Of a DNA stretch of 53,643 bases, positions 1 through 53,643 are shown piece after piece. Both the position numbers and the translations under genes were made by a program. The notes beneath the pieces were generated by a model. It saw only the letters and a program-made list of their open reading frames with translations. It had not been told where the DNA came from and made no database searches. The stretch comes from an uncultured Bdellovibrionales bacterium. Its GTDB lineage: Bacteria; Bdellovibrionota; Bdellovibrionia; Bdellovibrionales; UBA1609. Position 1 is the stretch's first letter. Each line of letters opens with the position of its first letter. The DNA lies in assembly GCA_938001965.1 (NCBI GenBank), contig CALLBC010000117.1, forward strand, positions 1 to 53,643, in the 5' to 3' direction.

Positions 1-385
1 CCAGTTTAAGTTATTTAAAAAGAAAGATGTTACCACTTACATACGTTTACTTGAAAAAGTGGTTATTAACACATTAGCTAAATTTGATATTGAGTCCTAT
101 CAACGCTGTGAAAAAATTGAAGTTGAAGGTGAAAGCCTTGAAGCTACAGGTGTTTGGGTGGGGGATCAAAAGATTGCCTCCATAGGAATTGCTGTGAGAC
201 GTTGGGTGGCTTATCACGGTATTGCCATTAATGTTTTTAAAGATGAAAAAGCCTTTTCTGGAATCAACCCATGTGGTTTTAAACCAAGCACAATGGTGTC
301 AATGGAAGAAGCAACTGCACAGCCAGTGAATATCTCTGATATAAAAAAAATATTTATTGATGAGTTTAATAAACTAATCTCATGA
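1..385 (+). CDS. lipB: Octanoyltransferase LipB, C-terminal part (5' end outside window)
   Basis: LipB moves octanoyl groups from acyl carrier protein to the lipoyl domains of 2-oxoacid dehydrogenases, the first step of protein lipoylation in the cytoplasm. The frame is open from the left edge (first full codon at base 2), so the N-terminus is missing. A GTG at 59 could be mistaken for a start, but the upstream codons read DVTTYIRLLE, which fits the LipB region before that point. Visible family signatures are GVWVGDQKIASIGIAVRRW, carrying the catalytic lysine in KIASIG, and GINPCGFKP, carrying the catalytic cysteine. The C-terminus looks complete. No terminator is obvious downstream. Confidence 0.93.
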   Translation, partial: QFKLFKKKDVTTYIRLLEKVVINTLAKFDIESYQRCEKIEVEGESLEATGVWVGDQKIASIGIAVRRWVAYHGIAINVFKDEKAFSGINPCGFKPSTMVSMEEATAQPVNISDIKKIFIDEFNKLIS

Positions 386-537
386 ACATAAAAAATAATT
401 TAAAGTTAAAACCGATCATATAAAGTTAAACCAAGTACCCTTTAAAAAGTTAAAGTTACTTGACCTTGGTCCTAGGAACTTTGTCCATTTACCTTTATGT
501 AATTACTGTCTACATGGGTGAATATGCTAAAATAAAC

Positions 538-557
538 TATAGATATAATTATCTATA
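538..557. promoter_or_regulatory. Palindrome TATAGATA-taat-TATCTATA upstream of a secreted orphan
   Basis: Two perfect 8-bp arms flank a 4-bp centre, 67 bp before the start of the gene at 625. The spacing suits an operator or promoter-proximal site, and TATAAT lies inside it as a possible -10 element. The role is inferred from position only, and in AT-rich DNA a palindrome this size could arise by chance. Confidence 0.3.
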
Positions 558-624
558 CGGCTCTTTGTAGATAAGATTCAGTATTATATTGGGGCCATTT
601 TACTTTTAGGAAGTTTGAGTCGCA

Positions 625-1581
625 ATGTCTAGTTCGAGAATATTTATAATTAATTTAATACTATTATTTTTAATTTCCAGTGTAAACGCCATTGCTGGAG
701 AGAGCTGCTCCAATAAAAAAAATATCTGGGGTAATATTAAAGAGATTGCAAATCCAATGCTTCTAATGTCGCCAGCTGTAACTGCTATTGTTGGTAGCCA
801 ATGTAATTTAATTTTTAAATTTAATAAGAAAAAAATTACTTCTTGCTATACGAGCTCATTAGCAATTACTAAAAACTCTGGTTTGAATATGAACTTAAAA
901 GGAGAGTTAGGTTATTTTACAAAAGAATTGAAAGAGATGATGTCTGACCCTGAAATTGGTCAATTTTTAAAAGACCTTTCAAATGCACTTAAAAATGATA
1001 AAGCTTCTCAATTATGGCGATGGACATTAAATCATCCGCTATTCAAAGGTAAGCCAAATAAAAAGGAAGAAGCTATTAAAACTTTAGCTGTCCTATTTAG
1101 TGGTAACGGATCTGAGATAGAGCGATATAGCAAAGACTTTATTAACAGCAACGGCCCTCATTTAAAAGATGCATATGATGAATTATGGAATGGAATAAAA
1201 AGAGATAAAGTTCAGCCCTATCCACCACCAATAAAATCAAAAGATACGTCAATTTATCATTTTTATGCAATTTCATACCTTACTCAGAAAATAATTAAAA
1301 AAGGTACGCCAAAAGATATTGCTGTAGTTGTTGCTGGCTCACTCAATCAGGTCTATGAACAATACACTGGGGACCTGGTTAGGCTGGCAAGGTGGGATAG
1401 CCGAGTTAATGAAAATACCTATGAAGACATTTTTACGGGCTATGCAGGAGCTCTCTTTGCCACCCATGATAGTCCATTCTCTAGAGGAATCGACAAGGCC
1501 TCATTTATTAATCAAGTCAAATTTAATGGTGGAGGTGTGGCTCTTAAAGGTTTGTTGAAGAATAATTTTAGTGAGCATTAA
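625..1581 (+). CDS. Secreted protein of unknown function
   Basis: I do not recognise a family. The N-terminus is a clear Sec signal peptide: a short polar start, hydrophobic IFIINLILLFLISSV, then NAIAG with a likely cleavage site after NA or IA. The mature part, about 290 residues, has early cysteines (ESC, SQC, TSC) that could form disulphides in the periplasm, and an alpha-helical, lysine-rich middle. Start choice: ATG at 625 follows AGGAAG about ten bases upstream. It stands alone, transcribed toward the convergent tautomerase gene, with only 17 bp between the two stop codons. A periplasmic or exported role is an inference from the signal peptide. Confidence 0.75.
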   Translation: MSSSRIFIINLILLFLISSVNAIAGESCSNKKNIWGNIKEIANPMLLMSPAVTAIVGSQCNLIFKFNKKKITSCYTSSLAITKNSGLNMNLKGELGYFTKELKEMMSDPEIGQFLKDLSNALKNDKASQLWRWTLNHPLFKGKPNKKEEAIKTLAVLFSGNGSEIERYSKDFINSNGPHLKDAYDELWNGIKRDKVQPYPPPIKSKDTSIYHFYAISYLTQKIIKKGTPKDIAVVVAGSLNQVYEQYTGDLVRLARWDSRVNENTYEDIFTGYAGALFATHDSPFSRGIDKASFINQVKFNGGGVALKGLLKNNFSEH

Positions 1582-1598
1582 AAAAATGTTTAATTCAT

Positions 1599-1976
1599 TT
1601 ATTTGCGGATGATTCTATCACCAGCAATGACTTGGCCTGATTTAGCCTCATTATAAGTGATAAATATATTACTGTATAATTTTAGATTATCACATAAGGC
1701 ATGGGCCGTGAGTTTAAGTAACTCCTCAATCCTCTGTTCACTTAAACCTTCAAAGCAGGTGAGTTCAACAAGGGGAGGATGAGTGTCTTCTGGCTGTACT
1801 TGAGCTGAGTTCTGGCCTTCAAAATAATTAGCTGGAGTTATTTCATCCCATGTCACCCAAGCCTGTGAAGGTCTACAATTATAAAATTCTGCAATAGCTT
1901 GTGATGTACATTTTATTGCGATAGGTATTAAATTTGGGTCTTTTTGTGGTAGCGCTCTAACTTTTAAAATAGGCAT
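1599..1976 (-). CDS. Tautomerase-superfamily (MIF/4-OT-like) protein
   Basis: A 125-residue protein starting Met-Pro-Ile, so Met removal would expose an N-terminal proline, the general base of tautomerases. The second half (GLSEQRIEELLKLTAHAL, then NIFITYNE and ending GQVIAGDRIIRK) fits the helix-strand part of the beta-alpha-beta fold seen in MIF-like and 4-oxalocrotonate-tautomerase-like proteins. The length fits a MIF- or CHMI-sized subunit rather than the 60-residue 4-OT type. The start codon overlaps the exbD stop (TAATG), so the two are translationally coupled and the gene is the last of the exbB-exbD operon. The substrate is unknown. The assignment rests on Pro1 and overall pattern, so it is moderate. 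Confidence 0.6.
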   Translation of the reverse strand: MPILKVRALPQKDPNLIPIAIKCTSQAIAEFYNCRPSQAWVTWDEITPANYFEGQNSAQVQPEDTHPPLVELTCFEGLSEQRIEELLKLTAHALCDNLKLYSNIFITYNEAKSGQVIAGDRIIRK

Positions 1977-2383
1977 TATTTTTTATCAATAGTTATGGCA
2001 AACTTTTTCACACCAGCCGATTTAATTGTATCAATAATGGTAACCACATCACCATGTGAGATGTCTTTATCGGCTGCAATAACAGCTTGGATATCTGGCT
2101 TTTCTGTTAAGATATTTTTTGCGTAAAGCCCAAGTTCTTCTTTGGTAGTGGGCTGGCCATTTAATTTAAGTGCTCCTGTTTTGGAAATACTAATTGCAAG
2201 TTTAGAGGCTTCAGTTTTGTCACCGCTTGCTGACTTGGGTAAATTCACATTAATACTTGGTTTCATTATCAGGGGAGTCGTAACCATAAAAATGATTAGT
2301 ACAACTAATATGATATCCACAAATGGAACAATATTAATATCTGCTATTGGTTCATCGTCATCTTGATAACTACTTCCAGCCAA
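1976..2383 (-). CDS. exbD: ExbD/TolR-family biopolymer transport protein
   Basis: ExbD/TolR proteins are the peptidoglycan-facing partner of the ExbB/TolQ proton channel, which energises outer-membrane processes. This 135-residue protein has the family layout: a short acidic cytoplasmic start, one transmembrane helix (about residues 18-40) with the essential proton-path aspartate at D23 in NIVPFVDIILVV, then a periplasmic domain ending KKFAITIDKK. It lies 2 bp after exbB and overlaps the tautomerase start. Whether it serves TonB, Tol or another energised system cannot be told, because no tonB or tolA lies nearby. Confidence 0.93.
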   Translation of the reverse strand: MAGSSYQDDDEPIADINIVPFVDIILVVLIIFMVTTPLIMKPSINVNLPKSASGDKTEASKLAISISKTGALKLNGQPTTKEELGLYAKNILTEKPDIQAVIAADKDISHGDVVTIIDTIKSAGVKKFAITIDKK

Positions 2384-2385
2384 AA

Positions 2386-3012
2386 CTATGCTCCTGTGGA
2401 CTTATTTTTAGAGTATGAAATACAAATGTTTCCTGCACTACGAACACTTTGTAATAGAGTTTTAACTTTTCTTTGGAAATGGTTGTAAGCAATTACAGCG
2501 GGTATTGCCACAATAAGTCCGAAGGCCGTTGCGATTAGTGCTTTTGAAATCCCGATCATTACAGCACTAGCATCACCTTGGTTGGTGGCCATTTCTTTGA
2601 AGGCATCCATAATACCAAAAACGGTACCTAATAATCCAATGAATGGGGCATTAGAGCCAACTGTGGCTAAGAAGTTTAAATATTTTTCAAGGAAAGGCTT
2701 TTTATTTAAACTATAAGTTTCAAAAATTTCAGGTAAGCCATCAGAACCATGATTTTTAATATGAGCAAGTCCACATGAAATAGCTTCGCCTTCTAAGCTA
2801 TCTTGGTTTAAGTTTTCAATGTCAGATAAGTTATTGCTAAGTAATGTGCTGCTAATTTTTTTATTAATGTTTTTACTTTGTGCAGAAAGCTTGTTTAAGG
2901 TTAGCCATCTTTCAATTATAAAGGCTAAGCTAAAAATACTTAAAACAACAAGAATCCATAATGTGGCATCATGTCCAATTTGGGCAATAGTAAAAAACTT
3001 ATCTGTTAACAT
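2386..3012 (-). CDS. exbB: MotA/TolQ/ExbB-family proton channel protein
   Basis: The channel subunit that couples proton flow to force generation with ExbD. It has 208 residues with the three expected transmembrane helices: an N-terminal one (TLWILVVLSIFSLAFII), a second in LATVGSNAPFIGLLGTVFGI, and a third in GISKALIATAFGLIVAIPAVI, which are the conserved family signatures. The cytoplasmic loop lies between the first two helices. It is the first gene of a three-gene minus-strand operon with exbD and the tautomerase. The promoter should lie right of 3012, next to the hairpin-rich element that fills the divergent gap. Confidence 0.93.
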   Translation of the reverse strand: MLTDKFFTIAQIGHDATLWILVVLSIFSLAFIIERWLTLNKLSAQSKNINKKISSTLLSNNLSDIENLNQDSLEGEAISCGLAHIKNHGSDGLPEIFETYSLNKKPFLEKYLNFLATVGSNAPFIGLLGTVFGIMDAFKEMATNQGDASAVMIGISKALIATAFGLIVAIPAVIAYNHFQRKVKTLLQSVRSAGNICISYSKNKSTGA

Positions 3013-3139
3013 ATAAAATCTCCAATGATTAAGGTCTAATTATCGCTATAAGAGAGAGAGAATTCAACTACTTAGTGTAAAGTCTCTGTCAGTTAAATTA
3101 GCACGGTGCACTGGAAGTTTAAGTTTATACCTCGCTTTT

Positions 3140-3353
3140 AGATAATTTCTTAAATTTTGAAGTGCTCATATTTTATAAAGCGCGCAGTTCTCGCCATAGG
3201 CGAGCTGTTTGAGCACTTTAGCTCGTATGCACAAAGTGCATGTAAGAGCGATATACATAAGCTTTCAGCTTATAGCGCGTCGTCCCTGTTGGACGATGCG
3301 ATATTAGTTGAAGTTCCTTAAATATGAGTAATTCAAAATTTAAGGAATTATTT
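3140..3353. repeat. Element A: hairpin cluster enclosed by 34-bp inverted arms
   Basis: The arms are 3140-3173 and 3320-3353, complementary at 30 of 34 positions, and three of the four mismatches are G-T. Between them lie four small hairpins: CTCGCC-ata-GGCGAG, TGCAC-aaa-GTGCA, ATAAGCT-ttc-AGCTTAT and TCGTCC-ctgtt-GGACGA. The segment 3171-3219 is nearly identical, in reverse orientation, to the core of element D at 22746-22795. The element fills most of the 342-bp gap between the divergent exbB and sulfatase-like genes. Its right arm contains the AAGGAA ribosome-binding site of the gene starting at 3355. Confidence 0.85.
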
Positions 3354-3354
3354 A

Positions 3355-5187
3355 ATGAGATTAGTATTATTTAGTGGGATTGGAATCTGCCATACGTTAG
3401 TATGGGTTGGTATGAGTTTAATAACACGAATAGCCATCTATTTTGGCATAATTTTTTTATCTACTTCATGCAGCTTCAGCAAGAAAGATCAATGGTCAGT
3501 ATTGATTATTGGTGTTGAAAATCTTGGTTTTGAAGACTTATCATGCAATGGGATCATGGATAGTAATCTTATTGGGTTTAAGAAGCTATGCGAGGACGCA
3601 GTTTATTTTACCCATGCCTATGCGCCATCAACTTACTCTGCTTCTAATGTGGCTACAATATTAACGGCTCAATATGCCTTTGAGCACAAATTACAGGCAA
3701 TGGATTCATTTTTATCTGAAGAAAAAGAAACTTTGCCTGAACTAATGATAAATAATGGATTTAAAACCTCATTTATGTCTAGTGGTGGAGGTTTATTTAG
3801 AAAAAAGGGTGTCGACCAAGGCTTTGAAGTTTTTGATGATAAATTAAAAGTAGCCAGCAACAAACTTTTCAGAAGTGCTGACCAAGTTAATAAGTTATTT
3901 AAGAAGTGGATGAATAAGCAATACAATAAAAAAATATTTAGCTTTCTTTATTACTCTGACCCATTATTCCCAAACTCTGTCACAGTCAGTAATGATAATG
4001 TGGAAAGAAGCTTAACTAGAGGAAGCCAAATAGAAGAATTAAGTGAGTCTATTGAGGGTTTAGTATATTACTTAAAGAGTAATAAGCGGTGGGATAGTAC
4101 TATGGTAATATTTACTGGCTTAAATGGGGTATCAAATAAAGAGAACGTGGCAAAGTTTGACAATTTATTTTCTGAAAATACACATATTCCATTACTGATA
4201 AAACCACCAAAAAAAAATAGAGACCTTGGGATTAGTTGGACAATTGATAAAAATGTTACTTTAGTTGATATAGGGATTTTACTAAGGAAGTACTTTAAGT
4301 TAAGGCTAAACCCCAGTTTTGCACTAAATGAAGATATAAATTTAGTAGAGAGTTTAGAAAAACCAGTTTCAGATTGGGCGAACGAACGCCCAATAATTAG
4401 TGAATCTTCGTGGCTTGGTAAGGGCAAGCAAGTGATTACCAAATATGCTATTCGGTTTGCCAGTATACTCTATTTTCACAAAAGTGAACCTGAGCTATAT
4501 AATTCTTTAATAGATAGGCAAGAGATAAGTAAAATTGGAGTTGAAAGTTATCAGTATAAAAAAATAAATAAAGTATTAGCTGATATTAACTTTTCTATAA
4601 AGAAATCATGGAATAACTACCCAAAAGAAAAGATACTCAGTGATTTTGTTTATCAATTTTGGTTTGATAAGTCAGAAATTGAGCTTTGGCCAGTTGAGTT
4701 TTTGATTGAAGAAAGTAAAACGAATAGTTACTTTTATGAGCTTTTAGTAAACTGGTTATTAAGTAATAAAAAGTGGAATCAAATAAATAAGCTACAGAAG
4801 TATAAGCCCGACGGGGATCTACAATTTATTCTATCCAAGTATCTAGTCGATTATGATATAAAAGATAAGAAGAGTATTTGTTTCTCGGCCTTTATTAATA
4901 AAAATAAGAGTACCTTTCTTAAAAACTGTAAAGATGAGCTTTCTTTAGTCCTTTGGTCTTTTTATAATGAAAAAAATAAAAGTGAAAAAAAGAAAAAGCT
5001 AAGGCTGTTTGCAAGGCTATATAACTTTAGAATGTTAAATAAAAAGATTAATATATATAATATTGCAAATGGGTTTTCATGGTTCTATCCAAAAGAAAAG
5101 TTTGTTACGAACAGTTGGATTGATAAGTTAAAGTTCTTACCAGAGTATAAATCATTATTTTCGCAAGTTAAAAATTTTAAACATTAA
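3355..5187 (+). CDS. Degenerate sulfatase-like (alkaline phosphatase superfamily) lipoprotein
   Basis: The first ~340 residues follow the sulfatase fold: LIIGVENLGFEDLSC, then YFTHAYAPSTYSASNVATIL where active sulfatases carry the nucleophile, then MVIFTGLNGVSN and HIPLLIKPPKK. Key residues appear lost. The metal-binding DD of the first motif is EN, no CxPSR nucleophile is present, and the usual DH/DN near residue 260 is LN. This suggests a binding protein or pseudoenzyme. Residues ~400-610 match nothing I know. The N-terminus is a membrane signal ending STSC, probably a lipobox with lipidated cysteine 39. Start: ATG 3355 has AAGGAA seven bases upstream; ATG 3412 would give a more typical 20-residue lipoprotein signal. 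The end overlaps the convergent radical SAM gene by 11 bp. Confidence 0.72.
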   Translation: MRLVLFSGIGICHTLVWVGMSLITRIAIYFGIIFLSTSCSFSKKDQWSVLIIGVENLGFEDLSCNGIMDSNLIGFKKLCEDAVYFTHAYAPSTYSASNVATILTAQYAFEHKLQAMDSFLSEEKETLPELMINNGFKTSFMSSGGGLFRKKGVDQGFEVFDDKLKVASNKLFRSADQVNKLFKKWMNKQYNKKIFSFLYYSDPLFPNSVTVSNDNVERSLTRGSQIEELSESIEGLVYYLKSNKRWDSTMVIFTGLNGVSNKENVAKFDNLFSENTHIPLLIKPPKKNRDLGISWTIDKNVTLVDIGILLRKYFKLRLNPSFALNEDINLVESLEKPVSDWANERPIISESSWLGKGKQVITKYAIRFASILYFHKSEPELYNSLIDRQEISKIGVESYQYKKINKVLADINFSIKKSWNNYPKEKILSDFVYQFWFDKSEIELWPVEFLIEESKTNSYFYELLVNWLLSNKKWNQINKLQKYKPDGDLQFILSKYLVDYDIKDKKSICFSAFINKNKSTFLKNCKDELSLVLWSFYNEKNKSEKKKKLRLFARLYNFRMLNKKINIYNIANGFSWFYPKEKFVTNSWIDKLKFLPEYKSLFSQVKNFKH

Positions 5188-5965
5188 TGTGAATGTTACA
5201 CTCTATTCGTTTTCTGATTTTTTGAGCAATATTGTATAGAAAAATATCTGTCACAGGCTTTAATGAATTAATATCATGCTTTAGAGTTTCAATGATAATA
5301 TTTTTTGGCTTAAGTATACCAATAATCTCTAAATAATCTTCGATATGTGAATCACTAACATTATTAGTAGGGCCATCAACAAACATAGTTTGAACGCTAA
5401 TGTTGTCAATTTTTTGAGCTGAAAATAACAGTTTATCGATACTTTGCCTAACTATGGGGGAGTTTAACTTTTTTAGAGTGATATCATCTGAACAATCAAT
5501 TTTAAAGTAAATTTCATCATAGTATTGAGTAACATTAAGTGACTTTTTAGTATAGAAGTGTGCACCGTTTGTTAATAGGACAATTTTAGTTGAAGATGAA
5601 ATAGAATTCTTCCACTTGTAAATAGACTCAGAGATTTCGTTAAACTGTGGGTGAAGTGTTGGCTCGCCATTACCAGAAATAAGTATGGTATCAACATTTG
5701 TATTAGACAGAACAACATTATTTAATTTTGATGAAAGTGAATCTGTAATTTTTAGTGAAGAATTAAATTTTAAATTTTTAATGGCATTGATTTTTGTTTC
5801 AGTTTTTCCTAAAGAACAATATGAGCAATCAAAAGAACACATCTTTGTATCCTCTAGTAAAATATTAACTTCAAAGTAATTCCCATATATGGAGCTACTT
5901 TTAAGTTCAGAAACTATAGGGAAGTAATTGGGTGCTAAAATTTGTTTTTTACTTAAATTACTCAT
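5177..5965 (-). CDS. Radical SAM protein, COG0731-like
   Basis: Radical SAM enzymes use a 4Fe-4S cluster to cleave S-adenosylmethionine and start radical chemistry. The cluster ligands are plain: C43, C47 and C50 in CSFDCSYC. The SAM-contacting motif GNGEPTLHPQF follows about 50 residues later. The N-terminal SIYGNYFEVNIL and the SYCSLGKTE context resemble the COG0731 group, which includes wyosine-synthesis relatives and many uncharacterised bacterial Fe-S oxidoreductases. At 262 residues it has room for little beyond the core barrel, and there is no extra cluster domain. The substrate is unknown. It lies 87 bp downstream of the FHA operon on the same strand, so it may or may not be co-transcribed. 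Confidence 0.85.
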   Translation of the reverse strand: MSNLSKKQILAPNYFPIVSELKSSSIYGNYFEVNILLEDTKMCSFDCSYCSLGKTETKINAIKNLKFNSSLKITDSLSSKLNNVVLSNTNVDTILISGNGEPTLHPQFNEISESIYKWKNSISSSTKIVLLTNGAHFYTKKSLNVTQYYDEIYFKIDCSDDITLKKLNSPIVRQSIDKLLFSAQKIDNISVQTMFVDGPTNNVSDSHIEDYLEIIGILKPKNIIIETLKHDINSLKPVTDIFLYNIAQKIRKRIECNIHINV

Positions 5966-6052
5966 CAGTTATCTATCGGATTTTACTATGAAAAACTAAA
6001 ATTAAACTTAATATATGGGCAAAAGACTTGGGGTGTGCAACTAAGGTTTGGG

Positions 6053-6733
6053 TTATTTAATGTCTAGAATACCTAGCCAAAAGGGTAGCTCGGAATTATT
6101 GGAGACCAAATAATCGGAGATCGACTCTAGGGTAACTTCTTCGGCGCTATCTGAAAAATTAAAAGGGTAAATTTGACTACGCTTTATAAGAACCAACTGA
6201 TCATTTTTTTTGCAATGAATTTTTGAAATATTAATATCTATATTTTTATTGGTACCAAATAGTTTTGTTGGTAGGGGAGGGAGCTCGTATTTATCATTGG
6301 CGTATTCACAGCTAAGGTCAGGTTGAGTGTGAATTATGTTAAGATTTGTGCCTCGCTTAAGAAGTATATGAGGCTGTCCTACTTGTGCCATATAAAGAGT
6401 ATTTGATTTTTGAATAAGTACAAAAATTTCAAGTCCACTAACTAATTCTTCTTCATTATTTTTTTTAAAAAATGATTGATTTGCCATTAAGATAGATGTT
6501 CGTAATGTGTTCTCATAAAAGTCTAAGTGATCTAAGCTGCCGAAGGGGGAAGTGAAGTCACGATCTTTAAGTTTTGAACTATAGAAATTTAATATACTTT
6601 CGATATATGGGCTAGAATCAACATTATGTCCCCAGCAAGTTGTAACAATTAAAGATTTATTGTCCTTGTCAAAATGAATCTTTGGATTAGGGTTAGAGAA
6701 GTTACTGCTGTAGGATTTGTTTTCAAATTTCAA
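6053..6733 (-). CDS. Degenerate PP2C-like protein at the end of the FHA operon
   Basis: 226 residues, no signal peptide. The middle (EELVSGLEIFVLIQKSNTL, then YMAQVGQPHILLKRG) lines up in character with the central strands of PP2C/SpoIIE-type phosphatases, where active enzymes have a G-T/S pair and then a GDSR-like motif. Here that motif reads GQPH, and the acidic metal-binding DG and DN motifs cannot be found, so catalysis is doubtful. The start overlaps the stop of the upstream FHA gene by 4 bp, showing tight coupling. Beside three phosphothreonine-binding FHA proteins, a phosphatase-like fold would make sense as a regulator, but this is inference. Fold assignment is tentative. Confidence 0.5.
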   Translation of the reverse strand: MKFENKSYSSNFSNPNPKIHFDKDNKSLIVTTCWGHNVDSSPYIESILNFYSSKLKDRDFTSPFGSLDHLDFYENTLRTSILMANQSFFKKNNEEELVSGLEIFVLIQKSNTLYMAQVGQPHILLKRGTNLNIIHTQPDLSCEYANDKYELPPLPTKLFGTNKNIDINISKIHCKKNDQLVLIKRSQIYPFNFSDSAEEVTLESISDYLVSNNSELPFWLGILDIK

Positions 6734-8745
6734 ATATCACCATATTTCTTAAGTTTTCGTTGAGCCTTCTTATAGTATTCATCTGATTTAACATGAAACT
6801 TTAAGATTTCATTCCATTTTTCTTTTGCGGCAGGAATATTTCCTAGGCTTTCTTCAAGGTTACCATCAGAATAAATTTTTCGAGCTTTGCCCCTTAGTTT
6901 ATTTAAGGCCTGGTAGCGGTACTCAGATGCTTTTTCATTATCTGGATATTTTTTCAGAAACTTTTCACAAGAATAAACGGTTTCCTTGCTGTTTCCACTA
7001 TTATGGTTGCTTTCACAAGAACTCAAAAGGTTTTTCATTTGGCTTTGTAGTGTAGATTGCATTGAAGCAATTTCCCTTTTTGCAAGTTCGCTGTATTTTG
7101 ATTTATTTGGGTAGTTTCTTGATAAAAATGCATTAAATGATTTAATCGATTTTTTAAGTTGTCCGCCGTTTTTTTGAGATTTAGCTCTTTTAATTATAGC
7201 CTCACCTGCATTAATTTGTTTTTGATATGCCAATTTACTTTTTAGTGACTCTTGTTTTTTAGTCTCAATATCATCCCATTTTTGCTGTAGTTGTAAAATA
7301 ATAGGGTGACCAGGATTAAGGACAATGAGTTGGCTTAAGCAATTATCAAGTTCCATTTTAGATTTATATTGAGAGAAATTGTCCTTACATGATTGAGCTA
7401 TTTTATTAGCATTTTCTTCAACTTTTTTAGCTTGAAGTTCCCTTTCTCGTCTATTTCTTTGTTCTTCTTCAATTTCTAGGCCTTGTTGGCATAGGTTGGC
7501 AAGCTGTTTAGAGTTTTTATAAGCAGGAACAAGCTTATGTAGTCTTTCAAGTTCATTGATACACAGAATGTGATTTTTTTCTGTATAGTAATTTTGTGCA
7601 GTATTAAATGAATCACTAATCAGTGTTTGATTTTCATTTGCTTCTACAATCTTTTTCTTAGGTTGTGTTTTTTTAGTTTTTACACTGGCAACTTTTCTTT
7701 TTTTAGTTTTTTCTTGATTCATGTAAAAGTAACCACTGCCAATAATTATTAAGGCAATCATTGCGCGCATAATTGACTTCATTGGGTTAGATTTTTTAGT
7801 CACTTTTTGGTTTGGTACAAAAAAATCGTCATTTGAAAATTGCTCAACATTTAATGGTTTATTGTATTCAAAGTCATTTGTTTCTTCGATTTCAATATGC
7901 TTAATTTTATCTTTGAAAGTTTCATCTTTTAGTTCAATCTTAATTTTTAAAGTTTTAATATCAATGATGTCATCATTATATATTCTAATATGTTCTTTTT
8001 TAGGTAGTTTTTTTCCATTCACTGAAGTGCCATTTGCACTACCAAAATCAAAAATATAAAATCCTTCATTAGTTTTTACTAATTCAAAGTGTTTGCGACT
8101 AATAAACTTATAAGAAAGCTTTAAAGAACACTTATCATCTCTACCAATAATCCAATTATTACCTTCTAACTCATAAGATTTCTTAACCTTTCCTGTAGAT
8201 TTAGACATAATGTTTAGGATTACAGATAATTTATTAGTAGCTGTTAATGTATTTTCCTCTTCATCATCAAGTTCAGGCTCTGTATCTTGTTCTTGTGTTA
8301 GCTTAAGATCTTGGGCTTGATCCGTTTGAGGGGAAGCAAAGCCATCTAAATTTAACTCAGGGCTATTGTCAGGTAAGCCAAAGTCACCAGTGCCAATACT
8401 ATTTTGCTCAGCCTCAGCTGGGTTTAAGTTTACATCCTCTTCAAAAACCTCTTCAGCTTTCTCATATATGAATTCAAACTGTGTTATAGAAAACCTTTCC
8501 CCGTATGGTACAGTTAGTTCCTCTACCGAATCAGAATTATAGTGTAGTTCACCCAGTTTAGAGAGAAGTTCGATTGTAAGAGTTTCGTCGTCGTTAACAG
8601 TAAGCTTCAAATGCTTTCTAGATATACCATTTTTAGTATTTAAAATAATGTCACATTCTTGAGAGCGTCCAACTAAGTATTCTCGTCCAATGCTTAGCTC
8701 ATGTTCAGAAATAACTGTATTATTCGATAGTATTTTTAAAATCAT
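6730..8745 (-). CDS. Membrane protein with two FHA domains and a TPR-like tail
   Basis: FHA domains bind phosphothreonine peptides. The first, near residues 5-75, is partial but keeps VGRSQECDI and SRKHLKL. The second, about 175-265, is complete with IIGRDDKCSL, SRKHFEL and DFGSANGTSVNGKKL. A basic stretch and one transmembrane helix (about 325-342, MIALIIIGSGYFYM) follow. The C-terminal ~300 residues are helical, lysine-rich and repeat-like, with spaced cysteines and TPR-like helices (KNHILCINELERLHKLVP, SYPDNEKASEY-type segments). The FHA part should be cytoplasmic and the TPR part periplasmic. It overlaps the neighbours by 1 and 4 bp. The context suggests a scaffold tied to the Tad apparatus whose tadC begins this operon. 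Confidence 0.85.
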   Translation of the reverse strand: MILKILSNNTVISEHELSIGREYLVGRSQECDIILNTKNGISRKHLKLTVNDDETLTIELLSKLGELHYNSDSVEELTVPYGERFSITQFEFIYEKAEEVFEEDVNLNPAEAEQNSIGTGDFGLPDNSPELNLDGFASPQTDQAQDLKLTQEQDTEPELDDEEENTLTATNKLSVILNIMSKSTGKVKKSYELEGNNWIIGRDDKCSLKLSYKFISRKHFELVKTNEGFYIFDFGSANGTSVNGKKLPKKEHIRIYNDDIIDIKTLKIKIELKDETFKDKIKHIEIEETNDFEYNKPLNVEQFSNDDFFVPNQKVTKKSNPMKSIMRAMIALIIIGSGYFYMNQEKTKKRKVASVKTKKTQPKKKIVEANENQTLISDSFNTAQNYYTEKNHILCINELERLHKLVPAYKNSKQLANLCQQGLEIEEEQRNRRERELQAKKVEENANKIAQSCKDNFSQYKSKMELDNCLSQLIVLNPGHPIILQLQQKWDDIETKKQESLKSKLAYQKQINAGEAIIKRAKSQKNGGQLKKSIKSFNAFLSRNYPNKSKYSELAKREIASMQSTLQSQMKNLLSSCESNHNSGNSKETVYSCEKFLKKYPDNEKASEYRYQALNKLRGKARKIYSDGNLEESLGNIPAAKEKWNEILKFHVKSDEYYKKAQRKLKKYGDI

Positions 8746-9632
8746 TAAAAATTACCCTCCAACATACTCTGACAATACTTTTCATTTTCAATAGCTTCTT
8801 GATAAATCTTATCATCTTTTCTTTTAATCATGAATGCAACGTTTCTAAATGCAGCTCCACAAGCTTTATACTGCTTTTGGTCCTTATATTTTCTTCCAAG
8901 AGTAACATTGTATTGTATTAACTCCTGAGTCTTTTTTTGAGATAATGTTAAATAGCGAGTACAAAGTTTATGGCTCGGGTCAAAGGCCAAGCATCTTTGG
9001 AAGTGTAGAGCGCCTCTCTCGTATTGCCCTTTTTTAAAGTCTCTAAAGCCCTTAACATATTGTGATTGAGCATTTACATTCACTTTGGGTTTAACTCCAA
9101 GATCTTTTAGAGTGACAGGAGTTGTAGAAATAGCTGTTTTTTGACTAGTGATTTCACGTTGAGCTTTCTCAGATAACCCCTTTTCTTTTGGTTGTAACTT
9201 CATGTACCCCATGCCAATTAAAATTAATACAATGAGTATTGAAACAGGGTTTAATCCACCTTTTTTAGATTTTTTCTTTGATGATGAACTAGCTATGCTG
9301 TAGTCACTACTTTTATCTTTTTTAAGTATCATTCGAAATGCTGATGCACCGATTTGAATCGTGTCTGTAAAATCAACTTTAGACTCTTTAATGCTTTTTT
9401 TATTTTTAAAAACTTTATTATTCTTGCTTAAATTTTTAATATAAAAATTATTATTAGCAAAAACAATTATTGCGTGTTGACGGCTAATTCTATTGTCTTT
9501 TGTGAGCGGAACAGTGCAGCTTGGCTCTCTGCCAATAATGCTTTTATTAGAAAGTGGGTAGACCTCTCCCTTGTGTGGGCCAGCCACAACTTGTAGGTAT
9601 AATAATGAATTTGACTCATTATTCTTGGTCAC
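8745..9632 (-). CDS. FHA-domain membrane protein with TPR-like periplasmic region
   Basis: A smaller relative of the downstream gene. The FHA domain spans roughly residues 10-100 and has SIIGREPSC, SRQHAIIVF and KNLSKNNKVFKNKK. The last part takes the place of the usual S-x-NGT loop, so phosphopeptide selectivity may differ. A poly-basic stretch precedes one transmembrane helix (about 129-145, NPVSILIVLILIGMGYM). The C-terminal 100 residues contain paired helices with FKKGQYERGALHFQRCLA and KDQKQYKACGAAFRNVA, typical of TPR units. The 4-bp overlap with the upstream FHA-PAS gene shows coupling. The likely role is as an assembly or signalling partner of the neighbouring FHA proteins, which is inferred. 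Confidence 0.87.
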   Translation of the reverse strand: MTKNNESNSLLYLQVVAGPHKGEVYPLSNKSIIGREPSCTVPLTKDNRISRQHAIIVFANNNFYIKNLSKNNKVFKNKKSIKESKVDFTDTIQIGASAFRMILKKDKSSDYSIASSSSKKKSKKGGLNPVSILIVLILIGMGYMKLQPKEKGLSEKAQREITSQKTAISTTPVTLKDLGVKPKVNVNAQSQYVKGFRDFKKGQYERGALHFQRCLAFDPSHKLCTRYLTLSQKKTQELIQYNVTLGRKYKDQKQYKACGAAFRNVAFMIKRKDDKIYQEAIENEKYCQSMLEGNF

Positions 9633-11209
9633 TCACTCTCCTCTTGTGGAATAAACGAAACAATAAAATATTCTATATCATTTGTTCCATACACTGATTG
9701 GGCCATTAAATCGTACTGTGCTCCTGCAATCTCAAGTTGATTATTAATTAATCCAGAAGGATTGATTGTGCACTGGTCTATTAAGTCTTTTAAATTAAGG
9801 CGCAATGCTTGATCACCAATTGAGTCAATTTTTTGCCCTAAGCTATCATGGCTAAAGCCTAAGATTTCTCCAGCAACATCATTAAAGGCTGCTACTGAGT
9901 GATTATGATGTAAAATTCCAATGGCAGGGAAGCCAATAATTTGAACTAAATTATTGATCTCTGAACTTCGGTCAAAATTCATGACTTGCTGACTCTCATC
10001 TGCTTGGCTGCGTGTGAGTGCACTGTTTATATTAGAAATTAATTTCTGAACTAAACTAAAGTTAAACTTTAAATTTATATTGCCCATTGGATTTCGTAAC
10101 TCTTTGTCCAGTTGTGAGTTTACTTGCGCAATAGGGTACTCAAAGAGCTTATATAAGAAGTAAAATAAAACTCCACCAACTATAAGCGATATAAAAAATA
10201 TTTGTATATATAGACTTAGTGTTCGACCATCATCAATAGCTATTGATCCCATATCATAGTGAACAAAGGAATATGCTGAAACACTTTGTGAGCCAGTTTC
10301 AGAGTTATATGTGCTTACGGGTACAATAGCGCCTATTTCGTTGCTACTGATTTGTTTTATAGCTGTTTTTCCACCGAGTCTTGCTGAATGAAGAAAAGGT
10401 ATATTGGGGTGTTTTCCTGCTTTAGATGAGGGGGCTATAATGGAGCCATTAGTATCAATAATAAGTGCTTCAATAACACCAGCTTCACTCGTTGCGGAAC
10501 TTAAATTAATTGCGGAGTATATCCCCTGAGATAATGGTGACTTATTCACCAAAGCAATATTTTTAGCAATTGTTAATGCACGCCTTTGGCTTTCTTTTTC
10601 AACACTAGCTTTTAATAAGCTAATAGCAGGAATAGTTGATAGTACTGTAACCATCAATATTAATACTCCAAGGAACATCCCTAAAACCCACTTAAAATCA
10701 AGCCATTCAGTGAGTTTGTACACTCCCGGTAGCATTACTGACTCTAGATAATGATCAATTTTTTCTTGTACTGTTAATTGTTTGCTCGCTTGTGGCTGGC
10801 TATTTTCATTCTGCGTAGAAGGGTTATATAGAGCCTCTTGGTATTGGTTTTGATCAACAGCCAAATTCCCTTGATTTATAAAGGGCATTTGGGTGGTTTT
10901 TCTATTTGTTGAGAGTGTAGAATTATTGTCTTTAATTGTGATTACTATATCATGTAGTGTAATTTTATCTTTTGGTTTTACTTCTTCTTCACGAATTTGT
11001 AAGCCATTAATAAAAGTACCATTTCTGGACTTTAAATCCTTAATAAAAACCCTTGTTCCATGGATTGAGATTTCAGCATGTTGTTTGGAGACTTGAGAAG
11101 AAACTATTCTAATATCTGTTTTTTCAGAGCGGCCAACAATATAGGTGCCTTCTTGTAAAGGAATTTCTTTTCCAGCTTGTGGGCCATTATGAATTTTAAG
11201 AACCAACAT
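9629..11209 (-). CDS. FHA - membrane sensor - PAS-like signalling protein
   Basis: Start chosen at 11209: the ATG there is preceded by AAGGAGA and gives an N-terminus (MLVLKIHNGPQAGKEIPL) that begins directly with the FHA fold. A start at 11266 would add 19 unrelated residues. Order: a complete FHA domain (residues ~1-90; YIVGRSEKTDIRI, SKQHAEI, LKSRNGTFING), a linker, a transmembrane helix (~175-195), an extracytoplasmic region of ~130 residues, a second transmembrane helix (~330-350), then a cytoplasmic PAS-like domain (IGFPAIGILHHNHSVAAFND). There is no kinase, cyclase or chemoreceptor output domain, so it probably passes signals by protein contact. It overlaps the DUF192 gene by 14 bp. 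Confidence 0.85.
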   Translation of the reverse strand: MLVLKIHNGPQAGKEIPLQEGTYIVGRSEKTDIRIVSSQVSKQHAEISIHGTRVFIKDLKSRNGTFINGLQIREEEVKPKDKITLHDIVITIKDNNSTLSTNRKTTQMPFINQGNLAVDQNQYQEALYNPSTQNENSQPQASKQLTVQEKIDHYLESVMLPGVYKLTEWLDFKWVLGMFLGVLILMVTVLSTIPAISLLKASVEKESQRRALTIAKNIALVNKSPLSQGIYSAINLSSATSEAGVIEALIIDTNGSIIAPSSKAGKHPNIPFLHSARLGGKTAIKQISSNEIGAIVPVSTYNSETGSQSVSAYSFVHYDMGSIAIDDGRTLSLYIQIFFISLIVGGVLFYFLYKLFEYPIAQVNSQLDKELRNPMGNINLKFNFSLVQKLISNINSALTRSQADESQQVMNFDRSSEINNLVQIIGFPAIGILHHNHSVAAFNDVAGEILGFSHDSLGQKIDSIGDQALRLNLKDLIDQCTINPSGLINNQLEIAGAQYDLMAQSVYGTNDIEYFIVSFIPQEESE

Positions 11210-11552
11210 AGAGCTTGTCTCCTTTTGAAAGTACAGAAATATTTTTATTGCCGGCAGTGCACTCAATTACTGAAGATGCACCAAAAACAGGAAGTGTTAA
11301 GCGGTATGGTTTAACATCTCTTTTTATAGTTTTAATTTCCATTTTTTTACTCAAATAAATTACATCGATACTAAACTTCATGAAGAATGTATGTATAAAG
11401 TTGCAGCCTGTAATCATTAATGCTTCGTGGTCTTGTAGTTTTTTTCTAAACATTAAGCCGTTATTTCTTTTAATAAAGCTAGTAGGCTTTTCTAATGAGT
11501 TAAAAATAACAGTATCAGTCTTTAAGTTTTTACATAAAAAGGTGTCTGCCAT
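11196..11552 (-). CDS. DUF192 family protein
   Basis: 118 residues matching DUF192: the GLMFRKKLQDHEALMI motif, then FIHTFFMKFSIDVIYLSK, and a C-terminal VIECTAGNKN. The family is a small beta-rich fold of unknown biochemical role, often encoded near secretion or pilus genes. Many members have a signal peptide, but this one has none (MADTFLCKNLKTD), so it should be cytoplasmic. It is sandwiched between tadC (1-bp overlap) and the FHA-PAS gene (14-bp overlap), which makes it part of the same translationally coupled operon. Confidence 0.88.
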   Translation of the reverse strand: MADTFLCKNLKTDTVIFNSLEKPTSFIKRNNGLMFRKKLQDHEALMITGCNFIHTFFMKFSIDVIYLSKKMEIKTIKRDVKPYRLTLPVFGASSVIECTAGNKNISVLSKGDKLYVGS

Positions 11553-12448
11553 TAGCTACCTCCATTAAAGAATTGGATGACTACAGGAGCAAAAACCATT
11601 ATAAAAACAGCAGGTAAAATAAACATCATCATTGGCATTAAGATGGCTTGAGAAGCTCTTGCACCAGCCTTTTCAGCTCTTACAAAGCGCTCCAGTCTCA
11701 TTTGGATAGATTGATCTTTTAAAACTTGAGATATACTTGCACCGGTTTGATCAGCATCAATAATAACTGCACAGAAACTATTAACCTCTGACATATCAAC
11801 TCGTGTTGACATTTTTCTAAGAGCATCTGCTCTTGAGCTACCTAGTTTAATGTCCTTGAGTACAATTGAAAACTCATTAGCTAATGGAGTGTCATTGGCT
11901 TTATCAACGATTCTTTGTATTGCTCCAATAAAATCTAAGCCTGCTTCAGTGGATAAAGCCAAAATATCAATGTAAAATGGAAGCTCAACAATAACTTGCG
12001 AGTTGCGTGATTTCTTTTGGCTGAAGCAATAGAAGTGCGGGAAGAACCAGCCAAGTAAGCCAATGATAGCACAAAAAAGATTGCTGAAGCCAAGTTGTAG
12101 TGCAAAGTTTAAAATAAACATGAGTGCAGGGGCAGCTATTCCCCATAAGATTTGTAAACCTATAAATTCATCAACATTTAGTTCGCTAGTAAGGCCAGCG
12201 GTTAAAATTTTATCTTCAACCTTTTTTCTGTAGCTAATACTTTTGACTTTTTGGGCATAACCAATGGTGAAGTTGTGAACTAAATTTCTTGAGAAGTTAA
12301 CAATTGGTGACTTAGATTTACTTGGCTCATCACCCGAGGCCCATGCTAGTGCGTCTTCATTAGCTGTATTTTTTAAAATTGTAGAAACAAATAGGTAAAC
12401 ACTAAAACCAATTAAGCCTAAAGATGACAATAATAGTATTTGGCTCAT
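11552..12448 (-). CDS. tadC: Tad pilus/secretion inner-membrane protein TadC (T2SSF domain)
   Basis: TadC forms, with TadB, the inner-membrane platform on which the CpaF ATPase acts to assemble Flp pili or drive Tad secretion. 298 residues with an N-terminal membrane helix, a membrane pair near residues 110-150, a GspF-type cytoplasmic domain (ALSTEAGLDFIGAIQRIV, then KMSTRVDMSEVNSFCAVII and QTGASISQVLKDQS) and a C-terminal membrane helix. These are the standard TadC marks. It is the first gene of the operon, with AAAGGAG ten bases before its ATG. No tadB is present; the ATPase and secretin genes are 23 kb away in this window. It is divergent from maf with a 41-bp gap. Confidence 0.9.
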   Translation of the reverse strand: MSQILLLSSLGLIGFSVYLFVSTILKNTANEDALAWASGDEPSKSKSPIVNFSRNLVHNFTIGYAQKVKSISYRKKVEDKILTAGLTSELNVDEFIGLQILWGIAAPALMFILNFALQLGFSNLFCAIIGLLGWFFPHFYCFSQKKSRNSQVIVELPFYIDILALSTEAGLDFIGAIQRIVDKANDTPLANEFSIVLKDIKLGSSRADALRKMSTRVDMSEVNSFCAVIIDADQTGASISQVLKDQSIQMRLERFVRAEKAGARASQAILMPMMMFILPAVFIMVFAPVVIQFFNGGS

Positions 12449-12489
12449 AGTTTACTTGCTCCTTTTTGTTTTATGAGACATAAATAAAT

Positions 12490-13092
12490 ATGCTCAATAT
12501 TATTCTTGCTTCCAAATCACCACGGCGTAGCCAGATCCTTAAAGAATTTGGCTACAAATTTTCAGTAGTTACAGTACAAACATCGGAGATTTTTAATGAA
12601 AACCTGAGTCTTAATGATGCTTTATGTGAGATTTCAAAGACCAAAGTACAGGCCTATTTAGATGTTACAGACAAAAGTACTATTCAGAACTCTTTAATTA
12701 TTGGTTGCGATACAGTTGTCTGTAATAAAGGCCAGGTATTAGGTAAGCCAGCAAATGAGGATGAGGCAAAGCTATTTCTAAAAAAACTCTCTGGTACAGA
12801 CCATGAAGTTAAGACCTCTGTGAGCTTGTATCATTTAAAAAACCAAGAGTGGTTACACTTTGTAAATACGAGCTCTGTAAAAATGAAATCACTGAGCGAA
12901 AAAATAATTTTAGATTATATTGCTACTGGTGAGCCTATGGATAAAGCTGGAGCTTATGCAATACAGGGGCTAGGAGCAGAACTAGTAGATTCTCATAAAG
13001 GATCTTGGCATAATATTGTTGGTTTCCCAATTGAAGAGTTTCAAAAACAAATTGACAAAAAAGGTTGGAGACTTGAACTCACTGAAAAATAA
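12490..13092 (+). CDS. maf: Maf-family nucleoside triphosphate pyrophosphatase
   Basis: Maf proteins hydrolyse non-canonical or excess nucleoside triphosphates to monophosphates in the cytoplasm and are linked to division control. The 200-residue product has the N-terminal signature ASKSPRRSQILKEFGY, then IIGCDTVV with the catalytic aspartate, LGKPANEDEA, and MDKAGAYAIQG near the end. It begins a cluster maf-yggS-proC-divIVA of housekeeping and division genes. No strong ribosome-binding site precedes the ATG. The gap to divergent tadC is only 41 bp, so the two promoters must overlap. Confidence 0.95.
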   Translation: MLNIILASKSPRRSQILKEFGYKFSVVTVQTSEIFNENLSLNDALCEISKTKVQAYLDVTDKSTIQNSLIIGCDTVVCNKGQVLGKPANEDEAKLFLKKLSGTDHEVKTSVSLYHLKNQEWLHFVNTSSVKMKSLSEKIILDYIATGEPMDKAGAYAIQGLGAELVDSHKGSWHNIVGFPIEEFQKQIDKKGWRLELTEK

Positions 13093-13738
13093 TTTAGATT
13101 CAATTAATGAAATCTTAGAAAGGAATAATTCCATTGCGGAAATTATTGCTGTTTGTAAGAAACAGCCTATAGAAAAAGTCCAAGAAGTTGTTAGTTTAGG
13201 TATTAATAATTTAGGAGTTAATTATATTAATGAATTTGAAGACTTTAAAAGCTGTTTAACTTTATCAAGTTTAAAGTGGCATTATATTGGCAGTATACAG
13301 TCTAAAAAGTTAAATAAAATAGTTGGTAATTTTGATATTATACATTCCGTGAGTCAGATGAAAACTGTAAGAAAAATTGATAAAATTGCTGGAGATCTTG
13401 GCATTATTCAAAAAATATTTTTTCAGTTAAATTTATCAAATGAACCTTCAAAAAGTGGTTTTAATTTGGTTGAGTACCAAGAAGCAATTAGTAGTATTAA
13501 TGGCTTAAACAATATATTTTTATGTGGCCTGATGACCATGCCTCCATTAGGGGAAGGTGGTAAGTACTTTAAAGAATTATTAAAAATAAAAAAAGAATTT
13601 AAAGACAGTGGGCAAAGCTCATTGAACTGTGATATAAAGTATTTATCAATGGGAACCTCTGGTGACTTTGAGGATGCTGTTAAGTGTGGTGCCACACATA
13701 TTCGCTTGGGCACAGTGTTGATGGGGCAAAGGATTTAA
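13073..13738 (+). CDS. yggS: YggS/PROSC-family PLP homeostasis protein
   Basis: YggS-type proteins bind pyridoxal phosphate without known catalysis and keep PLP and amino-acid pools balanced. The PLP lysine lies in AVCKKQP near the start, followed by LGVNYINEF (family: GENYVQE), the KWHYIGSIQSKK motif (family: WHFIGxLQxNK), and the C-terminal SMGTSGDFEDAV plus GATHIRLGTVLMG. Start choice: the frame is open from 13016, deep inside maf. TTG at 13073, with AAGG about eight bases upstream, gives a normal N-terminus and a 20-bp overlap with maf. CTG at 13082 is an alternative. It lies 2 bp before proC and is surely co-transcribed with it. Confidence 0.9.
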   Translation: MNSLKNNLDSINEILERNNSIAEIIAVCKKQPIEKVQEVVSLGINNLGVNYINEFEDFKSCLTLSSLKWHYIGSIQSKKLNKIVGNFDIIHSVSQMKTVRKIDKIAGDLGIIQKIFFQLNLSNEPSKSGFNLVEYQEAISSINGLNNIFLCGLMTMPPLGEGGKYFKELLKIKKEFKDSGQSSLNCDIKYLSMGTSGDFEDAVKCGATHIRLGTVLMGQRI

Positions 13739-13740
13739 AT

Positions 13741-14574
13741 ATGGCTGCTTTAAATAAGTATAAAATAGGCTTTATTGGCTTTGGCAATTTGGCTCAGTCT
13801 ATTTTGAAGTCATTACTAAATAGCAATACAGTTACTCCACAGCAGGTCGCATTTACTAATCGTTCTGCAGCTAAATCCAGCAAAATTGTTTCAGATTTTG
13901 GTATTAGTTATTTCTCTGGAAACGATGAATTGATTGATGATGTAGATATTGTAATTATAGCTGTTAAGCCCCAAGATTTTATGGAAGCTGTAGAGCCCTA
14001 TGTTGCAAACTTCAGAGAAGATCAAATTGTAATTAGTTTGGCCGCGGGTGTATCTTTTACTACTTTAAAATCAATAATTACCACTTCTACAAGGCTGGTT
14101 CGAGTAATGACTAATACAGCGGCATCAGTTTCAGCTGGTGCTGTGGGCTTCTATCACCCAAGAGATGATGAGGCTCTAGATGCTACAATAGATTTACTGT
14201 TTAAATCCATTGGTGATGTTTATGCCTTAAAAGATGAGGATGAATTTTCAGCCTTCACTGTTGGGGTGTGTAGCGGAATAGGATTTATATTTGAAATAAT
14301 GACTTATTGGGCTGAGTGGTTAGAGCAATATGGTATTGATAAAGTGACTGCAGAAAAAATGATTATAGATACCTTTAAAGGGGCAGTAAAATTATCTGAA
14401 CAAAGTGGTGAATTATCCTTAACCGATTTACAAAGTAAGGTGGTCTCTAAAAAGGGTGTTACTCAGGCTGGTTTGACTTCAATGAATGAAATGGAGCTAG
14501 ACAGGATTTTCCGTGTAAGCTTTGAAAAAGCTGTGATGAGAGATAAAGAGTTAGAAAAATTTGTTAGCCCGTAG
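13741..14574 (+). CDS. proC: Pyrroline-5-carboxylate reductase
   Basis: ProC reduces pyrroline-5-carboxylate to proline with NAD(P)H. The chosen start, ATG 13741, follows CAAAGGA, and the protein begins with the Rossmann motif IGFIGFGNLAQSIL. Upstream codons to 13684 belong to yggS in another frame. Other signatures are DVDIVIIAVKPQDF, VISLAAGVSF, VRVMTNTAASVSAGA, and the C-terminal substrate domain with SKVVSKKGVTQAGL. Length 277 matches the family. The stop codon falls within the first copy of a 37-bp direct repeat (element B), so the coding region ends inside a hairpin. Confidence 0.95.
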   Translation: MAALNKYKIGFIGFGNLAQSILKSLLNSNTVTPQQVAFTNRSAAKSSKIVSDFGISYFSGNDELIDDVDIVIIAVKPQDFMEAVEPYVANFREDQIVISLAAGVSFTTLKSIITTSTRLVRVMTNTAASVSAGAVGFYHPRDDEALDATIDLLFKSIGDVYALKDEDEFSAFTVGVCSGIGFIFEIMTYWAEWLEQYGIDKVTAEKMIIDTFKGAVKLSEQSGELSLTDLQSKVVSKKGVTQAGLTSMNEMELDRIFRVSFEKAVMRDKELEKFVSP

Positions 14575-14703
14575 TAAGCGAAGCTTACGTTAGGGCGATA
14601 TAAAGAGGCTTTTAACTTCTAGTGCTCCGTCCCTATTGGACGGTGCAATGGAAGTTAAAATAATTTCCCGTAGTAAGCGAAGCTTACGTTAGGGCGATAT
14701 AAA
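14568..14703. repeat. Element B: 37-bp direct repeat flanking a hairpin
   Basis: Two identical 37-bp copies, 14568-14604 and 14667-14703, each fold as CCC/GGG plus GTAAGC-gaa-GCTTAC and each contain GCGAAGC. The first copy carries the proC stop codon (TAG 14572-14574) followed immediately by TAA in frame. Between the copies lies a hairpin with 10-bp perfect arms (TTTTAACTTC / GAAGTTAAAA) and inner stem CCGTCC-ctatt-GGACGG, which resembles the TCGTCC-ctgtt-GGACGA hairpin of element A. It sits between co-directional proC and divIVA. Confidence 0.85.
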
Positions 14704-14834
14704 AAAAGTATTATTATTGAGCTTCTTTTTATATTACATAGCCTAAAGTCCAGGTTTTGGTTAGCAGTGATTTAAATATTTAGTCAGAATATCTGATGAT
14801 GAGTACAATAAATTCCAAGGAAAGGAAGGTAAGA

Positions 14835-15449
14835 ATGAAAATAGCTCCAATAGATATAGCCCACAAAAGTTTTTCAAGAAAAATGATGGGTTTAGACCCT
14901 GAAGAAGTCACTGAATTTTTAAGGTTAGTTTCAGAAGAAATGGAAGCCCTAATCAGTGAACGAAATAGTTTAAGGCAAACCGCCAGAGAAAAAGACTTAG
15001 CTATTATTGAATATAAAGAGCGTGATGAGTTACTTAAAAATACCATTACTACAGCAACTAAAATGTCGGACAAAATTCGTGTGGATTCTGAGCGTGAATC
15101 TAGGCTATTAATTAATGATGCTAATCAAAAGGCAGAAGCAATTGTACGTGATGCTAGAGATTCATTAAAAGTAATTTATCAAGAGATTACAGATCTTAAA
15201 AAAATTAGAATGCAATTTGAAAATAACTTAAAAGCATTAGTTGGTTCTCATATGACTATGATTGAACAAGGGCAAAATGTAATGCCAAGTCCAAAAGTTG
15301 GCCACGAGACTACTAAGAAAGCTGTTAAAACAAAAACCACTGCAAACCCAGCAGCTGTTCTAACGAGCATGAGTGATGAGTCCAAAATTAAATCAAATAT
15401 TTCTCAGGCCATATCTAGAGCCACGCAAGTAAATTTAGATATGAAGTAA
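14835..15449 (+). CDS. divIVA: DivIVA-family cell division/polarity protein
   Basis: DivIVA proteins bind curved membrane at poles or septa as coiled coils. The start is ATG 14835, preceded by AGGAAGG, rather than 14796, because the family domain begins right there: MKIAPIDIAHKSFSRKMMGL, then DPEEVTEFLRLVSEE. A long coiled coil covers residues ~30-145. The tail is basic and disordered (KKAVKTKTTANPAA). In many bacteria divIVA follows yggS and proC-like genes, as here. It is 260 bp from proC because element B intervenes. A good terminator follows. Confidence 0.9.
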   Translation: MKIAPIDIAHKSFSRKMMGLDPEEVTEFLRLVSEEMEALISERNSLRQTAREKDLAIIEYKERDELLKNTITTATKMSDKIRVDSERESRLLINDANQKAEAIVRDARDSLKVIYQEITDLKKIRMQFENNLKALVGSHMTMIEQGQNVMPSPKVGHETTKKAVKTKTTANPAAVLTSMSDESKIKSNISQAISRATQVNLDMK

Positions 15450-15472
15450 ATATTGTTAAATTAAAAAAAGAT

Positions 15473-15505
15473 AAACCCATTCAAGAAATTGAGTGGGTTT
15501 TTTTT
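15473..15505 (+). terminator. Rho-independent terminator after divIVA
   Basis: An 11-bp stem (AAACCCATTCA / TGAGTGGGTTT, one G-T pair) closes a short AGAAAT loop and runs into eight T residues. It lies 23 bp past the divIVA stop codon and would end the maf-yggS-proC-divIVA transcript. Confidence 0.9.
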
Positions 15506-15533
15506 ACTAAAATATTATATTTTAAGTTAAGTA

Positions 15534-15989
15534 TCAGTTTATAAGATCTAAAGTACACTGAGCATGAATGGTTCCACCCCAATGGTCCTCAACCCAAGAC
15601 ATTATGAAAACTCCACCAAACTCAGTCTCTTCACCAGACATTAAACTTTTATGTGGAACTAAAAAATCAACATCACCAAAAAAACCTTTACCAATACTAG
15701 GAAATTTTGCACTGCTTTTATAAACACGAGGTTTATATTTCTGGTAATTATTTACCTTAGTAATTTCAACATCCTGATCGGTCCAAGCCTCTTTAATAAA
15801 AAATGTTAGATTTCCACCTTCGATAACATAGTCATTCTCGGCATTAACTGTGATAGTTGAGTTTAAGTTAATAGTGGCTGCTCCAAGATCTGTATAAATA
15901 TCATTGTTAGAGCACTCAATATTATAAGTAGAGAGCGCGAACACATTAATGGAAATTAGTAAAGAAAGGGCAAAAATAAGTATTTTCAT
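15534..15989 (-). CDS. Small secreted protein of unknown function
   Basis: No family recognised. The start is taken at 15989 because GGAG lies six bases upstream and the N-terminus is then a classic signal peptide (MKILIFALSLLISINVFA, cleavage after VFA). A start at 16025 would place 12 polar residues before it. The mature part of ~133 residues is rich in beta-type and aromatic residues, with two cysteines (IECSNN near the start and HAQCTLD near the end) placed to form one disulphide. The likely location is the periplasm or outside. It is transcribed away from element C and has no operon partner, since the SpmAB gene upstream is 304 bp away. Confidence 0.72.
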   Translation of the reverse strand: MKILIFALSLLISINVFALSTYNIECSNNDIYTDLGAATINLNSTITVNAENDYVIEGGNLTFFIKEAWTDQDVEITKVNNYQKYKPRVYKSSAKFPSIGKGFFGDVDFLVPHKSLMSGEETEFGGVFIMSWVEDHWGGTIHAQCTLDLIN

Positions 15990-16108
15990 AAATAGCTCCA
16001 TTTTGTTACTAGGGAATACTATCACTAAACCTAAAAAAGGAAATAGCTGTAAAATGTTTACTTAACTATGCATATAATGAGTAAGAATCTATTTCATGGT
16101 TATAGTTG

Positions 16109-16290
16109 AAACTTCTGATTAAATCTTTTTAAAATTTTTCTTTAGTCTTTGGCTTGAGTATCGCGTCGCGCTTCGCGTATCCGCGCTGTGTTCGCCTGAA
16201 AGGTGACAAAGTGCGAAGACGCGATGCTGCCGTAAGCGCACTCAAAGCAAAGGCTAAAGCAAAATTTTAAAAAGATTTAATCAGAGGTTT
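16109..16290. repeat. Element C: 51-bp inverted arms around a GC-rich core
   Basis: The arms 16109-16159 and 16240-16290 are complementary at 46 of 51 positions. The core starts and ends with ATCGCGTC (16160-16167) and GACGCGAT (16218-16225), and inside are CGCG-ctt-CGCG, containing GCTTCGC (the complement of GCGAAGC), and CCT-gaa-AGG. The right arm stops 4 bp from the stop codon of the SpmAB gene. It occupies most of the 304-bp gap between two minus-strand genes. The remaining 16000-16108 shows nothing clear. Confidence 0.87.
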
Positions 16291-16293
16291 AAA

Positions 16294-17532
16294 TTATTGT
16301 AGGTGTCCAAACATCCACTGACAGGCAATGACGGCACCAATTACGCCGGCTAAGTCTGCTAGTAGTGCTACTGATAAGGCATGTCTCATTTTTTTAATCT
16401 GTACAGCGCCAAAGTATACAGCTAGTACATAGAAAGTGGTTTCTGTGCTCCCTTGGATTGTACTTACTAAATAACCAACATAACTATCAGGGCCAATATT
16501 GGGATCCTCTATTGTTGCGGCAAGTACACCATAAGCTCCAGAGCCAGATAAGGGTCTTAGTAAGGCCATGGGTAGAGCTTCACCTGGTAAGCCAAAGAGA
16601 TTGGTGAACTTTGAGAGGTGTTTAACAAAAAACTCTAATGCACCACTAGCTCTAAACATGCCAATACCAACTAAGATAGTAACTAAAAAGGGAATAATTT
16701 TAACGGCAATATTAAACCCATTTTTTGCCCCTTCGACCATGGCTTCATAAATAGGGACTTTGTTAACTAGGCCATATAAAAATATTGATATTATTAAAAC
16801 AGGAATCATAAATGGAGAGGCGCTAGCACCAAAGAATATGAGAAGGGGCACGGCCGATAGTAGACTAATAGCAAATAAATAGTGTGGCCAATTGAGTTTA
16901 ACTGATGGAGCGTTATTGCTTTTTTTATTTTTTAGCTTAGTAATTAGTTTGGCAATAACAATTGCAGTGAGGGTAGAGCAAAAAGTAGCAAATAGTGTCG
17001 TTGGTAAAATTCCGGCAGCATCTATTGAGCCTGCAGATGCTCTTAGTGCGATAACACCAGTAGGCAAAAGCGTAACACTGGATGTGTTAAGTGCTAAAAA
17101 CAAGATCATTGAGTCGCTGGCGGTTCCCTTATTGGGGTTTATCTCTTCTAGCTCTTGCATCGCTTTAATTCCAAATGGGGTGGCTGCATTTGCTAGGCCC
17201 ATCATATTTGCCGACATATTCATGATAATAGAACCCATGGCAGGGTGATCTTTAGGGATATCTGGAAAAAGTTTGATTAAAAAGGGTCTTAATAGATAAT
17301 TTAATTTCTTAAGTAAGCCACCACTTTCTGCCACTTTCATTAGTCCTAAAAAAAAGGCCATTATTCCTATGAGTCCAATTGATAGGGTGACGGCCGCTTT
17401 CGAAGAGTCAATCACTGACTGACTAAGGGCAGCCATGGGGCTAATAGCTTCAGGGCTAGCAATAAAATTAAATTGGTGAAAACAAGCAAAGCCAAAGGCT
17501 ATAAAAACTAACCCAAAGAAAATTTTATTCAT
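16294..17532 (-). CDS. SpmA-SpmB fusion, nucleoside-recognition (Gate) domain membrane protein
   Basis: A polytopic inner-membrane protein of 412 residues containing both halves of the spore maturation pair. The SpmA-like first half has the hallmark NMSANMMGLANAATPFGIKA, and the SpmB-like second half has ALLRPLSGSGAYGVLAATIED and GSTETTFYVLAVYFGAV. Non-sporulating Gram-negatives often carry this fused form. The transported or sensed molecule is unknown; the Gate fold is shared with nucleoside and other carriers. It overlaps the end of the RND pump gene by 4 bp, so the two are translated from one message, an odd pairing for which I know no functional reason. Confidence 0.88.
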   Translation of the reverse strand: MNKIFFGLVFIAFGFACFHQFNFIASPEAISPMAALSQSVIDSSKAAVTLSIGLIGIMAFFLGLMKVAESGGLLKKLNYLLRPFLIKLFPDIPKDHPAMGSIIMNMSANMMGLANAATPFGIKAMQELEEINPNKGTASDSMILFLALNTSSVTLLPTGVIALRASAGSIDAAGILPTTLFATFCSTLTAIVIAKLITKLKNKKSNNAPSVKLNWPHYLFAISLLSAVPLLIFFGASASPFMIPVLIISIFLYGLVNKVPIYEAMVEGAKNGFNIAVKIIPFLVTILVGIGMFRASGALEFFVKHLSKFTNLFGLPGEALPMALLRPLSGSGAYGVLAATIEDPNIGPDSYVGYLVSTIQGSTETTFYVLAVYFGAVQIKKMRHALSVALLADLAGVIGAVIACQWMFGHLQ

Positions 17533-20500
17533 AAAGATTTTTCGCGCTTAAATAAATTTTCAATGTCATCCAATATGCGAATAAAGCATGGGAAAAAGAC
17601 TAGTGTTAATATTGAGCCAATAAATAACCCCCATCCCAGTGAAAGAGCAATAGGAACGATGAAAGGGTCTGAGCCTCCAATTCCCAAAACTGCTTCAACA
17701 GTATCACCATAGGCTGTAGGCATTAGGCCACTTACAGTGGTGATTGTAGTTAGAACTATTGGTCTTAGCCTTTTTCCGGCGGCCTCAACAATAGAATCAG
17801 AGAGTTGTAGCCCCCTTTTTCGACAAGAGTTCACAAAGTCTGTGAGTACGATGGAGTTATTTACAATTACTCCGGCCAACGCAACAGTTCCCAGTAAAGA
17901 CATAAATCCAAATGGACGTCCGTGAGCAAGCATGGCTAATAGAGCACCAACAAAGCCTAATGGAATCGAAGTTAATATTAATATTGGTTGTAACAAGCTT
18001 CTAAAAGTAACTACTAATAGAGAGAAAATAAAAAAGAATGCAGCAAGAAAGGAAACAAATAATGAGCGCATAGACTCATCAGTGTCTTTATCCATTCCGC
18101 CAAAAGAGTATGAGTAGCCAGGGTATTGCTCAACTATTTCAATAACTTTAGGTTTTATTTTAGCCATTGGTAAACGGGCGTTACTAGAGTCTTTTGCTTC
18201 TGCAGAAATATTTATAACTCGTTTAAAATTTAAATGCTGAATCATACTTAAAGATTTAGCTTTATCAATCTCAGTTAATGGTTTTATAGGTGTTAAGTTA
18301 CCACGGCGGTTACCAACTTTAAATTTACTTAAAGCACTTTCAACATTGGAGGAATCAGTATTAGTATTTTTTAATTTTACTCGAATATTGATCTCTTCAT
18401 CTAAAGTTCTAATGGAAGAAGCAACCACACCCTCAAAAGAGGCTCTCAAGCTTTGTGAAAGTTGGGCTACAGAAACTCCAGAGGCTGCCATTGGGATTTG
18501 TTTAGGTCTTACCAGCCACTCATCTTTACCTTCAATAAATGAGTCTTCAATATTTTTTGATAAACCATCAGCCACAAGTTGTTTTTTGATTTTGCCAATA
18601 ATTTCAAGTAAGACATCAAAGTTTTCACCTGTGATATCAATGGAGACATCTCGTCCAGTTGGTGGGCCTTGGTTTGGCATTTCCACAGCCACTGTTCGAA
18701 TTCCTTCAGGCTTAACTAAAACCTTTTCAAGGTCAGCAATAATATCATTAATCGTTCTTCCAGGTTTAAGTTTGGCAGGTAAATTAACTTGTATGCTGGC
18801 AAACTGGTTTCCATATTTTGTTAATGGATCTAAATTATCTTTTTGAAATATACCAATAGTAGTTAAATAATCAGTTACATCTTCTTTTGGTAGTTCAGAA
18901 ATAATTTTTTCTAAGGGTTTAATGAGTTCAGACATCCCATCCAGCGATATTGATGTTGGTCCTTCAATCTTAACAAAAAAGAAATCAACGCCATCAGAAC
19001 TGAAAAGTTTAAATTTTCCTAAACCGTAAACAAGACCAACTGTGGAGAAAAACACCACTAAACCAGCTACAAGCATTAAGTATCTAAAGCGTAGGCTCCA
19101 TGCCACATACCTTTTGTATTTCCCAATTAATGGTGTAAACCAATTTTCTTTTTTAGTTTCAACCTTTTTACCTTCACGCACCCAATTAGAAAAATGGGAA
19201 GGCATAATCAGGAAAACCTCAAACATGGAGAAGGCGAGGGCAATTATAACCATTAAGGGTATTTGAAAAATAAAGGCACCGAATATACCAGTCATAAATA
19301 GCATTGGTGCAAAAGAAGACACAGTTGTTAAGATAGAAGCAGTTACAGGCCCTAAAACTTCAAGACAACCAGTGGTGATAGACTTCATCTTATCACCAGT
19401 GCGTTCGTATTGGCTCCATATGTTTTCACTCACAACAATGGCATCATCTACTAGCATTCCGAGCACGATTATGAGTCCTATCAAGCTAATGAGGTTTATG
19501 GAGAGTCCGAGCATATAGGCAGCAGCTAATGCTCCTAAAAGGGCAACTGGAACACCCATGGATACAACAAGAGTTACTTGCCAAGGCAAAAATAAAGTTA
19601 AAATTAAAACAACTAGTATTAACCCGATGAGCAGGTTACCACCTAATGCCCTTAGTCTTCGTTTTAAGTAAACGGACATGTCCCTTGAAAAATTAATTTC
19701 AATGTTTGCGCCAAATCTCTTTTTAAAATCCTCTGCAGTGGCTTTAATATTTTTAACAAGCTTTAATGCATCAGCATTAATTTTTTTTGTTATTCTCATA
19801 ATTATGGCTTCGGTGCCATTAGCTTTGTAGAGTCTTGTTGGGTCTTCAAGTTGCATTTTAACTGTGGCGATATCTTTGAGTTTAACGCCAATGCCATCTA
19901 AGTTAGTATTTAGCTGAGTATTTTGTATTTGCTCGATATTGGCATATTGGCCTTCGGTTCTAACTAATTGCTCATGACCATCAGAAAAGCTAATTTTACC
20001 TGCTGGTACAGAAATATTTTGAAGTTTAATTCCTTGAATAACTTGATTAATGGATACGTTATTTCTAGATAGTTTTTTTTCATCTACGCTAACTAAAAAC
20101 TCTTTCGGGCGATAGCCAAGCTTAGTGACCTTTGAAACTTCATCAATGAGCGCAACCTCATCGGCAAAGTCTTTAGAGATTTTTCTTATTTCAAACTCAT
20201 TAAATGGTCCAGTAATATTGGCTTCTAAAATTGGTATTAATCCCGACTCTAAAATTCGAACAATTGGTTTTTCAGCATCCTCAGGTAAGTTATCAATTTG
20301 GTCGATTGCATTTTGAATGTCAGAGTTGGTTTTTGTAATATCTCTAGCATCAGCATCTAGTTTGATTGCAGTTAAAGCCTGACTTTCAGTGGCTGTTGAT
20401 CTAACTTCATCAATGCCATCAATTTCTTTTAGTTTTTCTTCAATGTTATTAATTATTAATTTTTCAGCCTGTTCTGGTGATGCTCCAGGTAAGATGGTGC

Positions 20501-20645
20501 GAACAGTTGTTACATCATACTCAACAATGGGGAAAATATCTCTTCTAATGTTAAGAATACTATAAATACCAACGGCTAATATAAAAATTGTTATTAAGTT
20601 TCCAATGATATGTTCACGGGCAAAAAAATCAATAATTCGTTTCAT
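17529..20645 (-). CDS. RND-family (AcrB/CusA/HAE1-like) efflux permease without adjacent adaptor
   Basis: A proton-driven inner-membrane exporter of 1038 residues, the usual RND length. The layout is standard: first helix (NLITIFILAVGIYSI), large periplasmic domain with the porter signature TVRTILPGASPEQAE, a helix bundle with the proton-relay pair in GMLVDDAIVVSENIW, a second periplasmic domain, and the C-terminal bundle with VALAGVIVNNSIVLTDFV and AAGKRLRPIVLTT. No membrane-fusion protein or TolC partner is next to it, which is unusual for this family. Downstream it is coupled to the SpmAB fusion; upstream is a 129-bp gap with a perfect 27-bp palindrome. Substrate unknown. Confidence 0.95.
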   Translation of the reverse strand: MKRIIDFFAREHIIGNLITIFILAVGIYSILNIRRDIFPIVEYDVTTVRTILPGASPEQAEKLIINNIEEKLKEIDGIDEVRSTATESQALTAIKLDADARDITKTNSDIQNAIDQIDNLPEDAEKPIVRILESGLIPILEANITGPFNEFEIRKISKDFADEVALIDEVSKVTKLGYRPKEFLVSVDEKKLSRNNVSINQVIQGIKLQNISVPAGKISFSDGHEQLVRTEGQYANIEQIQNTQLNTNLDGIGVKLKDIATVKMQLEDPTRLYKANGTEAIIMRITKKINADALKLVKNIKATAEDFKKRFGANIEINFSRDMSVYLKRRLRALGGNLLIGLILVVLILTLFLPWQVTLVVSMGVPVALLGALAAAYMLGLSINLISLIGLIIVLGMLVDDAIVVSENIWSQYERTGDKMKSITTGCLEVLGPVTASILTTVSSFAPMLFMTGIFGAFIFQIPLMVIIALAFSMFEVFLIMPSHFSNWVREGKKVETKKENWFTPLIGKYKRYVAWSLRFRYLMLVAGLVVFFSTVGLVYGLGKFKLFSSDGVDFFFVKIEGPTSISLDGMSELIKPLEKIISELPKEDVTDYLTTIGIFQKDNLDPLTKYGNQFASIQVNLPAKLKPGRTINDIIADLEKVLVKPEGIRTVAVEMPNQGPPTGRDVSIDITGENFDVLLEIIGKIKKQLVADGLSKNIEDSFIEGKDEWLVRPKQIPMAASGVSVAQLSQSLRASFEGVVASSIRTLDEEINIRVKLKNTNTDSSNVESALSKFKVGNRRGNLTPIKPLTEIDKAKSLSMIQHLNFKRVINISAEAKDSSNARLPMAKIKPKVIEIVEQYPGYSYSFGGMDKDTDESMRSLFVSFLAAFFFIFSLLVVTFRSLLQPILILTSIPLGFVGALLAMLAHGRPFGFMSLLGTVALAGVIVNNSIVLTDFVNSCRKRGLQLSDSIVEAAGKRLRPIVLTTITTVSGLMPTAYGDTVEAVLGIGGSDPFIVPIALSLGWGLFIGSILTLVFFPCFIRILDDIENLFKREKSL

Positions 20646-20713
20646 ATTATAACCTTGAATCTAAATAAGGCTAATTAAGCACTTATAGTTTACGTTATCC
20701 ATTATTTAACAAT

Positions 20714-20740
20714 AAATATGGTAGAAATTCTACCATATTT
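20714..20740. promoter_or_regulatory. Perfect 27-nt palindrome between RND pump and exonuclease genes
   Basis: AAATATGGTAGAA-a-TTCTACCATATTT: two perfect 13-bp arms about one base. It lies in the 129-bp divergent region, 68 bp from the RND start and ~35 bp from the exonuclease start. This size and symmetry suit a dimeric repressor site that could control either gene. No regulator gene is adjacent. The same sequence would also form an RNA hairpin in the exonuclease leader. Confidence 0.5.
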
Positions 20741-20774
20741 GAATATAATAATTAAAATAACTAAAAGTATATTT

Positions 20775-21614
20775 ATGGAAGAGGGTACGTTGGATTTAAA
20801 TATTGATATTAACAGTGTTCCAGTTGTGATTTTAGATCTTGAAACATCTGGTAAATACCCTATTGACTCACAAATCTGTGAAATTGCTGCAGTGAAATGG
20901 CAAGGTGGGAAAGAAGTAGCTAGCTACCAAACTTTGGTAAAGCCAGATGAAACCATGAGTGATTTTGTAATTAAGATACATAATATAACTAATGAAATGG
21001 TGGCCGATGCACCTAAAATATCTGAAGTTTTACCTGAGTTTCGTAAATTTATAGAGGGGAGTATTTGTGTTGCTCACCATGCCCCTTTTGATTTAGGTTT
21101 TTTGTCTTATGATTTTGAGGCTTGCAAAATAGATCTGCCAAAAATTCCTGCAATTTGTACTAGTTTGTTGGCGATTGCACGAATTAAAGATTCGCCGAAT
21201 CATCGTTTACAAACTCTTATGAAGCATTTTGCAATAGACCCAGGTGCTGCTCATAGAGCACTTGATGATGCAAGGTCTTGTGCTGCGGTTCTGTTTAAAT
21301 GCTTGGAGACGTTCTCTGCAAATGTAACTTTAGCTGAAGTTACAGAAGCTCAAGGTAGTAAATTATTATGGCAGAATTTTTCAATGAACGAGTTAAGAAA
21401 AAACAAAGCTCATAAAAACTTAATTGAAGCCGTTGAAAATAAAGTTGAGGTGGACATGGTTTATATGGGGGGCTCTAAGCCAGGGCAGTTTCGTAGGGTG
21501 AAGCCAATATCAGTAGTAAGAAATCCGTTGGGTGACTTTTTAGTAGCCAACGATTTAAAATCACCCAAATTAAAACGATATTATATAAGTAAAATTACAA
21601 AAGTTAACCTGTAG
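20775..21614 (+). CDS. DnaQ-like 3'-5' exonuclease with WYL-like C-terminal domain
   Basis: The N-terminal ~190 residues form a DEDDh exonuclease: VVILDLETSGKYP (D and E), VAHHAPFDLGF (D; the usual Asn in this motif is His here), and AAHRALDDARSCA (H and D). Such modules degrade DNA or RNA from the 3' end, as in the PolIII epsilon subunit. After a linker, residues ~215-279 (VDMVYMGGSKPGQF, RRVKPISV, GDFLVANDLKS, KRYYISKI) resemble a WYL domain, usually a ligand-sensing part of regulators. Start: ATG 20775 is preferred; TTG 20790 with GAGGG upstream is possible, and an ATG at 20718 lies in the palindrome. The stop overlaps the convergent lspA-HAMP gene by 11 bp. Confidence 0.85.
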   Translation: MEEGTLDLNIDINSVPVVILDLETSGKYPIDSQICEIAAVKWQGGKEVASYQTLVKPDETMSDFVIKIHNITNEMVADAPKISEVLPEFRKFIEGSICVAHHAPFDLGFLSYDFEACKIDLPKIPAICTSLLAIARIKDSPNHRLQTLMKHFAIDPGAAHRALDDARSCAAVLFKCLETFSANVTLAEVTEAQGSKLLWQNFSMNELRKNKAHKNLIEAVENKVEVDMVYMGGSKPGQFRRVKPISVVRNPLGDFLVANDLKSPKLKRYYISKITKVNL

Positions 21615-22560
21615 GATCGAGGTCTTCCTTTTTTATGCCTTTGAGTTCAAGCTTATCATTCACTTGATTAAAGTTGCTTTTTACCAGAGCGCGAATTTCT
21701 TCAGCAAGCTCCTCAAGGTGCTCGAACTCATCTCCAGCTCTTAGTTTAAACTTTCGATCTTTACCGCTGGCAATGTCTTTTAAAAAGAGTTCAAAAGCAT
21801 AGATTGGTCCAGCAGTACGGTGAGATAAAATTCGACCAATAATAAATAAAGTGATCATAAAAATTCCACAGATACAGGCAAATGTAATTAAAAATGGAAC
21901 AATAAACTTATTCTCAATGGTTGTGGACCTGCCAATAACTAAATCATCTATAGTTACTTTTAAATAGGTGTAAGAAAAAACGCCACATATGGCAGAAAAA
22001 CCGGCTCCTATAGACATTAATTTTAAGACATATTTAGTTTGAAACCTTGGATTAACCCACATTTGTTTTCGTTCATTTTCATTGGGCCAAAGTTGATTAC
22101 CTTCTTTTATAAGGTTAACAACAATTAAACCATAACCAACCCACTGTAATGCATCAGCAATGTTAAATGCTGGCGTAGCACTCTCTCTGCTTCCAAGAGT
22201 TATAAAATCAACAACTGATCCCCAAGCTATTCTATCGTGTACATTACCAAGAATTCCACCAAGTAAAATTGACATTCCGCACCTTAAGCCAAGAGACTTT
22301 TTTGGAAGTAAGTATTGAATAAAGGTGTATATAAAAACTAAAAATGCTCCACCAGTGGATAGTGAAACAACCCTTAGTACCGGAGGAAGATCGGAGAACA
22401 TTCCAAGCATTGCTCCTGGGTTTCTATGAAGTACAAAACCTAAAGGACCATAAAATTGAAACCCAACAATTGATTCAAGCGCCCATAGTTTTGTTACTCG
22501 GTCTAAGCCCCAAACAATAGCGATTAAGCTAATAACCAAAAACCAATTTTTCTTATTCAT
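21604..22560 (-). CDS. lspA: Signal peptidase II (LspA) fused to a two-helix membrane module with HAMP-like domain
   Basis: Residues ~1-160 are LspA, the inner-membrane aspartyl protease that removes lipoprotein signal peptides. Visible are GLDRVTKLWA, LHRNPGAMLGMF, the catalytic block LGNVHDRIAWGSVVDFI, and FNIADALQWVG with the second aspartate. Normal LspA ends there at 150-170 residues. This one has ~155 more: helix KLMSIGAGFSAICGVFSYTY, a short periplasmic loop, helix VPFLITFACICGIFMITLFI, then a HAMP-like segment (SHRTAGPIYAFELF, IASGKDRKFKLRAGDEF). The start at 22560 has GAAGG seven bases upstream; 22584 is less likely. HAMP domains relay conformational signals, so regulated lipoprotein maturation is possible but unproven. 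Confidence 0.88.
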   Translation of the reverse strand: MNKKNWFLVISLIAIVWGLDRVTKLWALESIVGFQFYGPLGFVLHRNPGAMLGMFSDLPPVLRVVSLSTGGAFLVFIYTFIQYLLPKKSLGLRCGMSILLGGILGNVHDRIAWGSVVDFITLGSRESATPAFNIADALQWVGYGLIVVNLIKEGNQLWPNENERKQMWVNPRFQTKYVLKLMSIGAGFSAICGVFSYTYLKVTIDDLVIGRSTTIENKFIVPFLITFACICGIFMITLFIIGRILSHRTAGPIYAFELFLKDIASGKDRKFKLRAGDEFEHLEELAEEIRALVKSNFNQVNDKLELKGIKKEDLDPTG

Positions 22561-22698
22561 AGACGTACCTTCTGTCAGATTCATTATAGTTAATAGTTTA
22601 TCGGGGAAATGGTTTAATAACTGTGTAGGTATTTGGTCTAGTTCTGAGCAGTAAAAATTACAAATTTTTAATAAAAATAAACTATTTAGGTACTAGAG

Positions 22699-22834
22699 CC
22701 CATTTTATTTAAAAACTCACTAAATTTACTGCTTATATATTTCACAAAGTGCTCTGGACAGCTCGCCTACGGCGAGAACTGCGCGCTTTATAAAATATAT
22801 AAGCAGTAAATTTAGGGAGCTCTTAAATGCGTGG
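22699..22834. repeat. Element D: inverted arms with a core shared with element A
   Basis: The inner arms 22720-22742 and 22793-22815 are a perfect 23-bp inverted repeat, with weaker complementarity extending outward to about 22699 and 22834. The core contains CTCGCC-tac-GGCGAG and, read on the minus strand (22795 to 22746), almost repeats element A 3171-3219, including GCGCGCAGTTC and GAGCACTTT. The element lies in the 395-bp divergent gap between lspA-HAMP and the ABC exporter. I see no coding potential there; 22835-22955 presumably holds the ABC promoter. Confidence 0.85.
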
Positions 22835-22955
22835 GAATAAGACCTTTCTCAACTCATTTTCACATCTCTTCAAATGAGTTTAAAAGCCATTTCGCAATAT
22901 TGTGATAGAAAACCTAACTGGACTATAGTACTAAGTGAGAGCCGGGGAGTAAGTT

Positions 22956-24707
22956 ATGAGTCCACTTAATCAAGTTATCAACTATACAAAAAGCCTTAAA
23001 ATTGAAATCTATATTGCCAGTTTTTATTCGGTTTTAAATAAAATATTTGATCTTGCACCCCCCATTCTTATTGGTGCAGCTGTTGAGGTTGTGGTTAACA
23101 AAGAAAACTCATTTTTGGCCAAGTTTGGTTTTGAAGAGCCATTTACACAGTTATTACTCATTGCCTTTGCGACCTTGTTGGTGTGGGGGCTTGAGTCAGT
23201 TTTTGAATATTTATTCAGTGTTAAATGGCGTGGTATTGCGCAAAAGCTTCAGCATATACTTAGAAGAGATACTTACAATCATGTTCAAAACTTGGATATG
23301 AATTATTTTGAAGATAAAAATTCTGGCCAGCTAATTTCTGTTATCAGTGATGATGTCAATCAGTTAGAGCGCTTTTTAAATGATGGTTTTAATTCTATTT
23401 TACAGGTGATCACCACGGTTGTGATTGTTGGTTTTATATTCTTTTACTCAGCTCCTTCAGTGGCCATATTCTCTTTTTTACCTATTCCTATAATTTTATT
23501 TGGTTCCTTTTTGTACCAAAAAAAATTACAACCGCTTTACTCAGAAGTTAGGGGGAGAGTGGGTTTGCTAAATGAAGCTTTAGTTAATAACTTTAGAGGG
23601 ATAGCCACAATAAAAAGTTATACAGCTGAAGATTTTGAAAGCAAAAAGTTAGATGAGCTATCATTGAGTTACTGCGAGTCTAATGAAAAGGCTATTAAAG
23701 TGTCTTCTGCATTTGGTCCCTTAATAAGAATGGCTGTGGTTATGGGGTTTATTGCAACACTATTATTAGGCGGTAAGTTAACTATCGCTGGTAGTTTATC
23801 AGTGGGTGTTTATAGTGTATTGGTTTTTATGACACAAAGGCTTTTGTGGCCTTTAACACGTCTGGGAGCTACCTTTGATATGTATCAAAGGTCAATGGCT
23901 TCAGCCAGTCGTATTTTTAACTTGCTCGATACTCCTATAAAATTAATAGAAGGCACTAAAGAGTTACCACCTGCTGCAAAAGGAATTGTTGAGTTTAAAA
24001 ATGTGGACTTTTCTTATAGTGAAGATGCAAAAATTCTTAAAGATGTATCTTTTAAAATTAATGCTGGTGAGATGTTTGCTATAGTTGGATCAACAGGTTC
24101 TGGTAAGAGTACTATTGTGAAATTACTAAATCGTTTTTATGATATTAATAAAGGTGAAATAAGTATTGATGGTATAAATATTAAAGACTTAAAATTTAAA
24201 AGCTTACGAGAGAAAATGTCATTAGTAAGCCAAGAGCAATACTTATTTTATGGATCCGTGGAAAGTAATGTTGCCTATGGGCAAGATGATTACAAAAAAG
24301 AAGATTTAGAACGGTCCGCAGAAAACTCCGAAGCCAAAGATTTCATTAATTCAATGCCACAAACTTGGGATACTAAAATTGGTGAAAGAGGGCAAAAGTT
24401 ATCTGGTGGGCAACAACAAAGATTAACTATAGCTCGAGCACTTATGAAAGACGCTCCTATCCTAATTTTAGATGAAGCCACAAGCTCTGTTGACAATGAA
24501 ACAGAGGCCGCCATACAGCGCTCATTGGATAAAGTTTCCAAAAAGAAAACAACAATTGTTATTGCTCATAGATTATCGACTATCGTTAACGCCGATAAAA
24601 TTATAGTTTTAGATCACGGAAAAGTGGTTGAGCAAGGCACCCATGATGAGCTTGTGCAAAAAGACGGAATGTACTCTAAACTGTGGAAAGTGCAAACGGG
24701 TTTGTAA
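22956..24707 (+). CDS. MsbA-like ABC exporter (fused membrane and ATPase domains)
   Basis: A half-transporter of 583 residues that should work as a homodimer in the inner membrane, exporting a lipid or other hydrophobic molecule. The N-terminal ~310 residues carry six transmembrane helices and the motif NMNYFEDKNSGQLISVISDDV typical of the family's first coupling region. The ATPase domain follows with Walker A GSTGSGKSTI, Q-loop SLVSQEQYLFYGSV, signature LSGGQQQR, Walker B APILILDEAT and the H-loop IVIAHRLST. GGGGAG lies six bases before the ATG. It is a single-gene unit, 161 bp before the lipoprotein operon on the same strand. MsbA itself is one possibility, but substrate cannot be read from sequence. 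Confidence 0.93.
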   Translation: MSPLNQVINYTKSLKIEIYIASFYSVLNKIFDLAPPILIGAAVEVVVNKENSFLAKFGFEEPFTQLLLIAFATLLVWGLESVFEYLFSVKWRGIAQKLQHILRRDTYNHVQNLDMNYFEDKNSGQLISVISDDVNQLERFLNDGFNSILQVITTVVIVGFIFFYSAPSVAIFSFLPIPIILFGSFLYQKKLQPLYSEVRGRVGLLNEALVNNFRGIATIKSYTAEDFESKKLDELSLSYCESNEKAIKVSSAFGPLIRMAVVMGFIATLLLGGKLTIAGSLSVGVYSVLVFMTQRLLWPLTRLGATFDMYQRSMASASRIFNLLDTPIKLIEGTKELPPAAKGIVEFKNVDFSYSEDAKILKDVSFKINAGEMFAIVGSTGSGKSTIVKLLNRFYDINKGEISIDGINIKDLKFKSLREKMSLVSQEQYLFYGSVESNVAYGQDDYKKEDLERSAENSEAKDFINSMPQTWDTKIGERGQKLSGGQQQRLTIARALMKDAPILILDEATSSVDNETEAAIQRSLDKVSKKKTTIVIAHRLSTIVNADKIIVLDHGKVVEQGTHDELVQKDGMYSKLWKVQTGL

Positions 24708-24868
24708 GTAGTAATAACAACCTATAGTCTAGTATTTTTGCATAGGCTTTTTACCTTTATCTTAATAATCAATAATGTAGTCCATGTTTAAGTCTAGTTT
24801 TTGTTTTCAAAATCTATATGGTTAAAACTAACTACAATCTAAATAAAATTCATTTTAGAATGTGAACT

Positions 24869-27310
24869 ATGAAAAAATTTATATATTTACCAGTAGTTCT
24901 GTTTCTTTTAATTTCTTGTGTATCTCCCAGTAAAGATGGGGAGCGTAGACCATCTTCCGTAGAGGGTAATGTACAAATCCCCGAAGGCTTTAATCATGCC
25001 GAAGAAGATATATTTTGGCATCTAAGTGAGGGGGCTGATGTATACCCTTATGCTTGGGCTAAAAACTTAACTAACTTAAATAATGATGGCTCTGAATATT
25101 TAAAAAATATGGATAAAAAATATAATATGATTAGTGACTATAGTGTCACTGATAAAACAACAAATTATTTAGTTCCATATATTGGTATTTCTGTGGCCTG
25201 GAGTGGTCGACGAGATTTATCTGCGAATATTCGTAAGAGCGATAATAATTTAGATAAGGTGATGTCACACATTAATGTTAATGGTGAAAAAAGCATTGCC
25301 ATGATGGGAACTAACTGCTCTTTATGCCACACAAATGTCGTTAAATATAATGGCAAAAACAGATTAATTGAAGGTGGTGGAGCTATTTTTAACCCTCGTG
25401 CCATGTTTAAAGATATGGCGGCTTCAACGATTCAAACCATGATTGACCCCATTGAACTATCAAAATTTTTGATGAAGTTTAATTACGATAAAGACTCAGC
25501 TGAAAAAGAGGCTTGCAAATTTGTTGCAGACATAAGGTTTAATGTAAAAAGAATAGCAAAAAAGAAAGCAAAAAAGTTTGATTATTTTCCTAAGGAAGAA
25601 TGTGAGAAGAATATAAATATTTATAGACAAGCAAGTAATGAAACAGATGGGAAAATTGACGGACTGGTAAATAGATTTCGTACAAATTTTATGAAAACCA
25701 AGGTCTCTAAAATAGTAGAAGAGAAAGCTGCAAAGACAAAAACTGCAATTCAAGAAGCTCTAGGAGCAACAGACCCTAAGACAAAACGAGACCGTGAAAT
25801 ATTAAGGTATCATCTAGAAGAACTGTTACTGTTAACCGTTTTACGAAATGGCAGTCAAAAAGGCTCTCGTAGTGATTTAAACGATGAATTAAAATCTCGT
25901 ATGAACTGGTTTTCAAAGTTGGCTTTAAGTTGGCCAAAAGCTAAAGAGGCTCATGCTGGTTATGCAAGAACTGATGCTTTTGGGCGTATCGGTAATACCG
26001 TAGCTAGGATGTATGATCCAGTGCCATTAACCGCCAACGTATCATTGCCGTCCATTTGGGGTGTTAAATATAGAGATTTATTTCACTACAATGCAAACAC
26101 CAATTCAGTGCTTATGCGTAATATTGGTCAATCTTTTGGTTTAGGTGCAGTTTTAATTAAAGACTATGCAAAAGATGAATTAAGGCCTGCAACACCAGAG
26201 GGCTTTAAAAAGGGGGCTTATCGCGCCACCACTAATATTCCAGGCTTAATTGAGTTGGAAAACCTAATGTATAAAATAAAAGTTCCTCAGTGGACTAAAA
26301 TTATGGGCGATGACATTGATAAAATGAAAGTTATTCCTGGGTGCAAAGTGTACTTAAAGTACTGTGTTGATTGTCATAGTAGTAATGGGAGAGTGGGGCC
26401 AACTGAAGAGCTGATAAAATATAAAACTTTTCCATTAAACACCATTGGCATGCGCACCGATCCTAACCAAGCTGTGATGCAAGCAAAACTTATAAAAAAT
26501 AAACATTCACCACTTAAGTCACTAAGACAGGGGATCCCACTTAAAGATGCACTCTTCACATTTACTCAAAGTGTAAGAGATCAGTATTTACATGATAATC
26601 CACAGGCCCGCGACCCTCAAAGACCAGATCGACTATTAGCTATGAGAAGTTCTCGTGACTTGCGTGGTAAAGAAGAGTTTAGAGACCCTTACCTAGGAGA
26701 GGTTAAAGCTGAAATGAGCTATATGAATTTCCTTGATCGTAATGGCAGGCCAATGGAAGGCAAAGGTATCGGGACGGGGTATGCTGCCAGGCATTTAGCC
26801 GGTGTTTGGTCATCTCCTCCATTTTTACATAATGGTTCTGTGGCCAGTATTATGGAGCTACTCACTCACCCAAGTTTAAGAAAAAAACAGTTTGATGTGG
26901 CTACAGTTGACTATGACCCAAGAACATTAGGTTATAGATCAAGGTACTCAAGTGCTAACTTAGCAAAAAGGTGTAAAACCCATGAAGATGAGTGCTTCAC
27001 TGCTGAAGATGAGTCACACCATAAGTATTTTTATGGTGAGCTTGATAAATACATGAAAGGTAAAAGAAGAACTCTACCGGGTGTGGCTGAAGCTACAGGT
27101 GATGGTAATAGTAACTTCGGCCACTATAAACAAAGATGGAATGAAATGACTCCAGAAGATAAGGCCAATTTAATTGAATTTTTAAAGGTTCTTAAGCCTG
27201 TTCCAGAATATGCTTGGGAGTCTGAAGACAACTATTACCATTTAGAAAAAAAACCAATGGAAAACGCTTATACCTGTAAGCCTGGAAGTAGAATTTATAA
27301 AAGCCTATAA
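24869..27310 (+). CDS. Dihaem c-type cytochrome lipoprotein, RoxA/MauG-superfamily-like
   Basis: The signal peptide ends at a lipobox (LLISC, lipidated C17). Two covalent haem sites are present: C150-S-L-C153-H154 and C499-V-D-C502-H503. The stretch from ~385 (LPSIWGVKYRDLFHYNAN, then MRNIGQSFGLGAVL) and the later HLAGVWSSPPFLHNGSV match a family that includes rubber oxygenase RoxA and related dihaem cytochrome c peroxidase-like proteins. Length 813 exceeds RoxA (~680), mainly through a helical, lysine-rich insert at about 200-330. It should sit on a membrane facing the periplasm or cell surface. It is first in an operon with the P450 lipoprotein 15 bp downstream, so electron or peroxide chemistry shared with that enzyme is plausible. 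Substrate unknown. Confidence 0.85.
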   Translation: MKKFIYLPVVLFLLISCVSPSKDGERRPSSVEGNVQIPEGFNHAEEDIFWHLSEGADVYPYAWAKNLTNLNNDGSEYLKNMDKKYNMISDYSVTDKTTNYLVPYIGISVAWSGRRDLSANIRKSDNNLDKVMSHINVNGEKSIAMMGTNCSLCHTNVVKYNGKNRLIEGGGAIFNPRAMFKDMAASTIQTMIDPIELSKFLMKFNYDKDSAEKEACKFVADIRFNVKRIAKKKAKKFDYFPKEECEKNINIYRQASNETDGKIDGLVNRFRTNFMKTKVSKIVEEKAAKTKTAIQEALGATDPKTKRDREILRYHLEELLLLTVLRNGSQKGSRSDLNDELKSRMNWFSKLALSWPKAKEAHAGYARTDAFGRIGNTVARMYDPVPLTANVSLPSIWGVKYRDLFHYNANTNSVLMRNIGQSFGLGAVLIKDYAKDELRPATPEGFKKGAYRATTNIPGLIELENLMYKIKVPQWTKIMGDDIDKMKVIPGCKVYLKYCVDCHSSNGRVGPTEELIKYKTFPLNTIGMRTDPNQAVMQAKLIKNKHSPLKSLRQGIPLKDALFTFTQSVRDQYLHDNPQARDPQRPDRLLAMRSSRDLRGKEEFRDPYLGEVKAEMSYMNFLDRNGRPMEGKGIGTGYAARHLAGVWSSPPFLHNGSVASIMELLTHPSLRKKQFDVATVDYDPRTLGYRSRYSSANLAKRCKTHEDECFTAEDESHHKYFYGELDKYMKGKRRTLPGVAEATGDGNSNFGHYKQRWNEMTPEDKANLIEFLKVLKPVPEYAWESEDNYYHLEKKPMENAYTCKPGSRIYKSL

Positions 27311-27325
27311 GGCGCCGGAGATAAG

Positions 27326-30313
27326 ATGAAATTAGTACTAATAATAGCAATGAGTTTATTAATGTTTAGTTGCACTAACCCAAAACAATCACGTTACCCA
27401 GCACAAGCAGGTTCGCAAGCTGAAGATTATGGTAAGGTCAAAGTTCCTAGGCAGGTTAAAAAAAACCATTATGGATCTAATTTTTTTGATGATTATGAAC
27501 AGGCTGATGAGGGAAAAAATGTTGCAAAAATCATAGGTAAGTTGGCCATATCTCAAGCTCGAGAAGCAGCCCCACCAATTGGTAGTGAGAGCTTTAAAAG
27601 CTTTATAGGAAGAACTATTAAAGATGAAGCCAAAGCATTTTTAGGTCCGCTTAAATATAAGAAAATGGAAGGTAAAGTCGATGATGGTAGGAACGAGCTT
27701 TATAAAACTTTGAAACTTTTAGATTGGATGCGCGGTAACCCTTTAGAGTTATTTAGACAACTAAGAGAAAGCCCTGACTTCGAAGGAAAATCAACAGATG
27801 AATTTAATCATCACTTTGTAACGGGGCCATTGCCAGGTGTAAAAAAATACTATGAAGATGGTGAGCTTTTGCCAAGTGGAGAGAGAATGCTAACAACGAA
27901 GGAAAACCCTCGTACAGTATTTATTGTTCACAATGATGACGTAAGAGAGGCATTAAATACAGCTAAAATGGGTGAAGGTTCTGCTAACCCAGAAGATAAA
28001 GTATTTTCAGTGGCATTTTATAACCCTAAAATGGACATGGCTGTGGGTTCAGAATTCATGCTAGCTAAAGAGTTTGGTTTTACTCGCCAAGAAAAAATGG
28101 AAATGAGAAAAATAATGCGAAGAGAGGATATGGACTATATAAGAAGTCAGGCCACTCGACTTGCTAAACGAGCTATTAGACAAAGTAATGTTGAAGGGCG
28201 AATTGAAATTGTGAATGCCGTAGCTAGACGTGTGCCCGTTGAAATGACGAGACTCTATTTTGGTTATAAGGCTGACACAAGAAGTATAATGAGATGGTCC
28301 AGAGCTATGCAAAGAAGCTTTTTCCATAACCCAACTAATAAACCTTCACATGAAAGAAGAGCTAAGAAAGCTGGAGAAGAAATGCGAGAGCATTTGCGTG
28401 GAATGCTTGTTAAGCATTTGAAAACGGGGAACCATATTGGTGAAAATACTATTTTTCATCGCTTAGTGAATCACCCTATACCTGAATCACTGTCAAGACA
28501 TATAAGTAGTTTGGAGTATGATACTACGACCGATAAAAGAAACAGAGCCTGTGTAGGTGCTAATAATATTTATAATGTAAGCACAGAAAAGTGCATATGG
28601 TATGAGCGAATAGTGGCTAATGTTATGGGTACACTGGTTGGTGGTATTGAGACCACACAAGCGGCCATAGTTAATACCGTGGACTTCTTTTTAGATAACC
28701 CAAATCTTATGCCATTAGCTGTTACTGCGGCTCAATCTCATGAAAGCAACCCAGATAGAATGGCTGCTTTTGTTTGGGAGGCGTTAAGGTTTAGACCTAT
28801 TAACCCAATTGTTATGCGTTATGTGCAAAAAGATTATACGTTTACAAAAAGTGGAAGACAGGTAAAAAAAGGCGATGTGGCCATGATTTCAAATTTGTCG
28901 GCCATGCATGATGATTCAGGTGATAACCCAGCAATTTATAAACCAGATAATTTTATTGTTGGCAGGGGATCAGTGAATGCAAATAATAGACATACAAGGC
29001 AGAGGCCTGGAGCAGCAAATGGGGCCCGTGGAAATGAAACACGAGATGATGCCTATTATTTTCACTTAGGTAATGGTAGCCATAAATGTTTAGGGGATTA
29101 TGTGGCGCAAGCTTTAGTGCCAGCAGTGGTAGCTGAAATTTTAAAAATGCCTAATTTAGATAGACTTGATCACAATAGCTTAGCTGAAACTAAATATCCA
29201 AATGCTAAAATGCAACATGGGTTTATTGATTTCCATGATAATATTGGTGCGCTAGAAAATGATGAAGATCAAGATGTTTCTACTGGATTTCCAGAGTCTT
29301 TAGTTTTACAAACTGACAAGTTATCTCAGAATGATCTTGCAATAAACCAAAGAGAAATTCATGGTGCAACCATTGCCGATCCAAGGTTTATTTTTGAAGA
29401 TTTCTTGATGGATTATGATAAAAATGACTTTAGAACATGCTTAAGCGACGTAGACAGAATTGATGAAGCAGCAGAGGTACTAAAAGAAGAGCTTAAGAAT
29501 GACCCTGAAGGAGCCGTTGCAAGTTTAGCTGCAAAAGATAAGGTTTGGGTCGACGGATTTTATAATAGAACAACATCTAGTGCAGCTACAGATTTATTTT
29601 ATTGTCGTTTGCCAAGAACTTTTAGAGCTTGTATTCAAAAAGGCCCTAAAGGTGTTAGGAAAAAACTATTCCATATTAAAGAAAACTACTTAACTAGATA
29701 TGAGGCTTGTAAAGGAAAGCTTACTCCAAGAGAACAGTACTTTTACAAAACAGAAATCTTAAGTATATTGCCTAAAACTTGGTATGACAAATATGTTCGT
29801 CCTCAGTGGTATGCAAGAAATGGTGTTAATAAATACGGAAGAACACCATTAGCAATAAGTAATGTACCTCGTGTACATAACTCCATGTTTAAAAAATTAG
29901 GTAGAAGTCCATCTCTGCATAAACATGAGCCTTGGGAAAAAGAAATAAAGTTTTATGATCGTGCTAACTATCGTCAAACTTATATGAACCCATTTACTTT
30001 AATAGCTTATCCTAAAAGTGATGTTACTGGTGGAAACAATCTAAACTTCTACACAAGAGTGGATCTAGATTTTAGAAAGTGTAATAGTAAAACAGCTACA
30101 AAAATGGTTAAAAAGGAAGTTAAGTCTGCTAAAGTGAAATTTAAAATACCATTTCTAGGGTTTGGAGTTGGAAAAAAAGAGATAAGCAATGGAGAAGAAG
30201 ACATTGCTAAGGGCCAAGGCCGATTTAAAGCTTATGAAGCTTGTATAAAAGAGAAATATGCAATGCCAGACTATATTTATAATCACTATAAAAGAACATA
30301 CATGGGCTTGTAG
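27326..30313 (+). CDS. Cytochrome P450 lipoprotein with long C-terminal extension
   Basis: A 995-residue protein with an export signal and lipobox (SLLMFSC, C16) yet containing a full P450 core. Seen: I-helix GGIETT (G439-T444), K-helix E485-A-L-R488 in EALRFRP, and the haem loop FHLGNGSHKCLG with thiolate ligand C588 (pattern FxxGxxxHxCxG). The N-terminal P450 portion includes VFIVHNDDVREAL and RRVPVEMTRLYFGY. Residues ~660-995 are an extension with several cysteines and no family I recognise. Bacterial P450s are normally soluble and cytoplasmic, so an exported, lipid-anchored one is unusual. GGAG lies five bases before the ATG. It is sandwiched between the dihaem cytochrome and the papain-like lipoprotein. 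Substrate and redox partner are unknown; the cytochrome is the obvious candidate. Confidence 0.88.
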   Translation: MKLVLIIAMSLLMFSCTNPKQSRYPAQAGSQAEDYGKVKVPRQVKKNHYGSNFFDDYEQADEGKNVAKIIGKLAISQAREAAPPIGSESFKSFIGRTIKDEAKAFLGPLKYKKMEGKVDDGRNELYKTLKLLDWMRGNPLELFRQLRESPDFEGKSTDEFNHHFVTGPLPGVKKYYEDGELLPSGERMLTTKENPRTVFIVHNDDVREALNTAKMGEGSANPEDKVFSVAFYNPKMDMAVGSEFMLAKEFGFTRQEKMEMRKIMRREDMDYIRSQATRLAKRAIRQSNVEGRIEIVNAVARRVPVEMTRLYFGYKADTRSIMRWSRAMQRSFFHNPTNKPSHERRAKKAGEEMREHLRGMLVKHLKTGNHIGENTIFHRLVNHPIPESLSRHISSLEYDTTTDKRNRACVGANNIYNVSTEKCIWYERIVANVMGTLVGGIETTQAAIVNTVDFFLDNPNLMPLAVTAAQSHESNPDRMAAFVWEALRFRPINPIVMRYVQKDYTFTKSGRQVKKGDVAMISNLSAMHDDSGDNPAIYKPDNFIVGRGSVNANNRHTRQRPGAANGARGNETRDDAYYFHLGNGSHKCLGDYVAQALVPAVVAEILKMPNLDRLDHNSLAETKYPNAKMQHGFIDFHDNIGALENDEDQDVSTGFPESLVLQTDKLSQNDLAINQREIHGATIADPRFIFEDFLMDYDKNDFRTCLSDVDRIDEAAEVLKEELKNDPEGAVASLAAKDKVWVDGFYNRTTSSAATDLFYCRLPRTFRACIQKGPKGVRKKLFHIKENYLTRYEACKGKLTPREQYFYKTEILSILPKTWYDKYVRPQWYARNGVNKYGRTPLAISNVPRVHNSMFKKLGRSPSLHKHEPWEKEIKFYDRANYRQTYMNPFTLIAYPKSDVTGGNNLNFYTRVDLDFRKCNSKTATKMVKKEVKSAKVKFKIPFLGFGVGKKEISNGEEDIAKGQGRFKAYEACIKEKYAMPDYIYNHYKRTYMGL

Positions 30314-30322
30314 GAAGGTTTA

Positions 30323-32212
30323 ATGATTAAGCATGTAATTACAGTTTCTATGGCCATTTTATTTTTATCATGTGCCAGTTCAAATAATAAAAACAGAAAA
30401 GTTTCTTCTGAGAAATCTGTTGGTTATTATACCTCATCTTTGTTGGATATTACTGCTCACGAGGGTGAGCTAACTTTATTTGGTATTAAGTGGAACGATT
30501 TGCTTAATCAAGAGCTTTACCCGGCAGAGGTGTTTAAAAATCCACGTGAAAGTCTAGTCATTAAAAAATTGCCAACCCCAGAGCAAGTTTATAATAACTA
30601 TGAAGATTTAGTAAAACTGATTGAGCGTAACCTAACTTTTAGAGCAAAGGCAGTAAGCTTCTTAGATGACCTCAATAAGCATAGAATAATTAAAAAACGT
30701 GAAATGGCAGTATGTGTGAAAAAAAGCACAAGCAGAAAAGAGAAAAAAGCTTGTAAAGATAAAAAAATTGTAATGAGCCCAGCTCAAACCACGGCCTTAA
30801 CAAATGGGGCTAAAGAATTTTTACTATTAAGGTACTTAAACACCTATGTAACTAAGCTATATATGTCAAAAGCTAAAGTTATTTTAGAAACTCAAATTAG
30901 ACATTTGGGAGAGGTTAATTTAAATGATCGAGAGCTAGTTGAAGTTTTTATCAGCCTTGCAGCAGCTCTGACTCTTTATGACAATTATGTGCTCATGGTT
31001 GAACAGTTTGAACGTGATTTTGAGATTAACCGTATTTTTAAGGCTGGAATCGATACTTTAGGAATTCCAAGTGATGTTATCGAAAGAATCTCTAAGAATT
31101 CTAGAAAAATTAAATACCGCGTAGACATTAATAGAGTGGTGGAATGGCTAGAAAGAGAAAATTTTCAATTAAAACCTAACGAGTATAATGAGTTAGATAA
31201 GGCTTATAATTACTTATTAACTTATATAAACTCAACAGCTGGATATAAAATATTTAAACGTTCCTATTTAGTAAATATGTGGGAAGTTATTTATAGAAGA
31301 GTATGGCAAGGAGTTGTTATTGCTGGTATTCAGCGAGCCGTTGGTGCTGAACGTAATGTGGCTAATGAACTCAGTGAAGCCTTTGGTAACACAGTTGGTT
31401 TAATTGAATCAAGAAAAGGCTATATGTATTTAGGTCATAATGGGAAAGTGAGTAAGAAAATAAAAAAAGTAGGTTTTCGTAAAGTGAGCTTACAAAAAAG
31501 AAAAGATTATCATTTAAAAATAAGAGAAATGTTAAAACCAGGAGATGTTCTTTTAGAAAAAACTCCGTTTAGATTAACGGATAAGTTTATTCCAGGGCAT
31601 TGGGGGCATGTGGCTGTATGGACAGGCACAATCACAGATTTAAAAGAAGCGAAGCTATGGGACTTGGTTCAAGATACGCGTGAGTGGCTGAGCTTAAGAA
31701 AGGATCAGAAAGCCTATATTATGGAGTCATTAAAAGATAACCCTGAAGACCCAATTAAAGATAGAGCTATCTTAGAGGCTTTAAGGCCAGGGGTTCAGTT
31801 AAATGACCTTTACCATTTTTTAAATGTTGATGACGTTGCCATTTTGAGACCAAAGCTTGAAGGTAAAACTGATTTGGAGCGTAGGTCTGAGATGGCTGAG
31901 ATAATAGCTAATGGCTTTACTCATGTTTTAAAAGATTATGATTTTAACTTTGATGTGAGAGATACAAATAAAATTGTTTGTTCAGAGCTTGCTTGGCATA
32001 CCTATACAAACTGCCACTTTAAAACCCAAGTGATAGCCTCACGAGCTTCAATAAACCCTGATGATGTTGCTGATGCAGTGTTTGGTGATGTAAATGGCAA
32101 ATCATGCTTTTCAACATCATATATTGTTCATGATGGAGAAGAGGTTGACCCTAAAGAATACAATTTAGATGAAGCTTTAAAGTCATTAAATCTGAAGAGC
32201 TCACTGAATTAG
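30323..32212 (+). CDS. Lipoprotein with C-terminal YiiX-like permuted papain (NlpC/P60-type) domain
   Basis: Lipobox FLSCAS gives lipidated C17. Residues ~40-390 are helical and unassigned. The C-terminal domain (~405-570) looks like the YiiX/YebB group of circularly permuted papain-fold amidases: KPGDVLLEKTPF, then FIPGHWGHVAVWTG with histidine H429, and NKIVCSELAWHTY with nucleophile C553. This group cleaves amide or ester bonds in cell-wall peptides or lipids; the substrate here is unknown. AGGAAGG precedes the ATG, 9 bp after the P450 stop, so it is the third gene of the lipoprotein operon. Its stop is 5 bp from the convergent oxygenase gene. Confidence 0.8.
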   Translation: MIKHVITVSMAILFLSCASSNNKNRKVSSEKSVGYYTSSLLDITAHEGELTLFGIKWNDLLNQELYPAEVFKNPRESLVIKKLPTPEQVYNNYEDLVKLIERNLTFRAKAVSFLDDLNKHRIIKKREMAVCVKKSTSRKEKKACKDKKIVMSPAQTTALTNGAKEFLLLRYLNTYVTKLYMSKAKVILETQIRHLGEVNLNDRELVEVFISLAAALTLYDNYVLMVEQFERDFEINRIFKAGIDTLGIPSDVIERISKNSRKIKYRVDINRVVEWLERENFQLKPNEYNELDKAYNYLLTYINSTAGYKIFKRSYLVNMWEVIYRRVWQGVVIAGIQRAVGAERNVANELSEAFGNTVGLIESRKGYMYLGHNGKVSKKIKKVGFRKVSLQKRKDYHLKIREMLKPGDVLLEKTPFRLTDKFIPGHWGHVAVWTGTITDLKEAKLWDLVQDTREWLSLRKDQKAYIMESLKDNPEDPIKDRAILEALRPGVQLNDLYHFLNVDDVAILRPKLEGKTDLERRSEMAEIIANGFTHVLKDYDFNFDVRDTNKIVCSELAWHTYTNCHFKTQVIASRASINPDDVADAVFGDVNGKSCFSTSYIVHDGEEVDPKEYNLDEALKSLNLKSSLN

Positions 32213-32217
32213 TTGGG

Positions 32218-32946
32218 TTAATTAATAATTCTTGAGATCCACATCAGTCCTAATTTAAAATTAACCCCGGTGGCTTCAAAGTCAGATGAGCAATGAATAT
32301 GGGAGCGATCCCATATCACTGTGTCTTTGATCTTCCATTCAAAGGGGTGCTCAATAGTAAATCCTCGCATTTGTTTTTCCCTATCAGGGCAGCACTTCCA
32401 ATATTTTTTATAGGTTTCAGGAGATAAAGAAGTTGAAAAGTCTAAGAGCTCCACAAACTTTTGCGCTTTAAGATCTTCTTTGATATTGGGGAAAGAGCTA
32501 GAATGGTAACACTTTTGTTTTAAAATTACGGTGTGTGTTTTTTTATCATCAGGCTTATTGATTAAAGGAATAATTCCTTGTTTATAAATGAGCTCTTCTG
32601 AATCATAGCCAGAGTCAGTATGTATTCCGTAAGGCTTTTTATTAGCATGAAAGGCAACATCAAACTCAATATTTAAATCATTATTTTTATTAATGAGTGG
32701 AGAAAACTTTTTGTTAAGAAAATCACAGATCTGCTTTTTTAGTTCACCCACGGGATGGCCAGTGAGGTCATTATCAGTGGCAGTGGCATCTTGCAAGCGA
32801 GTACTAGTAACACTTTTATTAGAAAAGCATTGCTCAGACCACTGAGTCATAGTTTGAATCTCTTGAGTACTAAAAAAGTCATTTAACTTAATTACAGGCC
32901 CTTCATAAGATTTAATTTTTTCAATAAGCTCAGCACTTTTAATCAT
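32218..32946 (-). CDS. Probable 2OG-Fe(II) oxygenase
   Basis: 242 residues, no signal peptide. The pattern fits a 2-oxoglutarate/iron(II) dioxygenase: FHANKKPYGIHTDSGYD contains the HxD pair, IIPLINKPDDKKTHTVIL supplies core strands, and DTVIWDRSHIHCSSDF plus NFKLGLMWIS supplies the distal histidine and a basic residue for 2-oxoglutarate. Such enzymes hydroxylate proteins, lipids or small molecules. The match is by motif order and spacing only. It is convergent with the lipoprotein operon (5 bp between stops), so it is not co-transcribed with it. Upstream lies the tandem hairpin array of element E. Confidence 0.65.
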   Translation of the reverse strand: MIKSAELIEKIKSYEGPVIKLNDFFSTQEIQTMTQWSEQCFSNKSVTSTRLQDATATDNDLTGHPVGELKKQICDFLNKKFSPLINKNNDLNIEFDVAFHANKKPYGIHTDSGYDSEELIYKQGIIPLINKPDDKKTHTVILKQKCYHSSSFPNIKEDLKAQKFVELLDFSTSLSPETYKKYWKCCPDREKQMRGFTIEHPFEWKIKDTVIWDRSHIHCSSDFEATGVNFKLGLMWISRIIN

Positions 32947-33027
32947 ATAAGCTATATAAAAGCAAAAAACACTTATTACAACAAATTAGCCCCTAGTAAA
33001 CGAAGTTTGCATCAGTTCAAATAAAAT

Positions 33028-33334
33028 CCAGCCATCTTAACTTTCCCCATAATTATTTATGCCTAAAACGAGTTCGGAGCGGAGGGCGAAGCCCGAGCAC
33101 CGTATGTCTGAGGCTTTAGGCATAAATAATTATGGGGAAAGTTAAGACGGCGGGTCTCCAGGCATAAACTTGTTGCAAGCAGAGAGCGAAGCCTGAGCAC
33201 CGTATGTCTGAGGCTTTAGGCAAATATAAATATGGAAGGAGTTAAGAAGGCGGGTTCTTAGCCTCAGCTTCATTGCAAGCAACGAGTTGGGAGCGGAGGG
33301 CAAGCCCGAGCACCGTATGTTTGAGGCTTTAGGC
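33028..33334. repeat. Element E: three-unit palindromic array with 40-bp inverted arms
   Basis: A ~44-bp unit (GCGGAGGGCGAAGCCCGAGC, then ACCGTATGTCTGAGGC and TTTAGGC) occurs three times, ending near 33121, 33221 and 33334. The first two contain GCGAAGC; the third has lost a base there. Unit 1 is enclosed by arms 33028-33067 and 33115-33154, complementary at 38 of 40 positions. Units 1 and 2 are followed by related AT-rich segments ending GTTAAGA-GGCGGGT. The last unit runs into the 3' end of the REC-GGDEF gene and supplies its stop codon. A small AAAC-gaa-GTTT hairpin lies just left, near 32998-33009. The 382-bp gap holds no supported gene. Confidence 0.88.
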
Positions 33335-34234
33335 GCAAACCCTGTTGCGGCCCTCTGCTTTAGCTTTATATAGGGCTTTATCAGCGATATTAATAAGTTC
33401 CGCTTTATCCATGGTATCTGTTGGGGCTGTGGCAACACCACAGCTAATTGTGATGGTGGAGTTTTTACCATCTTCTCCAATAAAGGGTATGGCTTCAAAG
33501 GAGGCTCTAATGTTTTCAGCAAGTCTCAAAGCTTCTTCTTTATTGGCAAAGGGAAGGACCACGCCAAACTCTTCACCACCATATCGTGAAACAGTGCATG
33601 GAATATTCATGAGTCCATCTTTGATTCGCGCTGCAATATTTTGTAATAGTTTGTCACCAGCAGGATGCCCGTGCGTATCGTTGTATTTTTTAAAGTGATC
33701 CACATCAATCATTAATAAAGAAACTGGGGAGGATTCATTACAAAGAGCAAGCTCTTTGCTTAAACTCTCTTGGAAGAACCTGTGATTTGTTAAAAGCGTT
33801 ACAGGGTCAGTAATAGATAAATGCTTGTAGCGCTCTTTTTCGAGCATGAGTTCTCTAGTTTGTAAAACTTCTTTAATTTGGATTTTTAATATTTCATTAT
33901 CCCAAGGCTTCATAAAAAATTTATGAATAATTTGATCATTGATAGAGTCTGATAAATGTTGAATCTCAATTTGTCCTGACAAAATAATTCGATAGGAGGT
34001 AGGAGCTTTAAGTTTTACTGTGTTTAAAAAATCAAGGCCATTGATTGGGCCCATTTTAAAATCACTTATAATAATAGGAATTTCTTTTTTATAATCAGAA
34101 ATAAATTTTAACGCTTTTTTAGGGTCTGTAAAAGGCATTACCCTGAATTCATGGCGGAATAATCTATGTAAAGAGTCTAAAACTTCGCTTTCGTCATCAA
34201 CACACACTAATAATGGTAAATCGGCTACTTTCAT
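33329..34234 (-). CDS. Response regulator with REC and GGDEF (diguanylate cyclase) domains
   Basis: 301 residues. The REC domain (~1-125) has the acidic pair in VCVDDESEVLD, the phosphorylation site in IIISDFKMG, and the switch lysine in FMKPWDNEI. The GGDEF domain (~135-301) has LLMIDVDHFKKYNDTHGH and the active-site motif SRYGGEEF, so it should make cyclic di-GMP. The RxxD inhibitory site expected five residues before GGEEF is absent (the sequence is IPCTVSRY), so it may escape classic product inhibition. No histidine kinase is nearby. It is transcribed alone, and its final codons and stop lie in the last unit of element E. Confidence 0.95.
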   Translation of the reverse strand: MKVADLPLLVCVDDESEVLDSLHRLFRHEFRVMPFTDPKKALKFISDYKKEIPIIISDFKMGPINGLDFLNTVKLKAPTSYRIILSGQIEIQHLSDSINDQIIHKFFMKPWDNEILKIQIKEVLQTRELMLEKERYKHLSITDPVTLLTNHRFFQESLSKELALCNESSPVSLLMIDVDHFKKYNDTHGHPAGDKLLQNIAARIKDGLMNIPCTVSRYGGEEFGVVLPFANKEEALRLAENIRASFEAIPFIGEDGKNSTITISCGVATAPTDTMDKAELINIADKALYKAKAEGRNRVCA

Positions 34235-34307
34235 AAATAAATTATATATAGGGTAGTTTTTGGATTCAAGTTGTCTTTTTAAGTAATTTTGCTAACATTA
34301 ATAGTCT

Positions 34308-35738
34308 ATGAAATATTTAATATGTATTAGTATACTTCTTTTTTCGACTCATTTATTAGGTAAAGAGACCTCGATAAAGGTCCTGCAAAGCCAAATTGAT
34401 AAAAGAATCAAGAAAAGTAAAGTGAAAGCTAGTGATCTTGGCTTGCATATCATGGCTTCTAAAAATGGCAAATCTGAAGTTGTATTTGCATTAAACTCGG
34501 ATAAAAAGTTTATACCAGCCTCATTAACAAAAGTACCAACAGCCCTTGCTGCTTATAACTATCTTGGTGGGCAGCATAAGTTTACCACAAGCCTAGAAAG
34601 TGAAGGGGCAGTTATAAAGGGGAGTTTGCAAGGTAACTTATATTTAGTTGGTGGCGGTGATCCCACTTTTACCTCTGAGTCCATGTGGTCTTTAGTTAAT
34701 GAATTTAAAAGAGAAAATATCCACACCATTGAACGAGATATTATTGTTGATGACACCTATTTTGACTTTATTAGATATGACAAGTTCAGAGACCCAGTAA
34801 GGAAGGATAGGGCTTATGATGCTCCTATCGGTGCCATGTCATTCAATTGGAACTCAGTGAACATATTTATTAGGCCCACAACAGTTGGTCGTGAGGCCCA
34901 AGTTAGACCTGACCCAATTAGTAGTTACTTTAAGGTGATTAATAAAACCAAGACAGTGAAGGGAAGCCGACATAAATTAAAGGTGAGTAGAATAGCATCG
35001 GATATTCCAGGTGATTTTCCATTTGAAACCATAATAGTCAGTGGAACTATTGGTGAGCGAGCTAAGGAGTATGTTAGTTATAAAAGCATTACTCGTCCTG
35101 ATTTGTGGTCTGGTTATAACTTAAAGCAGTTTTTGGAAGAAAGAGGTATAAAAGTTTTAGGAAAAGTAAAAACTGGAAAAAGACCACAAAGAACCACTGT
35201 TAGAGCTTCATTTGTGAGTGCAACATTGTATAGTTCAATTAAAAGTATGAATAAATTTTCTAATAATTTTGTTGCTGAAATGTTAATTAAAAATATTGCT
35301 GCAAAATATAAACAGCCAGCTTCAATGGACTATGGTTTAAGTAAGGTTAATAGTTTCTTACAAAAAAATGGCTTTAAAAAAGAAAATTATAACTACGAGA
35401 ACGCCTCTGGTTTAACGAGAAAAAATTTATTTAGGCCAGTGGACTTTACGAATATGCTAATGCAATCGAAAAAAGATAATTTTACTTTTCCAGAATTTCT
35501 AACTACGCTTCCAATATCAGCCACTGATGGAACATTAAAAACTAGAATGACAAAGCTTAAGTCAGCGCAAAAAGTAAGGGCCAAGACGGGAATGTTAAAC
35601 GGTGTAGTAGGGTTAGCAGGTTTTTTACACAATAAAGACACGACTTACACTTTCACATTCATATTTAACGGTCAGCCTAACAAATTGAAAAATGCTCGTG
35701 ATCTTTTTGATTACATTAGTGCTGAGTTATCTAAGTAA
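34308..35738 (+). CDS. dacB: D-alanyl-D-alanine carboxypeptidase/endopeptidase, PBP4 family
   Basis: A periplasmic class-C low-molecular-mass penicillin-binding protein that trims or cleaves peptidoglycan peptides. The signal peptide is MKYLICISILLFSTHLLG. All three catalytic motifs are present: SxxK in PASLTKVPTA, SxN in FSNNFVAEM, and KTG in VRAKTGMLNGVVG. The long insert between the first two motifs (with VGGGDPTF and YDAPIGAMSFNWNSV) is characteristic of DacB. The 476-residue length matches. No clear ribosome-binding site precedes the ATG. It is convergent with cpaF, whose stop codon lies 2 bp away. Confidence 0.95.
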   Translation: MKYLICISILLFSTHLLGKETSIKVLQSQIDKRIKKSKVKASDLGLHIMASKNGKSEVVFALNSDKKFIPASLTKVPTALAAYNYLGGQHKFTTSLESEGAVIKGSLQGNLYLVGGGDPTFTSESMWSLVNEFKRENIHTIERDIIVDDTYFDFIRYDKFRDPVRKDRAYDAPIGAMSFNWNSVNIFIRPTTVGREAQVRPDPISSYFKVINKTKTVKGSRHKLKVSRIASDIPGDFPFETIIVSGTIGERAKEYVSYKSITRPDLWSGYNLKQFLEERGIKVLGKVKTGKRPQRTTVRASFVSATLYSSIKSMNKFSNNFVAEMLIKNIAAKYKQPASMDYGLSKVNSFLQKNGFKKENYNYENASGLTRKNLFRPVDFTNMLMQSKKDNFTFPEFLTTLPISATDGTLKTRMTKLKSAQKVRAKTGMLNGVVGLAGFLHNKDTTYTFTFIFNGQPNKLKNARDLFDYISAELSK

Positions 35739-35739
35739 A

Positions 35740-36852
35740 TCAATCAATGTAATTATTTACGAGTTTAAAGTTATTATTTTGTTCATTGTTGAATATGGGC
35801 TCTAGTATAAAGCCTGAATCTTCTAAGGAGTTGATGCGGTCAATACTTTGTAAGATACGTTTATTATTTTTAATATTAACAGTTACAATTAAGTCTAGGC
35901 TTAATTGTATGAGCTGGCGTATGGCTCTCAGGCTCCATTGAGGGGCGCCCATTTGGATAAGCATTTCTAAACGCAAAAGTGCTTGTTTTGGGTGATTTGC
36001 ATGTAAAGAGCATAGACCTCCTTCATGACCAGTAGATAGTGCCATCAGGTAATCTTTTGCTTCACCGCCCCTTATTTCACCCACAATTATTCTATTGGGC
36101 CGCATTCGTAAGCTTTGCTTGAGTAAATCTGCTTGGGAATAACATGTTAAATCAGTAGAATGCTCAGCTCTTGTTAATAGTTTTGTGCTTGAAAAATTTG
36201 GGCAAATGAGTTCGTCAGTGTCTTCAATGATCACGCAACGGTCCAGTTCTGAAATAGACTGTAAGCAGCAGTTTAAAATAGTAGTTTTCCCTGACCCTGT
36301 AGGGCCCACAATCAATATATTTTTATGATTGTTTATTTGTTCTTTTAAAAAATTTATTTGTTCACTTTTAGCCCAGCCTGAGTCGAGTAGGTTTTCAAAA
36401 TTCCATTTGTTATGTGAATGCCTTCTCAAGGTTATGCAGGCTGGGTTTGAAATTGGTCGGGTAACAATATGTACTCTAAACCCTCTCCAGTTTGTATTGA
36501 GGTGGGGAGTATGTAGATTCACTTGTGATTGTGTTTCTAGATTGAGTTTATGTATAAAATTATCAAATGTTTTATGACTATAAAAAGAATCAGTGTGTTT
36601 TATAAATTGACCAGACTCTTCATAAACTATGTTTTTGGGACCATTGATAATAATTTCACTAATATTGGTATTGTCTAAAATTGTATGTAGGGGGCCGTAG
36701 TTAAAAAATTCATTGATTATTCTTTTTTGTACTTCAAGGGGTTCATTTTCAAAATTGTTTTTTAAAAAAATTTCTAAATCACTTTGCGATGAATCAGAGT
36801 TGTGTTTATTGATTATATTCTCAGCTTCTTTGTAAAAATAATTTTGTAACAT
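35740..36852 (-). CDS. cpaF: CpaF/TadA-type secretion ATPase
   Basis: The cytoplasmic ATPase that powers Tad pilus assembly or secretion. 370 residues with the CpaF N-terminal domain (FNYGPLHTILDN, ISEIIINGPKNIVYEESGQF), Walker A GPTGSGKTTIL, the Asp box CVIIEDTDEL, the signature IIVGEIRGGEAKDYLMALSTGHEGG, and the His box LHANHPKQALLRLE. It lies 5 bp after the secretin gene; the ribosome-binding site GGAG is inside the secretin's last codons. TadC lies 23 kb away in this window and TadB is missing, so the Tad set is dispersed. Confidence 0.95.
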   Translation of the reverse strand: MLQNYFYKEAENIINKHNSDSSQSDLEIFLKNNFENEPLEVQKRIINEFFNYGPLHTILDNTNISEIIINGPKNIVYEESGQFIKHTDSFYSHKTFDNFIHKLNLETQSQVNLHTPHLNTNWRGFRVHIVTRPISNPACITLRRHSHNKWNFENLLDSGWAKSEQINFLKEQINNHKNILIVGPTGSGKTTILNCCLQSISELDRCVIIEDTDELICPNFSSTKLLTRAEHSTDLTCYSQADLLKQSLRMRPNRIIVGEIRGGEAKDYLMALSTGHEGGLCSLHANHPKQALLRLEMLIQMGAPQWSLRAIRQLIQLSLDLIVTVNIKNNKRILQSIDRINSLEDSGFILEPIFNNEQNNNFKLVNNYID

Positions 36853-36857
36853 AATTT

Positions 36858-38105
36858 TTATTCATCTCCACTAAGCAAGGTTGGGGTAACAATGAGCGCC
36901 ATTTTTGTATGTAACTTATTGTTTGAATTACTTGTTAAAATTTTATTGAGGAGGGGAATATGACTAAATGGCATAGGGCCTTTATTACCATTTCTAGAGA
37001 CAGAGCTTTCTAAACCGCTCACAATGATAGGGGTTTTGTTTTTTGTATTTACATAAGTTAAAAGAGTTTTTGATTTAATGGCTGGTAATTGACCATCTCC
37101 GCTGCTATCAAGGTGCGAAATATCATACTGAAGCTTAAGTTTTACTTTTTCATCTGAGAGTAAGTTTGGTGTGAATTTAAATGTAAGTCCATAATCTTTC
37201 CATACAACACTACTATTAATGTATCCTGATGTTCTAACAGGAAATTGTCCACCCTCACTAAACTGGCATTCACGGTTTATTTCACAAATTAGTTGAGTTT
37301 GATAAACTATATTAACATGGCCATTGTCAGAGGATTGATTAAGTAGAGCATCAAATGAAGAGTTATCAGCAAAGCTTTTTAAGACTTTAGCTTGGAAAGC
37401 TCCTGACCATGATAAGCCAAAATTTGTACTATTTGATTTACTAAGTTCAATAAAATTTAAATTTAAACGGATTTGTTTACTTAAGTGCTCCAGGTTATGT
37501 TCCTTAATTCTAAAACCCATGAGCTTAAAGATATGGTCAAAGTCTTCTGTGGACGAATTTTTGAGTCTATAAATTGTTGGATGTGGAATTAATTTAAGTT
37601 GAGGCATAAACTGTGAATATGTAAATAGTAAGGGGTTTAATTTTTTAAGAGCTAATTCCTGTACATCTTTGTCAATTTTAGCATTCATTAAAAAATAAAC
37701 CTGATATTTTTGGGCCACTTGATAAATTTTTTCCCAATCTTTAAATCGATACAAGTTACCATTAATTGCTGGGGTGTTCTCCACAAAGTCTATGTCTAAA
37801 CCTTTTAGGGATTTAAGTAACTTTTTATACATAAGGTAAATTTTATGTTTTTTCTTATTTATGATTTGAATTTTATAATTTTTGTTTAAAGTTTTTATTT
37901 CAGATAAGCCTTCACTTTGACCTTGAATTTTAATTTTGCTTCCTAGATCTGACCACTTAATATATTTACTGCCACTAATACTGACCTTGTGTTTGCTATT
38001 GATTGGAAGTAGCAGTGATTCTCCAATCTTTATTATATGTTTTTTAGCTAGTAGTGGCGGTGAAAAAAATAGTGTAATGAGTATAGATAAAATTAATTGT
38101 TTCAT
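36858..38105 (-). CDS. cpaC: CpaC/RcpA-type outer-membrane secretin
   Basis: The secretin forms the outer-membrane pore of the Tad system. A signal peptide (MKQLILSILITLFFSPPLLA) precedes an N-terminal domain resembling the short pilus-secretin region (IIKIGESLLLPI, KIKIQGQSEGLSEIKTL). The secretin core is at ~270-412: EGGQFPV, VVWKDYGLTFKFTPNLL, SKTLLTYVNTKNKTPIIVSGL and HIPLLNKILTSN, with the closing MALIVTPTLL. At 415 residues it is a compact CpaC. It is directly followed by cpaF. The gap to the gene upstream is 93 bp, so it may have its own promoter. Confidence 0.92.
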   Translation of the reverse strand: MKQLILSILITLFFSPPLLAKKHIIKIGESLLLPINSKHKVSISGSKYIKWSDLGSKIKIQGQSEGLSEIKTLNKNYKIQIINKKKHKIYLMYKKLLKSLKGLDIDFVENTPAINGNLYRFKDWEKIYQVAQKYQVYFLMNAKIDKDVQELALKKLNPLLFTYSQFMPQLKLIPHPTIYRLKNSSTEDFDHIFKLMGFRIKEHNLEHLSKQIRLNLNFIELSKSNSTNFGLSWSGAFQAKVLKSFADNSSFDALLNQSSDNGHVNIVYQTQLICEINRECQFSEGGQFPVRTSGYINSSVVWKDYGLTFKFTPNLLSDEKVKLKLQYDISHLDSSGDGQLPAIKSKTLLTYVNTKNKTPIIVSGLESSVSRNGNKGPMPFSHIPLLNKILTSNSNNKLHTKMALIVTPTLLSGDE

Positions 38106-38198
38106 ATTTGTGACTACTGCAAACTATATGAAATGAATCAGCATTTAAATAGGCTGAGTTCGAATAGGGATATGCAGGAATCGGATTAATAATTCGAA

Positions 38199-38894
38199 TT
38201 AAAATCGAATTAAAAAAAATAAAACAACTAAGCCAATTAACCCTAAACCAATGTTTTTCTTTGAGAAATAATCTACAGGCTCTTCGATAATGGGTTCTTC
38301 ATCAGGAATATCGTCAACAATATCATTATCGCTGATAGTGTCCTTATACTGGGTTACTTTAGGTTCAGCCACCTTTGGTTTATTATCAGTAGGAGATAAA
38401 ACTTTTAAGCTTGAAATAGCTTTCATGAAATCATTCACATAAACTGTGTAATAATCTTTGTGTGATGTGAACGTTACTAATACAGAGATCTTTTTTTTAA
38501 TTGTGGCTAAATAGCGTGTATAAAAATCAGGTGCTTCACTGTTATAAGATAAGCCATCCACCCAGGTTTGATTATTAATATTAGTTTTTTTGACCTGTAA
38601 TTTTTTAGCTTTAAAATGTTTATTTCCCTGGATAGTGATTCCAGGTTTACCACTGATCTCTTTAATATATATGTCTAGAGAGTCTTGAGGGCCCACTTCT
38701 TTTGCTGCTAAAACAATAACTGCAGACTTAATTTTTTTTTCGTATTGATTTGAACAGTTCCAGGTACTGCCTTTCACTTCACAAGTCCAGTTAGAGGGAA
38801 GCTCAAAGCTTACAAAGGAGTTTTTAAATAACTTAGCAAGTGAAGCCTGACTAAAAAGTATAACTATAATAAATAGAAATAATTTTTTGCTCAT
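38199..38894 (-). CDS. Exported, C-terminally membrane-anchored protein of unknown function
   Basis: No family recognised. A signal peptide (MSKKLFLFIIVILFSQASLA) is followed by ~150 residues containing a likely disulphide pair (WTCEVKGSTWNCSNQ). Then comes an acidic, proline-rich stretch (DDIPDEEPIIEEPVD) and a C-terminal transmembrane helix (GLGLIGLVVLFFLIRF). It should be periplasmic and tethered at its C-terminus. Its start overlaps the stop of hpt by 1 bp, so it is translationally coupled to that gene. A palindrome, AATTCGA / TCGAATT at 38191-38211, spans its stop codon. Confidence 0.75.
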   Translation of the reverse strand: MSKKLFLFIIVILFSQASLAKLFKNSFVSFELPSNWTCEVKGSTWNCSNQYEKKIKSAVIVLAAKEVGPQDSLDIYIKEISGKPGITIQGNKHFKAKKLQVKKTNINNQTWVDGLSYNSEAPDFYTRYLATIKKKISVLVTFTSHKDYYTVYVNDFMKAISSLKVLSPTDNKPKVAEPKVTQYKDTISDNDIVDDIPDEEPIIEEPVDYFSKKNIGLGLIGLVVLFFLIRF

Positions 38895-39421
38895 TAATTT
38901 AAATTTTGTACCTGAGCAATATAGGGTAGGGTTCTGAACTGTTGGTTATAATCTAGGCCATAGCCAACAACAAATTCATTACCAATGGCAAAGCCAACAT
39001 AGTCTGGTTTAAAATCATTTTTTTGCGCTTCAGGCTTATGAAGTAAAGTAACAGTAGTGATGCTTTCAGGGTTACGAGTTTTTAACATTTGATAAACAGC
39101 TTCTATTGTGGTGCCTGTATCAATAATATCTTCAACTAGGATGACATGTTTGTTTTGGATGGATTGGGAAAGATCTAGTGTAACTTTAACTTCGCCAGAG
39201 CTTTGTGTGCCGGAGTAGCTAGATAAGCCTAAAAAGTCACATGTAAAATCGCAATCCATATTTCTAATTAGATCTGAGAAAAACATAAATGAGCCATTTA
39301 AAATACAAACGCAGACAATATCTTTATTGCCGTACTTTTCCGTGATCTCTTTGCCAAGCTCTAAAATACGATCTGAAATTTGTTGCTCTGTAATTAAGGG
39401 AGAAAGTTTAATATGGTCCAT
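38894..39421 (-). CDS. hpt: Hypoxanthine phosphoribosyltransferase
   Basis: Salvages hypoxanthine (and often guanine) to the nucleotide using PRPP in the cytoplasm. The PRPP-binding loop is HVILVEDIIDTGTTIEAVY, and the family N-terminal CVCILNGSFMFFSDLIR and C-terminal PDYVGFAIGNEFVVGYGLDY are clear. Length 175 is normal. It is the first gene of a pair with the exported protein downstream, overlapping by 1 bp. Upstream, 39422-39524 is an AT-rich promoter region after the zinc-ribbon gene on the same strand. Confidence 0.96.
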   Translation of the reverse strand: MDHIKLSPLITEQQISDRILELGKEITEKYGNKDIVCVCILNGSFMFFSDLIRNMDCDFTCDFLGLSSYSGTQSSGEVKVTLDLSQSIQNKHVILVEDIIDTGTTIEAVYQMLKTRNPESITTVTLLHKPEAQKNDFKPDYVGFAIGNEFVVGYGLDYNQQFRTLPYIAQVQNLN

Positions 39422-39524
39422 TTATAATCCTTTGTATATATCCTATAGTTTTTAATATTTTTTATGTAAAAAGCCAATTAAATTAAAAAAAAATATAGTT
39501 GGTGATATTGGGTTGGGCATATAG

Positions 39525-40523
39525 CTACTCAAAACGAATCACAGCAAGTAGCTGGGTCTTTTGCTCTAAAAACTGAGGAGATCCCATGATACTTAGTGGC
39601 GAGTTATAGTTATCTTCAAGGAATGCCGCTGAGAGTTCATTGTGAGGAAGTTGAATTTTAAGCAAAACCACATCTTCTTTGCTAATGTTGAGTGATCTTG
39701 ACCAGTCAATGGATGAGGCGCTTCCTTCCTTGTTGGGGATATTTGCATTTACACGAATACGAATACTATCTATGGGCTCATTGGGCTTGCTGCTATGGGA
39801 AAATACAAATTTAATTCCTTTGAGCTCACCATCTTCAAGGGATTCAACCATATAGTCCAGCTGGCTACTCTTAGATTTTGCAAGTTCCCAGTTTCTATCA
39901 ATGGGAAGTCTTGCAGCGGAAAGGTTTTGAATATTTAGTTCACCTTTTTTTAACACTGAGGCAGCTACTTTTGCGCCACCAGTAAAGTATTTTTCAACTT
40001 GTCCAGGTAGTATTTCGTAAAAGTTGAACGTGGCAGTTTTAACAGTTACTGCTGCAGGGGTGACTTCATCATTGTCTGAGTCACTGCTATCGGCAAGGCT
40101 TGCTGTGCTAACTTCAGCTTTAGCTACTTTTTTTGGTTTGTCTTTACCGCCTTTAGCTAACGCCTTTAACTGCTTTTTAAAGCTTGGAACCTTAGCTTTT
40201 ACTTTAGGGCTTTTCATAGTTTTAAGTTGCTCATCATCTAGCTCAACAACTTTTCCTTCAGGGGACTCAACATTGGAGTCAGTGACTTCCACTTCTGGTG
40301 TAAATGAGAGTTCATCATTAGCCGGGGCACTTGGTTTATTGATAAAAATAAAAAATGCAGCAATAGCTACAATAATTGAAAACGAAATTTGGAAATAGGG
40401 GTCTTTTAAAAGCTGGACCAGCTTTGGTGGTTTTTCAGGTTTGTATTTTTCGAGGTTAACTCCGCAGTTTGCACAGTAAACATCTTTGGGCTGTGTAAAG
40501 CCACATTTTCCACAAACAATCAT
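39525..40523 (-). CDS. Zinc-ribbon membrane protein of unknown function
   Basis: The N-terminus has two CxxC pairs (VCGKCGF and YCANCGV), a zinc ribbon of about 22 residues. A single transmembrane helix follows (about 48-64, ISFSIIVAIAAFFIFI), so the ribbon is cytoplasmic. The remaining ~265 residues should be periplasmic. The first part is charged and disordered (ELDDEQLKTMKSPKVKAKVP). The last ~160 residues look folded and beta-rich (FNFYEILPGQVEKYFTG to the end). No enzyme motif is seen. It is divergent from mraZ, with 148 bp between the starts. Confidence 0.78.
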   Translation of the reverse strand: MIVCGKCGFTQPKDVYCANCGVNLEKYKPEKPPKLVQLLKDPYFQISFSIIVAIAAFFIFINKPSAPANDELSFTPEVEVTDSNVESPEGKVVELDDEQLKTMKSPKVKAKVPSFKKQLKALAKGGKDKPKKVAKAEVSTASLADSSDSDNDEVTPAAVTVKTATFNFYEILPGQVEKYFTGGAKVAASVLKKGELNIQNLSAARLPIDRNWELAKSKSSQLDYMVESLEDGELKGIKFVFSHSSKPNEPIDSIRIRVNANIPNKEGSASSIDWSRSLNISKEDVVLLKIQLPHNELSAAFLEDNYNSPLSIMGSPQFLEQKTQLLAVIRFE

Positions 40524-40634
40524 TGAAAAAGGCCTTATATTAAGGGGTTAGATGCACTGTCCTTAGTCTAACATAGATCATAGATAAGAGCCTAGATTAA
40601 TTAACCAGACTTGATGCGGAGCCCCTATGTGATA

Positions 40635-40661
40635 AAGTGGAATGTAGTGGAATAAAGTGGA
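40635..40661 (+). promoter_or_regulatory. MraZ operator: three GTGGA repeats at 10-bp spacing
   Basis: GTGG starts at 40637, 40647 and 40657, exactly 10 bp apart, each followed by A. MraZ is known to bind several short direct repeats of the TGGGN or AAAGTGG kind at one-turn spacing just before its own gene. The third repeat is part of the mraZ ribosome-binding site (GTGGAG), so binding would block both transcription and the translation start. Confidence 0.8.
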
Positions 40662-40671
40662 GAAGTTTAAA

Positions 40672-41148
40672 ATGGCAGTAAAGCCCAAACAAAAGTATTT
40701 TCGTGGTCGCTTTCAATGTCGTTTAAATGATAAAGGCCGCCTTAGTCTACCATCCGCTTTCAGAGGGAAGAGTGAGAGTAGTGAGACCTTAATAGTGACT
40801 AATAGTCTCTATCAGAGCAAAAGATGCTTAGATGTTTACACGTTAAAGCAATGGACTGAGCTAGAAAAACAAATATTAAAACTTCCTAGACTAAAGCCTG
40901 AGGTCCAAGCGTACCAAAGGTTCTATATGGCTGGTGGTTTAGAGGTAAAAATTGATAGTCAAAGTAGAATGTTGATACCAATGAGCCTAAGGCAGTTTGC
41001 CAACTTAAAAGAGGATGTAATGATTGTTGGCCTAGGAAATAAGTTTGAAGTTTGGTCAGAAAAAATATGGTCTGAACTTTATAAAAACATGAATAACAAC
41101 TTTGATCAAATTGTTGAAACAGTATCCGAGTTAATGAATGAAAAATAA
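40672..41148 (+). CDS. mraZ: Transcriptional regulator MraZ
   Basis: First gene of the dcw cluster; a ring-forming AbrB-fold protein that represses its own operon. Start: ATG 40672 with GGAG nine bases upstream. GTG 40657 is in frame but lies in the operator. The two SpoVT/AbrB half-domains are visible: YFRGRFQCRLNDKGRLSLPS with AFR, and GLEVKIDSQSRMLIPMSLRQF. Length 158 is normal. The stop overlaps rsmH by 11 bp. Confidence 0.96.
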   Translation: MAVKPKQKYFRGRFQCRLNDKGRLSLPSAFRGKSESSETLIVTNSLYQSKRCLDVYTLKQWTELEKQILKLPRLKPEVQAYQRFYMAGGLEVKIDSQSRMLIPMSLRQFANLKEDVMIVGLGNKFEVWSEKIWSELYKNMNNNFDQIVETVSELMNEK

Positions 41149-42061
41149 TTTAGACTTACATATCCCAGTTTTACTTCCAGAAGTTCTTAACTTTGTTAAA
41201 AGTTGTAATTTTGAACAATTCAGTTATCTGGACGCCACATTTGGACGTGGAGGTCATGCTTTAGAGATTAACAAATTATTTGAAAACTTAAAAATAATTG
41301 CAGTTGATCAGGATATGGAGGCCATAGAGTATGGAAAGCAGCTTTTTGCTGAAAAGGAAAAAAATGAGGAGATAGTATTTATTCACTCAAACTTTTCAAA
41401 AATAAATGGTTACAAAAGTTTAATAAATAACTTTGTGAATAACACTGGAATATCATTCATATTGGCAGACTTAGGAGTAAGCTCACCGCAATTGGATGAT
41501 GCTGAAAGGGGCTTTAGCTTTTATAAAGAGGGGCCTTTGGATATGAGAATGGATCATAGCCAAAGTTTAACAGCTAGTCATATAGTTAATGAATGGAGTG
41601 AAGAGGACTTAATTGAATTGTTTATTACAAAAGGTGAAGTAAGACGACCGCAAAAGGTTGTGGATAAGATAATTACTAGACGAAAAATAAAAAAGTTTGA
41701 GTCTACGGATGATCTTTCTTATTTAATTGAAGACTGCTTAGGTTGGAGAAAAAAAGGGCAGCACCCTGCAACTCATTTCTTTTTAGCATTAAGACTTGAA
41801 GTTAATAAAGAGCTTGAGGTTGTTGAAAACTCTATTGAGTCCCTTTTGGATCTACTGGCGCCTGGAGGACTTTTATTAGTAATAACTTTTCACTCATTAG
41901 AGGATAGGATTGTTAAGTATAAATTTAAAGAGTTAGCAGAAGCCAAGGGTAAAATACTTACTAAAAAAGTTGTGCAGGCTAGTTGGGAAGATAAAAAGAA
42001 AAATAAAAGAGCACGAAGTGCAAAGTTAAGAGTTTTTGAGAGGGGGGCTTATGTCATCTAA
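41138..42061 (+). CDS. rsmH: 16S rRNA m4C1402 methyltransferase
   Basis: RsmH (MraW) methylates N4 of C1402 in 16S rRNA using SAM. Signatures: HIPVLLPEVLNF, YLDATFGRGGHA, AVDQDMEAIEYG, ILADLGVSSPQLDDAERGFSF, GPLDMRMDHSQ, ATHFFLALRLEVNKEL and GGLLLVITFHSLEDRIVK. All are family marks in the right order. 307 residues, the usual length. It overlaps mraZ by 11 bp and ftsL by 11 bp, so the three are tightly coupled. Confidence 0.97.
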   Translation: MKNNLDLHIPVLLPEVLNFVKSCNFEQFSYLDATFGRGGHALEINKLFENLKIIAVDQDMEAIEYGKQLFAEKEKNEEIVFIHSNFSKINGYKSLINNFVNNTGISFILADLGVSSPQLDDAERGFSFYKEGPLDMRMDHSQSLTASHIVNEWSEEDLIELFITKGEVRRPQKVVDKIITRRKIKKFESTDDLSYLIEDCLGWRKKGQHPATHFFLALRLEVNKELEVVENSIESLLDLLAPGGLLLVITFHSLEDRIVKYKFKELAEAKGKILTKKVVQASWEDKKKNKRARSAKLRVFERGAYVI

Positions 42062-42350
42062 AACAGCATCTGAGGTAAAACCATTTATAAGTGTGATCAT
42101 AATTATTATGACCCTCTTTTCATTAGTATTTTTTAAAATGGAAGTGAGGCGCATGGGTTATTCCATGTTAAAGCAGGTGCAAGAGTATAAAACTATGAAA
42201 GACATGCATCGTCTAAAAGTAATTAAGTACGCAAGAATAACTAGCCCAGAGAGGTTAAGAAGAATGGCAAAGACTCATTTAACTTTATCAGAGGCAGAGC
42301 TTGGACAAATTATCCAAATTTCTGGGGAGAAAATAGCATTAAAGCAATAA
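42051..42350 (+). CDS. ftsL: Cell division protein FtsL-like
   Basis: A small bitopic division protein that, with FtsB and FtsQ, activates the septal FtsWI synthase. Start chosen at 42051 because GAGGGGGG is directly upstream; 42036 adds five residues without a ribosome-binding site. It has a short cytoplasmic part, one transmembrane helix (FISVIIIIMTLFSLVFF), then a coiled-coil periplasmic part (QVQEYKTMKDMHRLKVIKYA, ITSPERLRRMAK), as in FtsL. Sequence identity in this family is always low; position between rsmH and ftsI supports the call. Confidence 0.88.
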   Translation: MSSKTASEVKPFISVIIIIMTLFSLVFFKMEVRRMGYSMLKQVQEYKTMKDMHRLKVIKYARITSPERLRRMAKTHLTLSEAELGQIIQISGEKIALKQ

Positions 42351-44299
42351 TAGTTAAATCCAGAGTTATCATTTTATTTTTCGCACTAGTGTTGTTGTGG
42401 GGATCTGTAATATTTAGGGCTGCAATCGTACAGGTTTTACCAAATGAACGTTTATCCAGTATTGAGAAAAAGCAATTTAATAAAACAGTGACTTTGAACT
42501 CAAGAAGGGGGGCGATCTACGACCGTAGTGAAAATGAGCTAGCAGTAACTGTGACTTCCTTCTCAGTTTATGCTGACCCAAAGATTATAAAAAATAGAGT
42601 TAAGGTATCAAGAAATTTAGCCAAAATTTTAAATATACCAAGTAAAAAAATATTTAAAAAAATAAAAAATAAGAAAAAAAGATTTGTATGGTTGAAGCGA
42701 AGGGCTAGCTCAGAAATTAAAGATAAAATAGCTAAAGCACAATTAAAAGGGATATCAATCATTGAGGAACCAAAAAGAATTTATCCAAATGGCTCTTTAT
42801 TGGCTCAAACTTTAGGGTTTGTGGGTTCAGAGGAACAAGGGTTAGAGGGCTTAGAATTAAAATTAGATAAAGAGTTAAGGGGAGAGAAAAGAAAAATTAG
42901 ATTAAACCGTGATGCGAGAGGTAGACCTTTATTACTTAGCGGTCAGTTTTTCACAGATAATAAAGACGGAGTGGATTATAGCTTAACCATTGATAATGAA
43001 TTGCAATATAAGTTAGAAGCCGAATTAGTATCAACAGTTAATAGATTCCAGGCCGATTCGGCGGTGGGAGTTATTATGGATGTTGACACTTCTGAGGTAT
43101 TATCAATAGCTAATGTTCCAACTTTTGATGTTAATAACCCATTTAGCGCTAAGGCAATAAATAGAAAAAATAAAAGTATTACTGATGCATTTGAGCCAGG
43201 CAGTACTATGAAGACCTTTGTTTTAGCTGGGGCTATTGCCAGTGGTCAGTTTAAACCCAGCTCAAAAGTAGATTGTGAGGATGGTAAATTCAAAATAGGA
43301 AAACATTATATTAGGGAGTCAGATGCTCATCATAAGTTTGGTTTGATTTCTTTAAGTGAGGTTTTGGCGAAGTCTTCTAATGTAGGTACAGCGAAAGTGG
43401 CTTTAAAGCTTGGAGCAAAAAAAACAAGAAGTATTTTAAAAGATTTTGGTTTTGGAAAAAAAACAAATATTGGATTTCCGGGTGAGTCATCAGGTGTTTT
43501 GCATAAGACTCCTTGGCGTAAACATTTATTGAGTAATGTGTCTTTTGGTCATGGTATGACCGCCACGCCATTACAGATTGCAGCCGCTTATACGTCAATT
43601 GCTAATGGTGGTTTACTAAAAAAACCAGTTTTAGTTAAAAGCAGTTATAACCACTCTACTGGTGAGAAAAAAGAATTTTCATCAGAGCTAGTTAGGAGGG
43701 TATTAACTAAAGAAGATGCTGCTACAATGCGGCTAATGCTAATGGGAACGACCACAAAAAATGGAACTGGTTTTAATGCTCGTATTCATGGGTTTCCAGT
43801 GGCTGGAAAAACAGGGACGGCTCAAAAAGTATCTGCAAAAGGTGGTTATGAAAAGGGAGCGTATGTTGCAAGTTTTGCAGGCTTTGTTCCTGCCAATAAT
43901 CCAAAGTATGTAATTTACATTGCCGTTGATAACCCACGTTTAAAATACTATGGGTCGGAAGTTGCAGCGCCTGTTTTTGCAAAAGTAGCCAGCTATGCTG
44001 TCTTAAAAGAGGGATTGCCGCCAGTGCTTTTAAGTGAAGAGGATATTATTGATAAAAAACAAAATGAAATTAAGCTAAAACAAAAAATAGCACTTAAAAA
44101 AATAAACATAAATGGTGATAAAAAAATTAAGAGAGTGCCGATTTTAAGTGGTCTAAGTCTAAGACAGGTGTACCAGCGAGTGAGCGGGCAAGACTTAAAA
44201 ATTAAAGTAAATGGCTCTGGACGAGTTGTAAAAACATGGCCAGAAGCTGGAACTAATCTAGGTAAAAATAGATCCATAAAAGTTAAATTATCAAATTAA
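42338..44299 (+). CDS. ftsI: Peptidoglycan transpeptidase FtsI (PBP3) with C-terminal PASTA domain, probable AUU start
   Basis: Septal D,D-transpeptidase. Motifs: RRGAIYDRSENELAVT, SxxK in FEPGSTMKTF (nucleophile S289), SxN in KSSNVGTAK, and KTG in VAGKTGTAQK. A single PASTA unit ends the protein (VPILSGLSLRQVYQRV, VVKTWPEAGTNL). Start: the first ATG/GTG/TTG in frame is GTG 42389, which would cut the membrane anchor in half. The frame is open upstream, and ATT 42338, eight bases after GGGGAG, gives a proper anchor: KAIIVKSRVIILFFALV then LLWG. AUU is a rare but real start codon. The overlap with ftsL is then 13 bp. Confidence 0.93.
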   Translation: MKAIIVKSRVIILFFALVLLWGSVIFRAAIVQVLPNERLSSIEKKQFNKTVTLNSRRGAIYDRSENELAVTVTSFSVYADPKIIKNRVKVSRNLAKILNIPSKKIFKKIKNKKKRFVWLKRRASSEIKDKIAKAQLKGISIIEEPKRIYPNGSLLAQTLGFVGSEEQGLEGLELKLDKELRGEKRKIRLNRDARGRPLLLSGQFFTDNKDGVDYSLTIDNELQYKLEAELVSTVNRFQADSAVGVIMDVDTSEVLSIANVPTFDVNNPFSAKAINRKNKSITDAFEPGSTMKTFVLAGAIASGQFKPSSKVDCEDGKFKIGKHYIRESDAHHKFGLISLSEVLAKSSNVGTAKVALKLGAKKTRSILKDFGFGKKTNIGFPGESSGVLHKTPWRKHLLSNVSFGHGMTATPLQIAAAYTSIANGGLLKKPVLVKSSYNHSTGEKKEFSSELVRRVLTKEDAATMRLMLMGTTTKNGTGFNARIHGFPVAGKTGTAQKVSAKGGYEKGAYVASFAGFVPANNPKYVIYIAVDNPRLKYYGSEVAAPVFAKVASYAVLKEGLPPVLLSEEDIIDKKQNEIKLKQKIALKKININGDKKIKRVPILSGLSLRQVYQRVSGQDLKIKVNGSGRVVKTWPEAGTNLGKNRSIKVKLSN

Positions 44300-44310
44300 A
44301 AATTCTGGCA

Positions 44311-44361
44311 CGACTGTTTCAAATTGATACACCATATTTTTGTTTCACTTCAGTACAGTCG
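44311..44361. other. Inverted repeat CGACTGT / ACAGTCG after ftsI
   Basis: 7-bp perfect arms at 44311-44317 and 44355-44361 separated by 37 bases, 11 bp past the ftsI stop. It could reduce read-through between ftsI and the next gene. No T-run follows, so it is not a standard terminator. The rest of the 169-bp gap shows no other feature I can support. Confidence 0.25.
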
Positions 44362-44468
44362 GATTATGAGCTGTTCTTTAAATGCAGATGAAAAAATAGT
44401 TTTTTGTTTAAACACAAAATGTCGATAAAAAGTAGTAGGATAAGAGCTAATAAAGAGTAGAGGGGACT

Positions 44469-46178
44469 ATGAGGCGTAAAGTAAGAAATATTGTAATTGT
44501 ATTAGGTTTGGCAGTGATTGCCCTATTCTATCAAAACTGTAATGAGTTACAGTCAAATGGTTCTGAAAACTTAAGTTCTTTGGGTTGTACTACTGATGAC
44601 CTTCAAGGAAAAATAAAACAAAAGTTAAGCACACAAAGCTGGTATATGGAAGAGGTTCTGGAAAATGGAGTCTTCACTGTATCAAATTCAAATAGAGAAA
44701 CCTGGAATACTCATTGGATGCATGACTCCATTAACGGTGCTCATATTGGTGTTAATGGTTGGGCCTTAGGTGCTAAGCTTGTTGATAATGTCCACGCTCT
44801 TTGGGAAATAGAAGATGATACTGGTGAGCTTGCATTACAGTGGTTCATGGGTGGTTACAATCGAGATTACAATGGTAAGCCTCAAGATGGCTGGTATTAC
44901 AATAACCAAAAGGGTGGGAATGATGTAAAAGCTTACCCAAGAATCGCCATTGGTACAGCCTCTGGTCAGCCTAATGCCAGTTGGGGAGCGCCAAATGTTC
45001 CTTCTAAAACAACTAATGGTATTAAGCATGTTGATCATGAAAAAATAAGAAATGAAGTTGGTATACCTTCAAGATACAAGGATGCTCCTAAAATTGATTT
45101 AAATGTTGATTTAAGGTTTAGTATGGGTAGCGATGCTGTGCCAGCTAAAGATAAATACGGAAATTTCTTTTTTGCAGTAGACTCTTACTTTCACGATATT
45201 GATACTCCAAGTTTACAGCTTGATCCTAGCTTAGCTGGAACTTTAAGTGGCTTAAATGATTCTAGTGGTAATATATTTGGGAAGCGTATGGAAGACAGAA
45301 AAGAGTCCTCTAAAAGATGGGCCATGATGATTTGGTATGGTAAGTCAGCTTATTATGCAACTTCAGGTGGAAAAACTCTGGCTGAAGATGTAATGATTGG
45401 CGGTGTGCCACATACAGTGAAATACAAACTAGAAAAAGCATCTCATCATACATTTCACTACGCCTCGTTTATCATGAAGCGTGATGTTGAGAGATTTTAT
45501 AAATCAAGATTACAACCAACCATTACTTTTAATGACTACGCTGACTTTTTAACTGATGGTCGTTATCAAGCTATACTAGATGCTTATATGGATAAAAACG
45601 GTGACCTGATAGATTTAGATGATGTTAAAAGAAGAATTAAAGCACCAACACCAGATTATGTCTTAACAGATGTAAATTTAGGTGTGGAGATTTTATCTAA
45701 CCCAGACACTCCTCAAGACACATCTCCAAAGCCGGTAAGAATCAACTTTAAAAGGTTATCTTTCAGCGTAGAAGGTAAGGGTGAGTTTGGACATAAAGGT
45801 GATCCAAATAACAGAACTCCAGCATCATTAGCTGATCCAATTGTAGACCCAGGTGATTCAACTCCTATTGATGGTAAAACAAAAGGCTTCCCTGCTGGAG
45901 ATTGTTCGCAAGTCATTATTGGTGAGACATATAATTATGAAGAGAATTTAGTGACAGTTAAGAACATTGTTTACGACAATATTGATTGGCCTTATGTTCA
46001 ATTTGTCGAAGGTGGTGGCAAGTCCTGTGACAATCGTAATAGGAAGCCGGATACTAAGGATCTAATAGATAAAGAGCCAATAGATAAAGAGCCAATTGGT
46101 AAGGACCCAATAGATAAAGAGCCAATTGGTAAGGACCCAGCTAGAGATGTGCAAGAAGTTGGTCCTTGCCCCAAGTAA
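44469..46178 (+). CDS. Putative lipoprotein inserted in the dcw cluster, with pentapeptide repeats
   Basis: No family recognised. The N-terminus (RNIVIVLGLAVIALFYQNCN) is a membrane signal ending at a cysteine, so lipidation at C24 is likely though the lipobox YQNC is atypical. The 569-residue body is rich in Trp, Tyr, Gly and Asn, suggesting an extracellular beta-rich domain (WNTHWMHDSINGAHIGVNGW, WALMIW-like stretches). Near the end, 15-bp units at 46062-46136 encode alternating PIDKE and PIGKD. GGGGA precedes the ATG. It lies between ftsI and murE, where standard dcw clusters have no such gene, and has its own terminator. A role in envelope or surface structure is a guess. Confidence 0.72.
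   Translation: MRRKVRNIVIVLGLAVIALFYQNCNELQSNGSENLSSLGCTTDDLQGKIKQKLSTQSWYMEEVLENGVFTVSNSNRETWNTHWMHDSINGAHIGVNGWALGAKLVDNVHALWEIEDDTGELALQWFMGGYNRDYNGKPQDGWYYNNQKGGNDVKAYPRIAIGTASGQPNASWGAPNVPSKTTNGIKHVDHEKIRNEVGIPSRYKDAPKIDLNVDLRFSMGSDAVPAKDKYGNFFFAVDSYFHDIDTPSLQLDPSLAGTLSGLNDSSGNIFGKRMEDRKESSKRWAMMIWYGKSAYYATSGGKTLAEDVMIGGVPHTVKYKLEKASHHTFHYASFIMKRDVERFYKSRLQPTITFNDYADFLTDGRYQAILDAYMDKNGDLIDLDDVKRRIKAPTPDYVLTDVNLGVEILSNPDTPQDTSPKPVRINFKRLSFSVEGKGEFGHKGDPNNRTPASLADPIVDPGDSTPIDGKTKGFPAGDCSQVIIGETYNYEENLVTVKNIVYDNIDWPYVQFVEGGGKSCDNRNRKPDTKDLIDKEPIDKEPIGKDPIDKEPIGKDPARDVQEVGPCPK
46062..46136 (+). repeat. Five tandem 15-bp units in the lipoprotein 3' end
   Basis: Two unit types alternate: CCAATAGATAAAGAG (PIDKE) at 46077 and 46107, and CCAATTGGTAAGGAC (PIGKD) at 46092 and 46122, preceded by a variant at 46062. 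The copies are identical at DNA level, so the array is recent or kept uniform by slippage, and copy number is likely to vary between strains. Confidence 0.92.
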
Positions 46179-46212
46179 AGAGACTTCACCCACTTAATAT
46201 ATTAATTTCTTT

Positions 46213-46243
46213 AGGCCTAAAACACTTTGTTTTAGGCCTTTTA
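46213..46243 (+). terminator. Rho-independent terminator inside the dcw cluster
   Basis: A perfect 12-bp stem (AGGCCTAAAACA / TGTTTTAGGCCT) with a three-base loop, followed by TTTT. It lies 34 bp after the lipoprotein stop and 45 bp before murE. It should separate the mraZ-ftsI-lipoprotein transcript from murE onward. Confidence 0.88.
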
Positions 46244-46251
46244 ATTGTCTC

Positions 46252-46279
46252 TTGAAAATAACCATAATTAAGTTAATAT
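46252..46279 (+). promoter_or_regulatory. Candidate promoter for murE (possibly leaderless)
   Basis: TTGAAA at 46252 and TAATAT at 46274 are separated by 16 bp and resemble a sigma-70-type promoter. Transcription would begin within a few bases of the murE ATG at 46288. No Shine-Dalgarno sequence is visible before that ATG, consistent with a leaderless or nearly leaderless message. The terminator just upstream makes a promoter here necessary. Confidence 0.5.
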
Positions 46280-46287
46280 AAATTCAT

Positions 46288-47778
46288 ATGACCTTTAATT
46301 TAAGTTACATTCAAAGTTTAATAAATGCTGAAATTGTAGGTAGTGTTACCGATTTATCTCAAGAGATTTCATGCAATAATATTACTAGTCATTCTAAAGA
46401 GGTTGATAAAGATAGCCTGTTTGTTGCCATTAAGGGTACCAAGGTTGATGGTCATGTTTTTTTGGGAGATGTCTGTAAAAAAACAAATATGATAGTAGTT
46501 GAAAATGAAAAGGCTATACCAAGTGATTTTAAAGGTGTTGCCTTTAAAGTGTCTTCGTCAAAGCATGCCTTGGCAATGCTATGCCATCATTTTTACTCTC
46601 CTGATGTTGAGAAAATGGTTTTTTACGGCGTAACAGGAACCAATGGGAAAACAAGCACCACTTATATTATCGAAAGTCTTTTGAATTACCTAAATGTAAA
46701 AGTTGGTATTTTAGGAACAAATAATCATAGGCTTCGTGAGAAAGTATGGGAGAGTCAGTTAACCACTCCAGGGCCTATAAAATTACATAAGCGTTTAAAT
46801 GAAATGCAGGAGTTAGGAGCTCATTCAATAGCTATGGAGGTCTCAAGTCACGCTCTAGATCAGGGGCGGGTTGATGGCCTTTTGTTTGATGTGGCAATTT
46901 TTACTAATTTATCTATAGATCATTTAAACTATCATGGCAGCCTAGAAGAGTATTTTATGGCGAAGCGAAAGCTATTTAACCAGCGTCTAAGGAAAAATGC
47001 TGTATCTGTGGTTAATGGTGATGATAGTCACTCACATAAAATTATTCCTTCAGAGGGCAAAAGATATTCTTTTGGCCAAGCTGAGCACAATGATTTTATT
47101 TTTAAAATTGAGCACCAAAGTTTTGCTGGATGCCAAGTTGAGCTATTTCATCAAAACAAAAGTTATAAGTTTTTAAGTCCACTGGTAGGCCTACACAATG
47201 TATATAATGTTGTGGGTTCTATTGTTGCGCTTTGGTCGCAAGGCTATGTGATCGCTGACATTTTAGAGGCCGTTAAAAATTTACCAGTTATCCCAGGCCG
47301 ACTAGAGCCATTATTAAACTCATTTGGTTTTAACATTTTTGTTGATTACGCACATACGGACGATGCTCTAAAGCAAGTTCTCGTTGTTTTAGGCGAAATT
47401 AAAAAAAGTATTAGCTTAGACTCTCGTATAATCACAGTATTTGGTTGCGGTGGAGACAGAGATAAATCAAAACGACCACTCATGTTTAAAGCTGCTCATG
47501 AAAATTCTGATGTGGTTATTGTCACTTCGGATAATCCAAGAACAGAAGAGCCCTACTCAATAATTAATGATATTTTAGTTAATAATGCAGAAGATAAAGA
47601 ATCAATTTTTATTGAAGAAGATAGAGCCAGTGCAATAAAGATGGCCGTTAAAATGTGTAAAGAAAATGACATTTTACTGATTGCTGGTAAAGGGCATGAA
47701 CACTACCAAATTATTGGCCAAAAAAAATATCCATTTAGTGATCACAAAGTCATTAAGGAGGCTTTAAGTGGCTTGTAA
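46288..47778 (+). CDS. murE: UDP-MurNAc-tripeptide synthetase MurE (meso-DAP type)
   Basis: Adds the third residue of the peptidoglycan stem peptide in the cytoplasm. The ATP loop is GVTGTNGKTSTTYI. Further marks are TTPGPIKLHKRL, AMEVSSHALDQGRVDG, FTNLSIDHLNYHG, FGCGGDRDKSKRPLM, and TSDNPRTEEP. The DNPR motif is the one that selects meso-diaminopimelate. 496 residues is normal. The start has no Shine-Dalgarno site (see promoter entry). The stop overlaps murF by 11 bp. Confidence 0.97.
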   Translation: MTFNLSYIQSLINAEIVGSVTDLSQEISCNNITSHSKEVDKDSLFVAIKGTKVDGHVFLGDVCKKTNMIVVENEKAIPSDFKGVAFKVSSSKHALAMLCHHFYSPDVEKMVFYGVTGTNGKTSTTYIIESLLNYLNVKVGILGTNNHRLREKVWESQLTTPGPIKLHKRLNEMQELGAHSIAMEVSSHALDQGRVDGLLFDVAIFTNLSIDHLNYHGSLEEYFMAKRKLFNQRLRKNAVSVVNGDDSHSHKIIPSEGKRYSFGQAEHNDFIFKIEHQSFAGCQVELFHQNKSYKFLSPLVGLHNVYNVVGSIVALWSQGYVIADILEAVKNLPVIPGRLEPLLNSFGFNIFVDYAHTDDALKQVLVVLGEIKKSISLDSRIITVFGCGGDRDKSKRPLMFKAAHENSDVVIVTSDNPRTEEPYSIINDILVNNAEDKESIFIEEDRASAIKMAVKMCKENDILLIAGKGHEHYQIIGQKKYPFSDHKVIKEALSGL

Positions 47779-49150
47779 TTTATCAGTGGGTGAAATTGTT
47801 ACGGCAGTGAATGGGGAGTTAATTGCTGGTGACTCGAGTTTAATCATTAATGGTGTTGGTACTGACAGCCGTTCCGATTTAACAGGGCAATGCTTTTTTC
47901 CGCTTAAAGGTGATAATTTTGATGGCCATGATTTTATTGAAGCTGCAATAAAAAATAAAGCGGCCCTAGTTATTACACATAAAGAGATGGAAGTGAATAA
48001 CTCTAAGGTTGCCATAATAAAGGTGGACGATACATTAATTGCTTTACAAGATTTAGCTCATTACTGGCGTAAGCAGCTAGGGGCAAAGGTTTTAGCCATA
48101 TCAGGTTCAAACGGTAAAACCACTTCAAAAGAATTTACAAAATGCCTAATGAACAACTCCTATAAAGTTACAGCTAGCCATGCCAGCTTTAATAATCATT
48201 GGGGAGTTCCGTTAACATTATTGAGCGTGGATAAAAAAGATGAAGTTGCAATTATTGAAATGGGTATGAATCATTTAGGGGAGCTAAAAAACCTATCTAA
48301 AATAGCGGAGCAAGATGTTTCTGTGGTGACTACGATTGGCAGGGCTCATGTGGGTGAAGTTGGCTCATTTGAAAGTATAATAAAAGCTAAAAAAGAGTTG
48401 TATGACTTTTCACCAGAAGCGATTCATATTTTTAATATTGATAATAAAGAAACCCATAAAATTTTTATGGAAAGCCCATGTAAAAATAAAATGACTTTTT
48501 CAGAAACAAATAAAGATGCTGATGTGTTTTTATATGCTGATCAACTAGAGTTAAATAAGATTTTAGTGAAAGGGCATATAAAGGGTGTGGTCGGTGAGTC
48601 TTGGATACCCATATTTGGAAAACATAATGTGTATAATGTAATGGTGGCGGCAAGCCTAGCCATAACTTGTGATATGAGCCCTGAGAAAATTTGGACTGAA
48701 CTCAGCAATATAAAAGGAACTTGGGGCAGGAGTGAAATTAAAAACTCTCCCGAGGGCTTTAAAGTAATTTTTGATGCCTATAATGCAAATCCGGAAAGCG
48801 TTTTGGCTCTTCATAACAATGTTAATGAGCTGAACTACCAAGGTAAGAAGTACTTTGTTTTGGGCGATATGCTTGAGATGGGTAGTGAGTCTGAGCAACT
48901 GCATTTGCAAGTTATTGAAAAGATTAAGCCTTATTACGACGGTATTTGGTATGTGGGGCAGCACACCGAGTCAATTAGGCCATTATTTGATGTTAGTGAA
49001 ATTGGAAAAAACGTTTTCTTATCAAGTACTTATGAAGTAATGCTTGCAATGAAATTCCATTCTATGTTAAACCCTGAGGATCTTGTATTAATAAAAGGTT
49101 CCAGAGGCATGAAATTAGAGTCCATCCTTGAGGCCTGGAAGATAAGTTAG
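47768..49150 (+). CDS. murF: UDP-MurNAc-pentapeptide synthetase MurF
   Basis: Adds D-Ala-D-Ala to the UDP-MurNAc-tripeptide. GTG start at 47768 with AAGGAGG six bases upstream, inside the end of murE. Motifs: GVGTDSRSDLTGQCFFPLKG, ATP loop ISGSNGKTTSKEF, FNNHWGVPLTLL, EMGMNHLGELKNL, FDAYNANPESVLAL and KYFVLGDMLEMG. 460 residues, normal. It is coupled to murE and 9 bp before mraY. Confidence 0.97.
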   Translation: MACNLSVGEIVTAVNGELIAGDSSLIINGVGTDSRSDLTGQCFFPLKGDNFDGHDFIEAAIKNKAALVITHKEMEVNNSKVAIIKVDDTLIALQDLAHYWRKQLGAKVLAISGSNGKTTSKEFTKCLMNNSYKVTASHASFNNHWGVPLTLLSVDKKDEVAIIEMGMNHLGELKNLSKIAEQDVSVVTTIGRAHVGEVGSFESIIKAKKELYDFSPEAIHIFNIDNKETHKIFMESPCKNKMTFSETNKDADVFLYADQLELNKILVKGHIKGVVGESWIPIFGKHNVYNVMVAASLAITCDMSPEKIWTELSNIKGTWGRSEIKNSPEGFKVIFDAYNANPESVLALHNNVNELNYQGKKYFVLGDMLEMGSESEQLHLQVIEKIKPYYDGIWYVGQHTESIRPLFDVSEIGKNVFLSSTYEVMLAMKFHSMLNPEDLVLIKGSRGMKLESILEAWKIS

Positions 49151-49159
49151 AGGTCTTTT

Positions 49160-50236
49160 TTGTTATCACATTGGTTGTTTCAGTTTGCTGATGAGTATAC
49201 ATTTTTTAATGTATTTCGTTATTTAACTTTTAAATCTTTCATATCCTTTTTCACCGCATTTTTTGTATGTTGGTTTTTAGGTCCATTTTTTATTAAAAAA
49301 ATGGTGCAAAAACAAGTTAAACAAAATGTTCGTAAAGACGGTCCAGAAACTCATTTTAAAAAACAAGGTACGCCGACCATGGGTGGTGTACTAATAATGA
49401 TATCTATTTTAGTTTCCGCACTTTTGTGGATGGATATTTTTAATGTTTACTTACTTTCTGTATTAGCTTTGACCTTGAGCTTTGGTCTTATAGGTTACTT
49501 TGATGACTCTTTAACCATTAAACGAAAAAGCTCTAAAGGTTTGCCGGGGAAGTTAAGATTGTTCTTGGAGTTCTTAGCCTCAGGCTTAGTCGTTGGTTAT
49601 TTAGTATTTAATAACCAATTAAGTACTGAGCTACACTTTCCATTTTTTAAAAATTTATATTTTGATCTTGGTTATTTTTATATTTTATTTGGGTCCTTTG
49701 TTGTGGTTGGCTGTGCTAATGCCGTTAACTTGACGGATGGCTTAGATGGCTTGGCCATTGTGCCGGTTATGGTTTGTGCAATCACACTGGGTTTATTTGC
49801 CTATTTGGCAGGGCATTTTGAAATTGCTTCCTATTTAAATATACCACATATATCAGGCGCTGGTGGCTTAACCCCTTTAGCGGTGAGTATTGTCGCGGCG
49901 GGTATGGGTTTTTTATGGTACAACGCTTACCCGGCGCAAGTGTTCATGGGGGATGTTGGTAGTTTAGGCTTAGGTGGCTTTATTGGTGTTATGGCCGTAG
50001 TTACTAAAAATGAACTAATTTTATTATTACTGGGTGGAGTTTTTGTGGTGGAAGCTTTATCTGTGATTACACAGGTGGTGTCTTTTAAATTAACCGGTAA
50101 GCGTGTGTTTAAAATGGCTCCTATCCACCATCACTTTGAATTAAAAGGTTTAGTTGAAAACAAAATTATTGTCCGTTTTTGGATAATATCAATTTTATTA
50201 GCAGTACTAAGTTTAAGTACATTAAAGCTGAGGTAA
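49160..50236 (+). CDS. mraY: Phospho-N-acetylmuramoyl-pentapeptide transferase MraY
   Basis: Makes lipid I from UDP-MurNAc-pentapeptide and undecaprenyl phosphate in the inner membrane. TTG start at 49160, with AGAGG six bases upstream overlapping the murF stop; it gives the usual N-terminus ([11 protein letters not shown]). Motifs: [64 protein letters not shown] and [12 protein letters not shown]. About ten transmembrane helices. 358 residues, normal. Confidence 0.97.
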
Positions 50237-50241
50237 GTATA

Positions 50242-51633
50242 ATGATGACAAGAGAGATATCAGAGATTAGAGGTAAAAAGATTTTAGTGGTTGGTTTGGC
50301 TAGAACAGGGGTGGCCTTATGTCATCTTCTAGTTAAGCACGGAGCCTTAGTAACTGTAAGTGATCATAAGTCTAAAGCAGAGTTGTCAAACTCATTAGAT
50401 AAAATGGCTGACATAGAGGTTACTTATGAGTTAGGTGGTCACACTCCTAAAACGTTTTTACAACAAGATATTATTATTCTTAGCCCTGGTATTTCGCCAA
50501 ACTTAAAACTATTTGATTATGCTAAAAGCCATGGCGTTAAGGTTACTGGTGAGTTTGAGTTTGTTACTCAGTATATTAAAGAACCAATCATAGCTATTAC
50601 AGGTACTAACGGAAAAACTACAGTGAGTAGTTTGTTAAAAGCAATGTTTGATGAGGAAGGCATAACTAATTGGTTAGGTGGTAACTTCGGTGCTCCTATG
50701 TCTGAATATATGCTAGCTGAAAAGCCAGCACAAATTGTTATAGCCGAGGTTTCTAGCTTTCAGTTAGAGCATGTAGAAAACTTTAAAGCTAAAAATATTA
50801 TTTTTACAAATATGGCTGAAAATCATTTAGACCGTTATAAAACAATGGAAGATTATATTAATGCTAAAAGAAAAATATTTTTAAATACCAATCAAGACAC
50901 AACAAGTATTTTAAATGCCGATGATAATGCGGTGGTTGAATTAGCACGAGATCCATCTGTACAGCGTGGACGTATTTTTTACTTCTCACGTCGTCCAATA
51001 TTAGAGCCACAAATTATGAATATTGGCGGTTGTGTAGTAGTTGATAACCAAATTAAACTGAGAACTGGCCCAGAGATTAAGTCATTTAATGTTCAGAATG
51101 TTAAAATGAGGGGTAAGCACTCACTTGAAAACTTAATGTCTTCGGCCCTAGCTGCCAGTGAAAACGGCGTATCTCCACAATCCATTCAAAAAGTAATTGA
51201 TAATTATGCTGGTCTCCAACACCGTCTTGAGTATGTAAGAAAAGTTGGTGGAGTTTTATTTTACAATGATTCAAAAGCCACTAACGTTCATGCTGTTAAG
51301 CGTGCTTTAAACTCTTTTGATGAAAACATTATTCTTGTAATGGGTGGAAAGGATACAAATCTTAATTACTCACCATTAATTGATGATATTAAGTTACGAG
51401 TTAAGAACTTAATTTTAGTGGGTGAGGCTAAAGAGCGTATAAATCGTGATATTGGTGATTATAGTGAAACCTTTTTAATTGGTACATTTGAAGAGGCCAT
51501 TCATATGGCTTATCAAAAAAGCCGTATTGATGACATCGTTCTATTATCACCGGGTTGCTCAAGCTTTGATATTTTCGATAGTTATATCGAGCGCGGTAAC
51601 TACTATAAAGAGATCGTAAATAAGTTTAGATAA
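50242..51633 (+). CDS. murD: UDP-MurNAc-L-alanine:D-glutamate ligase MurD
   Basis: Adds D-glutamate to UDP-MurNAc-L-alanine. The start is ATG 50242 (or the adjacent ATG 50245), preceded by GAGG; the open frame to 50179 runs inside mraY and is not used. Motifs: KILVVGLARTGVALCHLL, VLSPGI-type ILSPGISPNL, ATP loop ITGTNGKTTVSSL, SSFQLEHV, NMAENHLDRY, FYNDSKATNVHAV and VMGGKDTNLNY. 463 residues. It is the last dcw gene here; ftsW, murG, murC, ftsQ, ftsA and ftsZ do not follow. Confidence 0.97.
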   Translation: MMTREISEIRGKKILVVGLARTGVALCHLLVKHGALVTVSDHKSKAELSNSLDKMADIEVTYELGGHTPKTFLQQDIIILSPGISPNLKLFDYAKSHGVKVTGEFEFVTQYIKEPIIAITGTNGKTTVSSLLKAMFDEEGITNWLGGNFGAPMSEYMLAEKPAQIVIAEVSSFQLEHVENFKAKNIIFTNMAENHLDRYKTMEDYINAKRKIFLNTNQDTTSILNADDNAVVELARDPSVQRGRIFYFSRRPILEPQIMNIGGCVVVDNQIKLRTGPEIKSFNVQNVKMRGKHSLENLMSSALAASENGVSPQSIQKVIDNYAGLQHRLEYVRKVGGVLFYNDSKATNVHAVKRALNSFDENIILVMGGKDTNLNYSPLIDDIKLRVKNLILVGEAKERINRDIGDYSETFLIGTFEEAIHMAYQKSRIDDIVLLSPGCSSFDIFDSYIERGNYYKEIVNKFR

Positions 51634-51687
51634 ATGCAGTCACCCAGAGGCTTTAGCCGAAGGATCTCTTAGCTTATTTAGCATTTA
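51631..51687 (+). terminator. Hairpin after murD, possible terminator
   Basis: TAAATGC (including the murD stop codon) pairs with GCATTTA at 51681-51687, which is followed by TTTT. Inside, AGAG/CTCT and GGCTTTAGCC can also pair. The outer stem is only 7 bp and the loop is long, so termination is plausible but not certain. It would end the murE-murD transcript. Confidence 0.5.
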
Positions 51688-51700
51688 TTTTAAAATAGCC

Positions 51701-51785
51701 ATTCAGCTCAAATATTTATATCCCATGCCCAGGCAGCCGTACTGCGGACGGAACTGCGCGAGGGATTTAAATATTTGAGCTGAAT
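51701..51785. repeat. Element F: 24-bp inverted arms between convergent murD and lysR
   Basis: The arms 51701-51724 and 51762-51785 match at 23 of 24 positions. On the minus strand the core reads CGCGCAGTTC, a small CCGT/ACGG hairpin, then GGCTG and GGGCAT. This is the same order as the core of elements A and D (GCGCGCAGTTC, hairpin, GCTGT, GAGCA). It lies between two convergent genes, so no promoter function is expected here. Confidence 0.8.
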
Positions 51786-51806
51786 TCAATAAATAACTTT
51801 TTAAGA

Positions 51807-52679
51807 CTATAGCTTTCCCCATAGATTCCTTAGCCAGCTTAGTTGGTTTGGATCTTTTGAGATAAGTCTAATGGTTTGTTTGCATGAGTAAGGACAGCCT
51901 TTGATTTTTAGTGGTGTAAGACCAGCCTCTTCAATAAAGTGATCGGGCAAGTAACCTAAGGCTAAGCCTTGATGAATTAAATTCTCCATAAGCTTAAGGC
52001 CACTCACTTTATATTTAATCTTGCGTGGGAATTTATCATCACGCCAACCATCAAGACTGGTGGATGATGAAATACGACCGAGTATAGCAGTGTCTGGTGA
52101 CACGAATGGGTGTTCGATTAATTCATCCACCGGAACAGAGTTTTTTCCATATTTTTTATAGAGTGTATGCTTTTTTGAAGCACAGGTTGAAAAGTTAACT
52201 TGAGATATTTTTTTTGCGGTTAAATCTTTTGGTGGGGGTTGGGTAATAAATGCTAAATGGACTTCCCCTTCGCGAACTTGCTCAATGGCCTTGTCTTCAG
52301 ATCTTAACAAAAAGTGCACTTTGGCATTTGGTAATTGATTTGTAATAACTTTAGCTAAATTTAGTCCAAAGGTAGTCTGTAGAACCTCTTCTGAGGAAAT
52401 GTATATGTTTATACTGCTGGACTCTTTTCCTTTTAATTCAAATCTTGCTTCTTCTTCAAGTTGTATTATATGAGCAGCCTTTTGCTTTAATAGGCGGCCT
52501 TCAGGGGTTAGTTGGATCCCTCTGCCCACTCTAGAGAACAATTGTGTCTGCAGTTCATCCTCAAGCCTTGATATGGCTTTACTGAGTGAGCCCGCTGAAA
52601 CATTAATGATTTTAGCAGCTTTGTTAACATTTTCAATTTCAGCTACAGCTAAGAAGTAGCGCATTTCATATATTTCCAT
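51807..52679 (-). CDS. LysR-family transcriptional regulator
   Basis: 290 residues. The winged helix-turn-helix is clear (MRYFLAVAEIENVNKAAKII, NVSAGSLSKAISRLEDEL, FSRVGRGIQLTPEG), followed by a substrate-binding domain of the periplasmic-protein fold (~90-290) that senses a small inducer. It is divergent from the flavin oxidoreductase gene with 79 bp between the starts, the usual arrangement for a LysR regulator and its target. ATG at 52664 (MRYFLA) is an alternative start. Inducer unknown. Confidence 0.93.
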   Translation of the reverse strand: MEIYEMRYFLAVAEIENVNKAAKIINVSAGSLSKAISRLEDELQTQLFSRVGRGIQLTPEGRLLKQKAAHIIQLEEEARFELKGKESSSINIYISSEEVLQTTFGLNLAKVITNQLPNAKVHFLLRSEDKAIEQVREGEVHLAFITQPPPKDLTAKKISQVNFSTCASKKHTLYKKYGKNSVPVDELIEHPFVSPDTAILGRISSSTSLDGWRDDKFPRKIKYKVSGLKLMENLIHQGLALGYLPDHFIEEAGLTPLKIKGCPYSCKQTIRLISKDPNQLSWLRNLWGKL

Positions 52680-52683
52680 AATC

Positions 52684-52697
52684 GAAACATATATTTC
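52684..52697. promoter_or_regulatory. Possible LysR operator GAAACATATATTTC
   Basis: A 14-bp near-palindrome five bases from the lysR start, in the 79-bp region shared with the divergent oxidoreductase gene. LysR proteins bind interrupted dyads of the T-N11-A kind in such places. Assigned by position and symmetry only. Confidence 0.35.
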
Positions 52698-52758
52698 ATT
52701 TTTGTTTCTTTTTCAAGAACATTTTTTTTGTTAGAAAGTATCTAATTGGAGGTTAGTA

Positions 52759-53643
52759 ATGAACAGATGGTCAGAATATAGATTTAAAAATAACAAGGTG
52801 GCAAAAAATAGGGTGATAGTTCCGCCTATGGCTTCGCAAACGGCTAGTAAAGAAGGTTTTGTAACAGAGGCAACAATTGAACATTATAATAAGCTTTCAC
52901 AAAGTAATGCTGGAATTGTCTTTGTTGAATATAGTTATATTCATAAATCTGGTAAAGGTGAGCCAAATCAACTAGGGATAAATAAAAAATCGCAAAGTCC
53001 TGGTTTAAAAAAAATTGCCGATGTCATTAAAAGTAATGGTGCCTTGGCTGGCATACAATTGGTGCATGTTGGTGGAAAATCAAGTACTGCATTGACTGGT
53101 GGACGCTTAATAGCTCCAAGCAGTTTGCCAACTCCAGTAAAAGGTAGGGTGCTAGAAGTTCCAAAGCCAGCAACAAAAAAAGTAATAGCAGATTTAGTGC
53201 AGTGGTATCTAAATAGTACAAGAATAGCGGTTGAGGCTGGGTTTGATATTGTCGAGCTCCATGCAGCTCATGGCTATGGTTTAAATCAATGGCTTTCACC
53301 AGTGACAAACCAGCGTAGGGATGAGTTTGGCGGCGGCATTAATGGCCGACTATTAATCTTAAAAACAATTATTAAAAAAATTAAGTCTGAATTTAGTGAT
53401 TTGATTTTAAGTGTGAGGTTACCTGGGCAAGACTATTTTGAAAATGGACTCAACTTAGATGAAATGTCATTTGCAGTTAAAGAGTTGGAACGAATTGGTG
53501 TGGATATTATAGATGTGTCTTCAGGGATTGGTGGTTGGAGAAGGCCAAGGTCAACAAAAGGTCAGGGGTATTTAGTTGCTGATGCTTCACTACTTAAAAG
53601 TAAAGTAAAAATACCTGTGATTGGTGTGGGGGGAATTGAAGAG
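52759..53643 (+). CDS. NADH:flavin oxidoreductase, Old Yellow Enzyme family (3' end outside window)
   Basis: FMN-dependent ene-reductase family. The frame runs 295 codons from ATG 52759, with GGAGG six bases upstream, to the window edge without a stop, so the C-terminus is missing. Motifs: NRVIVPPMASQTA at the start, IQLVHVGGKSS, FDIVELHAAHGYGLNQWLSP with the substrate-binding HAAH, TNQRRDEFGG, and IPVIGVGGIEE at the edge. The layout matches the single-domain YqjM/NemA type so far. It is divergent from the LysR gene, which probably controls it in response to an electrophile or redox signal (inferred). Confidence 0.93.
   Translation, partial: MNRWSEYRFKNNKVAKNRVIVPPMASQTASKEGFVTEATIEHYNKLSQSNAGIVFVEYSYIHKSGKGEPNQLGINKKSQSPGLKKIADVIKSNGALAGIQLVHVGGKSSTALTGGRLIAPSSLPTPVKGRVLEVPKPATKKVIADLVQWYLNSTRIAVEAGFDIVELHAAHGYGLNQWLSPVTNQRRDEFGGGINGRLLILKTIIKKIKSEFSDLILSVRLPGQDYFENGLNLDEMSFAVKELERIGVDIIDVSSGIGGWRRPRSTKGQGYLVADASLLKSKVKIPVIGVGGIEE

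Follow-up and report, generated by a model that had tools for sequence, protein, structure and literature searches.

Can a cytochrome P450 work outside the cytoplasm? To our knowledge, P450 enzymes are not known to act there, and bacterial P450s are, as far as we know, regarded as cytoplasmic and reductase-dependent. The window, the whole 53,643-nucleotide stretch of Bdellovibrionales DNA that was analysed, carries a P450 gene between genes for a dihaem cytochrome c and a papain-like hydrolase. The original prediction was that the three products are lipoproteins forming an envelope pathway on a hydrophobic substrate. In the literature searched, no bacterial P450 was described as exported by nature, and there was no paper on a RoxA–P450–Bdellovibrio combination.

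The open reading frames confirmed three co-directional genes with gaps of 15 bp (genes 1 and 2) and 9 bp (genes 2 and 3), as had been claimed (Table 1). Purine-rich ribosome sites were found 5' of gene 2 (GGAG-like) and gene 3 (GGAAGG-like). The N-termini of the products of genes 1–3, MKKFIYLPVVLFLLISC, MKLVLIIAMSLLMFSC and MIKHVITVSMAILFLSC, respectively, are short and hydrophobic and end in a lipobox-like cysteine (C17, C16 and C17). The residue before this cysteine is Ser in all three products, and the residue after it is V, T and A, respectively, Asp being present in none. With N-region, hydrophobic core and lipobox cysteine judged by motif and hydropathy only, all three products are predicted lipoproteins, as originally proposed. 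A signal peptidase II gene (PF01252) with a C-terminal extension of ~165 aa is located 2.3 kb upstream of the lipoprotein genes. A gene for a 242-aa protein, which matched no Pfam family, faces the operon.

Table 1. Positions of the features discussed. L numbers denote loci outside the window.
Feature	Location	Position	Strand	Product or extent
Gene 1, predicted dihaem c-type oxidase lipoprotein	Window	24869–27310	+	813 aa, NF040606 ('di-heme-cytochrome C peroxidase') subfamily
Gene 2, ORF of P450 protein	Window	27326–30313	+	995 aa
Gene 2, predicted exported P450 part	Window	27326–29305	+	residues ~1–660
Gene 2, cysteine-rich C-terminal region	Window	29306–30313	+	residues ~661–995, ~320 aa
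Gene 3, predicted lipoprotein with C-terminal Peptidase_C92 (YaeF/YiiX) domain	Window	30323–32212	+	629 aa
Signal peptidase II gene	Window	21604–22584	−	
Gene facing the operon	Window	32218–32946	−	
DUF1304 gene	L074	9860–10228		
DUF1304 gene	L070	9119–9484		
DUF1304 gene	L018	12314–12676		
Second P450-like lipoprotein	L071 (G221)	6013–8112		
COX-family protein with YRWH, directly after P450	L086, rhizobial plasmid	7140–8828		
COX-family protein with YRWH, directly after P450	L087, rhizobial plasmid	7224–8849		
COX-family protein with YRWH, directly after P450	L091, rhizobial plasmid	6194–7882		
Gene cluster of an NGR234 plasmid	L025	3196–9249		
P450/Dyp-type peroxidase protein	L090, Novosphingobium plasmid	4800–9131		1443 aa

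The gene 1 product scored 254 bits against the NF040606 model (curated cut-off 150) and was assigned to this subfamily. The two predicted CxxCH haem sites were located at C150 and C499. Covalent attachment of haem in an extracytoplasmic location is plausible, since the same genome has a gene for a cytochrome c assembly protein. The RoxA-like signature that had been noted stood as far as the motif goes: the RoxA-like Pfam motif (PF21419) is present, and 4b2n matched the C-terminal region. His752 is invariant and aligned with the GGH histidine near the RoxA C-terminus (4b2n). By this alignment, its RoxA counterpart is probably H641, which is listed among the haem-binding residues of RoxA (PMC4496055). 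Membership of RoxA, RoxB or RoxC was rejected, the scores being 23.1–23.7 bits against curated cut-offs of 900–1000. W397 is a candidate for an inter-haem Trp. The AF2 model of gene 1 (pLDDT 35) was too poor to use.

Gene 2 carries the complete P450 core that had been described, with the I-helix GGIETT (439–444), the ExxR motif (E485/R488) and the haem-thiolate Cys588 loop. It scored 43.6 bits against PF00067 (gathering cut-off 22.8) and was thus assigned to the cytochrome P450 superfamily. Foldseek with the gene 2 model gave P450 matches across the domain, down to E 8e-11, with only part of the core confident. The clade of this P450 has the motifs WSRAxQxxFFHN and HLGxGxHxCLGDYV, and in the tree the paired P450 clade was placed apart from the canonical Bdellovibrionota P450s with support of 100/100. 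The tree gave no resolution on single versus multiple origin of the exported forms. A search for a viral or phage origin of this P450 returned no match.

The I-helix acid–alcohol pair marks O2-activating monooxygenases and is, as far as is known, absent from CYP74, TXS/PGIS and CYP152. In the self-sufficient P450s of the CYP74, TXS/PGIS and fungal LDS types, it has been lost or swapped for amide or nonpolar residues, and CYP152 has Arg-Pro in its place. Gene 2 keeps the pair as ET and so lacks this mark of the self-sufficient types; nearly the whole clade retains it as well. Among individual P450s of the PDB, a CYP152 member scored best in the sequence search (6fyj, E 2.7e-5). CYP152 membership was not supported (19.6 bits against a model cut-off of 600, and the GGIETT I-helix), and a profile search showed no preference for CYP152.

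The cysteine-rich C-terminal region of gene 2, ~320 aa, had been missed by the original prediction. A profile built from such tails matched, at 32 bits, a separate 256-aa protein in L022/L023, which adjoins the P450 and has its own signal peptide. This separate tail homologue supports export of the whole gene 2 protein. A RecA match in the C-terminus was sub-threshold and inflated by RecA fusion chains, and it was discarded.

The YiiX-like catalytic pair of gene 3 was borne out: the product scored 68.1 bits against Peptidase_C92 (cut-off 27), and both the His (in GHWGHVAVW) and the Cys (in VCSELAW) are in place. The suggested check on whether the YiiX-like gene is always third gave a negative answer. 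Among the genomes examined, the window alone has a C92 gene near the dihaem/P450 pair, in third place. C92 homologues of gene 3 were found in 26 of the 141 genomes of the order, away from the pair. For the other genomes, neighbourhoods without C92 ruled it out as a conserved third member. Gene 3 is probably a co-transcribed passenger or accessory hydrolase outside the conserved module. Its role is optional at best, because among the genomes examined a C92 gene lies near the pair only in the window.

The pairing of genes 1 and 2 was conserved. Full-length NF040606 proteins were detected in 19 of the 369 Bdellovibrionota genomes searched, and in 12 of these 19, window included, a P450 of the window clade was at most one gene away (G000, G051, G057, G058, G132, G210, G221, G243, G244, G246, G263 and G271). 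The chance expectation was about 0.06 genomes, in a statistic that ignores kinship; the twelve genomes span six families. These 12 of 19 genomes contradict the refuting outcome named beforehand, conserved neighbourhoods without the pairing. When GTDB-species contigs were scanned with a P450 alignment, nine loci were recovered, each with the title of a Bdellovibrionota-type MAG. The gene 1 homologue adjoined the P450 or was one small gene off in seven of them; of the other two, L021 ends before the partner position and L024 is ill-resolved. The order and orientation of the pair varied (tandem both ways, divergent and convergent), which argues for selection on the association. The pair is also patchy: G002, a genome of the same genus, carries the dihaem gene but lacks the P450.

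Every Bdellovibrionota clade P450 adjoining a partner had a predicted N-terminal hydrophobic export signal. A lipobox-like cysteine was observed in the window, L016, L017, L022/L023, L070, L071, L081 and L083, and ordinary Sec-type signals (signal peptidase I type) in L018–L021, L021 being without a visible partner. The conserved unit is genes 1 and 2, a predicted exported oxygenase pair in which the P450 is mostly lipid-anchored. Genes for a small membrane protein, DUF1304, were located between or beside the pair in L017–L019 and L070, while in L074 such a gene adjoins the dihaem gene; some loci of this kind are without P450. In L071, the pair is followed by a second P450-like lipoprotein without the cysteine-ligand loop (FLHFRRSGMAQIRDQV), which is apparently a degenerate or haem-less P450 copy.

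When the window P450 was searched against 72,556 plasmids (7.3 Gb), only ten matches were obtained, all rhizobial or from Methylobacterium. In six of them (two Bradyrhizobium and four Methylobacterium), an NF040606 gene was adjacent or one gene off. In three others (R. etli, R. gallicum and S. medicae), a PF03098 gene, for a protein of the cyclooxygenase (COX) family, directly followed the P450, and the tenth match was weak and partial. The R. etli PF03098 partner aligned with prostaglandin H synthase 2 (PGHS-2) over residues 18–494, nearly full length, with E about 5e-57, and it keeps the Tyr385/His388 (YRWH) and Tyr348 (YINH) positions. A COX-family search of the window genome gave no match, and the controls in the same search also gave none. 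More distant P450 relatives either adjoin Dyp-type peroxidase regions or are fused to them; a Novosphingobium plasmid protein, for example, contains both regions. The window P450 clade thus accompanies haem enzymes of the fatty-acid-dioxygenase type or the peroxidase type.

The alphaproteobacterial P450 relatives that were read had no signal peptide, and no in-frame signal peptide was seen upstream of the Bradyrhizobium P450. A compartment shared by P450 and partner is therefore not general. An oleate hydratase gene was found near the Bradyrhizobium pair. On an NGR234 plasmid, a catalase-like gene, an unassigned gene, a dihaem cytochrome c gene and a patatin gene are clustered, the dihaem gene being flanked by the catalase-like and patatin genes; this cluster looks like another oxylipin set. 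Neighbouring genes for an oleate hydratase, a patatin and an alpha/beta hydrolase were each seen once.

An export-signal P450 beside an exported dihaem oxidase suggests an extracytoplasmic, two-step oxidation of lipids of the fatty-acid type. The dihaem cytochrome c, of the RoxA/FadCcp superfamily, would add O2 to an unsaturated acyl chain and so make a lipid hydroperoxide. This hydroperoxide would be both substrate and oxidant for the P450 encoded next to it, which would be anchored in the same compartment. The P450 would isomerise the hydroperoxide or hydroxylate it intramolecularly, the product being a diol, an epoxy-alcohol or a related oxylipin. The substrate would be a fatty acid or a phospholipid acyl chain, own or foreign, and the C92 protein may give support as an acyl- or amide-hydrolase. 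With the hydroperoxide in both roles, the P450 would need no NADPH and no redox partner, neither of which is expected in an extracytoplasmic location.

For this pair, the substrate, the dioxygenation by gene 1 and the use of a hydroperoxide by the P450 are all putative. Dioxygenation followed by hydroperoxide conversion was proposed because of the type of the partner haem enzyme and because of precedents. PA2077/PA2078 are RoxA-grouped exported dihaem proteins that act as periplasmic oleate 10S-dioxygenase and diol synthase (PMC4496055), and fungal DOX-CYP, TXS and PGIS are P450s that process hydroperoxides or endoperoxides without a reductase (PMC13049297). The intact acid–alcohol pair (GGIETT), the naming of NF040606 as a peroxidase and the signal-less alphaproteobacterial P450s count against the hydroperoxide model. 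With these points weighed, we hold the two-step scheme, with a reductase-free exported P450, at slightly under an even chance. That the exported, mostly lipid-anchored P450s form a lineage for reductase-free envelope oxylipin synthesis, acting in the compartment of a dihaem dioxygenase that supplies the hydroperoxides and convergent with COX–P450 and fungal DOX-CYP systems, is a reading somewhat less likely than not.

The conserved acid–alcohol pair makes a conventional monooxygenase, supplied with electrons by some periplasmic donor, the strongest rival. The P450 would be an ordinary O2-activating enzyme that hydroxylates a hydrophobic substrate, with electrons arriving via the dihaem cytochrome or the DUF1304 protein, and the retained ExxR motif and Cys loop and the DUF1304 genes of L017–L019, L070 and L074 are consistent with this. 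However, no DUF1304 gene lies beside the window pair, a reductase gene was not seen in the neighbourhoods examined, and three rhizobial plasmids swap the partner for a COX-family enzyme, which is no electron donor. The haem potentials of RoxA, −65 to −160 mV (PMC4496055), also look too high and thus poorly suited to reducing a P450. We regard such a monooxygenase as unlikely. Peroxide defence, in which the dihaem protein would clear lipid hydroperoxides or H2O2 with help from the P450 as lipid-hydroperoxide reductase or isomerase, would fit the name of NF040606 (di-heme cytochrome c peroxidase), the Dyp-type peroxidase regions beside or fused to P450 relatives and the catalase-like gene adjoining the NGR234 dihaem gene. 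Yet the pair is patchy and missing from the closest genus mates, unlike a housekeeping defence, and its substitute partner, a COX homologue with the catalytic Tyr, points to hydroperoxide production. This makes the defence reading quite improbable.

The prediction of polymer or lipid oxidation survived on the lipid side, as the family context favours fatty-acid-type oxygenation, that is, oxylipin chemistry, and not polymer cleavage. RoxA-like extracellular cleavage of a polymer or polyisoprenoid, with the P450 as secondary oxidase, could explain the PF21419 motif and the 4b2n match in the C-terminal region of gene 1. It is very hard to reconcile with RoxA/B/C scores of 23–24 bits, the lack of polymer-degradation genes alongside, and relatives near oleate hydratase and COX-family genes. 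As for the predicted three-gene pathway, in which the C92 lipoprotein would free the acyl chain on which the products of genes 1 and 2 act, the 9-bp junction, shared direction and lipobox speak for it, as do two hydrolase-type neighbours elsewhere, the patatin gene next to the dihaem gene of NGR234 and an alpha/beta hydrolase gene next to the L081 pair. It is nevertheless a reading that we doubt, since the other genomes examined had no C92 homologue near the pair and the C92 relatives within the order are located elsewhere. An envelope pathway on a hydrophobic substrate is thus probably right for the dihaem/P450 pair and not for a three-gene system.

A P450 clade that bears export signals and is conserved next to an exported dihaem oxidase offers a testable case of extracytoplasmic P450 chemistry. 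Through its members beside rhizobial COX-family proteins, the same clade would link the oxylipin pathways of eukaryotes to bacterial dioxygenase–P450 pairs. In Bdellovibrionota, the pair may also be a source of oxidised lipids, envelope or secreted.

Several known systems resemble parts of the pair. CYP152 fatty-acid peroxygenases are bacterial P450s able to work without a reductase, as is proposed for gene 2; unlike gene 2, they are, as far as is known, cytoplasmic and without the acid–alcohol pair. Gene 1 shares two CxxCH sites, the C-terminal motif and export with the rubber oxygenases RoxA, RoxB and RoxC, whereas it falls far below their family cut-offs, has no rubber context and has a P450 partner. 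The cyanobacterial linoleate 10S-dioxygenase with a catalase-related hydroperoxide lyase (Brash et al. 2014, JBC 289:13101, cited in PMC13049297) is likewise a bacterial tandem of dioxygenase and hydroperoxide-processing haem enzyme; it combines a COX-like with a catalase-like protein, and the window a dihaem c with a P450. Fungal DOX-CYP fusions and COX with TXS/PGIS (PMC13049297) join a fatty-acid dioxygenase, putative in the window, to a P450, and rhizobial relatives of the window P450 adjoin a true COX-family protein. In contrast to these systems, the window partner is a dihaem c-type protein encoded by a separate gene, both products are predicted to be exported, and the P450 keeps its acid–alcohol pair. 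The oleate diol synthase system of P. aeruginosa, PA2077/PA2078 (FadCcp), consists of exported, RoxA-grouped dihaem c proteins encoded in one operon, and there too the hydroperoxide passes to another haem enzyme for conversion (PMC4496055). That other enzyme is also a dihaem protein, whereas in the window it would be a predicted exported P450; the known likeness of gene 1 to FadCcp comprises the RoxA-like motif and the two haem sites.
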